From: Haliotis asinina
Taxonomy: Eukaryota > Mollusca > Gastropoda > Lepetellida > Haliotidae
Direction: 5' to 3'
NCBI RefSeq assembly: GCF_037392515.1
Contig: NW_027133924.1
Span: 29,683 to 93,682 of the forward strand
Length of the DNA stretch: 64,000 bases
Below the pieces are notes generated by a model. That model worked only from the letters and a program-made list of their open reading frames with translations. It did not search any database and was not told where the DNA came from. The translations under genes were made by a program, and so were the position numbers. This document shows, piece by piece, positions 1 to 64,000 of this stretch (positions within the stretch are counted from its first letter, which is position 1; every line of letters starts with the position of its first letter).

Positions 1-752
1 CAGACCTTCTTTACCACAGTCAATTAAGGCAGGATATCTTAACATCGGGGTGGATGTGTATTGTCCCCAATCCACTCCGGTGTTATAAATGTCAACAGTT
101 TGGTCATGGGACTTACTCATGTCGTAATCCTGCAGTATGTTATCGCTGTGGCGATCCTCATGATGGCACAGGTTGCGAGAATGATCTCAAGTGTGTTAAC
201 TGCAAAGAGACTCATGCTGCTTCTTCAAGGTCATGCCCTATATATCAAAGGGAATCGAAGATAATGAAAATAAAATGTGAAAAAAATCTCTCTTATTTTG
301 AAGCCAAAAAACTTTTCACCACTCAGTCCTCAACCCCATCAAATATAACATATTCTGCTGCAGTTACCCGTTCTGTAGCAATGTCCTCAGCTGCATGTCA
401 AACTGACTTGACCTGGGTCAAATCAGAAAAATCTGTGTTTTCATCTAACAAACCTGCTTCTGAACCGAAAGAATCTACTGCCCCAGTCACTCAAATAACG
501 TCTGAGTCTCAGACAGAAATTCAGTCTGAGTCATCACAATTGACTGCTTCGCCACTAGCCACATCACAACCACCCACTATTCCAGTGAAAAAGCAGAAAG
601 GTAAAAAATTACATATGACAGAAACACATGTTGTTCCTCTACAAAATACTTTTGGGCCTCTAGACATGGAGGTGACCCCATACTCACAGGACGAGCGGAG
701 GTGCTTACCCCCGTCACGTTCTCGCGAAAGATCGCCCATTGAGCCACCATGA
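1..752 (+). pseudogene. Nimb-like LINE ORF1, C-terminal part (window-truncated)
   Basis: This is the 3' part of an ORF1 (Gag-like nucleic-acid chaperone) whose start lies before the window. Three consecutive zinc knuckles begin at base 81: C-X2-C-X4-H-X4-C, C-X2-C-X3-H-X4-C and C-X2-C-X3-H-X6-C. They are followed by a Ser/Thr/Gln-rich low-complexity tail ending in an SRSRERSP motif. Three knuckles in this arrangement are usual for I- and Jockey-group LINE ORF1 proteins. The frameshift just before the knuckles described for 8851-10106 is also here (near base 57). The stop overlaps the ORF2 start as ATGA. Confidence 0.9.
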
Positions 753-3700
753 CTCAGCTGGCCAATATAATTCAATGGAACTGCAGAGGGATTAAAAATA
801 ACTTTAACGAGTTACAGTTACTCGTACAAGATCATCAACCGTCGGCATTCTGTATCCAAGAGACATATCTTAAAGATACAGATAATTTTAAATTGAGACA
901 GTATGATGCTTACCATTCTTTTTCTCCTCAGAGGGATCGTGCAACTGGAGGAGCTTCTATTTTAGTACATCACAACGTCATCCATAGCCCTGTCGCTCTA
1001 AATACACAATTGCAAACTGTAGCTGTTCGTATTACTTTGCACATGGCGCTGACATTGTGCAGTTTGTACATACCGCCCTCTTCAAATATTCACAAATCAG
1101 ATCTTCAAAATTTATACGATCAACTCCCGAAGCCATGTTTAATCACGGGCGATCTTAACGGACACAACCCACTTTGGGGAAGTGTCAACACAAATAGGAA
1201 GGGTAAATCATCGAGGATTTCATATCTGATAATAACTTATGTATTTTCAATGACGATTCAGCTACTTACCTACATCCAGCTACGGGAACATATTCTTCCC
1301 TGGATATATCATTTGCCGACTCAAATTTGTGTAATGAATTCGAATGGGAGGTGCATGATGACCTGTGTGGGAGTGATCACTTCCCAACTATTCTTAAAGG
1401 CATTATCCCTGGGGATGATCCACCCTTATCCAGACGGAACTTCAAGAAGGCTGACTGGTCCTTATATAAAACACTTTGTATTGATCATTTAAAACCTGAT
1501 GTTTTTGTAAACAGCGAAGATCCTATACAGCTGTTTTCAGATATAATCAATAACATTGCTGACCAAACTATCCCCAAGTCCTCTGCAATTCCACATGTTC
1601 GCAAACCATGGTTTACTAATGACTGTTAACAGGCCAGAAAGAGTAGGAGGAAAGCGGAAAAGTATTTTCGCCGCCACCCTACAGTACATAATTTAGATAG
1701 AGTAAAAATTTTAAATGCCAAGGCTCGACGCACTTTTAAACAGAGTAAACGCCTGTCTTTGAGGAACTATGTCTCCAAAATTAATTCCCGTACACCCATG
1801 TCTAAGGTGTGGAATATGATACAAAGAATTACGGGCAAAGGTTCCAGATCTACTGTTCATCATCTGAAGGATGGTGACCGGGTATTAACTGATAAATCTG
1901 ATATTGCCAACAAGCTTGGTGAAACTCTCGCCAAACATTCTTCTTCGTCCAATTACGTACCTGAATTTAAACACTACCAGAAACAGCAGGAGAAGAAGAG
2001 AATAAATTTTACCTCAGACAATGGCGAAGACTATAATGAATTATTTTCATTACATGAGCTACACACTGCCCTTGAGCAAGCTCATGATACAGCGTCAGGA
2101 GCTGACTATATTCACTATCAGCTCCTGAAACATTTGCCCAAATCATGTTTGGAAACAATGCTCAATATTTTTGATTCAATATGGACTTAGGGAAAATTCC
2201 CGTCTTCTTGGCGTAATGCTATTGTAGATCCTATTCCAAAACCTGGCCGGGATCATACTGATCCGTCGAATTACAGACCAAGTTCTTAAACGAGTTGTGT
2301 CTGTAAAACCATGGAGCGTATGGTAAACAGTCGATTAACATGGTTTCTTGAAACTAACAACCTTATCACAAATATTCAGTGTGGTTTCAGGAAGAATCGT
2401 AGTACCATTGATCATTTGGTACGTTTAGAATCCTTTGTAAAAAATGCATTTATCAATAAGCAACATGCTGTACCGATCTTTTTTTGATCTCGAGAAAGCA
2501 TACGATACCACCTGGAAGCATGGCATTTTAAAGGATTTACATGGTTTCGGTTTAAGGGGTCGTTTACCTCTGTTTATATCGCAATTTTTACAAGGCAGGC
2601 AATTTCAAGTCCGAGTAGGTTCTACCCTGTCTGATCATTACAATCAGCATCAGGGTGTTCCGCAAGGCAGCATTTTGTCTGTGACCTTATTTAGTATCAA
2701 GATCAACAGTTTATCCAAGGTTTTAAACGATTCAATAGATGGATCACTTTTCGTGGATGATTTTAATATTTCCTGTCGCGGTAAGAATATGCATACTATT
2801 GAACGGCAACTGCAATTATGTTTAAACAAAATAAATAAATGGTGTCTTGAGAATGGTTTTAAATTTTCTAAGACAAAAACTAATTGCTTCCATTTCTGCC
2901 GTAAGTATAAACCACATAAGGACCCAGAATTATTTTTAAATGGCACTCCTATCAAAGTCGTTAAGGAGGCCAAGTTCTTAGGTTTGATTTTCGACTCTCA
3001 TTTAACTTTTCTTCCGCATATCAAATACTTGAAAACTAAATGCCTGAAGGCACTTGATCTATTGAAAGTTGTGTCAAATTCAAAATGGGGAGGGGATCAA
3101 GCTACTCTCCTGCACCTATACCGTGCACTTGTCCGTTCGAAGCTTGATTATGGCTCCATCATTTATGGTGGAGCCTGTAAAAGCAATCTAAAACTCCTTG
3201 ATTCTATCCACCACCAAGGTCTGAGACTTTGTCTTTGGTCGTTCCGAACTTCTCCTATTGACAGTCTCTATGTCGAAGCCGATGAACCATCTCTTACACA
3301 GCGCCGTATCAAATTAGCTCTACAATATATTACAAAACTATACTCTAACGAATCCAACCCTGCTTTTAACTGTGTTTTCGATCCTCTTTATGAGCATTTA
3401 TACATCAAAAAGTCTTCTCTTGTTCCACCTTTTGGGCACAGAATTAAACCATTCATTTCTGCTGCCGGCATTGAGCTGAAAAGTATAGCGCCTTCTCGTC
3501 TTCTCCTCCTTGGCAATTAGTGAGGCCACAAGTTGACCTCACATTAACAAAGTTTAAAAAATCAGACACAAACGAATTACAATATAAACAAGAGTTTATG
3601 CAATTAAAAAATAATTATAGTACATACAAATCCTTATTTACAGATGGTTCCAAGGATGGTTGCACAGTTGCTTGTGCCACTGTCATTGGATCCAGAACAA

Positions 3701-4412
3701 TATCTTCTCGATTACCTGATAACAGCTCCATTTTCACTGCAGAAGCTAACGCAATATTAACGGCTCTTCAATATATTCAAAGACATCCTAATCATGTACA
3801 GTATATAATTTTTTCTGATTCTCTTTCTTGCCTTCAGGCTATTAAAAATTTGTCTTGTAAACATCCACTTTTAATTGACATAATTGAATTGTATAATGAT
3901 CTTACAACTGGCAGTGCGACATCTTTTGTTGGTTACCAGCCATGTCGGTATTTCTGGGAATGCAATGGCCGATCTTGCTGCTAAGGCTGCACTCAACAAA
4001 TCTGTGACACCACGACTTATTCCATGCAGTGACTATAAAGCTAGCATTAGAACTTACATTCGTGATCTGATGCAAAAGAAGTGGGACACCCAAGTTGGAA
4101 TAAATAAATTACATGCCATAAAACCTTATATTGGTTACACTCACTTGGGCTGTCAGTCCAGATTTGAAGAGGTCGCATTGGCCATACGCGTTACACCCAC
4201 AGTTATTTACTAAAAGGTGATGATCCTCCGTTTTGTATCCCTTGTGATGAGAGAACCACGGTCAAGCATATCCTGCTTGACTGTTGAATTCTCCATCATA
4301 AGGGATAACTATATATTTCAATGTCAAAACAATGAAGGATCTTTTAAGCACAGTTAGTACTCATTTAATTCTTGGATTTTTAAAAGAAATTGATTTTCTT
4401 ATTGAATTGTAA
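749..4412 (+). pseudogene. Nimb-like LINE ORF2: APE endonuclease, reverse transcriptase, RNase H, CCHC; multiply broken
   Basis: This encoded the retrotransposition polyprotein for target-primed reverse transcription. The endonuclease is at the N-terminus: WNCRG (residues 10-14), Glu38 in QETY, GDLNGHN with Asp135, and SDH at 1372-1380. RT motifs follow: a YRP-type motif near 2275, GFRKNRST near 2390, motif A Asp at 2486-2488, QGVPQGS near 2655 and catalytic FVDD at 2750-2761. RNase H acidic residues are at 3643 (TDGSK), 3742 (AEAN), 3817 (FSDS) and 3971 (MAD). A C-X2-C-X7-H-X4-C motif is at 4234-4284. Inactivating lesions are a frameshift at ~1200-1213, stops at 1627, 2188 and 2287, an extra T in the run 2479-2485, frameshifts at ~3480-3505, ~3915-3937 and ~4165-4180, and a stop at 4285. 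The domain order EN-RT-RNaseH is that of the I superfamily. The terminal TAA at 4410 closes a recognisable C-terminal helix. Confidence 0.93.
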
Positions 4413-4977
4413 TTGATATGTTCTGTAAATAGTTGTATTTTAATGATTGGTAGTTTAAATTAGTAACTTAGATTGTTAGTGGCTGTACCCTCAACGGGGG
4501 TTGAAGTATTGTAAAATTATTGTCCTCCTGAGAGGGTACGTAAGTCCAATACTCTCATAGTCAATTTAAATCTACTACTAGTTTTTAATCGTAGAATATT
4601 TGTTGTTTTTAAGTCATGGCTAAATTTCAGGATAATCGCCAATAGCTGAAGGGGTGGTGTAAATCCAGCTAGGTTTCATGCAGGTAGCAGAAGTAATGTA
4701 AGTCCCCATGGACCTTAGTATGGTGATCTACTTCAGTTGTTGGCGATCTATAGCCCCGGTTTTATGTTGTATTGTCTTCTTTAAATCCAATGTTTTAACT
4801 TTCAATGCTAGTTTTATGTTCTGTGATACTCTAGTGTTTTTACTGTCCTTCGCTGACAGGTTTTACTTTTTCTCTTTTCTCATCCTAACATTACTATAAC
4901 TTATTTTGTTCTCGTCACGATATGGCTGCAATATTGCCGATGTGACGTTAAATGTTAACTCACTCACTCACTCACTC
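4413..4977 (+). other. Nimb-like LINE 3' UTR with terminal hairpin and (ACTC)5 tail
   Basis: The stretch is AT-rich and noncoding. Near its end, 4914-4946 can fold with GTCAC pairing to GTGAC and an inner GGC/GCC pairing. After GACGTTAA comes the tail (ACTC)5 at 4958-4977. A 3' hairpin plus short tandem tail is the usual RT recognition end of LINEs and of SINEs that borrow it. A 63-residue open frame at 4708-4899 has no supporting feature and is not called. Confidence 0.85.
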
Positions 4978-4986
4978 TATAAAATA
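4975..4986 (+). repeat. Target-site duplication, 3' copy (Nimb-like insertion)
   Basis: CTCTATAAAATA directly follows, and overlaps by CTC, the ACTC tail. The same 12-mer precedes the 5' end of each complete element (8219-8230 here). Because CTC could belong to the tail, the true duplication is 9-12 bp. Confidence 0.9.
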
Positions 4987-5225
4987 CTGAGCCCACTGAA
5001 AGCAGTAATCGCACTCTATTTTCGTTCTTAAACGTCACAAACCAAGTGCCATTCGCCTTTGGTTTCCATATTGAAAGAATTGGTTGCATGTTGAATAATA
5101 TCAAACACATTTTCCCTGTCAAAATTTCTAATTGCAGATTTCATACGTACCGTCTGATGTATCGTCCTCCGATCCAGGAAACGGGTCGGCACAGCAGGTT
5201 CCACAACTGCAGCATGATAGGCCAT
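4987..5225 (-). pseudogene. Tx1-clade (Keno-like) LINE ORF1, N-terminal part
   Basis: Read on the minus strand from ATG at 5225-5223, in a strong Kozak context (ACCATGG). The frame runs about 57 codons, then shifts near 5050-5060. After the shift it reads GTWFVTFKNENR and ends in VGSVFY exactly at the Nimb insertion point. The next residues (RDIKIDF) lie on the other side of the Nimb element, as seen at 8230 for the neighbouring copy. The content fits the start of the RRM-like region of Tx1-type ORF1 proteins. Family assignment comes from the whole reading across the insertion. Confidence 0.8.
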
Positions 5226-5335
5226 GGTCCTTAAGAACAATGGGGGTAGACCCAGAGGTCACATGAAATATGACAATTTTTGTGAAGGCAACAAAATGTT
5301 AAAATAACCTTATTTATTCCTTTGAATACACAGAG

Positions 5336-5389
5336 TGCAGGCGCTAAAACGTCGGGGCGACGTAGGAAAAGCATCCTGCAGCTAGCGCC
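5336..5389. other. Compact foldback with interleaved inverted repeats
   Basis: TGCAGG (5336-5341) pairs with CCTGCA (5375-5380). GGCGCTA (5340-5346) pairs with TAGCGCC (5383-5389). Between them ACGTC (5349-5353) and GACGT (5359-5363) form a tight hairpin. The two outer stems are interleaved (first-second-first'-second'), a pseudoknot order, although they share two bases. It lies in the presumed 5' leader of the Tx1-like element. Function unknown. Confidence 0.5.
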
Positions 5390-6024
5390 ATGAGCCGGTG
5401 GATTGGCGCTTAATTAACGAGGCGCGGGGACACAGCACTTGGAGGAGTTTGTGCAGTCACCCCCAGACAAGCGTAAACAAACAGTGCAACTGACCGCGTG
5501 GACTAAATCCACTAAACTTAAATACAGTGCAAGTATCAAAACAATGGTAGGATACGTGAACTTTAGTCACAAATGTTGTTTTATTTAAAAAATATAATGA
5601 AAGTTAAAGACATTTTGAAATTTCAATGTAAACTGATCCAGGGGAAACGCGCCGAAGTTTCTGGTATCTCCTTACCACTTGAAAACACTTACTAGGGGTT
5701 AGCTGGCTCTTAAGACGTGTGTTATCGGGCAGAATGTGGTTGTGAGGGTGTGAGAATCTACGACGTTATTACCGGCGTGCGACACCATGGCCAACGTCCT
5801 TGGATACTGGGACAGACAAACTGCAAGTGGAAAATAAATCACTTTGAGGAACTTCCCGGGGCTTGGTTTGGTCGGAGTACAATGTGGTTGAGTGGATGGG
5901 TCCATTTCTTCAGTTTGGAAGTGGTTGCATGGTGCCTCCAGTGAAACGGACGCGCGAAAAGGTAGGCAAAGTGAGATTAAAAAAGGGAAATGATATGTGG
6001 AAAAGAGAGGGCTAAGTTAAGCGT

Positions 6025-6033
6025 TCTATTTTT
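6025..6033 (-). promoter_or_regulatory. U2-type 3' box
   Basis: On the minus strand, 17-25 nt past the U2 3' end, AAAAATAGA matches the animal snRNA 3'-box consensus AAARNNAGA used by Integrator for 3'-end formation. Its presence suggests the U2 remnant is a true gene end rather than a reverse-transcribed copy. Confidence 0.6.
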
Positions 6034-6050
6034 TGAATTGTATTATGAGT

Positions 6051-6203
6051 GGTGAGCCATTCCCGGAGGTACTGCAATACCGGGTCAACCCGTGATGAGG
6101 GCGGAGCAAGCTCCGTGGCACCTCATCCCGTTGCAAAAATCAGTTTAATATCGATGTCTCCAATAGGACACGTATCAGATATTAAGCTGATAAGAACAGA
6201 TAC
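6051..6203 (-). pseudogene. U2: U2 snRNA gene, 5'-truncated (nt ~36 to 3' end), interrupted by a Tx1-like LINE
   Basis: The minus strand reads GTATCTGTTCTTATCAG and onward, through stem-loop IIa, the Sm site ATTTTTG (6134-6140), stem-loop III with GGAGCTTGCTCC, and stem-loop IV with GGTATTGCAGTACC (6068-6081). The remnant ends GGCTCACC at 6051. It is 153 nt, which equals nt 36-188 of vertebrate U2. Nucleotides 1-35 (stem-loop I and half of the GUAGUA branch-site recognition element) are missing and replaced by the A-rich end of a LINE. No promoter is left, so it is not a working gene. Confidence 0.92.
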
Positions 6204-6830
6204 TTTTTTTTTCTTTTTGATAAAATTTAATGCATATAACAAATTTACAAGCTCGGCCTAAAAGTATATCACAAAAAAGAAGTTTTGCCCTGCAGCGCTA
6301 ACAACTAAAGAACTAAAAGAGGAAATTGCCAAACCTGGCTACATGCAATACACATTCACACTATATACATCAAATGAAGATAGATCTAGATGAAACACAC
6401 GTAAATGAAGCATACATAATATATATTAACAAACGAGAAATACAAACAAACATGCCATATTCTAACTGACAACCAATCAAACCATATATATATATAAAGA
6501 ATCATCAACATGCACATACTATATACATCACACTATACAAACAATATACATGCACAACATCACTATGTAAAATGCTACACATGCCAAAACCTGGCTACAT
6601 GCACAATACATATTTACAATATAAAGATCAAATGAAGTATGAACTGAATGAAGCGAGCATAAATGAAGCATTCGAAAAGGAAACAAGGGTAAATGAAGCG
6701 TACGTAAACCAATAAACTCAAATGAAGCGTACATAATATATAGATAGATTCACAAACTTTTATGCCACATTATGGCTACAAAGTGTCAGTCAGTTAGAGC
6801 AAAAGTATGTGCATATATTTATCTATTAAG
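6204..6830 (-). other. Tx1-clade (Keno-like) LINE 3' UTR and A-rich tail
   Basis: Runs from the ORF2 stop (6833-6831) to the junction with U2. The last minus-strand bases are A5-G-A9, directly followed by U2 GTATC. The region is AT-rich and contains a degenerate ~255-bp duplication: the block beginning GCCAAACCTGGCTACATG at 6328 recurs at 6583. AATGAAG motifs recur on the plus strand. A short AT microsatellite is near 6482. No coding potential seen. Confidence 0.75.
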
Positions 6831-8230
6831 TTAAATATGTAATTCTAATAAATGATCGGGATTGATTTTACCAAATACTGAAGTTGAAAGCCAGTACCAG
6901 GAAAAGACAGATAGCGGAAAGCGACAAAAGTCAACCTTGACACGTGTCCTAAGGAAACATAGAAAACGCAACATGATATCATTTCCATTTAATTTTCTGT
7001 GCTCAAATTTATTTGAATTCCGAATAAGCAAAATTGTATATTTTGCCAAAGTTAAAAGGTAAATGCATAATGATTTTTTATAAGAATTTGGAATTTTAGG
7101 AACCAAATTAAACCGAATGACTTCGTTAGATCTTTCCAATAAGCCAAAAGACAATTGATCTAACCACTGGAAAACGATATCCCACAAAACATCAACACAC
7201 GAGCAATAGATGAAAAGATTGTCAGAAGTTTCTATTGCTATACGACAGAGTGGACAGTTAGGAGTGATAGACATTCCCCGAGTATAAAGTGTATACCCTA
7301 AGGGGAGAGAATCATAGATGAGACGATAATTGACCGATTTCGAAAGTGGATCCACGAAGGAATTGTGTAGATTAAGCCAAACCTGCTGAAAAGGAATACG
7401 TGGATACAACGTTTCAACTTTATTTTCCACAACAGTTTGTAATAAACAAGCATAGTACTGTTTTGATGTAAACCGAAACATATCTATCAAATAATTTGAA
7501 TTGACAGCTTCAAACTGTCTTAAAGCCAATAAACACGTCTGATACAATAATGGCATCGTCTCAGAATGAGGAAATAATAGTGAAGCAAAAGTAGGACAAT
7601 AGTGACGTAAAGACATTCCTAACCAATATTTTGCAAAAAATGTCCACTTAGTTGAAGAATTATGCAAAATATTTTGAATGTGCTTTAAATAAAAAGAATA
7701 TAATTTTGATTGGATGTGAACTACACCCAAACCCCCATCCAAAATAGGTTTATAGCACACAGACCTCCGAATAGGCTTAGCAGTGGACTGTCAAATAAAA
7801 CGAAAAGTCTCCCTCTGAAAAAGGTCGACATAATGTTTTGAAAATATTGTTACAGCCCCTCGATACCAAAATTTAGACAAAGCCATGACATTGCACACAG
7901 TAGATTTGCCCAGGTGATAACACCTTAGACACACTGGCAACCGACCCGGGGCAGTGACTAGCATGGACATTCTGTCACCCAGTCTAACAATATATGGAAT
8001 ATCTTCAGCTTTTCCACTGTCAACTTGCAACTGGACAGTTCTCACACCAGTCTGAACAGGGGATCCCCCAATTAACATAGTTTCAGGAGTTATGCTCAGC
8101 ACCTTCCCAAATCTCCTAAAGTAGGAATCCAGGAATTCATTGGATACTACACCATGAATCCAGTGTACTCTCAAATCCAGTACTTCCTTGTCGTAGGGAG
8201 AAAAGTCTATTTTAATGTCTCTATAAAATA
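6831..8230 (-). pseudogene. Tx1-clade (Keno-like) LINE: ORF1 middle fused by deletion to ORF2 post-RT domain
   Basis: From 8230 downward the minus strand gives an RRM-like ORF1 segment and the start of its zinc knuckle (PVCLRCYHLG). At ~7905-7915 it changes without frame loss to a thumb/post-RT segment (STVCNVMALSKFWY, then later DGGLGVV). The end is a C-terminal zinc-like motif, CPLC-X11-N-X4-C, in which the usual His is Asn. The ORF1 C-terminus, endonuclease and RT palm are therefore deleted. One in-frame TGA lies at 7793-7791, where a Trp is expected. The stop is at 6833-6831. The upstream continuation of the open frame to 8426 is only the antisense of the inserted LINE. Residual function is very unlikely. 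Confidence 0.88.
8219..8230 (+). repeat. Target-site duplication, 5' copy
   Basis: CTCTATAAAATA lies immediately before the Nimb-like 5' end. Its partner for this element copy is 14463-14474. Confidence 0.9.
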
Positions 8231-8231
8231 A

Positions 8232-8289
8232 GCACCCATGGCGAGCCACCTCCTCGTGGTGGGTGCTGGGTAACGCTAAGTGCTCGCCA
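8232..8289 (+). ncRNA. HDV-like self-cleaving ribozyme at the LINE 5' end
   Basis: The fold is a nested double pseudoknot. P1 is GCACCCA (8232-8238) with TGGGTGC (8260-8266), 7 bp. P2 is TGGCGAG (8239-8245) with CTCGCCA (8283-8289), 7 perfect pairs. P3 is CCAC (8246-8249) with GTGG (8256-8259), closing loop CTCCTC. TGGGTAAC after P1 resembles HDV TGGGCAAC and could form P1.1 with the loop. GCTAAG (8275-8280) supplies the J4/2 strand, with C8276 as candidate catalytic cytosine. P4 is missing or minimal. Self-cleavage would occur 5' of G8232, one base after the target duplication, which is where the element starts. Such ribozymes process R2, RTE/Baggins and L1Tc-type LINE RNAs. Confidence 0.85.
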
Positions 8290-8850
8290 ACCCCCCGTGT
8301 GGATCCGGGGGCATATTTGGTCCACCAATCCGTTGGCCGTGGGTTGCGTCCCTGTGTCGGTGGAGGAGGGGATCCTGGTGGTTGAGGGTAATGGGGGCCT
8401 CGAACGACGTTCCTGTTACTCAACACACCACTTTGGCCCTGACTTCACCTAGACGGGTGGTAGAACTGGCCCGGTTCTATCAATCGGCTGGTCACGCCAT
8501 GCCCTGTGCATGGACAAACTTCCTCAGCAATTATTGTGCATGTTTGTACATTTGTGACAATGAGCGTTTGTTATTATCATACTCTATACTATAATAATTT
8601 GCCTAGAGTCCTATGCCAGAAGGCGGTGGCTCATGGGCCAATCTAGTGATGTTGACCTCCGAATGATGTATGTCTCTAATTTCTTGTCTAGGGCCGAACC
8701 AGTCTGGCATTGAATTGGTCGACAAATACAGCTATTCGTGTCATATTCGCTGGAGTATACTATCCCTGTATCCCTGGTGTCAGCATCTTGGATACCCGTT
8801 GCTAATAGACACCGTCCTTGTTGACACTCCATGGTGGGTGGGGAGCAGGG
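8290..8850 (+). other. Nimb-like LINE 5' UTR
   Basis: This is a 561-nt leader between the ribozyme motif and ORF1. It is GC-richer near its start. It contains a small open frame beginning MGASNDVPVTQ (ATG at 8390) and other short upstream ATGs, none with a recognisable domain. No further structure is called. Confidence 0.7.
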
Positions 8851-10106
8851 ATGGTGAATGATTTTCCTTTCGCCATGACTTTCCAACAAGCTGGTTCAAC
8901 TCGACATGACAAAAAACGACGTCTGGACGAACTAGATCGTCCATCCGACACAAATTCAACCACTGATTCCTGGGCTAATCGAAGCAACTGATTTTCTGCC
9001 TAACAAACTCAACCCATTTGCCGTGTCAAAAGCTATCTATGGGATCTGTGGGGAGGTGAAAAATGTCACCCGTCTCCGTAATGGTTCACTGTTAGTTGAG
9101 TGCGCACGGAGACAGCAATCTCTAAATCTTATGTCTGTTAAAACATTTGCCAATATAGAAGTTGCCGTGTCCGTGCACAAAACTCTTAATTCGTGCCGTG
9201 GTATCATACGTGACAGGGCACGCTCTCTGTATGATATGAGTGAAGAGGATATTGCAGCTGAGCTTGAAGATCAGGGGGTTACAGCAGTGAAACGTTTCAC
9301 CATTAAAAAGGATGGAATTGTAACTAAAACAAATATATATCTTCTAACATTTGCCAGACCTTCTTTACCACAGTCAATTAAGGCAGGATATCTTAACATC
9401 GGGGTGGATGTGTATTGTCCCCAATCCACTCCGGTGTTATAAATGTCAACAGTTTGGTCATGGGACTTACTCATGTCGTAATCCTGCAGTATGTTATCGC
9501 TGTGGCGATCCTCATGATGGCACAGGTTGCGAGAATGATCTCAAGTGTGTTAACTGCAAAGAGACTCATGCTGCTTCTTCAAGGTCATGCCCTATATATC
9601 AAAGGGAATCGAAGATAATGAAAATAAAATGTGAAAAAAATCTCTCTTATTTTGAAGCCAAAAAACTTTTCACCACTCAGTCCTCAACCCCATCAAATAT
9701 AACATATTCTGCTGCAGTTACCCGTTCTGTAGCAATGTCCTCAGCTGCATGTCAAACTGACTTGACCTGGGTCAAATCAGAAAAATCTGTGTTTTCATCT
9801 AACAAACCTGCTTCTGAACCGAAAGAATCTACTGCCCCAGTCACTCAAATAACGTCTGAGTCTCAGACAGAAATTCAGTCTGAGTCATCACAATTGACTG
9901 CTTCGCCACTAGCCACATCACAACCACCCACTATTCCAGTGAAAAAGCAGAAAGGTAAAAAATTACATATGACAGAAACACATGTTGTTCCTCTACAAAA
10001 TACTTTTGGGCCTCTAGACATGGAGGTGACCCCATACTCACAGGACGAGCGGAGGTGCTTACCCCCGTCACGTTCTCGCGAAAGATCGCCCATTGAGCCA
10101 CCATGA
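8851..10106 (+). pseudogene. Nimb-like LINE ORF1 (zinc-knuckle RNA-binding protein), frameshifted
   Basis: ORF1 proteins of I-group LINEs bind the element RNA. The first in-frame ATG is 8851 (GGGATGG context); an alternative is 8875. After a basic, Asp/Ser/Thr-rich N-terminus the frame shifts near 8965-8975. It continues through a central domain that includes SKAIYGICGEVKNVTRLRNG. It shifts again at ~9408-9416 just before three zinc knuckles (first CYKC at 9435). The Ser/Thr/Gln-rich tail ends in SRSRERSP. The stop TGA (10104-10106) overlaps the ORF2 ATG (10103) as ATGA. Both frameshifts occur in every unit. Confidence 0.92.
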
Positions 10107-13100
10107 CTCAGCTGGCCAATATAATTCAATGGAACTGCAGAGGGATTAAAAATAACTTTAACGAGTTACAGTTACTCGTACAAGATCATCAACCGTCGGC
10201 ATTCTGTATCCAAGAGACATATCTTAAAGATACAGATAATTTTAAATTGAGACAGTATGATGCTTACCATTCTTTTTCTCCTCAGAGGGATCGTGCAACT
10301 GGAGGAGCTTCTATTTTAGTACATCACAACGTCATCCATAGCCCTGTCGCTCTAAATACACAATTGCAAACTGTAGCTGTTCGTATTACTTTGCACATGG
10401 CGCTGACATTGTGCAGTTTGTACATACCGCCCTCTTCAAATATTCACAAATCAGATCTTCAAAATTTATACGATCAACTCCCGAAGCCATGTTTAATCAC
10501 GGGCGATCTTAACGGACACAACCCACTTTGGGGAAGTGTCAACACAAATAGGAAGGGTAAATCATCGAGGATTTCATATCTGATAATAACTTATGTATTT
10601 TCAATGACGATTCAGCTACTTACCTACATCCAGCTACGGGAACATATTCTTCCCTGGATATATCATTTGCCGACTCAAATTTGTGTAATGAATTCGAATG
10701 GGAGGTGCATGATGACCTGTGTGGGAGTGATCACTTCCCAACTATTCTTAAAGGCATTATCCCTGGGGATGATCCACCCTTATCCAGACGGAACTTCAAG
10801 AAGGCTGACTGGTCCTTATATAAAACACTTTGTAGAGGTGCATGATGACCTGTGTGGGAGTGATCACTTCCCAACTATTCTTAAAGGCATTATCCCTGGG
10901 GATGATCCACCCTTATCCAGACGGAACTTCAAGAAGGCTGACTGGTCCTTATATAAAACACTTTGTATTGATCATTTAAAACCTGATGTTTTTGTAAACA
11001 GCGAAGATCCTATACAGCTGTTTTCAGATATAATCAATAACATTGCTGACCAAACTATCCCCAAGTCCTCTGCAATTCCACATGTTCGCAAACCATGGTT
11101 TACTAATGACTGTTAACAGGCCAGAAAGAGTAGGAGGAAAGCGGAAAAGTATTTTCGCCGCCACCCTACAGTACATAATTTAGATAGAGTAAAAATTTTA
11201 AATGCCAAGGCTCGACGCACTTTTAAACAGAGTAAACGCCTGTCTTTGAGGAACTATGTCTCCAAAATTAATTCCCGTACACCCATGTCTAAGGTGTGGA
11301 ATATGATACAAAGAATTACGGGCAAAGGTTCCAGATCTACTGTTCATCATCTGAAGGATGGTGACCGGGTATTAACTGATAAATCTGATATTGCCAACAA
11401 GCTTGGTGAAACTCTCGCCAAACATTCTTCTTCGTCCAATTACGTACCTGAATTTAAACACTACCAGAAACAGCAGGAGAAGAAGAGAATAAATTTTACC
11501 TCAGACAATGGCGAAGACTATAATGAATTATTTTCATTACATGAGCTACACACTGCCCTTGAGCAAGCTCATGATACAGCGTCAGGAGTTGACTATATTC
11601 ACTATCAGCTCCTGAAACATTTGCCCAAATCATGTTTGGAAACAATGCTCAATATTTTTGATTCAATATGGACTTAGGGAAAATTCCCGTCTTCTTGGCG
11701 TAATGCTATTGTAGATCCTATTCCAAAACCTGGCCGGGATCATACTGATCCGTCGAATTACAGACCAAGTTCTTAAACGAGTTGTGTCTGTAAAACCATG
11801 GAGCGTATGGTAAACAGTCGATTAACATGGTTTCTTGAAACTAACAACCTTATCACAAATATTCAGTGTGGTTTCAGGAAGAATCGTAGTACCATTGATC
11901 ATTTGGTACGTTTAGAATCCTTTGTAAAAAATGCATTTATCAATAAGCAACATGCTGTACCGATCTTTTTTTGATCTCGAGAAAGCATACGATACCACCT
12001 GGAAGCATGGCATTTTAAAGGATTTACATGGTTTCGGTTTAAGGGGTCGTTTACCTCTGTTTATATCGCAATTTTTACAAGGCAGGCAATTTCAAGTCCG
12101 AGTAGGTTCTACCCTGTCTGATCATTACAATCAGCATCAGGGTGTTCCGCAAGGCAGCATTTTGTCTGTGACCTTATTTAGTATCAAGATCAACAGTTTA
12201 TCCAAGGTTTTAAACGATTCAATAGATGGATCACTTTTCGTGGATGATTTTAATATTTCCTGTCGCGGTAAGAATATGCATACTATTGAACGGCAACTGC
12301 AATTATGTTTAAACAAAATAAATAAATGGTGTCTTGAGAATGGTTTTAAATTTTCTAAGACAAAAACTAATTGCTTCCATTTCTGCCGTAAGTATAAACC
12401 ACATAAGGACCCAGAATTATTTTTAAATGGCACTCCTATCAAAGTCGTTAAGGAGGCCAAGTTCTTAGGTTTGATTTTCGACTCTCATTTAACTTTTCTT
12501 CCGCATATCAAATACTTGAAAACTAAATGCCTGAAGGCACTTGATCTATTGAAAGTTGTGTCAAATTCAAAATGGGGAGGGGATCAAGCTACTCTCCTGC
12601 ACCTATACCGTGCACTTGTCCGTTCGAAGCTTGATTATGGCTCCATCATTTATGGTGGAGCCTGTAAAAGCAATCTAAAACTCCTTGATTCTATCCACCA
12701 CCAAGGTCTGAGACTTTGTCTTTGGTCGTTCCGAACTTCTCCTATTGACAGTCTCTATGTCGAAGCCGATGAACCATCTCTTACACAGCGCCGTATCAAA
12801 TTAGCTCTACAATATATTACAAAACTATACTCTAACGAATCCAACCCTGCTTTTAACTGTGTTTTCGATCCTCTTTATGAGCATTTATACATCAAAAAGT
12901 CTTCTCTTGTTCCACCTTTTGGGCACAGAATTAAACCATTCATTTCTGCTGCCGGCATTGAGCTGAAAAGTATAGCGCCTTCTCGTCTTCTCCTCCTTGG
13001 CAATTAGTGAGGCCACAAGTTGACCTCACATTAACAAAGTTTAAAAAATCAGACACAAACGAATTACAATATAAACAAGAGTTTATGCAATTAAAAAATA

Positions 13101-13900
13101 ATTATAGTACATACAAATCCTTATTTACAGATGGTTCCAAGGATGGTTGCACAGTTGCTTGTGCCACTGTCATTGGATCCAGAACAATATCTTCTCGATT
13201 ACCTGATAACAGCTCCATTTTCACTGCAGAAGCTAACGCAATATTAACGGCTCTTCAATATATTCAAAGACATCCTAATCATGTACAGTATATAATTTTT
13301 TCTGATTCTCTTTCTTGCCTTCAGGCTATTAAAAATTTGTCTTGTAAACATCCACTTTTAATTGACATAATTGAATTGTATAATGATCTTACAACTGGCA
13401 GTGCGACATCTTTTGTTGGTTACCCAGCCATGTCGGTATTTCTGGGAATGCAATGGCCGATCTTGCTGCTAAGGCTGCACTCAACAAATCTGTGACACCA
13501 CGACTTATTCCATGCAGTGACTATAAAGCTAGCATTAGAACTTACATTCGTGATCTGATGCAAAAGAAGTGGGACACCCAAGTTGGAATAAATAAATTAC
13601 ATGCCATAAAACCTTATATTGGTTACACTCACTTGGGCTGTCAGTCCAGATTTGAAGAGGTCGCATTGGCCATACGCGTTACACCCACAGTTATTTACTA
13701 AAAGGTGATGATCCTCCGTTTTGTATCCCTTGTGATGAGAGAACCACGGTCAAGCATATCCTGCTTGACTGTTGAATTCTCCATCATAAGGGATAACTAT
13801 ATATTTCAATGTCAAAACAATGAAGGATCTTTTAAGCACAGTTAGTACTCATTTAATTCTTGGATTTTTAAAAGAAATTGATTTTCTTATTGAATTGTAA
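10103..13900 (+). pseudogene. Nimb-like LINE ORF2, unit 2 copy, with endonuclease duplication
   Basis: Same domains and shared lesions as the copy at 749. The 133-bp duplication (a 3n+1 length) brings the frame open since the start codon back into the correct frame, so one frame runs 337 codons (10103-11116). It contains the N-terminal endonuclease motifs and, after ~90 out-of-frame residues, the SDH motif. It still stops at the shared TAA (11114-11116). The RNase H C-run is intact here, but the frame is still shifted by an apparent earlier one-base loss in TTTTGTTGG. Confidence 0.92.
10702..10967 (+). repeat. 133-bp direct tandem duplication inside ORF2 endonuclease
   Basis: Two exact copies, 10702-10834 and 10835-10967, start GAGGTGCATGATGACC and end CACTTTGTA. 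No microhomology is seen at the junction. It occurs in no other unit. Confidence 0.97.
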
Positions 13901-14465
13901 TTGATATGTTCTGTAAATAGTTGTATTTTAATGATTGGTAGTTTAAATTAGTAACTTAGATTGTTAGTGGCTGTACCCTCAACGGGGGTTGAAGTATTGT
14001 AAAATTATTGTCCTCCTGAGAGGGTACGTAAGTCCAATACTCTCATAGTCAATTTAAATCTACTACTAGTTTTTAATCGTAGAATATTTGTTGTTTTTAA
14101 GTCATGGCTAAATTTCAGGATAATCGCCAATAGCTGAAGGGGTGGTGTAAATCCAGCTAGGTTTCATGCAGGTAGCAGAAGTAATGTAAGTCCCCATGGA
14201 CCTTAGTATGGTGATCTACTTCAGTTGTTGGCGATCTATAGCCCCGGTTTTATGTTGTATTGTCTTCTTTAAATCCAATGTTTTAACTTTCAATGCTAGT
14301 TTTATGTTCTGTGATACTCTAGTGTTTTTACTGTCCTTCGCTGACAGGTTTTACTTTTTCTCTTTTCTCATCCTAACATTACTATAACTTATTTTGTTCT
14401 CGTCACGATATGGCTGCAATATTGCCGATGTGACGTTAAATGTTAACTCACTCACTCACTCACTC
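13901..14465 (+). other. Nimb-like LINE 3' UTR and (ACTC)5 tail, unit 2
   Basis: No coding content. The terminal hairpin is at 14402-14434 and the tail at 14446-14465. Confidence 0.85.
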
Positions 14466-14474
14466 TATAAAATA
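14463..14474 (+). repeat. Target-site duplication, 3' copy, unit 2
   Basis: CTCTATAAAATA, pairing with 8219-8230. Confidence 0.9.
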
Positions 14475-14713
14475 CTGAGCCCACTGAAAGCAGTAATCGC
14501 ACTCTATTTTCGTTCTTAAACGTCACAAACCAAGTGCCATTCGCCTTTGGTTTCCATATTGAAAGAATTGGTTGCATGTTGAATAATATCAAACACATTT
14601 TCCCTGTCAAAATTTCTAATTGCAGATTTCATACGAACCGTCTGATGTATCGTCCTCCGATCCAGGAAACGGGTCGGCACAGCAGGTTCCACAACTGCAG
14701 CATGATAGGCCAT
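14475..14713 (-). pseudogene. Tx1-clade LINE ORF1 N-terminal part, unit 2
   Basis: Starts at ATG 14713. The frame break lies near 14538-14548. It continues across the Nimb element into 8230. It has A where unit 1 has T at 5148. Confidence 0.8.
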
Positions 14714-15538
14714 GGTCCTTAAGAACAATGGGGGTAGACCCAGAGGTCACATGAAATATGACAATTTTTGTGAAGGCAACAAAATGTTAAAATAACCTTA
14801 TTTATTCCTTTGAATACACAGAGTGCAGGCGCTAAAACGTCGGGGCGACGTAGGAAAAGCATCCTGCAGCTAGCGCCATGAGCCGGTGGATTGGCGCTTA
14901 ATTAACGAGGCGCGGGGACACAGCACTTGGAGGAGTTTGTGCAGTCACCCCCAGACAAGCGTAAACAAACAGTGCAACTGACCGCGTGGACTAAATCCAC
15001 TAAACTTAAATACAGTGCAAGTATCAAAACAATGGTAGGATACGTGAACTTTAGTCACAAATGTTGTTTTATTTAAAAAATATAATGAAAGTTAAAGACA
15101 TTTTGAAATTTCAATGTAAACTGATCCAGGGGAAACGCGCTGAAGTTTCTGGTATCTCCTTACCACTTGAAAACACTTACTAGGGGTTAGCTGGCTCTTA
15201 AGACGTGTGTTATCGGGCAGAATGTGGTTGTGAGGGTGTGAGAATCTACGACGTTATTACCGGCGTGCGACACCATGGCCAACGTCCTTGGATACTGGGA
15301 CAGACAAACTGCAAGTGGAAAATAAATCACTTTGAGGAACTTCCCGGGGCTTGGTTTGGTCGGAGTACAATGTGGTTGAGTGGATGGGTCCATTTCTTCA
15401 GTTTGGAAGTGGTTGCATGGTGCCTCCAGTGAAACGGACGCGCGAAAAGGTAGGCAAAGTGAGATTAAAAAAGGGAAATGATATGTGGAAAAGAGAGGGC
15501 TAAGTTAAGCGTTCTATTTTTTGAATTGTATTATGAGT
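14714..15538. other. Unassigned spacer, unit 2
   Basis: Same content as 5226-6050, with the foldback at 14824-14877 and the U2 3' box at 15513-15521. One private substitution, T at 15141. No gene seen. Confidence 0.6.
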
Positions 15539-15691
15539 GGTGAGCCATTCCCGGAGGTACTGCAATACCGGGTCAACCCGTGATGAGGGCGGAGCAAGCT
15601 CCGTGGCACCTCATCCCGTTGCAAAAATCAGTTTAATATCGATGTCTCCAATAGGACACGTATCAGATATTAAGCTGATAAGAACAGATAC
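15539..15691 (-). pseudogene. U2: U2 snRNA remnant, unit 2
   Basis: Identical to the unit 1 remnant over its 153 nt. It joins the A-rich LINE end at 15692. Confidence 0.92.
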
Positions 15692-16318
15692 TTTTTTTTT
15701 CTTTTTGATAAAATTTAATGCATATAACAAATTTACAAGCTCGGCCTAAAAGTATATCACAAAAAAGAAGTTTTGCCCTGCAGCGCTAACAACTAAAGAA
15801 CTAAAAGAGGAAATTGCCAAACCTGGCTACATGCAATACACATTCACACTATATACATCAAATGAAGATAGATCTAGATGAAACACACGTAAATGAAGCA
15901 TACATAATATATATTAACAAACGAGAAATACAAACAAACATGCCATATTCTAACTGACAACCAATCAAACCATATATATATATAAAGAATCATCAACATG
16001 CACATACTATATACATCACACTATACAAACAATATACATGCACAACATCACTATGTAAAATGCTACACATGCCAAAACCTGGCTACATGCACAATACATA
16101 TTTACAATATAAAGATCAAATGAAGTATGAACTGAATGAAGCGAGCATAAATGAAGCATTCGAAAAGGAAACAAGGGTAAATGAAGCGTACGTAAACCAA
16201 TAAACTCAAATGAAGCGTACATAATATATAGATAGATTCACAAACTTTTATGCCACATTATGGCTACAAAGTGTCAGTCAGTTAGAGCAAAAGTATGTGC
16301 ATATATTTATCTATTAAG
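15692..16318 (-). other. Tx1-clade LINE 3' UTR, unit 2
   Basis: Noncoding, with the degenerate ~255-bp internal duplication and the A-rich end against U2. Confidence 0.75.
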
Positions 16319-17718
16319 TTAAATATGTAATTCTAATAAATGATCGGGATTGATTTTACCAAATACTGAAGTTGAAAGCCAGTACCAGGAAAAGACAGAT
16401 AGCGGAAAGCGACAAAAGTCAACCTTGACACGTGTCCTAAGGAAACATAGAAAACGCAACATGATATCATTTCCATTTAATTTTCTGTGCTCAAATTTAT
16501 TTGAATTCCGAATAAGCAAAATTGTATATTTTGCCAAAGTTAAAAGGTAAATGCATAATGATTTTTTATAAGAATTTGGAATTTTAGGAACCAAATTAAA
16601 CCGAATGACTTCGTTAGATCTTTCCAATAAGCCAAAAGACAATTGATCTAACCACTGGAAAACGATATCCCACAAAACATCAACACACGAGCAATAGATG
16701 AAAAGATTGTCAGAAGTTTCTATTGCTATACGACAGAGTGGACAGTTAGGAGTGATAGACATTCCCCGAGTATAAAGTGTATACCCTAAGGGGAGAGAAT
16801 CATAGATGAGACGATAATTGACCGATTTCGAAAGTGGATCCACGAAGGAATTGTGTAGATTAAGCCAAACCTGCTGAAAAGGAATACGTGGATACAACGT
16901 TTCAACTTTATTTTCCACAACAGTTTGTAATAAACAAGCATAGTACTGTTTTGATGTAAACCGAAACATATCTATCAAATAATTTGAATTGACAGCTTCA
17001 AACTGTCTTAAAGCCAATAAACACGTCTGATACAATAATGGCATCGTCTCAGAATGAGGAAATAATAGTGAAGCAAAAGTAGGACAATAGTGACGTAAAG
17101 ACATTCCTAACCAATATTTTGCAAAAAATGTCCACTTAGTTGAAGAATTATGCAAAAGATTTTGAATGTGCTTTAAATAAAAAGAATATAATTTTGATTG
17201 GATGTGAACTACACCCAAACCCCCATCCAAAATAGGTTTATAGCACACAGACCTCCGAATAGGCTTAGCAGTGGACTGTCAAATAAAACGAAAAGTCTCC
17301 CTCTGAAAAAGGTCGACATAATGTTTTGAAAATATTGTTACAGCCCCTCGATACCAAAATTTAGACAAAGCCATGACATTGCACACAGTAGATTTGCCCA
17401 GGTGATAACACCTTAGACACACTGGCAACCGACCCGGGGCAGTGACTAGCATGGACATTCTGTCACCCAGTCTAACAATATATGGAATATCTTCAGCTTT
17501 TCCACTGTCAACTTGCAACTGGACAGTTCTCACACCAGTCTGAACAGGGGATCCCCCAATTAACATAGTTTCAGGAGTTATGCTCAGCACCTTCCCAAAT
17601 CTCCTAAAGTAGGAATCCAGGAATTCATTGGATACTACACCATGAATCCAGTGTACTCTCAAATCCAGTACTTCCTTGTCGTAGGGAGAAAAGTCTATTT
17701 TAATGTCTCTATAAAATA
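16319..17718 (-). pseudogene. Tx1-clade LINE ORF1/ORF2 deletion fusion, unit 2
   Basis: Shares the deletion junction (near 17393-17403), the in-frame TGA (17281-17279) and the Asn in the C-terminal zinc motif. It encodes Leu where unit 1 has Ile (unit 1 base 7670). Confidence 0.88.
17707..17718 (+). repeat. Target-site duplication, 5' copy, unit 2
   Basis: CTCTATAAAATA, pairing with 23818-23829. Confidence 0.9.
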
Positions 17719-17719
17719 A

Positions 17720-17777
17720 GCACCCATGGCGAGCCACCTCCTCGTGGTGGGTGCTGGGTAACGCTAAGTGCTCGCCA
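17720..17777 (+). ncRNA. HDV-like ribozyme, unit 2
   Basis: Same bases as at 8232-8289; P2 closes with CTCGCCA at 17771-17777. Confidence 0.85.
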
Positions 17778-18338
17778 ACCCCCCGTGTGGATCCGGGGGC
17801 ATATTTGGTCCACCAATCCGTTGGCCGTGGGTTGCGTCCCTGTGTCGGTGGAGGAGGGGATCCTGGTGGTTGAGGGTAATGGGGGCCTCGAACGACGTTC
17901 CTGTTACTCAACACACCACTTTGGCCCTGACTTCACCTAGACGGGTGGTAGAACTGGCCCGGTTCTATCAATCGGCTGGTCACGCCATGCCCTGTGCATG
18001 GACAAACTTCCTCAGCAATTATTGTGCATGTTTGTACATTTGTGACAATGAGCGTTTGTTATTATCATACTCTATACTATAATAATTTGCCTAGAGTCCT
18101 ATGCCAGAAGGCGGTGGCTCATGGGCCAATCTAGTGATGTTGACCTCCGAATGATGTATGTCTCTAATTTCCTGTCTAGGGCCGAACCAGTCTGGCATTG
18201 AATTGGTCGACAAATACAGCTATTCGTGTCATATTCGCTGGAGTATACTATCCCTGTATCCCTGGTGTCAGCATCTTGGATACCCGTTGCTAATAGACAC
18301 CGTCCTTGTTGACACTCCATGGTGGGTGGGGAGCAGGG
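17778..18338 (+). other. Nimb-like LINE 5' UTR, unit 2
   Basis: Noncoding leader with one private substitution (C at 18172). Confidence 0.7.
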
Positions 18339-19594
18339 ATGGTGAATGATTTTCCTTTCGCCATGACTTTCCAACAAGCTGGTTCAACTCGACATGACAA
18401 AAAACGACGTCTGGACGAACTAGATCGTCCATCCGACACAAATTCAACCACTGATTCCTGGGCTAATCGAAGCAACTGATTTTCTGCCTAACAAACTCAA
18501 CCCATTTGCCGTGTCAAAAGCTATCTATGGGATCTGTGGGGAGGTGAAAAATGTCACCCGTCTCCGTAATGGTTCACTGTTAGTTGAGTGCGCACGGAGA
18601 CAGCAATCTCTAAATCTTATGTCTGTTAAAACATTTGCCAATATAGAAGTTGCCGTGTCCGTGCACAAAACTCTTAATTCGTGCTGTGGTATCATACGTG
18701 ACAGGGCACGCTCTCTGTATGATATGAGTGAAGAGGATATTGCAGCTGAGCTTGAAGATCAGGGGGTTACAGCAGTGAAACGTTTCACCATTAAAAAGGA
18801 TGGAATTGTAACTAAAACAAATATATATCTTCTAACATTTGCCAGACCTTCTTTACCACAGTCAATTAAGGCAGGATATCTTAACATCGGGGTGGATGTG
18901 TATTGTCCCCAATCCACTCCGGTGTTATAAATGTCAACAGTTTGGTCATGGGACTTACTCATGTCGTAATCCTGCAGTATGTTATCGCTGTGGCGATCCT
19001 CATGATGGCACAGGTTGCGAGAATGATCTCAAGTGTGTTAACTGCAAAGAGACTCATGCTGCTTCTTCAAGGTCATGCCCTATATATCAAAGGGAATCGA
19101 AGATAATGAAAATAAAATATGAAAAAAATCTCTCTTATTTTGAAGCCAAAAAACTTTTCACCACTCAGTCCTCAACCCCATCAAATATAACATATTCTGC
19201 TGCAGTTACCCGTTCTGTAGCAATGTCCTCAGCTGCATGTCAAACTGACTTGACCTGGGTCAAATCAGAAAAATCTGTGTTTTCATCTAACAAACCTGCT
19301 TCTGAACCGAAAGAATCTACTGCCCCAGTCACTCAAATAACGTCTGAGTCTCAGACAGAAATTCAGTCTGAGTCATCACAATTGACTGCTTCGCCACTAG
19401 CCACATCACAACCACCCACTATTCCAGTGAAAAAGCAGAAAGGTAAAAAATTACATATGACAGAAACACATGTTGTTCCTCTACAAAATACTTTTGGGCC
19501 TCTAGACATGGAGGTGACCCCATACTCACAGGACGAGCGGAGGTGCTTACCCCCGTCACGTTCTCGCGAAAGATCGCCCATTGAGCCACCATGA
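18339..19594 (+). pseudogene. Nimb-like LINE ORF1, units 2-3 copy
   Basis: Carries the two shared frameshifts. Private substitutions are T at 18685 (Arg to Cys) and A at 19119 (Cys to Tyr, just after the third knuckle). Confidence 0.92.
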
Positions 19595-22500
19595 CTCAGC
19601 TGGCCAATATAATTCAATGGAACTGCAGAGGGATTAAAAATAACTTTAACGAGTTACAGTTACTCGTACAAGATCATCAACCGTCGGCATTCTGTATCCA
19701 AGAGACATATCTTAAAGATACAGATAATTTTAAATTGAGACAGTATGATGCTTACCATTCTTTTTCTCCTCAGAGGGATCGTGCAACTGGAGGAGCTTCT
19801 ATTTTAGTACATCACAACGTCATCCATAGCCCTGTCGCTCTAAATACACAATTGCAAACTGTAGCTGTTCGTATTACTTTGCACATGGCGCTGACATTGT
19901 GCAGTTTGTACATACCGCCCTCTTCAAATATTCACAAATCAGATCTTCAAAATTTATACGATCAACTCCCGAAGCCATGTTTAATCACGGGCGATCTTAA
20001 CGGACACAACCCACTTTGGGGAAGTGTCAACACAAATAGGAAGGGTAAATCATCGAGGATTTCATATCTGATAATAACTTATGTATTTTCAATGACGATT
20101 CAGCTACTTACCTACATCCAGCTACGGGAACATATTCTTCCCTGGATATATCATTTGCCGACTCAAATTTGTGTAATGAATTCGAATGGGAGGTGCATGA
20201 TGACCTGTGTGGGAGTGATCACTTCCCAACTATTCTTAAAGGCATTATCCCTGGGGATGATCCACCCTTATCCAGACGGAACTTCAAGAAGGCTGACTGG
20301 TCCTTATATAAAACACTTTGTATTGATCATTTAAAACCTGATGTTTTTGTAAACAGCGAAGATCCTATACAGCTGTTTTCAGATATAATCAATAACATTG
20401 CTGACCAAACTATCCCCAAGTCCTCTGCAATTCCACATGTTCGCAAACCATGGTTTACTAATGACTGTTAACAGGCCAGAAAGAGTAGGAGGAAAGCGGA
20501 AAAGTATTTTCGCCGCCACCCTACAGTACATAATTTAGATAGAGTAAAAATTTTAAATGCCAAGGCTCGACGCACTTTTAAACAGAGTAAACGCCTGTCT
20601 TTGAGGAACTATGTCTCCAAAATTAATTCCCGTACACCCATGTCTAAGGTGTGGAATATGATACAAAGAATTACGGGCAAAGGTTCCAGATCTACTGTTC
20701 ATCATCTGAAGGATGGTGACCGGGTATTAACTGATAAATCTGATATTGCCAACAAGCTTGGTGAAACTCTCGCCAAACATTCTTCTTCGTCCAATTACGT
20801 ACCTGAATTTAAACACTACCAGAAACAGCAGGAGAAGAAGAGAATAAATTTTACCTCAGACAATGGCGAAGACTATAATGAATTATTTTCATTACATGAG
20901 CTACACACTGCCCTTGAGCAAGCTCATGATACAGCGTCAGGAGCTGACTATATTCACTATCAGCTCCTGAAACATTTGCCCAAATCATGTTTGGAAACAA
21001 TGCTCAATATTTTTGATTCAATATGGACTTAGGGAAAATTCCCGTCTTCTTGGCGTAATGCTATTGTAGATCCTATTCCAAAACCTGGCCGGGATCATAC
21101 TGATCCGTCGAATTACAGACCAAGTTCTTAAACGAGTTGTGTCTGTAAAACCATGGAGCGTATGGTAAACAGTCGATTAACATGGTTTCTTGAAACTAAC
21201 AACCTTATCACAAATATTCAGTGTGGTTTCAGGAAGAATCGTAGTACCATTGATCATTTGGTACGTTTAGAATCCTTTGTAAAAAATGCATTTATCAATA
21301 AGCAACATGCTGTACCGATCTTTTTTTGATCTCGAGAAAGCATACGATACCACCTGGAAGCATGGCATTTTAAAGGATTTACATGGTTTCGGTTTAAGGG
21401 GTCGTTTACCTCTGTTTATATCGCAATTTTTACAAGGCAGGCAATTTCAAGTCCGAGTAGGTTCTACCCTGTCTGATCATTACAATCAGCATCAGGGTGT
21501 TCCGCAAGGCAGCATTTTGTCTGTGACCTTATTTAGTATCAAGATCAACAGTTTATCCAAGGTTTTAAACGATTCAATAGATGGATCACTTTTCGTGGAT
21601 GATTTTAATATTTCCTGTCGCGGTAAGAATATGCATACTATTGAACGGCAACTGCAATTATGTTTAAACAAAATAAATAAATGGTGTCTTGAGAATGGTT
21701 TTAAATTTTCTAAGACAAAAACTAATTGCTTCCATTTCTGCCGTAAGTATAAACCACATAAGGACCCAGAATTATTTTTAAATGGCACTCCTATCAAAGT
21801 CGTTAAGGAGGCCAAGTTCTTAGGTTTGATTTTCGACTCTCATTTAACTTTTCTTCCGCATATCAAATACTTGAAAACTAAATGCCTGAAGGCACTTGAT
21901 CTATTGAAAGTTGTGTCAAATTCAAAATGGGGAGGGGATCAAGCTACTCTCCTGCACCTATACCGTGCACTTGTCCGTTCGAAGCTTGATTATGGCTCCA
22001 TCATTTATGGTGGAGCCTGTAAAAGCAATCTAAAACTCCTTGATTCTATCCACCACCAAGGTCTGAGACTTTGTCTTTGGTCGTTCCGAACTTCTCCTAT
22101 TGACAGTCTCTATGTCGAAGCCGATGAACCATCTCTTACACAGCGCCGTATCAAATTAGCTCTACAATATATTACAAAACTATACTCTAACGAATCCAAC
22201 CCTGCTTTTAACTGTGTTTTCGATCCTCTTTATGAGCATTTATACATCAAAAAGTCTTCTCTTGTTCCACCTTTTGGGCACAGAATTAAACCATTCATTT
22301 CTGCTGCCGGCATTGAGCTGAAAAGTATAGCGCCTTCTCGTCTTCTCCTCCTTGGCAATTAGTGAGGCCACAAGTTGACCTCACATTAACAAAGTTTAAA
22401 AAATCAGACACAAACGAATTACAATATAAACAAGAGTTTATGCAATTAAAAAATAATTATAGTACATACAAATCCTTATTTACAGATGGTTCCAAGGATG

Positions 22501-23255
22501 GTTGCACAGTTGCTTGTGCCACTGTCATTGGATCCAGAACAATATCTTCTCGATTACCTGATAACAGCTCCATTTTCACTGCAGAAGCTAACGCAATATT
22601 AACGGCTCTTCAATATATTCAAAGACATCCTAATCATGTACAGTATATAATTTTTTCTGATTCTCTTTCTTGCCTTCAGGCTATTAAAAATTTGTCTTGT
22701 AAACATCCACTTTTAATTGACATAATTGAATTGTATAATGATCTTACAACTGGCAGTGCGACATCTTTTGTTGGTTACCCAGCCATGTCGGTATTTCTGG
22801 GAATGCAATGGCCGATCTTGCTGCTAAGGCTGCACTCAACAAATCTGTGACACCACGACTTATTCCATGCAGTGACTATAAAGCTAGCATTAGAACTTAC
22901 ATTCGTGATCTGATGCAAAAGAAGTGGGACACCCAAGTTGGAATAAATAAATTACATGCCATAAAACCTTATATTGGTTACACTCACTTGGGCTGTCAGT
23001 CCAGATTTGAAGAGGTCGCATTGGCCATACGCGTTACACCCACAGTTATTTACTAAAAGGTGATGATCCTCCGTTTTGTATCCCTTGTGATGAGAGAACC
23101 ACGGTCAAGCATATCCTGCTTGACTGTTGAATTCTCCATCATAAGGGATAACTATATATTTCAATGTCAAAACAATGAAGGATCTTTTAAGCACAGTTAG
23201 TACTCATTTAATTCTTGGATTTTTAAAAGAAATTGATTTTCTTATTGAATTGTAA
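19591..23255 (+). pseudogene. Nimb-like LINE ORF2, unit 3
   Basis: All shared lesions, no private ones noticed. FVDD is at 21592-21603. Confidence 0.92.
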
Positions 23256-23820
23256 TTGATATGTTCTGTAGATAGTTGTATTTTAATGATTGGTAGTTTA
23301 AATTAGTAACTTAGATTGTTAGTGGCTGTACCCTCAACGGGGGTTGAAGTATTGTAAAATTATTGTCCTCCTGAGAGGGTACGTAAGTCCAATACTCTCA
23401 TAGTCAATTTAAATCTACTACTAGTTTTTAATCGTAGAATATTTGTTGTTTTTAAGTCATGGCTAAATTTCAGGATAATCGCCAATAGCTGAAGGGGTGG
23501 TGTAAATCCAGCTAGGTTTCATGCAGGTAGCAGAAGTAATGTAAGTCCCCATGGACCTTAGTATGGTGATCTACTTCAGTTGTTGGCGATCTATAGCCCC
23601 GGTTTTATGTTGTATTGTCTTCTTTAAATCCAATGTTTTAACTTTCAATGCTAGTTTTATGTTCTGTGATACTCTAGTGTTTTTACTGTCCTTCGCTGAC
23701 AGGTTTTACTTTTTCTCTTTTCTCATCCTAACATTACTATAACTTATTTTGTTCTCGTCACGATATGGCTGCAATATTGCCGATGTGACGTTAAATGTTA
23801 ACTCACTCACTCACTCACTC
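23256..23820 (+). other. Nimb-like LINE 3' UTR and tail, unit 3
   Basis: Tail (ACTC)5 at 23801-23820. Carries G at 23271. Confidence 0.85.
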
Positions 23821-23829
23821 TATAAAATA
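23818..23829 (+). repeat. Target-site duplication, 3' copy, unit 3
   Basis: CTCTATAAAATA. Confidence 0.9.
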
Positions 23830-24068
23830 CTGAGCCCACTGAAAGCAGTAATCGCACTCTATTTTCGTTCTTAAACGTCACAAACCAAGTGCCATTCGCC
23901 TTTGGTTTCCATATTGAAAGAATTGGTTGCATGTTGAATAATATCAAACACATTTTCCCTGTCAAAATTTCTAATTGCAGATTTCATACGAACCGTCTGA
24001 TGTATCGTCCTCCGATCCAGGAAACGGGTCGGCACAGCAGGTTCCACAACTGCAGCATGATAGGCCAT
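23830..24068 (-). pseudogene. Tx1-clade LINE ORF1 N-terminal part, unit 3
   Basis: ATG at 24068, same frame break; continues at 17718. Confidence 0.8.
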
Positions 24069-24893
24069 GGTCCTTAAGAACAATGGGGGTAGACCCAGAG
24101 GTCACATGAAATATGACAATTTTTGTGAAGGCAACAAAATGTTAAAATAACCTTATTTATTCCTTTGAATACACAGAGTGCAGGCGCTAAAACGTCGGGG
24201 CGACGTAGGAAAAGCATCCTGCAGCTAGCGCCATGAGCCGGTGGATTGGCGCTTAATTAACGAGGCGCGGGGACACAGCACTTGGAGGAGTTTGTGCAGT
24301 CACCCCCAGACAAGCGTAAACAAACAGTGCAACTGACCGCGTGGACTAAATCCACTAAACTTAAATACAGTGCAAGTATCAAAACAATGGTAGGATACGT
24401 GAACTTTAGTCACAAATGTTGTTTTATTTAAAAAATATAATGAAAGTTAAAGACATTTTGAAATTTCAATGTAAACTGATCCAGGGGAAACGCGCCGAAG
24501 TTTCTGGTATCTCCTTACCACTTGAAAACACTTACTAGGGGTTAGCTGGCTCTTAAGACGTGTGTTATCGGGCAGAATGTGGTTGTGAGGGTGTGAGAAT
24601 CTACGACGTTATTACCGGCGTGCGACACCATGGCCAACGTCCTTGGATACTGGGACAGACAAACTGCAAGTGGAAAATAAATCACTTTGAGGAACTTCCC
24701 GGGGCTTGGTTTGGTCGGAGTACAATGTGGTTGAGTGGATGGGTCCATTTCTTCAGTTTGGAAGTGGTTGCATGGTGCCTCCAGTGAAACGGACGCGCGA
24801 AAAGGTAGGCAAAGTGAGATTAAAAAAGGGAAATGATATGTGGAAAAGAGAGGGCTAAGTTAAGCGTTCTATTTTTTGAATTGTATTATGAGT
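24069..24893. other. Unassigned spacer, unit 3
   Basis: Foldback at 24179-24232 and 3' box at 24868-24876. Nothing else seen. Confidence 0.6.
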
Positions 24894-25046
24894 GGTGAGC
24901 CATTCCCGGAGGTACTGCAATACCGGGTCAACCCGTGATGAGGGCGGAGCAAGCTCCGTGGCACCTCATCCCGTTGCAAAAATCAGTTTAATATCGATGT
25001 CTCCAATAGGACACGTATCAGATATTAAGCTGATAAGAACAGATAC
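24894..25046 (-). pseudogene. U2: U2 snRNA remnant, unit 3
   Basis: Unchanged from the other units. Confidence 0.92.
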
Positions 25047-25673
25047 TTTTTTTTTCTTTTTGATAAAATTTAATGCATATAACAAATTTACAAGCTCGGC
25101 CTAAAAGTATATCACAAAAAAGAAGTTTTGCCCTGCAGCGCTAACAACTAAAGAACTAAAAGAGGAAATTGCCAAACCTGGCTACATGCAATACACATTC
25201 ACACTATATACATCAAATGAAGATAGATCTAGATGAAACACACGTAAATGAAGCATACATAATATATATTAACAAACGAGAAATACAAACAAACATGCCA
25301 TATTCTAACTGACAACCAATCAAACCATATATATATATAAAGAATCATCAACATGCACATACTATATACATCACACTATACAAACAATATACATGCACAA
25401 CATCACTATGTAAAATGCTACACATGCCAAAACCTGGCTACATGCACAATACATATTTACAATATAAAGATCAAATGAAGTATGAACTGAATGAAGCGAG
25501 CATAAATGAAGCATTCGAAAAGGAAACAAGGGTAAATGAAGCGTACGTAAACCAATAAACTCAAATGAAGCGTACATAATATATAGATAGATTCACAAAC
25601 TTTTATGCCACATTATGGCTACAAAGTGTCAGTCAGTTAGAGCAAAAGTATGTGCATATATTTATCTATTAAG
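25047..25673 (-). other. Tx1-clade LINE 3' UTR, unit 3
   Basis: Noncoding, no private variants noticed. Confidence 0.75.
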
Positions 25674-27073
25674 TTAAATATGTAATTCTAATAAATGATC
25701 GGGATTGATTTTACCAAATACTGAAGTTGAAAGCCAGTACCAGGAAAAGACAGATAGCGGAAAGCGACAAAAGTCAACCTTGACACGTGTCCTAAGGAAA
25801 CATAGAAAACGCAACATGATATCATTTCCATTTAATTTTCTGTGCTCAAATTTATTTGAATTCCGAATAAGCAAAATTGTATATTTTGCCAAAGTTAAAA
25901 GGTAAATGCATAATGATTTTTTATAAGAATTTGGAATTTTAGGAACCAAATTAAACCGAATGACTTCGTTAGATCTTTCCAATAAGCCAAAAGACAATTG
26001 ATCTAACCACTGGAAAACGATATCCCACAAAACATCAACACACGAGCAATAGATGAAAAGATTGTCAGAAGTTTCTATTGCTATACGACAGAGTGGACAG
26101 TTAGGAGTGATAGACATTCCCCGAGTATAAAGTGTATACCCTAAGGGGAGAGAATCATAGATGAGACGATAATTGACCGATTTCGAAAGTGGATCCACGA
26201 AGGAATTGTGTAGATTAAGCCAAACCTGCTGAAAAGGAATACGTGGATACAACGTTTCAACTTTATTTTCCACAACAGTTTGTAATAAACAAGCATAGTA
26301 CTGTTTTGATGTAAACCGAAACATATCTATCAAATAATTTGAATTGACAGCTTCAAACTGTCTTAAAGCCAATAAACACGTCTGATACAATAATGGCATC
26401 GTCTCAGAATGAGGAAATAATAGTGAAGCAAAAGTAGGACAATAGTGACGTAAAGACATTCCTAACCAATATTTTGCAAAAAATGTCCACTTAGTTGAAG
26501 AATTATGCAAAAGATTTTGAATGTGCTTTAAATAAAAAGAATATAATTTTGATTGGATGTGAACTACACCCAAACCCCCATCCAAAATAGGTTTATAGCA
26601 CACAGACCTCCGAATAGGCTTAGCAGTGGACTGTCAAATAAAACGAAAAGTCTCCCTCTGAAAAAGGTCGACATAATGTTTTGAAAATATTGTTACAGCC
26701 CCTCGATACCAAAATTTAGACAAAGCCATGACATTGCACACAGTAGATTTGCCCAGGTGATAACACCTTAGACACACTGGCAACCGACCCGGGGCAGTGA
26801 CTAGCATGGACATTCTGTCACCCAGTCTAACAATATATGGAATATCTTCAGCTTTTCCACTGTCAACTTGCAACTGGACAGTTCTCACACCAGTCTGAAC
26901 AGGGGATCCCCCAATTAACATAGTTTCAGGAGTTATGCTCAGCACCTTCCCAAATCTCCTAAAGTAGGAATCCAGGAATTCATTGGATACTACACCATGA
27001 ATCCAGTGTACTCTCAAATCCAGTACTTCCTTGTCGTAGGGAGAAAAGTCTATTTTAATGTCTCTATAAAATA
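25674..27073 (-). pseudogene. Tx1-clade LINE ORF1/ORF2 deletion fusion, unit 3
   Basis: Shared junction and in-frame TGA (26636-26634). Confidence 0.88.
27062..27073 (+). repeat. Target-site duplication, 5' copy, unit 3
   Basis: CTCTATAAAATA, pairing with 33173-33184. Confidence 0.9.
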
Positions 27074-27074
27074 A

Positions 27075-27132
27075 GCACCCATGGCGAGCCACCTCCTCGT
27101 GGTGGGTGCTGGGTAACGCTAAGTGCTCGCCA
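27075..27132 (+). ncRNA. HDV-like ribozyme, unit 3
   Basis: All paired segments present and unchanged. Confidence 0.85.
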
Positions 27133-27693
27133 ACCCCCCGTGTGGATCCGGGGGCATATTTGGTCCACCAATCCGTTGGCCGTGGGTTGCGTCCCTGTGT
27201 CGGTGGAGGAGGGGATCCTGGTGGTTGAGGGTAATGGGGGCCTCGAACGACGTTCCTGTTACTCAACACACCACTTTGGCCCTGACTTCACCTAGACGGG
27301 TGGTAGAACTGGCCCGGTTCTATCAATCGGCTGGTCACGCCATGCCCTGTGCATGGACAAACTTCCTCAGCAATTATTGTGCATGTTTGTACATTTGTGA
27401 CAATGAGCGTTTGTTATTATCATACTCTATACTATAATAATTTGCCTAGAGTCCTATGCCAGAAGGCGGTGGCTCATGGGCCAATCTAGTGATGTTGACC
27501 TCCGAATGATGTATGTCTCTAATTTCTTGTCTAGGGCCGAACCAGTCTGGCATTGAATTGGTCGACAAATACAGCTATTCGTGTCATATTCGCTGGAGTA
27601 TACTATCCCTGTATCCCTGGTGTCAGCATCTTGGATACCCGTTGCTAATAGACACCGTCCTTGTTGACACTCCATGGTGGGTGGGGAGCAGGG
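27133..27693 (+). other. Nimb-like LINE 5' UTR, unit 3
   Basis: Noncoding leader; no private variants noticed. Confidence 0.7.
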
Positions 27694-28949
27694 ATGGTGA
27701 ATGATTTTCCTTTCGCCATGACTTTCCAACAAGCTGGTTCAACTCGACATGACAAAAAACGACGTCTGGACGAACTAGATCGTCCATCCGACACAAATTC
27801 AACCACTGATTCCTGGGCTAATCGAAGCAACTGATTTTCTGCCTAACAAACTCAACCCATTTGCCGTGTCAAAAGCTATCTATGGGATCTGTGGGGAGGT
27901 GAAAAATGTCACCCGTCTCCGTAATGGTTCACTGTTAGTTGAGTGCGCACGGAGACAGCAATCTCTAAATCTTATGTCTGTTAAAACATTTGCCAATATA
28001 GAAGTTGCCGTGTCCGTGCACAAAACTCTTAATTCGTGCCGTGGTATCATACGTGACAGGGCACGCTCTCTGTATGATATGAGTGAAGAGGATATTGCAG
28101 CTGAGCTTGAAGATCAGGGGGTTACAGCAGTGAAACGTTTCACCATTAAAAAGGATGGAATTGTAACTAAAACAAATATATATCTTCTAACATTTGCCAG
28201 ACCTTCTTTACCACAGTCAATTAAGGCAGGATATCTTAACATCGGGGTGGATGTGTATTGTCCCCAATCCACTCCGGTGTTATAAATGTCAACAGTTTGG
28301 TCATGGGACTTACTCATGTCGTAATCCTGCAGTATGTTATCGCTGTGGCGATCCTCATGATGGCACAGGTTGCGAGAATGATCTCAAGTGTGTTAACTGC
28401 AAAGAGACTCATGCTGCTTCTTCAAGGTCATGCCCTATATATCAAAGGGAATCGAAGATAATGAAAATAAAATGTGAAAAAAATCTCTCTTATTTTGAAG
28501 CCAAAAAACTTTTCACCACTCAGTCCTCAACCCCATCAAATATAACATATTCTGCTGCAGTTACCCGTTCTGTAGCAATGTCCTCAGCTGCATGTCAAAC
28601 TGACTTGACCTGGGTCAAATCAGAAAAATCTGTGTTTTCATCTAACAAACCTGCTTCTGAACCGAAAGAATCTACTGCCCCAGTCACTCAAATAACGTCT
28701 GAGTCTCAGACAGAAATTCAGTCTGAGTCATCACAATTGACTGCTTCGCCACTAGCCACATCACAACCACCCACTATTCCAGTGAAAAAGCAGAAAGGTA
28801 AAAAATTACATATGACAGAAACACATGTTGTTCCTCTACAAAATACTTTTGGGCCTCTAGACATGGAGGTGACCCCATACTCACAGGACGAGCGGAGGTG
28901 CTTACCCCCGTCACGTTCTCGCGAAAGATCGCCCATTGAGCCACCATGA
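27694..28949 (+). pseudogene. Nimb-like LINE ORF1, units 3-4 copy
   Basis: Two shared frameshifts; knuckles intact; ATGA overlap with ORF2 at 28946-28949. Confidence 0.92.
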
Positions 28950-31900
28950 CTCAGCTGGCCAATATAATTCAATGGAACTGCAGAGGGATTAAAAATAACT
29001 TTAACGAGTTACAGTTACTCGTACAAGATCATCAACCGTCGGCATTCTGTATCCAAGAGACATATCTTAAAGATACAGATAATTTTAAATTGAGACAGTA
29101 TGATGCTTACCATTCTTTTTCTCCTCAGAGGGATCGTGCAACTGGAGGAGCTTCTATTTTAGTACATCACAACGTCATCCATAGCCCTGTCGCTCTAAAT
29201 ACACAATTGCAAACTGTAGCTGTTCGTATTACTTTGCACATGGCGCTGACATTGTGCAGTTTGTACATACCGCCCTCTTCAAATATTCACAAATCAGATC
29301 TTCAAAATTTATACGATCAACTCCCGAAGCCATGTTTAATCACGGGCGATCTTAACGGACACAACCCACTTTGGGGAAGTGTCAACACAAATAGGAAGGG
29401 TAAATCATCGAGGATTTCATATCTGATAATAACTTATGTATTTTCAATGACGATTCAGCTACTTACCTACATCCAGCTACGGGAACATATTCTTCCCTGG
29501 ATATATCATTTGCCGACTCAAATTTGTGTAATGAATTCGAATGGGAGGTGCATGATGACCTGTGTGGGAGTGATCACTTCCCAACTATTCTTAAAGGCAT
29601 TATCCCTGGGGATGATCCACCCTTATCCAGACGGAACTTCAAGAAGGCTGACTGGTCCTTATATAAAACACTTTGTATTGATCATTTAAAACCTGATGTT
29701 TTTGTAAACAGCGAAGATCCTATACAGCTGTTTTCAGATATAATCAATAACATTGCTGACCAAACTATCCCCAAGTCCTCTGCAATTCCACATGTTCGCA
29801 AACCATGGTTTACTAATGACTGTTAACAGGCCAGAAAGAGTAGGAGGAAAGCGGAAAAGTATTTTCGCCGCCACCCTACAGTACATAATTTAGATAGAGT
29901 AAAAATTTTAAATGCCAAGGCTCGACGCACTTTTAAACAGAGTAAACGCCTGTCTTTGAGGAACTATGTCTCCAAAATTAATTCCCGTACACCCATGTCT
30001 AAGGTGTGGAATATGATACAAAGAATTACGGGCAAAGGTTCCAGATCTACTGTTCATCATCTGAAGGATGGTGACCGGGTATTAACTGATAAATCTGATA
30101 TTGCCAACAAGCTTGGTGAAACTCTCGCCAAACATTCTTCTTCGTCCAATTACGTACCTGAATTTAAACACTACCAGAAACAGCAGGAGAAGAAGAGAAT
30201 AAATTTTACCTCAGACAATGGCGAAGACTATAATGAATTATTTTCATTACATGAGCTACACACTGCCCTTGAGCAAGCTCATGATACAGCGTCAGGAGCT
30301 GACTATATTCACTATCAGCTCCTGAAACATTTGCCCAAATCATGTTTGGAAACAATGCTCAATATTTTTGATTCAATATGGACTTAGGGAAAATTCCCGT
30401 CTTCTTGGCGTAATGCTATTGTAGATCCTATTCCAAAACCTGGCCGGGATCATACTGATCCGTCGAATTACAGACCAAGTTCTTAAACGAGTTGTGTCTG
30501 TAAAACCATGGAGCGTATGGTAAACAGTCGATTAACATGGTTTCTTGAAACTAACAACCTTATCACAAATATTCAGTGTGGTTTCAGGAAGAATCGTAGT
30601 ACCATTGATCATTTGGTACGTTTAGAATCCTTTGTAAAAAATGCATTTATCAATAAGCAACATGCTGTACCGATCTTTTTTTGATCTCGAGAAAGCATAC
30701 GATACCACCTGGAAGCATGGCATTTTAAAGGATTTACATGGTTTCGGTTTAAGGGGTCGTTTACCTCTGTTTATATCGCAATTTTTACAAGGCAGGCAAT
30801 TTCAAGTCCGAGTAGGTTCTACCCTGTCTGATCATTACAATCAGCATCAGGGTGTTCCGCAAGGCAGCATTTTGTCTGTGACCTTATTTAGTATCAAGAT
30901 CAACAGTTTATCCAAGGTTTTAAACGATTCAATAGATGGATCACTTTTCGTGGATGATTTTAATATTTCCTGTCGCGGTAAGAATATGCATACTATTGAA
31001 CGGCAACTGCAATTATGTTTAAACAAAATAAATAAATGGTGTCTTGAGAATGGTTTTAAATTTTCTAAGACAAAAACTAATTGCTTCCATTTCTGCCGTA
31101 AGTATAAACCACATAAGGACCCAGAATTATTTTTAAATGGCACTCCTATCAAAGTCGTTAAGGAGGCCAAGTTCTTAGGTTTGATTTTCGACTCTCATTT
31201 AACTTTTCTTCCGCATATCAAATACTTGAAAACTAAATGCCTGAAGGCACTTGATCTATTGAAAGTTGTGTCAAATTCAAAATGGGGAGGGGATCAAGCT
31301 ACTCTCCTGCACCTATACCGTGCACTTGTCCGTTCGAAGCTTGATTATGGCTCCATCATTTATGGTGGAGCCTGTAAAAGCAATCTAAAACTCCTTGATT
31401 CTATCCACCACCAAGGTCTGAGACTTTGTCTTTGGTCGTTCCGAACTTCTCCTATTGACAGTCTCTATGTCGAAGCCGATGAACCATCTCTCACACAGCG
31501 CCGTATCAAATTAGCTCTACAATATATTACAAAACTATACTCTAACGAATCCAACCCTGCTTTTAACTGTGTTTTCGATCCTCTTTATGAGCATTTATAC
31601 ATCAAAAAGTCTTCTCTTGTTCCACCTTTTGGGCACAGAATTAAACCATTCATTTCTGCTGCCGGCATTGAGCTGAAAAGTATAGCGCCTTCTCGTCTTC
31701 TCCTCCTTGGCAATTAGTGAGGCCACAAGTTGACCTCACATTAACAAAGTTTAAAAAATCAGACACAAACGAATTACAATATAAACAAGAGTTTATGCAA
31801 TTAAAAAATAATTATAGTACATACAAATCCTTATTTACAGATGGTTCCAAGGATGGTTGCACAGTTGCTTGTGCCACTGTCATTGGATCCAGAACAATAT

Positions 31901-32610
31901 CTTCTCGATTACCTGATAACAGCTCCATTTTCACTGCAGAAGCTAACGCAATATTAACGGCTCTTCAATATATTCAAAGACATCCTAATCATGTACAGTA
32001 TATAATTTTTTCTGATTCTCTTTCTTGCCTTCAGGCTATTAAAAATTTGTCTTGTAAACATCCACTTTTAATTGACATAATTGAATTGTATAATGATCTT
32101 ACAACTGGCAGTGCGACATCTTTTGTTGGTTACCCAGCCATGTCGGTATTTCTGGGAATGCAATGGCCGATCTTGCTGCTAAGGCTGCACTCAACAAATC
32201 TGTGACACCACGACTTATTCCATGCAGTGACTATAAAGCTAGCATTAGAACTTACATTCGTGATCTGATGCAAAAGAAGTGGGACACCCAAGTTGGAATA
32301 AATAAATTACATGCCATAAAACCTTATATTGGTTACACTCACTTGGGCTGTCAGTCCAGATTTGAAGAGGTCGCATTGGCCATACGCGTTACACCCACAG
32401 TTATTTACTAAAAGGTGATGATCCTCCGTTTTGTATCCCTTGTGATGAGAGAACCACGGTCAAGCATATCCTGCTTGACTGTTGAATTCTCCATCATAAG
32501 GGATAACTATATATTTCAATGTCAAAACAATGAAGGATCTTTTTAGCACAGTTAGTACTCATTTAATTCTTGGATTTTTAAAAGAAATTGATTTTCTTAT
32601 TGAATTGTAA
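28946..32610 (+). pseudogene. Nimb-like LINE ORF2, unit 4
   Basis: Shared lesions. T at 32544 changes Leu to Phe in the C-terminal helix; C at 31492 is silent. Confidence 0.92.
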
Positions 32611-33175
32611 TTGATATGTTCTGTAGATAGTTGTATTTTAATGATTGGTAGTTTAAATTAGTAACTTAGATTGTTAGTGGCTGTACCCTCAACGGGGGTT
32701 GAAGTATTGTAAAATTATTGTCCTCCTGAGAGGGTACGTAAGTCCAATACTCTCATAGTCAATTTAAATCTACTACTAGTTTTTAATCGTAGAATATTTG
32801 TTGTTTTTAAGTCATGGCTAAATTTCAGGATAATCGCCAATAGCTGAAGGGGTGGTGTAAATCCAGCTAGGTTTCATGCAGGTAGCAGAAGTAATGTAAG
32901 TCCCCATGGACCTTAGTATGGTGATCTACTTCAGTTGTTGGCGATCTATAGCCCCGGTTTTATGTTGTATTGTCTTCTTTAAATCCAATGTTTTAACTTT
33001 CAATGCTAGTTTTATGTTCTGTGATACTCTAGTGTTTTTACTGTCCTTCGCTGACAGGTTTTACTTTTTCTCTTTTCTCATCCTAACATTACTATAACTT
33101 ATTTTGTTCTCGTCACGATATGGCTGCAATATTGCCGATGTGACGTTAAATGTTAACTCACTCACTCACTCACTC
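32611..33175 (+). other. Nimb-like LINE 3' UTR and tail, unit 4
   Basis: Noncoding; tail at 33156-33175. Confidence 0.85.
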
Positions 33176-33184
33176 TATAAAATA
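33173..33184 (+). repeat. Target-site duplication, 3' copy, unit 4
   Basis: CTCTATAAAATA. Confidence 0.9.
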
Positions 33185-33423
33185 CTGAGCCCACTGAAAG
33201 CAGTAATCGCACTCTATTTTCGTTCTTAAACGTCACAAACCAAGTGCCATTCGCCTTTGGTTTCCATATTGAAAGAATTGGTTGCATGTTGAATAATATC
33301 AAACACATTTTCCCTGTCAAAATTTCTAATTGCAGATTTCATACGAACCGTCTGATGTATCGTCCTCCGATCCAGGAAACGGGTCGGCACAGCAGGTTCC
33401 ACAACTGCAGCATGATAGGCCAT
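33185..33423 (-). pseudogene. Tx1-clade LINE ORF1 N-terminal part, unit 4
   Basis: ATG at 33423; continues at 27073. Confidence 0.8.
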
Positions 33424-34248
33424 GGTCCTTAAGAACAATGGGGGTAGACCCAGAGGTCACATGAAATATGACAATTTTTGTGAAGGCAACAAAATGTTAA
33501 AATAACCTTATTTATTCCTTTGAATACACAGAGTGCAGGCGCTAAAACGTCGGGGCGACGTAGGAAAAGCATCCTGCAGCTAGCGCCATGAGCCGGTGGA
33601 TTGGCGCTTAATTAACGAGGCGCGGGGACACAGCACTTGGAGGAGTTTGTGCAGTCACCCCCAGACAAGCGTAAACAAACAGTGCAACTGACCGCGTGGA
33701 CTAAATCCACTAAACTTAAATACAGTGCAAGTATCAAAACAATGGTAGGATACGTGAACTTTAGTCACAAATGTTGTTTTATTTAAAAAATATAATGAAA
33801 GTTAAAGACATTTTGAAATTTCAATGTAAACTGATCCAGGGGAAACGCGCCGAAGTTTCTGGTATCTCCTTACCACTTGAAAACACTTACTAGGGGTTAG
33901 CTGGCTCTTAAGACGTGTGTTATCGGGCAGAATGTGGTTGTGAGGGTGTGAGAATCTACGACGTTATTACCGGCGTGCGACACCATGGCCAACGTCCTTG
34001 GATACTGGGACAGACAAACTGCAAGTGGAAAATAAATCACTTTGAGGAACTTCCCGGGGCTTGGTTTGGTCGGAGTACAATGTGGTTGAGTGGATGGGTC
34101 CATTTCTTCAGTTTGGAAGTGGTTGCATGGTGCCTCCAGTGAAACGGACGCGCGAAAAGGTAGGCAAAGTGAGATTAAAAAAGGGAAATGATATGTGGAA
34201 AAGAGAGGGCTAAGTTAAGCGTTCTATTTTTTGAATTGTATTATGAGT
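33424..34248. other. Unassigned spacer, unit 4
   Basis: Foldback at 33534-33587 and 3' box at 34223-34231. No gene seen. Confidence 0.6.
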
Positions 34249-34401
34249 GGTGAGCCATTCCCGGAGGTACTGCAATACCGGGTCAACCCGTGATGAGGGC
34301 GGAGCAAGCTCCGTGGCACCTCATCCCGTTGCAAAAATCAGTTTAATATCGATGTCTCCAATAGGACACGTATCAGATATTAAGCTGATAAGAACAGATA
34401 C
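34249..34401 (-). pseudogene. U2: U2 snRNA remnant, unit 4
   Basis: Unchanged. Confidence 0.92.
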
Positions 34402-35028
34402 TTTTTTTTTCTTTTTGATAAAATTTAATGCATATAACAAATTTACAAGCTCGGCCTAAAAGTATATCACAAAAAAGAAGTTTTGCCCTGCAGCGCTAAC
34501 AACTAAAGAACTAAAAGAGGAAATTGCCAAACCTGGCTACATGCAATACACATTCACACTATATACATCAAATGAAGATAGATCTAGATGAAACACACGT
34601 AAATGAAGCATACATAATATATATTAACAAACGAGAAATACAAACAAACATGCCATATTCTAACTGACAACCAATCAAACCATATATATATATAAAGAAT
34701 CATCAACATGCACATACTATATACATCACACTATACAAACAATATACATGCACAACATCACTATGTAAAATGCTACACATGCCAAAACCTGGCTACATGC
34801 ACAATACATATTTACAATATAAAGATCAAATGAAGTATGAACTGAATGAAGCGAGCATAAATGAAGCATTCGAAAAGGAAACAAGGGTAAATGAAGCGTA
34901 CGTAAACCAATAAACTCAAATGAAGCGTACATAATATATAGATAGATTCACAAACTTTTATGCCACATTATGGCTACAAAGTGTCAGTCAGTTAGAGCAA
35001 AAGTATGTGCATATATTTATCTATTAAG
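34402..35028 (-). other. Tx1-clade LINE 3' UTR, unit 4
   Basis: Noncoding. Confidence 0.75.
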
Positions 35029-36428
35029 TTAAATATGTAATTCTAATAAATGATCGGGATTGATTTTACCAAATACTGAAGTTGAAAGCCAGTACCAGGA
35101 AAAGACAGATAGCGGAAAGCGACAAAAGTCAACCTTGACACGTGTCCTAAGGAAACATAGAAAACGCAACATGATATCATTTCCATTTAATTTTCTGTGC
35201 TCAAATTTATTTGAATTCCGAATAAGCAAAATTGTATATTTTGCCAAAGTTAAAAGGTAAATGCATAATGATTTTTTATAAGAATTTGGAATTTTAGGAA
35301 CCAAATTAAACCGAATGACTTCGTTAGATCTTTCCAATAAGCCAAAAGACAATTGATCTAACCACTGGAAAACGATATCCCACAAAACATCAACACACGA
35401 GCAATAGATGAAAAGATTGTCAGAAGTTTCTATTGCTATACGACAGAGTGGACAGTTAGGAGTGATAGACATTCCCCGAGTATAAAGTGTATACCCCAAG
35501 GGGAGAGAATCATAGATGAGACGATAATTGACCGATTTCGAAAGTGGATCCACGAAGGAATTGTGTAGATTAAGCCAAACCTGCTGAAAAGGAATACGTG
35601 GATACAACGTTTCAACTTTATTTTCCACAACAGTTTGTAATAAACAAGCATAGTACTGTTTTGATGTAAACCGAAACATATCTATCAAATAATTTGAATT
35701 GACAGCTTCAAACTGTCTTAAAGCCAATAAACACGTCTGATACAATAATGGCATCGTCTCAGAATGAGGAAATAATAGTGAAGCAAAAGTAGGACAATAG
35801 TGACGTAAAGACATTCCTAACCAATATTTTGCAAAAAATGTCCACTTAGTTGAAGAATTATGCAAAAGATTTTGAATGTGCTTTAAATAAAAAGAATATA
35901 ATTTTGATTGGATGTGAACTACACCCAAACCCCCATCCAAAATAGGTTTATAGCACACAGACCTCCGAATAGGCTTAGCAGTGGACTGTCAAATAAAACG
36001 AAAAGTCTCCCTCTGAAAAAGGTCGACATAATGTTTTGAAAATATTGTTACAGCCCCTCGATACCAAAATTTAGACAAAGCCATGACATTGCACACAGTA
36101 GATTTGCCCAGGTGATAACACCTTAGACACACTGGCAACCGACCCGGTGCAGTGACTAGCATGGACATTCTGTCACCCAGTCTAACAATATATGGAATAT
36201 CTTCAGCTTTTCCACTGTCAACTTGCAACTGGACAGTTCTCACACCAGTCTGAACAGGGGATCCCCCAATTAACATAGTTTCAGGAGTTATGCTCAGCAC
36301 CTTCCCAAATCTCCTAAAGTAGGAATCCAGGAATTCATTGGATACTACACCATGAATCCAGTGTACTCTCAAATCCAGTACTTCCTTGTCGTAGGGAGAA
36401 AAGTCTATTTTAATGTCTCTATAAAATA
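35029..36428 (-). pseudogene. Tx1-clade LINE ORF1/ORF2 deletion fusion, unit 4
   Basis: Shared junction and in-frame TGA (35991-35989). The C at 35497 is silent here but removes a stop in an overlapping frame, giving a meaningless 71-codon open frame. T at 36148 is private. Confidence 0.88.
36417..36428 (+). repeat. Target-site duplication, 5' copy, unit 4
   Basis: CTCTATAAAATA, pairing with 42528-42539. Confidence 0.9.
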
Positions 36429-36429
36429 A

Positions 36430-36487
36430 GCACCCATGGCGAGCCACCTCCTCGTGGTGGGTGCTGGGTAACGCTAAGTGCTCGCCA
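36430..36487 (+). ncRNA. HDV-like ribozyme, unit 4
   Basis: All paired segments unchanged. Confidence 0.85.
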
Positions 36488-37048
36488 ACCCCCCGTGTGG
36501 ATCCGGGGGCATATTTGGTCCACCAATCCGTTGGCCGTGGGTTGCGTCCCTGTGTCGGTGGAGGAGGGGATCCTGGTGGTTGAGGGTAATGGGGGCCTCG
36601 AACGACGTTCCTGTTACTCAACACACCACTTTGGCCCTGACTTCACCTAGACGGGTGGTAGAACTGGCCCGGTTCTATCAATCGGCTGGTCACGCCATGC
36701 CCTGTGCATGGACAAACTTCCTCAGCAATTATTGTGCATGTTTGTACATTTGTGACAATGAGCGTTTGTTATTATCATACTCTATACTATAATAATTTGC
36801 CTAGAGTCCTATGCCAGAAGGCGGTGGCTCATGGGCCAATCTAGTGATGTTGACCTCCGAATGATGTATGTCTCTAATTTCTTGTCTAGGGCCGAACCAG
36901 TCTGGCATTGAATTGGTCGACAAATACAGCTATTCGTGTCATATTCGCTGGAGTATACTATCCCTGTATCCCTGGTGTCAGCATCTTGGATACCCGTTGC
37001 TAATAGACACCGTCCTTGTTGACACTCCATGGTGGGTGGGGAGCAGGG
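36488..37048 (+). other. Nimb-like LINE 5' UTR, unit 4
   Basis: Noncoding leader. Confidence 0.7.
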
Positions 37049-38304
37049 ATGGTGAATGATTTTCCTTTCGCCATGACTTTCCAACAAGCTGGTTCAACTC
37101 GACATGACAAAAAACGACGTCTGGACGAACTAGATCGTCCATCCGACACAAATTCAACCACTGATTCCTGGGCTAATCGAAGCAACTGATTTTCTGCCTA
37201 ACAAACTCAACCCATTTGCCGTGTCAAAAGCTATCTATGGGATCTGTGGGGAGGTGAAAAATGTCACCCGTCTCCGTAATGGTTCACTGTTAGTTGAGTG
37301 CGCACGGAGACAGCAATCTCTAAATCTTATGTCTGTTAAAACATTTGCCAATATAGAAGTTGCCGTGTCCGTGCACAAAACTCTTAATTCGTGCCGTGGT
37401 ATCATACGTGACAGGGCACGCTCTCTGTATGATATGAGTGAAGAGGATATTGCAGCTGAGCTTGAAGATCAGGGGGTTACAGCAGTGAAACGTTTCACCA
37501 TTAAAAAGGATGGAATTGTAACTAAAACAAATATATATCTTCTAACATTTGCCAGACCTTCTTTACCACAGTCAATTAAGGCAGGATATCTTAACATCGG
37601 GGTGGATGTGTATTGTCCCCAATCCACTCCGGTGTTATAAATGTCAACAGTTTGGTCATGGGACTTACTCATGTCGTAATCCTGCAGTATGTTATCGCTG
37701 TGGCGATCCTCATGATGGCACAGGTTGCGAGAATGATCTCAAGTGTGTTAACTGCAAAGAGACTCATGCTGCTTCTTCAAGGTCATGCCCTATATATCAA
37801 AGGGAATCGAAGATAATGAAAATAAAATGTGAAAAAAATCTCTCTTATTTTGAAGCCAAAAAACTTTTCACCACTCAGTCCTCAACCCCATCAAATATAA
37901 CATATTCTGCTGCAGTTACCCGTTCTCTAGCAATGTCCTCAGCTGCATGTCAAACTGACTTGACCTGGGTCAAATCAGAAAAATCTGTGTTTTCATCTAA
38001 CAAACCTGCTTCTGAACCGAAAGAATCTACTGCCCCAGTCACTCAAATAACGTCTGAGTCTCAGACAGAAATTCAGTCTGAGTCATCACAATTGACTGCT
38101 TCGCCACTAGCCACATCACAACCACCCACTATTCCAGTGAAAAAGCAGAAAGGTAAAAAATTACATATGACAGAAACACATGTTGTTCCTCTACAAAATA
38201 CTTTTGGGCCTCTAGACATGGAGGTGACCCCATACTCACAGGACGAGCGGAGGTGCTTACCCCCGTCACGTTCTCGCGAAAGATCGCCCATTGAGCCACC
38301 ATGA
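37049..38304 (+). pseudogene. Nimb-like LINE ORF1, units 4-5 copy
   Basis: Shared frameshifts; private C at 37927 (Val to Leu) in the low-complexity tail. Confidence 0.92.
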
Positions 38305-41300
38305 CTCAGCTGGCCAATATAATTCAATGGAACTGCAGAGGGATTAAAAATAACTTTAACGAGTTACAGTTACTCGTACAAGATCATCAACCGTCGGCAT
38401 TCTGTATCCAAGAGACATATCTTAAAGATACAGATAATTTTAAATTGAGACAGTATGATGCTTACCATTCTTTTTCTCCTCAGAGGGATCGTGCAACTGG
38501 AGGAGCTTCTATTTTAGTACATCACAACGTCATCCATAGCCCTGTCGCTCTAAATACACCATTGCAAACTGTAGCTGTTCGTATTACTTTGCACATGGCG
38601 CTGACATTGTGCAGTTTGTACATACCGCCCTCTTCAAATATTCACAAATCAGATCTTCAAAATTTATATGATCAACTCCCGAAGCCATGTTTAATCACGG
38701 GCGATCTTAACGGACACAACCCACTTTGGGGAAGTGTCAACACAAATAGGAAGGGTAAATCATCGAGGATTTCATATCTGATAATAACTTATGTATTTTC
38801 AATGACGATTCAGCTACTTACCTACATCCAGCTACGGGAACATATTCTTCCCTGGATATATCATTTGCCGACTCAAATTTGTGTAATGAATTCGAATGGG
38901 AGGTGCATGATGACCTGTGTGGGAGTGATCACTTCCCAACTATTCTTAAAGGCATTATCCCTGGGGATGATCCACCCTTATCCAGACGGAACTTCAAGAA
39001 GGCTGACTGGTCCTTATATAAAACACTTTGTATTGATCATTTAAAACCTGATGTTTTTGTAAACAGCGAAGATCCTATACAGCTGTTTTCAGATATAATC
39101 AATAACATTGCTGACCAAACTATCCCCAAGTCCTCTGCAATTCCACATGTTCGCAAACCATGGTTTACTAATGACTGTTAACAGGCCAGAAAGAGTAGGA
39201 GGAAAGCGGAAAAGTATTTTCGCCGCCACCCTACAGTACATAATTTAGATAGAGTAAAAATTTTAAATGCCAAGGCTCGACGCACTTTTAAACAGAGTAA
39301 ACGCCTGTCTTTGAGGAACTATGTCTCCAAAATTAATTCCCGTACACCCATGTCTAAGGTGTGGAATATGATACAAAGAATTACGGGCAAAGGTTCCAGA
39401 TCTACTGTTCATCATCTGAAGGATGGTGACCGGGTATTAACTGATAAATCTGATATTGCCAACAAGCTTGGTGAAACTCTCGCCAAACATTCTTCTTCGT
39501 CCAATTACGTACCTGAATTTAAACACTACCAGAAACAGCAGGAGAAGAAGAGAATAAATTTTACCTCAGACAATGGCGAAGACTATAATGAATTATTTTC
39601 ATTACATGAGCTACACACTGCCCTTGAGCAAGCTCATGATACAGCGTCAGGAGCTGACTATATTCACTATCAGCTCCTGAAACATTTGCCCAAATCATGT
39701 TTGGAAACAATGCTCAATATTTTTGATTCAATATGGACTTAGGGAAAATTCCCGTCTTCTTGGCGTAATGCTATTGTAGATCCTATTCCAAAACCTGGCC
39801 GGGATCATACTGATCCGTCGAATTACAGACCAAGTTCTTAAACGAGTTGTGTCTGTAAAACCATGGAGCGTATGGTAAACAGTCGATTAACATGGTTTCT
39901 TGAAACTAACAACCTTATCACAAATATTCAGTGTGGTTTCAGGAAGAATCGTAGTACCATTGATCATTTGGTACGTTTAGAATCCTTTGTAAAAAATGCA
40001 TTTATCAATAAGCAACATGCTGTACCGATCTTTTTTTGATCTCGAGAAAGCATACGATACCACCTGGAAGCATGGCATTTTAAAGGATTTACATGGTTTC
40101 GGTTTAAGGGGTCGTTTACCTCTGTTTATATCGCAATTTTTACAAGGCAGGCAATTTCAAGTCCGAGTAGGTTCTACCCTGTCTGATCATTACAATCAGC
40201 ATCAGGGTGTTCCGCAAGGCAGCATTTTGTCTGTGACCTTATTTAGTATCAAGATCAACAGTTTATCCAAGGTTTTAAACGATTCAATAGATGGATCACT
40301 TTTCGTGGATGATTTTAATATTTCCTGTCGCGGTAAGAATATGCATACTATTGAACGGCAACTGCAATTATGTTTAAACAAAATAAATAAATGGTGTCTT
40401 GAGAATGGTTTTAAATTTTCTAAGACAAAAACTAATTGCTTCCATTTCTGCCGTAAGTATAAACCACATAAGGACCCAGAATTATTTTTAAATGGCACTC
40501 CTATCAAAGTCGTTAAGGAGGCCAAGTTCTTAGGTTTGATTTTCGACTCTCATTTAACTTTTCTTCCGCATATCAAATACTTGAAAACTAAATGCCTGAA
40601 GGCACTTGATCTATTGAAAGTTGTGTCAAATTCAAAATGGGGAGGGGATCAAGCTACTCTCCTGCACCTATACCGTGCACTTGTCCGTTCGAAGCTTGAT
40701 TATGGCTCCATCATTTATGGTGGAGCCTGTAAAAGCAATCTAAAACTCCTTGATTCTATCCACCACCAAGGTCTGAGACTTTGTCTTTGGTCGTTCCGAA
40801 CTTCTCCTATTGACAGTCTCTATGTCGAAGCCGATGAACCATCTCTTACACAGCGCCGTATCAAATTAGCTCTACAATATATTACAAAACTATACTCTAA
40901 CGAATCCAACCCTGCTTTTAACTGTGTTTTCGATCCTCTTTATGAGCATTTATACATCAAAAAGTCTTCTCTTGTTCCACCTTTTGGGCACAGAATTAAA
41001 CCATTCATTTCTGCTGCCGGCATTGAGCTGAAAAGTATAGCGCCTTCTCGTCTTCTCCTCCTTGGCAATTAGTGAGGCCACAAGTTGACCTCACATTAAC
41101 AAAGTTTAAAAAATCAGACACAAACGAATTACAATATAAACAAGAGTTTATGCAATTAAAAAATAATTATAGTACATACAAATCCTTATTTACAGATGGT
41201 TCCAAGGATGGTTGCACAGTTGCTTGTGCCACTGTCATTGGATCCAGAACAATATCTTCTCGATTACCTGATAACAGCTCCATTTTCACTGCAGAAGCTA

Positions 41301-41965
41301 ACGCAATATTAACGGCTCTTCAATATATTCAAAGACATCCTAATCATGTACAGTATATAATTTTTTCTGATTCTCTTTCTTGCCTTCAGGCTATTAAAAA
41401 TTTGTCTTGTAAACATCCACTTTTAATTGACATAATTGAATTGTATAATGATCTTACAACTGGCAGTGCGACATCTTTTGTTGGTTACCCAGCCATGTCG
41501 GTATTTCTGGGAATGCAATGGCCGATCTTGCTGCTAAGGCTGCACTCAACAAATCTGTGACACCACGACTTATTCCATGCAGTGACTATAAAGCTAGCAT
41601 TAGAACTTACATTCGTGATCTGATGCAAAAGAAGTGGGACACCCAAGTTGGAATAAATAAATTACATGCCATAAAACCTTATATTGGTTACACTCACTTG
41701 GGCTGTCAGTCCAGATTTGAAGAGGTCGCATTGGCCATACGCGTTACACCCACAGTTATTTACTAAAAGGTGATGATCCTCCGTTTTGTATCCCTTGTGA
41801 TGAGAGAACCACGGTCAAGCATATCCTGCTTGACTGTTGAATTCTCCATCATAAGGGATAACTATATATTTCAATGTCAAAACAATGAAGGATCTTTTTA
41901 GCACAGTTAGTACTCATTTAATTCTTGGATTTTTAAAAGAAATTGATTTTCTTATTGAATTGTAA
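38301..41965 (+). pseudogene. Nimb-like LINE ORF2, unit 5
   Basis: Shared lesions; private Gln to Pro in the endonuclease (38560); silent T at 38669. Confidence 0.92.
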
Positions 41966-42530
41966 TTGATATGTTCTGTAGATAGTTGTATTTTAATGAT
42001 TGGTAGTTTAAATTAGTAACTTAGATTGTTAGTGGCTGTACCCTCAACGGGGGTTGAAGTATTGTAAAATTATTGTCCTCCTGAGAGTGTACGTAAGTCC
42101 AATACTCTCATAGTCAATTTAAATCTACTACTAGTTTTTAATCGTAGAATATTTGTTGTTTTTAAGTCATGGCTAAATTTCAGGATAATCGCCAATAGCT
42201 GAAGGGGTGGTGTAAATCCAGCTAGGTTTCATGCAGGTAGCAGAAGTAATGTAAGTCCCCATGGACCTTAGTATGGTGATCTACTTCAGTTGTTGGCGAT
42301 CTATAGCCCCGGTTTTATGTTGTATTGTCTTCTTTAAATCCAATGTTTTAACTTTCAATGCTAGTTTTATGTTCTGTGATACTCTAGTGTTTTTACTGTC
42401 CTTCGCTGACAGGTTTTACTTTTTCTCTTTTCTCATCCTAACATTACTATAACTTATTTTGTTCTCGTCACGATATGGCTGCAATATTACCGATGTGACG
42501 TTAAATGTTAACTCACTCACTCACTCACTC
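41966..42530 (+). other. Nimb-like LINE 3' UTR and tail, unit 5
   Basis: Private changes at 42088 and at 42489, the latter in the terminal hairpin (GCC to ACC), which should weaken the inner stem. Confidence 0.85.
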
Positions 42531-42539
42531 TATAAAATA
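42528..42539 (+). repeat. Target-site duplication, 3' copy, unit 5
   Basis: CTCTATAAAATA. Confidence 0.9.
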
Positions 42540-42778
42540 CTGAGCCCACTGAAGGCAGTAATCGCACTCTATTTTCGTTCTTAAACGTCACAAACCAAGT
42601 GCCATTCGCCTTTGGTTTCCATATTGAAAGAATTGGTTGCATGTTGAATAATATCAAACACATTTTCCCTGTCAAAATTTCTAATTGCAGATTTCATACG
42701 AACCGTCTGATGTATCGTCCTCCGATCCAGGAAACGGGTCGGCACAGCAGGTTCCACAACTGCAGCATGATAGGCCAT
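42540..42778 (-). pseudogene. Tx1-clade LINE ORF1 N-terminal part, unit 5
   Basis: One private change (42554); continues at 36428. Confidence 0.8.
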
Positions 42779-43603
42779 GGTCCTTAAGAACAATGGGGGT
42801 AGACCCAGAGGTCACATGAAATATGACAATTTTTGTGAAGGCAACAAAATGTTAAAATAACCTTATTTATTCCTTTGAATACACAGAGTGCAGGCGCTAA
42901 AACGTCGGGGCGACGTAGGAAAAGCATCCTGCAGCTAGCGCCATGAGCCGGTGGATTGGCGCTTAATTAACGAGGCGCGGGGACACAGCACTTGGAGGAG
43001 TTTGTGCAGTCACCCCCAGACAAGCGTAAACAAACAGTGCAACTGACCGCGTGGACTAAATCCACTAAACTTAAATACAGTGCAAGTATCAAAACAATGG
43101 TAGGATACGTGAACTTTAGTCACAAATGTTGTTTTATTTAAAAAATATAATGAAAGTTAAAGACATTTTGAAATTTCAATGTAAACTGATCCAGGGGAAA
43201 CGCGCCGAAGTTTCTGGTATCTCCTTACCACTTGAAAACACTTACTAGGGGTTAGCTGGCTCTTAAGACGTGTGTTATCGGGCAGAATGTGGTTGTGAGG
43301 GTGTGAGAATCTACGACGTTATTACCGGCGTGCGACACCATGGCCAACGTCCTTGGATACTGGGACAGACAAACTGCAAGTGGAAAATAAATCACTTTGA
43401 GGAACTTCCCGGGGCTTGGTTTGGTCGGAGTACAATGTGGTTGAGTGGATGGGTCCATTTCTTCAGTTTGGAAGTGGTTGCATGGTGCCTCCAGTGAAAC
43501 GGACGCGCGAAAAGGTAGGCAAAGTGAGATTAAAAAAGGGAAATGATATGTGGAAAAGAGAGGGCTAAGTTAAGCGTTCTATTTTTTGAATTGTATTATG
43601 AGT
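42779..43603. other. Unassigned spacer, unit 5
   Basis: Foldback at 42889-42942 and 3' box at 43578-43586. Confidence 0.6.
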
Positions 43604-43756
43604 GGTGAGCCATTCCCGGAGGTACTGCAATACCGGGTCAACCCGTGATGAGGGCGGAGCAAGCTCCGTGGCACCTCATCCCGTTGCAAAAATCAGTTTA
43701 ATATCGATGTCTCCAATAGGACACGTATCAGATATTAAGCTGATAAGAACAGATAC
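43604..43756 (-). pseudogene. U2: U2 snRNA remnant, unit 5
   Basis: Unchanged. Confidence 0.92.
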
Positions 43757-44383
43757 TTTTTTTTTCTTTTTGATAAAATTTAATGCATATAACAAATTTA
43801 CAAGCTCGGCCTAAAAGTATATCACAAAAAAGAAGTTTTGCCCTGCAGCGCTAACAACTAAAGAACTAAAAGAGGAAATTGCCAAACCTGGCTACATGCA
43901 ATACACATTCACACTATATACATCAAATGAAGATAGATCTAGATGAAACACACGTAAATGAAGCATACATAATATATATTAACAAACGAGAAATACAAAC
44001 AAACATGCCATATTCTAACTGACAACCAATCAAACCATATATATATATAAAGAATCATCAACATGCACATACTATATACATCACACTATACAAACAATAT
44101 ACATGCACAACATCACTATGTAAAATGCTACACATGCCAAAACCTGGCTACATGCACAATACATATTTACAATATAAAGATCAAATGAAGTATGAACTGA
44201 ATGAAGCGAGCATAAATGAAGCATTCGAAAAGGAAACAAGGGTAAATGAAGCGTACGTAAACCAATAAACTCAAATGAAGCGTACATAATATATAGATAG
44301 ATTCACAAACTTTTATGCCACATTATGGCTACAAAGTGTCAGTCAGTTAGAGCAAAAGTATGTGCATATATTTATCTATTAAG
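43757..44383 (-). other. Tx1-clade LINE 3' UTR, unit 5
   Basis: Noncoding. Confidence 0.75.
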
Positions 44384-45783
44384 TTAAATATGTAATTCTA
44401 ATAAATGATCGGGATTGATTTTACCAAATACTGAAGTTGAAAGCCAGTACCAGGAAAAGACAGATAGCGGAAAGCGACAAAAGTCAACCTTGACACGTGT
44501 CCTAAGGAAACATAGAAAACGCAACATGATATCATTTCCATTTAATTTTCTGTGCTCAAATTTATTTGAATTCCGAATAAGCAAAATTGTATATTTTGCC
44601 AAAGTTAAAAGGTAAATGCATAATGATTTTTTATAAGAATTTGGAATTTTAGGAACCAAATTAAACCGAATGACTTCGTTAGATCTTTCCAATAAGCCAA
44701 AAGACAATTGATCTAACCACTGGAAAACGATATCCCACAAAACATCAACACACGAGCAATAGATGAAAAGATTGTCAGAAGTTTCTATTGCTATACGACA
44801 GAGTGGACAGTTAGGAGTGATAGACATTCCCCGAGTATAAAGTGTATACCCTAAGGGGAGAGAATCATAGATGAGACGATAATTGACCGATTTCGAAAGT
44901 GGATCCACGAAGGAATTGTGTAGATTAAGCCAAACCTGCTGAAAAGGAATACGTGGATACAACGTTTCAACTTTATTTTCCACAACAGTTTGTAATAAAC
45001 AAGCATAGTACTGTTTTGATGTAAACCGAAACATATCTATCAAATAATTTGAATTGACAGCTTCAAACTGTCTTAAAGCCAATAAACACGTCTGATACAA
45101 TAATGGCATCGTCTCAGAATGAGGAAATAATAGTGAAGCAAAAGTAGGACAATAGTGACGTAAAGACATTCCTAACCAATATTTTGCAAAAAATGTCCAC
45201 TTAGTTGAAGAATTATGCAAAAGATTTTGAATGTGCTTTAAATAAAAAGAATATAATTTTGATTGGATGTGAACTACACCCAAACCCCCATCCAAAATAG
45301 GTTTATAGCACACAGACCTCCGAATAGGCTTAGCAGTGGACTGTCAAATAAAACGAAAAGTCTCCCTCTGAAAAAGGTCGACATAATGTTTTGAAAATAT
45401 TGTTACAGCCCCTCGATACCAAAATTTAGACAAAGCCATGACATTGCACACAGTAGATTTGCCCAGGTGATAACACCTTAGACACACTGGCAACCGACCC
45501 GGGGCAGTGACTAGCATGGACATTCTGTCACCCAGTCTAACAATATATGGAATATCTTCAGCTTTTCCACTGTCAACTTGCAACTGGACAGTTCTCACAC
45601 CAGTCTGAACAGGGGATCCCCCAATTAACATAGTTTCAGGAGTTATGCTCAGCACCTTCCCAAATCTCCTAAAGTAGGAATCCAGGAATTCATTGGATAC
45701 TACACCATGAATCCAGTGTACTCTCAAATCCAGTACTTCCTTGTCGTAGGGAGAAAAGTCTATTTTAATGTCTCTATAAAATA
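44384..45783 (-). pseudogene. Tx1-clade LINE ORF1/ORF2 deletion fusion, unit 5
   Basis: Shared junction and in-frame TGA (45346-45344). Confidence 0.88.
45772..45783 (+). repeat. Target-site duplication, 5' copy, unit 5
   Basis: CTCTATAAAATA, pairing with 51883-51894. Confidence 0.9.
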
Positions 45784-45784
45784 A

Positions 45785-45842
45785 GCACCCATGGCGAGCC
45801 ACCTCCTCGTGGTGGGTGCTGGGTAACGCTAAGTGCTCGCCA
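45785..45842 (+). ncRNA. HDV-like ribozyme, unit 5
   Basis: All paired segments unchanged. Confidence 0.85.
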
Positions 45843-46403
45843 ACCCCCCGTGTGGATCCGGGGGCATATTTGGTCCACCAATCCGTTGGCCGTGGGTTGC
45901 GTCCCTGTGTCGGTGGAGGAGGGGATCCTGGTGGTTGAGGGTAATGGGGGCCTCGAACGACGTTCCTGTTACTCAACACACCACTTTGGCCCTGACTTCA
46001 CCTAGACGGGTGGTAGAACTGGCCCGGTTCTATCAATCGGCTGGTCACGCCATGCCCTGTGCATGGACAAACTTCCTCAGCAATTATTGTGCATGTTTGT
46101 ACATTTGTGACAATGAGCGTTTGTTATTATCATACTCTATACTATAATAATTTGCCTAGAGTCCTATGCCAGAAGGCGGTGGCTCATGGGCCAATCTAGT
46201 GATGTTGACCTCCGAATGATGTATGTCTCTAATTTCTTGTCTAGGGCCGAACCAGTCTGGCATTGAATTGGTCGACAAATACAGCTATTCGTGTCATATT
46301 CGCTGGAGTATACTATCCCTGTATCCCTGGTGTCAGCATCTTGGATACCCGTTGCTAATAGACACCGTCCTTGTTGACACTCCATGGTGGGTGGGGAGCA
46401 GGG
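45843..46403 (+). other. Nimb-like LINE 5' UTR, unit 5
   Basis: Noncoding leader. Confidence 0.7.
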
Positions 46404-47659
46404 ATGGTGAATGATTTTCCTTTCGCCATGACTTTCCAACAAGCTGGTTCAACTCGACATGACAAAAAACGACGTCTGGACGAACTAGATCGTCCATCCG
46501 ACACAAATTCAACCACTGATTCCTGGGCTAATCGAAGCAACTGATTTTCTGCCTAACAAACTCAACCCATTTGCCGTGTCAAAAGCTATCTATGGGATCT
46601 GTGGGGAGGTGAAAAATGTCACCCGTCTCCGTAATGGTTCACTGTTAGTTGAGTGCGCACGGAGACAGCAATCTCTAAATCTTATGTCTGTTAAAACATT
46701 TGCCAATATAGAAGTTGCCGTGTCCGTGCACAAAACTCTTAATTCGTGCCGTGGTATCATACGTGACAGGGCACGCTCTCTGTATGATATGAGTGAAGAG
46801 GATATTGCAGCTGAGCTTGAAGATCAGGGGGTTACAGCAGTGAAACGTTTCACCATTAAAAAGGATGGAATTGTAACTAAAACAAATATATATCTTCTAA
46901 CATTTGCCAGACCTTCTTTACCACAGTCAATTAAGGCAGGATATCTTAACATCGGGGTGGATGTGTATTGTCCCCAATCCACTCCGGTGTTATAAATGTC
47001 AACAGTTTGGTCATGGGACTTACTCATGTCGTAATCCTGCAGTATGTTATCGCTGTGGCGATCCTCATGATGGCACAGGTTGCGAGAATGATCTCAAGTG
47101 TGTTAACTGCAAAGAGACTCATGCTGCTTCTTCAAGGTCATGCCCTATATATCAAAGGGAATCGAAGATAATGAAAATAAAATGTGAAAAAAATCTCTCT
47201 TATTTTGAAGCCAAAAAACTTTTCACCACTCAGTCCTCAACCCCATCAAATATAACATATTCTGCTGCAGTTACCCGTTCTGTAGCAATGTCCTCAGCTG
47301 CATGTCAAACTGACTTGACCTGGGTCAAATCAGAAAAATCTGTGTTTTCATCTAACAAACCTGCTTCTGAACCGAAAGAATCTACTGCCCCAGTCACTCA
47401 AATAACGTCTGAGTCTCAGACAGAAATTCAGTCTGAGTCATCACAATTGACTGCTTCGCCACTAGCCACATCACAACCACCCACTATTCCAGTGAAAAAG
47501 CAGAAAGGTAAAAAATTACATATGACAGAAACACATGTTGTTCCTCTACAAAATACTTTTGGGCCTCTAGACATGGAGGTGACCCCATACTCACAGGACG
47601 AGCGGAGGTGCTTACCCCCGTCACGTTCTCGCGAAAGATCGCCCATTGAGCCACCATGA
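46404..47659 (+). pseudogene. Nimb-like LINE ORF1, units 5-6 copy
   Basis: Shared frameshifts only. Confidence 0.92.
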
Positions 47660-50600
47660 CTCAGCTGGCCAATATAATTCAATGGAACTGCAGAGGGATT
47701 AAAAATAACTTTAACGAGTTACAGTTACTGGTACAAGATCATCAACCGTCGGCATTCTGTATCCAAGAGACATATCTTAAAGATACAGATAATTTTAAAT
47801 TGAGACAGTATGATGCTTACCATTCTTTTTCTCCTCAGAGGGATCGTGCAACTGGAGGAGCTTCTATTTTAGTACATCACAACGTCATCCATAGCCCTGT
47901 CGCTCTAAATACACAATTGCAAACTGTAGCTGTTCGTATTACTTTGCACATGGCGCTGACATTGTGCAGTTTGTACATACCGCCCTCTTCAAATATTCAC
48001 AAATCAGATCTTCAAAATTTATATGATCAACTCCCGAAGCCATGTTTAATCACGGGCGATCTTAACGGACACAACCCACTTTGGGGAAGTGTCAACACAA
48101 ATAGGAAGGGTAAATCATCGAGGATTTCATATCTGATAATAACTTATGTATTTTCAATGACGATTCAGCTACTTACCTACATCCAGCTACGGGAACATAT
48201 TCTTCCCTGGATATATCATTTGCCGACTCAAATTTGTGTAATGAATTCGAATGGGAGGTGCATGATGACCTGTGTGGGAGTGATCACTTCCCAACTATTC
48301 TTAAAGGCATTATCCCTGGGGATGATCCACCCTTATCCAGACGGAACTTCAAGAAGGCTGACTGGTCCTTATATAAAACACTTTGTATTGATCATTTAAA
48401 ACCTGATGTTTTTGTAAACAGCGAAGATCCTATACAGCTGTTTTCAGATATAATCAATAACATTGCTGACCAAACTATCCCCAAGTCCTCTGCAATTCCA
48501 CATGTTCGCAAACCATGGTTTACTAATGACTGTTAACAGGCCAGAAAGAGTAGGAGGAAAGCGGAAAAGTATTTTCGCCGCCACCCTACAGTACATAATT
48601 TAGATAGAGTAAAAATTTTAAATGCCAAGGCTCGACGCACTTTTAAACAGAGTAAACGCCTGTCTTTGAGGAACTATGTCTCCAAAATTAATTCCCGTAC
48701 ACCCATGTCTAAGGTGTGGAATATGATACAAAGAATTACGGGCAAAGGTTCCAGATCTACTGTTCATCATCTGAAGGATGGTGACCGGGTATTAACTGAT
48801 AAATCTGATATTGCCAACAAGCTTGGTGAAACTCTCGCCAAACATTCTTCTTCGTCCAATTACGTACCTGAATTTAAACACTACCAGAAACAGCAGGAGA
48901 AGAAGAGAATAAATTTTACCTCAGACAATGGCGAAGACTATAATGAATTATTTTCATTACATGAGCTACACACTGCCCTTGAGCAAGCTCATGATACAGC
49001 GTCAGGAGCTGACTATATTCACTATCAGCTCCTGAAACATTTGCCCAAATCATGTTTGGAAACAATGCTCAATATTTTTGATTCAATATGGACTTAGGGA
49101 AAATTCCCGTCTTCTTGGCGTAATGCTATTGTAGATCCTATTCCAAAACCTGGCCGGGATCATACTGATCCGTCGAATTACAGACCAAGTTCTTAAACGA
49201 GTTGTGTCTGTAAAACCATGGAGCGTATGGTAAACAGTCGATTAACATGGTTTCTTGAAACTAACAACCTTATCACAAATATTCAGTGTGGTTTCAGGAA
49301 GAATCGTAGTACCATTGATCATTTGGTACGTTTAGAATCCTTTGTAAAAAATGCATTTATCAATAAGCAACATGCTGTACCGATCTTTTTTTGATCTCGA
49401 GAAAGCATACGATACCACCTGGAAGCATGGCATTTTAAAGGATTTACATGGTTTCGGTTTAAGGGGTCGTTTACCTCTGTTTATATCGCAATTTTTACAA
49501 GGCAGGCAATTTCAAGTCCGAGTAGGTTCTACCCTGTCTGATCATTACAATCAGCATCAGGGTGTTCCGCAAGGCAGCATTTTGTCTGTGACCTTATTTA
49601 GTATCAAGATCAACAGTTTATCCAAGGTTTTAAACGATTCAATAGATGGATCACTTTTCGTGGATGATTTTAATATTTCCTGTCGCGGTAAGAATATGCA
49701 TACTATTGAACGGCAACTGCAATTATGTTTAAACAAAATAAATAAATGGTGTCTTGAGAATGGTTTTAAATTTTCTAAGACAAAAACTAATTGCTTCCAT
49801 TTCTGCCGTAAGTATAAACCACATAAGGACCCAGAATTATTTTTAAATGGCACTCCTATCAAAGTCGTTAAGGAGGCCAAGTTCTTAGGTTTGATTTTCG
49901 ACTCTCATTTAACTTTTCTTCCGCATATCAAATACTTGAAAACTAAATGCCTGAAGGCACTTGATCTATTGAAAGTTGTGTCAAATTCAAAATGGGGAGG
50001 GGATCAAGCTACTCTCCTGCACCTATACCGTGCACTTGTCCGTTCGAAGCTTGATTATGGCTCCATCATTTATGGTGGAGCCTGTAAAAGCAATCTAAAA
50101 CTCCTTGATTCTATCCACCACCAAGGTCTGAGACTTTGTCTTTGGTCGTTCCGAACTTCTCCTATTGACAGTCTCTATGTCGAAGCCGATGAACCATCTC
50201 TTACACAGCGCCGTATCAAATTAGCTCTACAATATATTACAAAACTATACTCTAACGAATCCAACCCTGCTTTTAACTGTGTTTTCGATCCTCTTTATGA
50301 GCATTTATACATCAAAAAGTCTTCTCTTGTTCCACCTTTTGGGCACAGAATTAAACCATTCATTTCTGCTGCCGGCATTGAGCTGAAAAGTATAGCGCCT
50401 TCTCGTCTTCTCCTCCTTGGCAATTAGTGAGGCCACAAGTTGACCTCACATTAACAAAGTTTAAAAAATCAGACACAAACGAATTACAATATAAACAAGA
50501 GTTTATGCAATTAAAAAATAATTATAGTACATACAAATCCTTATTTACAGATGGTTCCAAGGATGGTTGCACAGTTGCTTGTGCCACTGTCATTGGATCC

Positions 50601-51320
50601 AGAACAATATCTTCTCGATTACCTGATAACAGCTCCATTTTCACTGCAGAAGCTAACGCAATATTAACGGCTCTTCAATATATTCAAAGACATCCTAATC
50701 ATGTACAGTATATAATTTTTTCTGATTCTCTTTCTTGCCTTCAGGCTATTAAAAATTTGTCTTGTAAACATCCACTTTTAATTGACATAATTGAATTGTA
50801 TAATGATCTTACAACTGGCAGTGCGACATCTTTTGTTGGTTACCCAGCCATGTCGGTATTTCTGGGAATGCAATGGCCGATCTTGCTGCTAAGGCTGCAC
50901 TCAACAAATCTGTGACACCACGACTTATTCCATGCAGTGACTATAAAGCTAGCATTAGAACTTACATTCGTGATCTGATGCAAAAGAAGTGGGACACCCA
51001 AGTTGGAATAAATAAATTACATGCCATAAAACCTTATATTGGTTACACTCACTTGGGCTGTCAGTCCAGATTTGAAGAGGTCGCATTGGCCATACGCGTT
51101 ACACCCACAGTTATTTACTAAAAGGTGATGATCCTCCGTTTTGTATCCCTTGTGATGAGAGAACCACGGTCAAGCATATCCTGCTTGACTGTTGAATTCT
51201 CCATCATAAGGGATAACTATATATTTCAATGTCAAAACAATGAAGGATCTTTTAAGCACAGTTAGTACTCATTTAATTCTTGGATTTTTAAAAGAAATTG
51301 ATTTTCTTATTGAATTGTAA
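47656..51320 (+). pseudogene. Nimb-like LINE ORF2, unit 6
   Basis: Shared lesions; the private change at 47730 is silent. Confidence 0.92.
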
Positions 51321-51885
51321 TTGATATGTTCTGTAGATAGTTGTATTTTAATGATTGGTAGTTTAAATTAGTAACTTAGATTGTTAGTGGCTGTACCCTC
51401 AACGGGGGTTGAAGTATTGTAAAATTATTGTCCTCCTGAGAGGGTACGTAAGTCCAATACTCTCATAGTCAATTTAAATCTACTACTAGTTTTTAATCGT
51501 AGAATATTTGTTGTTTTTAAGTCATGGCTAAATTTCAGGATAATCGCCAATAGCTGAAGGGGTGGTGTAAATCCAGCTAGGTTTCATGCAGGTAGCAGAA
51601 GTAATGTAAGTCCCCATGGACCTTAGTATGGTGATCTACTTCAGTTGTTGGCGATCTATAGCCCCGGTTTTATGTTGTATTGTCTTCTTTAAATCCAATG
51701 TTTTAACTTTCAATGCTAGTTTTATGTTCTGTGATACTCTAGTGTTTTTACTGTCCTTCGCTGACAGGTTTTACTTTTTCTCTTTTCTCATCCTAACATT
51801 ACTATAACTTATTTTGTTCTCGTCACGATATGGCTGCAATATTGCCGATGTGACGTTAAATGTTAACTCACTCACTCACTCACTC
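51321..51885 (+). other. Nimb-like LINE 3' UTR and tail, unit 6
   Basis: Noncoding; tail at 51866-51885. Confidence 0.85.
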
Positions 51886-51894
51886 TATAAAATA
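51883..51894 (+). repeat. Target-site duplication, 3' copy, unit 6
   Basis: CTCTATAAAATA. Confidence 0.9.
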
Positions 51895-52133
51895 CTGAGC
51901 CCACTGAAAGCAGTAATCGCACTCTATTTTCGTTCTTAAACGTCACAAACCAAGTGCCATTCGCCTTTGGTTTCCATATTGAAAGAATTGGTTGCATGTT
52001 GAATAATATCAAACACATTTTCCCTGTCAAAATTTCTAATTGCAGATTTCATACGAACCGTCTGATGTATCGTCCTCCGATCCAGGAAACGGGTCGGCAC
52101 AGCAGGTTCCACAACTGCAGCATGATAGGCCAT
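51895..52133 (-). pseudogene. Tx1-clade LINE ORF1 N-terminal part, unit 6
   Basis: ATG at 52133; continues at 45783. Confidence 0.8.
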
Positions 52134-52958
52134 GGTCCTTAAGAACAATGGGGGTAGACCCAGAGGTCACATGAAATATGACAATTTTTGTGAAGGCAAC
52201 AAAATGTTAAAATAACCTTATTTATTCCTTTGAATACACAGAGTGCAGGCGCTAAAACGTCGGGGCGACGTAGGAAAAGCATCCTGCAGCTAGCGCCATG
52301 AGCCGGTGGATTGGCGCTTAATTAACGAGGCGCGGGGACACAGCACTTGGAGGAGTTTGTGCAGTCACCCCCAGATAAGCGTAAACAAACAGTGCAACTG
52401 ACCGCGTGGACTAAATCCACTAAACTTAAATACAGTGCAAGTATCAAAACAATGGTAGGATACGTGAACTTTAGTCACAAATGTTGTTTTATTTAAAAAA
52501 TATAATGAAAGTTAAAGACATTTTGAAATTTCAATGTAAACTGATCCAGGGGAAACGCGCCGAAGTTTCTGGTATCTCCTTACCACTTGAAAACACTTAC
52601 TAGGGGTTAGCTGGCTCTTAAGACGTGTGTTATCGGGCAGAATGTGGATGTGAGGGTGTGAGAATCTACGACGTTATTACCGGCGTGCGACACCATGGCC
52701 AACGTCCTTGGATACTGGGACAGACAAACTGCAAGTGGAAAATAAATCACTTTGAGGAACTTCCCGGGGCTTGGTTTGGTCGGAGTACAATGTGGTTGAG
52801 TGGATGGGTCCATTTCTTCAGTTTGGAAGTGGTTGCATGGTGCCTCCAGTGAAACGGACGCGCGAAAAGGTAGGCAAAGTGAGATTAAAAAAGGGAAATG
52901 ATATGTGGAAAAGAGAGGGCTAAGTTAAGCGTTCTATTTTTTGAATTGTATTATGAGT
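52134..52958. other. Unassigned spacer, unit 6
   Basis: Foldback at 52244-52297, 3' box at 52933-52941. Two private substitutions (52376, 52648), so this stretch is no more conserved than the rest. Confidence 0.6.
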
Positions 52959-53111
52959 GGTGAGCCATTCCCGGAGGTACTGCAATACCGGGTCAACCCG
53001 TGATGAGGGCGGAGCAAGCTCCGTGGCACCTCATCCCGTTGCAAAAATCAGTTTAATATCGATGTCTCCAATAGGACACGTATCAGATATTAAGCTGATA
53101 AGAACAGATAC
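52959..53111 (-). pseudogene. U2: U2 snRNA remnant, unit 6
   Basis: Unchanged. Confidence 0.92.
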
Positions 53112-53738
53112 TTTTTTTTTCTTTTTGATAAAATTTAATGCATATAACAAATTTACAAGCTCGGCCTAAAAGTATATCACAAAAAAGAAGTTTTGCCCTG
53201 CAGCGCTAACAACTAAAGAACTAAAAGAGGAAATTGCCAAACCTGGCTACATGCAATACACATTCACACTATATACATCAAATGAAGATAGATCTAGATG
53301 AAACACACGTAAATGAAGCATACATAATATATATTAACAAACGAGAAATACAAACAAACATGCCATATTCTAACTGACAACCAATCAAACCATATATATA
53401 TATAAAGAATCATCAACATGCACATACTATATACATCACACTATACAAACAATATACATGCACAACATCACTATGTAAAATGCTACACATGCCAAAACCT
53501 GGCTACATGCACAATACATATTTACAATATAAAGATCAAATGAAGTATGAACTGAATGAAGCGAGCATAAATGAAGCATTCGAAAAGGAAACAAGGGTAA
53601 ATGAAGCGTACGTAAACCAATAAACTCAAATGAAGCGTACATAATATATAGATAGATTCACAAACTTTTATGCCACATTATGGCTACAAAGTGTCAGTCA
53701 GTTAGAGCAAAAGTATGTGCATATATTTATCTATTAAG
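53112..53738 (-). other. Tx1-clade LINE 3' UTR, unit 6
   Basis: Noncoding. Confidence 0.75.
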
Positions 53739-55138
53739 TTAAATATGTAATTCTAATAAATGATCGGGATTGATTTTACCAAATACTGAAGTTGAAAGCC
53801 AGTACCAGGAAAAGACAGATAGCGGAAAGCGACAAAAGTCAACCTTGACACGTGTCCTAAGGAAACATAGAAAACGCAACATGATATCATTTCCATTTAA
53901 TTTTCTGTGCTCAAATTTATTTGAATTCCGAATAAGCAAAATTGTATATTTTGCCAAAGTTAAAAGGTAAATGCATAATGATTTTTTATAAGAATTTGGA
54001 ATTTTAGGAACCAAATTAAACCGAATGACTTCGTTAGATCTTTCCAATAAGCCAAAAGACAATTGATCTAACCACTGGAAAACGATATCCCACAAAACAT
54101 CAACACACGAGCAATAGATGAAAAGATTGTCAGAAGTTTCTATTGCTATACGACAGAGTGGACAGTTAGGAGTGATAGACATTCCCCGAGTATAAAGTGT
54201 ATACCCCAAGGGGAGAGAATCATAGATGAGACGATAATTGACCGATTTCGAAAGTGGATCCACGAAGGAATTGTGTAGATTAAGCCAAACCTGCTGAAAA
54301 GGAATACGTGGATACAACGTTTCAACTTTATTTTCCACAACAGTTTGTAATAAACAAGCATAGTACTGTTTTGATGTAAACCGAAACATATCTATCAAAT
54401 AATTTGAATTGACAGCTTCAAACTGTCTTAAAGCCAATAAACACGTCTGATACAATAATGGCATCGTCTCAGAATGAGGAAATAATAGTGAAGCAAAAGT
54501 AGGACAATAGTGACGTAAAGACATTCCTAACCAATATTTTGCAAAAAATGTCCACTTAGTTGAAGAATTATGCAAAAGATTTTGAATGTGCTTTAAATAA
54601 AAAGAATATAATTTTGATTGGATGTGAACTACACCCAAACCCCCATCCAAAATAGGTTTATAGCACACAGACCTCCGAATAGGCTTAGCAGTGGACTGTC
54701 AAATAAAACGAAAAGTCTCCCTCTGAAAAAGGTCGACATAATGTTTTGAAAATATTGTTACAGCCCCTCGATACCAAAATTTAGACAAAGCCATGACATT
54801 GCACACAGTAGATTTGCCCAGGTGATAACACCTTAGACACACTGGCAACCGACCCGGGGCAGTGACTAGCATGGACATTCTGTCACCCAGTCTAACAATA
54901 TATGGAATATCTTCAGCTTTTCCACTGTCAACTTGCAACTGGACAGTTCTCACACCAGTCTGAACAGGGGATCCCCCAATTAACATAGTTTCAGGAGTTA
55001 TGCTCAGCACCTTCCCAAATCTCCTAAAGTAGGAATCCAGGAATTCATTGGATACTACACCATGAATCCAGTGTACTCTCAAATCCAGTACTTCCTTGTC
55101 GTAGGGAGAAAAGTCTATTTTAATGTCTCTATAAAATA
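53739..55138 (-). pseudogene. Tx1-clade LINE ORF1/ORF2 deletion fusion, unit 6
   Basis: Shared junction and in-frame TGA (54701-54699); C at 54207. Confidence 0.88.
55127..55138 (+). repeat. Target-site duplication, 5' copy, unit 6
   Basis: CTCTATAAAATA, pairing with 61238-61249. Confidence 0.9.
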
Positions 55139-55139
55139 A

Positions 55140-55197
55140 GCACCCATGGCGAGCCACCTCCTCGTGGTGGGTGCTGGGTAACGCTAAGTGCTCGCCA
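55140..55197 (+). ncRNA. HDV-like ribozyme, unit 6
   Basis: All paired segments unchanged. Confidence 0.85.
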
Positions 55198-55758
55198 ACC
55201 CCCCGTGTGGATCCGGGGGCATATTTGGTCCACCAATCCGTTGGCCGTGGGTTGCGTCCCTGTGTCGGTGGAGGAGGGGATCCTGGTGGTTGAGGGTAAT
55301 GGGGGCCTCGAACGACGTTCCTGTTACTCAACACACCACTTTGGCCCTGACTTCACCTAGACGGGTGGTAGAACTGGCCCGGTTCTATCAATCGGCTGGT
55401 CACGCCATGCCCTGTGCATGGACAAACTTCCTCAGCAATTATTGTGCATGTTTGTACATTTGTGACAATGAGCGTTTGTTATTATCATACTCTATACTAT
55501 AATAATTTGCCTAGAGTCCTATGCCAGAAGGCGGTGGCTCATGGGCCAATCTAGTGATGTTGACCTCCGAATGATGTATGTCTCTAATTTCTTGTCTAGG
55601 GCCGAACCAGTCTGGCATTGAATTGGTCGACAAATACAGCTATTCGTGTCATATTCGCTGGAGTATACTATCCCTGTATCCCTGGTGTCAGCATCTTGGA
55701 TACCCGTTGCTAATAGACACCGTCCTTGTTGACACTCCATGGTGGGTGGGGAGCAGGG
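55198..55758 (+). other. Nimb-like LINE 5' UTR, unit 6
   Basis: Noncoding leader. Confidence 0.7.
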
Positions 55759-57014
55759 ATGGTGAATGATTTTCCTTTCGCCATGACTTTCCAACAAGCT
55801 GGTTCAACTCGACATGACAAAAAACGACGTCTGGACGAACTAGATCGTCCATCCGACACAAATTCAACCACTGATTCCTGGGCTAATCGAAGCAACTGAT
55901 TTTCTGCCTAACAAACTCAACCCATTTGCCGTGTCAAAAGCTATCTATGGGATCTGTGGGGAGGTGAAAAATGTCACCCGTCTCCGTAATGGTTCACTGT
56001 TAGTTGAGTGCGCACGGAGACAGCAATCTCTAAATCTTATGTCTGTTAAAACATTTGCCAATATAGAAGTTGCCGTGTCCGTGCACAAAACTCTTAATTC
56101 GTGCCGTGGTATCATACGTGACAGGGCACGCTCTCTGTATGATATGAGTGAAGAGGATATTGCAGCTGAGCTTGAAGATCAGGGGGTTACAGCAGTGAAA
56201 CGTTTCACCATTAAAAAGGATGGAATTGTAACTAAAACAAATATATATCTTCTAACATTTGCCAGACCTTCTTTACCACAGTCAATTAAGGCAGGATATC
56301 TTAACATCGGGGTGGATGTGTATTGTCCCCAATCCACTCCGGTGTTATAAATGTCAACAGTTTGGTCATGGGACTTACTCATGTCGTAATCCTGCAGTAT
56401 GTTATCGCTGTGGCGATCCTCATGATGGCACAGGTTGCGAGAATGATCTCAAGTGTGTTAACTGCAAAGAGACTCATGCTGCTTCTTCAAGGTCATGCCC
56501 TATATATCAAAGGGAATCGAAGATAATGAAAATAAAATGTGAAAAAAATCTCTCTTATTTTGAAGCCAAAAAACTTTTCACCACTCAGTCCTCAACCCCA
56601 TCAAATATAACATATTCTGCTGCAGTTACCCGTTCTGTAGCAATGTCCTCAGCTGCATGTCAAACTGACTTGACCTGGGTCAAATCAGAAAAATCTGTGT
56701 TTTCATCTAACAAACCTGCTTCTGAACCGAAAGAATCTACTGCCCCAGTCACTCAAATAACGTCTGAGTCTCAGACAGAAATTCAGTCTGAGTCATCACA
56801 ATTGACTGCTTCGCCACTAGCCACATCACAACCACCCACTATTCCAGTGAAAAAGCAGAAAGGTAAAAAATTACATATGACAGAAACACATGTTGTTCCT
56901 CTACAAAATACTTTTGGGCCTCTAGACATGGAGGTGACCCCATACTCACAGGACGAGCGGAGGTGCTTACCCCCGTCACGTTCTCGCGAAAGATCGCCCA
57001 TTGAGCCACCATGA
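55759..57014 (+). pseudogene. Nimb-like LINE ORF1, units 6-7 copy
   Basis: Shared frameshifts only. Confidence 0.92.
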
Positions 57015-60000
57015 CTCAGCTGGCCAATATAATTCAATGGAACTGCAGAGGGATTAAAAATAACTTTAACGAGTTACAGTTACTCGTACAAGATCATCAA
57101 CCGTCGGCATTCTGTATCCAAGAGACATATCTTAAAGATACAGATAATTTTAAATTGAGACAGTATGATGCTTACCATTCTTTTTCTCCTCAGAGGGATC
57201 GTGCAACTGGAGGAGCTTCTATTTTAGTACATCACAACGTCATCCATAGCCCTGTCGCTCTAAATACACAATTGCAAACTGTAGCTGTTCGTATTACTTT
57301 GCACATGGCGCTGACATTGTGCAGTTTGTACATACCGCCCTCTTCAAATATTCACAAATCAGATCTTCAAAATTTATATGATCAACTCCCGAAGCCATGT
57401 TTAATCACGGGCGATCTTAACGGACACAACCCACTTTGGGGAAGTGTCAACACAAATAGGAAGGGTAAATCATCGAGGATTTCATATCTGATAATAACTT
57501 ATGTATTTTCAATGACGATTCAGCTACTTACCTACATCCAGCTACGGGAACATATTCTTCCCTGGATATATCATTTGCCGACTCAAATTTGTGTAATGAA
57601 TTCGAATGGGAGGTGCATGATGACCTGTGTGGGAGTGATCACTTCCCAACTATTCTTAAAGGCATTATCCCTGGGGATGATCCACCCTTATCCAGACGGA
57701 ACTTCAAGAAGGCTGACTGGTCCTTATATAAAACACTTTGTATTGATCATTTAAAACCTGATGTTTTTGTAAACAGCGAAGATCCTATACAGCTGTTTTC
57801 AGATATAATCAATAACATTGCTGACCAAACTATCCCCAAGTCCTCTGCAATTCCACATGTTCGCAAACCATGGTTTACTAATGACTGTTAACAGGCCAGA
57901 AAGAGTAGGAGGAAAGCGGAAAAGTATTTTCGCCGCCACCCTACAGTACATAATTTAGATAGAGTAAAAATTTTAAATGCCAAGGCTCGACGCACTTTTA
58001 AACAGAGTAAACGCCTGTCTTTGAGGAACTATGTCTCCAAAATTAATTCCCGTACACCCATGTCTAAGGTGTGGAATATGATACAAAGAATTACGGGCAA
58101 AGGTTCCAGATCTACTGTTCATCATCTGAAGGATGGTGACCGGGTATTAACTGATAAATCTGATATTGCCAACAAGCTTGGTGAAACTCTCGCCAAACAT
58201 TCTTCTTCGTCCAATTACGTACCTGAATTTAAACACTACCAGAAACAGCAGGAGAAGAAGAGAATAAATTTTACCTCAGACAATGGCGAAGACTATAATG
58301 AATTATTTTCATTACATGAGCTACACACTGCCCTTGAGCAAGCTCATGATACAGCGTCAGGAGCTGACTATATTCACTATCAGCTCCTGAAACATTTGCC
58401 CAAATCATGTTTGGAAACAATGCTCAATATTTTTGATTCAATATGGACTTAGGGAAAATTCCCGTCTTCTTGGCGTAATGCTATTGTAGATCCTATTCCA
58501 AAACCTGGCCGGGATCATACTGATCCGTCGAATTACAGACCAAGTTCTTAAACGAGTTGTGTCTGTAAAACCATGGAGCGTATGGTAAACAGTCGATTAA
58601 CATGGTTTCTTGAAACTAACAACCTTATCACAAATATTCAGTGTGGTTTCAGGAAGAATCGTAGTACCATTGATCATTTGGTACGTTTAGAATCCTTTGT
58701 AAAAAATGCATTTATCAATAAGCAACATGCTGTACTGATCTTTTTTTGATCTCGAGAAAGCATACGATACCACCTGGAAGCATGGCATTTTAAAGGATTT
58801 ACATGGTTTCGGTTTAAGGGGTCGTTTACCTCTGTTTATATCGCAATTTTTACAAGGCAGGCAATTTCAAGTCCGAGTAGGTTCTACCCTGTCTGATCAT
58901 TACAATCAGCATCAGGGTGTTCCGCAAGGCAGCATTTTGTCTGTGACCTTATTTAGTATCAAGATCAACAGTTTATCCAAGGTTTTAAACGATTCAATAG
59001 ATGGATCACTTTTCGTGGATGATTTTAATATTTCCTGTCGCGGTAAGAATATGCATACTATTGAACGGCAACTGCAATTATGTTTAAACAAAATAAATAA
59101 ATGGTGTCTTGAGAATGGTTTTAAATTTTCTAAGACAAAAACTAATTGCTTCCATTTCTGCCGTAAGTATAAACCACATAAGGACCCAGAATTATTTTTA
59201 AATGGCACTCCTATCAAAGTCGTTAAGGAGGCCAAGTTCTTAGGTTTGATTTTCGACTCTCATTTAACTTTTCTTCCGCATATCAAATACTTGAAAACTA
59301 AATGCCTGAAGGCACTTGATCTATTGAAAGTTGTGTCAAATTCAAAATGGGGAGGGGATCAAGCTACTCTCCTGCACCTATACCGTGCACTTGTCCGTTC
59401 GAAGCTTGATTATGGCTCCATCATTTATGGTGGAGCCTGTAAAAGCAATCTAAAACTCCTTGATTCTATCCACCACCAAGGTCTGAGACTTTGTCTTTGG
59501 TCGTTCCGAACTTCTCCTATTGACAGTCTCTATGTCGAAGCCGATGAACCATCTCTTACACAGCGCCGTATCAAATTAGCTCTACAATATATTACAAAAC
59601 TATACTCTAACGAATCCAACCCTGCTTTTAACTGTGTTTTCGATCCTCTTTATGAGCATTTATACATCAAAAAGTGTTCTCTTGTTCCACCTTTTGGGCA
59701 CAGAATTAAACCATTCATTTCTGCTGCCGGCATTGAGCTGAAAAGTATAGCGCCTTCTCGTCTTCTCCTCCTTGGCAATTAGTGAGGCCACAAGTTGACC
59801 TCACATTAACAAAGTTTAAAAAATCAGACACAAACGAATTACAATATAAACAAGAGTTTATGCAATTAAAAAATAATTATAGTACATACAAATCCTTATT
59901 TACAGATGGTTCCAAGGATGGTTGCACAGTTGCTTGTGCCACTGTCATTGGATCCAGAACAATATCTTCTCGATTACCTGATAACAGCTCCATTTTCACT

Positions 60001-60675
60001 GCAGAAGCTAACGCAATATTAACGGCTCTTCAATATATTCAAAGACATCCTAATCATGTACAGTATATAATTTTTTCTGATTCTCTTTCTTGCCTTCAGG
60101 CTATTAAAAATTTGTCTTGTAAACATCCACTTTTAATTGACATAATTGAATTGTATAATGATCTTACAACTGGCAGTGCGACATCTTTTGTTGGTTACCC
60201 AGCCATGTCGGTATTTCTGGGAATGCAATGGCCGATCTTGCTGCTAAGGCTGCACTCAACAAATCTGTGACACCACGACTTATTCCATGCAGTGACTATA
60301 AAGCTAGCATTAGAACTTACATTCGTGATCTGATGCAAAAGAAGTGGGACACCCAAGTTGGAATAAATAAATTACATGCCATAAAACCTTATATTGGTTA
60401 CACTCACTTGGGCTGTCAGTCCAGATTTGAAGAGGTCGCATTGGCCATACGCGTTACACCCACAGTTATTTACTAAAAGGTGATGATCCTCCGTTTTGTA
60501 TCCCTTGTGATGAGAGAACCACGGTCAAGCATATCCTGCTTGACTGTTGAATTCTCCATCATAAGGGATAACTATATATTTCAATGTCAAAACAATGAAG
60601 GATCTTTTTAGCACAGTTAGTACACATTTAATTCTTGGATTTTTAAAAGAAATTGATTTTCTTATTGAATTGTAA
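57011..60675 (+). pseudogene. Nimb-like LINE ORF2, unit 7
   Basis: Shared lesions. T at 58736 adds a private TGA in the RT frame just before motif A, and G at 59676 changes Ser to Cys. A at 60624 is also private. Confidence 0.92.
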
Positions 60676-61240
60676 TTGATATGTTCTGTAGATAGTTGTA
60701 TTTTAATGATTGGTAGTTTAAATTAGTAACTTAGATTGTTAGTGGCTGTACCCTCAACGGGGGTTGAAGTATTGTAAAATTATTGTCCTCCTGAGAGGGT
60801 ACGTAAGTCCAATACTCTCATAGTCAATTTAAATCTACTACTAGTTTTTAATCGTAGAATATTTGTTGTTTTTAAGTCATGGCTAAATTTCAGGATAATC
60901 GCCAATAGCTGAAGGGGTGGTGTAAATCCAGCTAGGTTTCATGCAGGTAGCAGAAGTAATGTAAGTCCCCATGGACCTTAGTATGGTGATCTACTTCAGT
61001 TGTTGGCGATCTATAGCCCCGGTTTTATGTTGTATTGTCTTCTTTAAATCCAATGTTTTAACTTTCAATGCTAGTTTTATGTTCTGTGATACTCTAGTGT
61101 TTTTACTGTCCTTCGCTGACAGGTTTTACTTTTTCTCTTTTCTCATCCTAACATTACTATAACTTATTTTGTTCTCGTCACGATATGGCTGCAATATTGC
61201 CGATGTGACGTTAAATGTTAACTCACTCACTCACTCACTC
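60676..61240 (+). other. Nimb-like LINE 3' UTR and tail, unit 7
   Basis: Noncoding; tail at 61221-61240. Confidence 0.85.
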
Positions 61241-61249
61241 TATAAAATA
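61238..61249 (+). repeat. Target-site duplication, 3' copy, unit 7
   Basis: CTCTATAAAATA. Confidence 0.9.
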
Positions 61250-61488
61250 CTGAGCCCACTGAAAGCAGTAATCGCACTCTATTTTCGTTCTTAAACGTCA
61301 CAAACCAAGTGCCATTCGCCTTTGGTTTCCATATTGAAAGAATTGGTTGCATGTTGAATAATATCAAACACATTTTCCCTGTCAAAATTTCTAATTGCAG
61401 ATTTCATACGAACCGTCTGATGTATCGTCCTCCGATCCAGGAAACGGGTCGGCACAGCAGGTTCCACAACTGCAGCATGATAGGCCAT
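61250..61488 (-). pseudogene. Tx1-clade LINE ORF1 N-terminal part, unit 7
   Basis: ATG at 61488; continues at 55138. Confidence 0.8.
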
Positions 61489-62313
61489 GGTCCTTAAGAA
61501 CAATGGGGGTAGACCCAGAGGTCACATGAAATATGACAATTTTTGTGAAGGCAACAAAATGTTAAAATAACCTTATTTATTCCTTTGAATACACAGAGTG
61601 CAGGCGCTAAAACGTCGGGGCGACGTAGGAAAAGCATCCTGCAGCTAGCGCCATGAGCCGGTGGATTGGCGCTTAATTAACGAGGCGCGGGGACACAGCA
61701 CTTGGAGGAGTTTGTGCAGTCACCCCCAGACAAGCGTAAACAAACAGTGCAACTGACCGCGTGGACTAAATCCACTAAACTTAAATACAGTGCAAGTATC
61801 AAAACAATGGTAGGATACGTGAACTTTAGTCACAAATGTTGTTTTATTTAAAAAATATAATGAAAGTTAAAGACATTTTGAAATTTCAATGTAAACTGAT
61901 CCAGGGGAAACGCGCCGAAGTTTCTGGTATCTCCTTACCACTTGAAAACACTTACTAGGGGTTAGCTGGCTCTTAAGACGTGTGTTATCGGGCAGAATGT
62001 GGTTGTGAGGGTGTGAGAATCTACGACGTTATTACCGGCGTGCGACACCATGGCCAACGTCCTTGGATACTGGGACAGACAAACTGCAAGTGGAAAATAA
62101 ATCACTTTGAGGAACTTCCCGGGGCTTGGTTTGGTCGGAGTACAATGTGGTTGAGTGGATGGGTCCATTTCTTCAGTTTGGAAGTGGTTGCATGGTGCCT
62201 CCAGTGAAACGGACGCGCGAAAAGGTAGGCAAAGTGAGATTAAAAAAGGGAAATGATATGTGGAAAAGAGAGGGCTAAGTTAAGCGTTCTATTTTTTGAA
62301 TTGTATTATGAGT
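61489..62313. other. Unassigned spacer, unit 7
   Basis: Foldback at 61599-61652 and 3' box at 62288-62296. Confidence 0.6.
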
Positions 62314-62466
62314 GGTGAGCCATTCCCGGAGGTACTGCAATACCGGGTCAACCCGTGATGAGGGCGGAGCAAGCTCCGTGGCACCTCATCCCGTTGCAAA
62401 AATCAGTTTAATATCGATGTCTCCAATAGGACACGTATCAGATATTAAGCTGATAAGAACAGATAC
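62314..62466 (-). pseudogene. U2: U2 snRNA remnant, unit 7
   Basis: Unchanged. Confidence 0.92.
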
Positions 62467-63093
62467 TTTTTTTTTCTTTTTGATAAAATTTAATGCATAT
62501 AACAAATTTACAAGCTCGGCCTAAAAGTATATCACAAAAAAGAAGTTTTGCCCTGCAGCGCTAACAACTAAAGAACTAAAAGAGGAAATTGCCAAACCTG
62601 GCTACATGCAATACACATTCACACTATATACATCAAATGAAGATAGATCTAGATGAAACACACGTAAATGAAGCATACATGATATATATTAACAAACGAG
62701 AAATACAAACAAACATGCCATATTCTAACTGACAACCAATCAAACCATATATATATATAAAGAATCATCAACATGCACATACTATATACATCACACTATA
62801 CAAACAATATACATGCACAACATCACTATGTAAAATGCTACACATGCCAAAACCTGGCTACATGCACAATACATATTTACAATATAAAGATCAAATGAAG
62901 TATGAACTGAATGAAGCGAGCATAAATGAAGCATTCGAAAAGGAAACAAGGGTAAATGAAGCGTACGTAAACCAATAAACTCAAATGAAGCGTACATAAT
63001 ATATAGATAGATTCACAAACTTTTATGCCACATTATGGCTACAAAGTGTCAGTCAGTTAGAGCAAAAGTATGTGCATATATTTATCTATTAAG
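62467..63093 (-). other. Tx1-clade LINE 3' UTR, unit 7
   Basis: Noncoding; private G at 62681. Confidence 0.75.
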
Positions 63094-64000
63094 TTAAATA
63101 TGTAATTCTAATAAATGATCGGGATTGATTTTACCAAATACTGAAGTTGAAAGCCAGTACCAGGAAAAGACAGATAGCGGAAAGCGACAAAAGTCAACCT
63201 TGACACGTGTCCTAAGGAAACATAGAAAACGCAACATGATATCATTTCCATTTAATTTTCTGTGCTCAAATTTATTTGAATTCCGAATAAGCAAAATTGT
63301 ATATTTTGCCAAAGTTAAAAGGTAAATGCATAATGATTTTTTATAAGAATTTGGAATTTTAGGAACCAAATTAAACCGAATGACTTCGTTAGATCTTTCC
63401 AATAAGCCAAAAGACAATTGATCTAACCACTGGAAAACGATATCCCACAAAACATCAACACACGAGCAATAGATGAAAAGATTGTCAGAAGTTTCTATTG
63501 CTATACGACAGAGTGGACAGTTAGGAGTGATAGACATTCCCCGAGTATAAAGTGTATACCCCAAGGGGAGAGAATCATAGATGAGACGATAATTGACCGA
63601 TTTCGAAAGTGGATCCACGAAGGAGTTGTGTAGATTAAGCCAAACCTGCTGAAAAGGAATACGTGGATACAACGTTTCAACTTTATTTTCCACAACAGTT
63701 TGTAATAAACAAGCATAGTACTGTTTTGATGTAAACCGAAACATATCTATCAAATAATTTGAATTGACAGCTTCAAACTGTCTTAAAGCCAATAAACACG
63801 TCTGATACAATAATGGCATCGTCTCAGAATGAGGAAATAATAGTGAAGCAAAAGTAGGACAATAGTGACGTAAAGACATTCCTAACCAATATTTTGCAAA
63901 AAATGTCCACTTAGTTGAAGAATTATGCAAAAGATTTTGAATGTGCTTTAAATAAAAAGAATATAATTTTGATTGGATGTGAACTACACCCAAACCCCCA
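63094..64000 (-). pseudogene. Tx1-clade LINE ORF2 C-terminal part, unit 7 (window-truncated)
   Basis: Only the post-RT and C-terminal zinc-like region is inside the window. Private G at 63625 changes Ile/Asn-frame context in an overlapping shadow frame and is silent in the real frame. Confidence 0.85.

Follow-up and report, generated by a model that had tools for sequence, protein, structure and literature searches.

A LINE in an array of U2 snRNA genes

The 64,000 nucleotides of Haliotis asinina DNA that we analysed (the window) form a tandem array of units of about 9,355 bp that are 99.8–100% identical to each other, and seven U2 snRNA genes lie in the array on the minus strand. A LINE (8231..14465, the end being approximate) lies on the plus strand and is inserted in another LINE-like frame (zf-RVT) that is antisense to it. 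This LINE copy has a 5' UTR, ORF1, ORF2 (endonuclease, reverse transcriptase, and RNase H), and an ACTC tail, but its frames are broken. The remains of ORF1 (9023..10106) fall in two frames (9023–9442 and 9351–10106), and ORF2 is recognizable as an endonuclease part (10103..11116; PF03372 and PF14529), a reverse transcriptase part (11931..13007; PF00078), and an RNase H part (13007..13495; PF00075), all on the plus strand. The RNase H match scores 22.5 bits, which is below the cut-off of 25.8. In two relatives, L001 and L025, PF00075 is over the cut-off (47.6 and 40.7 bits), and the endonuclease and the reverse transcriptase are above their Pfam cut-offs as well. As judged by its ORF2 architecture, the LINE is of the endonuclease–reverse transcriptase–RNase H type, as expected for the I-group clade Nimb, the candidate clade that was originally suggested. 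Besides its frameshifts, the copy carries a perfect 133-bp tandem duplication inside ORF2 (10702–10967); no other tandem repeats of this type were reported within the window.

The insertion is bounded by a target-site duplication, CTCTATAAAATA, with one copy at 8219..8230 and the other at 14463..14474 (both plus strand), behind the (ACTC)n tail. The size of the duplication is 9–12 bases, as the initial CTC of CTCTATAAAATA may match the ACTC tail by chance. If the flanks are joined, the host frame is open for about 50 codons ahead of the junction and on through it. However, the interrupted frame is also open across the insertion site (ORF 7791–8426), so the joined frame adds little and the boundary rests on the duplication.

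A P4-less HDV-like fold at the 5' end of the LINE

The first 59 nt of the LINE (8231..8289, plus strand) are predicted to be an HDV-like ribozyme that lacks P4, based on alignment to Rfam models, pairing in register, and comparison to viral sequences. The strands occur in the order P1, P2, P3, P3', P1', P2', which by sequence is a nested double pseudoknot, and all three helices are fully Watson-Crick in register. P1 pairs AGCACCC (8231..8237) with GGGTGCT (8261..8267; 7/7 pairs). After J1/2 (AT, 8238–8239), P2 pairs GGCGAGC (8240..8246) with GCTCGCC (8282..8288; 7/7 pairs), and an eighth pair is possible between 8239 and 8289. P3 (ACC at 8248–8250 with GGT at 8258–8260; 3/3 pairs) flanks L3, which is TCCTCGT (8251–8257; UCCUCGU in the RNA). 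Finally, J1.1/4 (GGGTAAC, 8268..8274) runs straight into J4/2 (GCTAAGT, 8275..8281), which is followed by the 3' strand of P2. The original prediction had seven base pairs in P1 and seven perfect ones in P2, which is what we found, and four in P3, where the Rfam register leaves three. Its P4, described as absent or minimal, is absent: GGGUAAC directly precedes GCUAAGU.

The core letters are also those of an HDV-like ribozyme. In such ribozymes, L3 carries a U and a G, and two of its C can form P1.1 with two G in J1.1/4. Both segments of the window (UCCUCGU and GGGUAAC) align to the consensus of RF00094 and RF02682. The presumed catalytic cytosine, C8276, lies in GCUAAG just before the 3' strand of P2, and the Rfam register bears out the earlier assignment of GCTAAG as J4/2 with C8276 as the catalytic base. 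An alternative loop, CTCCTC closed by a four-pair P3, had been proposed, but it would pair G8256, and the G at this place in HDV-like ribozymes is engaged in a reverse wobble with another L3 base, a U (PMC3774820). We therefore do not retain that loop.

In the alignments to both Rfam HDV models (RF02682 and RF00094), the first base of P1 is A8231, which places the predicted cut between 8230 and 8231. This is the edge of the 5' copy of CTCTATAAAATA. The cut had been placed one base past the duplication, which is a register one base off; with the corrected register, the claim that the fold sits at the exact 5' end of the LINE holds, as the first base of the ribozyme adjoins the last base of the duplication. 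Cleavage itself is a prediction.

Five more copies of the ribozyme lie in the other array units (17719..17777, in the next unit, and 27074..27132, 36429..36487, 45784..45842, and 55139..55197, all on the plus strand). The six copies are identical over the stretch that corresponds to 8201–8330. As they belong to one tandem array, they are not independent, and they provide no covariation within the LINE family.

Scores against the Rfam models are below the curated thresholds. RF02682 (HDV-F-prausnitzii) matches 8231–8289 over the whole model with 26.9 bits (E = 0.0027 for 251 bases; gathering score 44), and RF00094 matches with 24.7 bits (gathering score 50). When an array unit of 9.5 kb was searched at E ≤ 1, only U2 and 8231–8289 matched (the latter with E = 0.1, to RF02682). 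Of 204 prokaryote genomes, 16 had RF02682 matches at E ≤ 0.5 (17 in total), all of them under the cut-off, and the best score was 23.1 bits (with stricter filters), as compared to 26.9 bits for 8231–8289. We attribute the sub-threshold scores to a limit of the models, because P2 is unscored in both of them and because a viral ribozyme within a tRNA cluster (L042, discussed below) reaches only 29.3 bits. Because the models leave P2 out of the score, the Watson-Crick P2 of 8231–8289 is separate support for the fold.

Could the sequence form just an imperfect hairpin, such as a stem of the 5' UTR, with a pseudoknot that is coincidental? The minimum free energy (MFE) fold is indeed a nested one, with a long hairpin (8231–8267) that pairs the 5' strand of P2 with L3 and a weak 3' stem (−28.6 kcal/mol, z = −2.43). 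The summed energy of P1, P3, and P2, with pseudoknot terms left out, is slightly worse (−27.3 kcal/mol). However, a hairpin leaves the 7–8 bp partner of P2 (8282–8289), GGGTAAC, GCTAAG, and the UCCUCGU of L3 unexplained. It also requires P1 and P2 to lie beside the core by chance. We placed random flanks with the region's composition around the fixed core (200,000 trials) and asked for 7/7 pairs in P1, with G-U allowed, within 30 nt and for seven Watson-Crick pairs in P2. P1 appeared in 4.1% of the trials, P2 in 0.86%, and both in 0.034% (a chance of 0.00034). When the 59-mer was shuffled with its composition kept, seven pairs in both P1 and P2 in this register were retained in 1 of 1,000,000 shuffles. 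Given these results and the viral sequences described in the next section, we consider a mere hairpin to be very improbable.

Viral sequences with the same core

We searched viral contigs with a strict pattern that fixed the P3/L3 letters of the window, GGGYAAC, and GCTAAG and left P1 and P2 free. As the core letters of the patterns come from the window, independent evidence is limited to the pairing and to the letters left unfixed. Two contigs matched, and both of them (2/2) pair P1 and P2 in register. A relaxed pattern gave 10 contigs, including these two, and 8 of the 10 have 7/7 pairs in P1, 5–9 bp in P2 in register, and no P4, which also argues against the hairpin. These eight represent six distinct ribozymes, as L046 and L049 duplicate L045. 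The other two (L043 and L047) were rejected as ribozymes, with only 5/7 pairs in P1 and no fold, and were excluded from the swap test, the MAFFT alignment, and the energy comparison.

The swap test covered the window and the six viral sequences. In each case, the P1 strand forms 7/7 pairs with its natural partner and 2–5/7 with partners from the other sequences, and the viral P1 strands have just 2–3 of 7 letters in common with that of the window. A decoy pattern in which the catalytic C was replaced gave four viral matches, and three of these lack a full P1 (5, 5, and 6 of 7 pairs). The fourth, L052, has 7/7 pairs in P1 and 5 bp in P2, and it still carries GCTAA; it is not a decoy, so we took it as the eighth sequence in the alignment and in the energy comparison. 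MAFFT displaced the P1 columns when it aligned the eight ribozymes, so we checked the pairing with a script and did not build a covariance model.

The predicted P4-less ribozymes of the viral contigs (L041:80-133, L042:4873-4932, and L044:5334-5389, and also those in L045, L048, L050, and L052) resemble the theta ribozymes of phages. The one in L044 begins at base 5389, at the 3' end of a tRNA-His gene predicted by ARAGORN, and the one in L042 lies inside a tRNA cluster, as is typical of theta ribozymes (PMC10879173); no tRNA was found in the available stretches of the other five of the seven contigs (L041, L045, L048, L050, and L052). In Rfam searches of two viral contigs, L042 scored 29.3 bits (gathering score 44), and L041 was not listed at E ≤ 0.1.

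The viral sequences also bear on another explanation, which is that the window's sequence is an HDV-like ribozyme by descent but is inactive in this copy. The LINE that carries it is dead, with frameshifted ORFs and the 133-bp duplication. Also, the window has A at position 1 (A8231), where 7/7 viral sequences have G, and its competing hairpin, which could trap the RNA, is nearly equal in energy to the HDV sum. (For all seven viral ribozymes, the helices of the HDV fold add up to an energy as good as or better than that of the nested MFE structure.) On the other hand, no pair and no core letter has been lost, P1 still has 7 bp thanks to its A-U pair, and at −14.5 kcal/mol, the P2 of the window is the strongest among the eight compared ribozymes. 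We think that an inactive copy is rather unlikely, but it is the most serious of the alternatives.

Relatives of the LINE

Three contigs in prokaryote genomes contain a related LINE, and we take these to be host contamination. Two of the three nearest relatives sit in the assembly of a Solemya gill symbiont. Viral contigs, which we searched by reverse transcriptase, by alignments of reverse transcriptase and of ORF1, and by a 5'-UTR pattern, contained no relatives of the LINE. Four of the relatives (L001, L002, L003, and L010) stop short of the 5' end, as judged by match coordinates in the case of L010.

Searches with ORF1 yielded little more. Within the order of G002, 4 of 210 genomes matched (G002 itself, G016, and G065 and G173, which contain LINEs of other types). 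Within the order of G001, none of 398 genomes matched (a set without a positive control), and within the class of G002, the only match in 369 genomes was G002 itself. When G001 and G002 were searched with a 5'-UTR pattern that allowed mismatches, the sole exact match was the known L003 contig and the others were at the level of controls. Similarly, a search for the 5' region of L025 in G016, G002, and G001 found only L025 itself and the L003 contig.

L025 has intact ORF1 and ORF2 and is the only relative with a readable 5' region. It matches the 5' UTR of the window from about position 8326 onward and has a different segment upstream. We found no HDV-like fold in its 5' region, which has no HDV match in Rfam. 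In the ribozyme's place (L025:4899-4990), there is a segment that is closed by GTTGCCCCC/GGGGGCAAC and contains the GTCGTAAGAGGCGAC hairpin, and this module had no Rfam match even at E ≤ 10. A loosened descriptor does fit it in 1440 ways, but the loops are unlike the L3 of HDV, so we rejected it as HDV-like. We also sought a target-site duplication around L025 and did not find one. L025 (G016:C4:514000-528000) and a bacterial sirohaem synthase gene lie some 3 kb apart on a contig of 537,613 bp in a prokaryote assembly; perhaps the contig is chimeric or is host DNA.

Another structured element, a hairpin in the 5' UTR, is common to three LINEs (window 8449–8489, L003:53-140, and L025:5090-5180). 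Its stem letters change in pairs (GUAGAAC/GUUCUAU, GUCCAAUC/GAUUGGAU, and GUCCGGG/CCCGGAU), and it sits within constant flanks (CUAGACGGG...CAAUCGGCU).

The searches of these genomes and contigs did not find a second independent insertion of the LINE family with the ribozyme, one that would show the ribozyme travelling along with the LINE. The structure could then be part of the host DNA into which the LINE inserted, or of some other RNA. This seems extremely unlikely because the structure lies inside the target-site duplications, with its first base adjoining the 5' one.

Proposed role of the predicted ribozyme

The topology, the core letters, the element boundary, and the core-matching viral sequences all point the same way, and an HDV-like ribozyme at the exact 5' end of the LINE is the best reading of the locus. 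Going by these features of the sequence, we are quite confident that the first 59 nt of this endonuclease/reverse transcriptase/RNase H LINE (8231–8289) are a self-cleaving HDV-like ribozyme without P4.

The most likely role of the ribozyme, by analogy to R2, R4/Dong, L1Tc, and RTE, is to release the RNA of the LINE from a host transcript that starts upstream and to set the first base of new copies. We propose that the LINE would be transcribed by read-through from an upstream host promoter and that the nested double pseudoknot of P1, P2, and P3 would assemble while the transcript emerges from the polymerase. In HDV cleavage, the catalytic C helps a 2'-OH to attack the adjacent phosphate. Here, C8276 would assist the attack by the 2'-OH of A8230 on the phosphate before A8231, and cleavage would free the element RNA with a 5'-OH at its first base. 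If the freed RNA then serves for translation and, at a new site, for reverse transcription, every full-length copy would begin with the ribozyme.

Comparison with known ribozymes

The ribozymes of R2, R4/Dong, L1Tc/ingi, RTE, and Baggins have the same topology as that of the window, and they also lie at the 5' end of a LINE and cut at or near its boundary. For R4/Dong, L1Tc, and RTE, the cut is described as coinciding with the 5' junction, and R2 RNA as cutting itself out of the 28S cotranscript (PMC3774820). The similarity to R2 extends to the letters: positions 8249–8259 (P3/L3) are identical to CCUCCUCGUGG, which PMC5035012 names as R2Dm's most conserved sequence and which is also present in R2-1_TG. 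Some R2 ribozymes likewise have no room for P4, with too few nucleotides there to form a structure (PMC3774820).

The window's LINE differs from R2, R4, and RTE in combining an endonuclease of the Exo_endo_phos type with RNase H, which is not the ORF architecture of those elements. RNase H is no point of difference from L1Tc: the title of a cited work credits that element with RNase H activity. As L1Tc has both a ribozyme and RNase H, RNase-H LINEs are not new hosts. The window's ribozyme has A at position 1. Across the open-licence literature, ribozyme, Nimb, retrotransposon, and clade occurred together in no paper, and none of the open-licence titles and abstracts listed describes an HDV-like ribozyme in a Nimb LINE or in a mollusc LINE other than R2, which is weak evidence of absence.

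P4 is also absent from theta ribozymes and from minimal drz ribozymes (drz-Mtgn), and P4-less HDV-like ribozymes have been described in phages and metagenomes (PMC10879173). Thus, the variant is very compact, as originally proposed, but together with the R2 ribozymes that cannot form P4 (PMC3774820), these examples show that the P4-less form is not novel. Theta ribozymes are carried by phages, often at the 3' ends of tRNAs (PMC10879173), whereas the window's ribozyme starts an animal LINE. It has the P4-less fold in common with them and does not have their G at the cut site, their phage genome, or their frequent tRNA neighbour, so we do not class it as a theta ribozyme, although it should work alike. 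(The eukaryotic search in the theta study is described as covering human, mouse, and protists; PMC10879173.) The viral L041 and L042 have the P3/L3 ACCUCCUCGUGGU and the GGGUAAC-GCUAAG of the window, most of these letters being fixed by the search pattern. The best match in Rfam, the HDV-F-prausnitzii model (RF02682), has 15 positions between J1.1/4 and J4/2 where the window has 1.

A broader scenario, which we offer tentatively and which is less likely than not to be right in full, is that a theta-type HDV ribozyme without P4 became the 5' end of one animal lineage of RNase-H LINEs. L025, with its different structured module, would then reflect the exchange of 5' RNA devices between LINE lineages, and the core would have moved between phages and animals or else reached the same letters in both by convergence. 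PMC3774820 describes R2 ribozymes as converging on the HDV core letters, and the similar P4-less core in viral contigs and in an animal LINE gives the question of convergence one more case.

As both the window's copy and L042 fall below the Rfam thresholds and the models are blind to P2, more ribozymes at the 5' ends of LINEs may have been overlooked. If our interpretation is correct, another animal LINE lineage joins those with HDV-like 5' processing, with a very small ribozyme (59 nt) for which the element boundary shows where the cut is expected. Given that HDV-like ribozymes of LINEs are established and that P4-less forms are known, the LINE very probably represents a further host for a known device.
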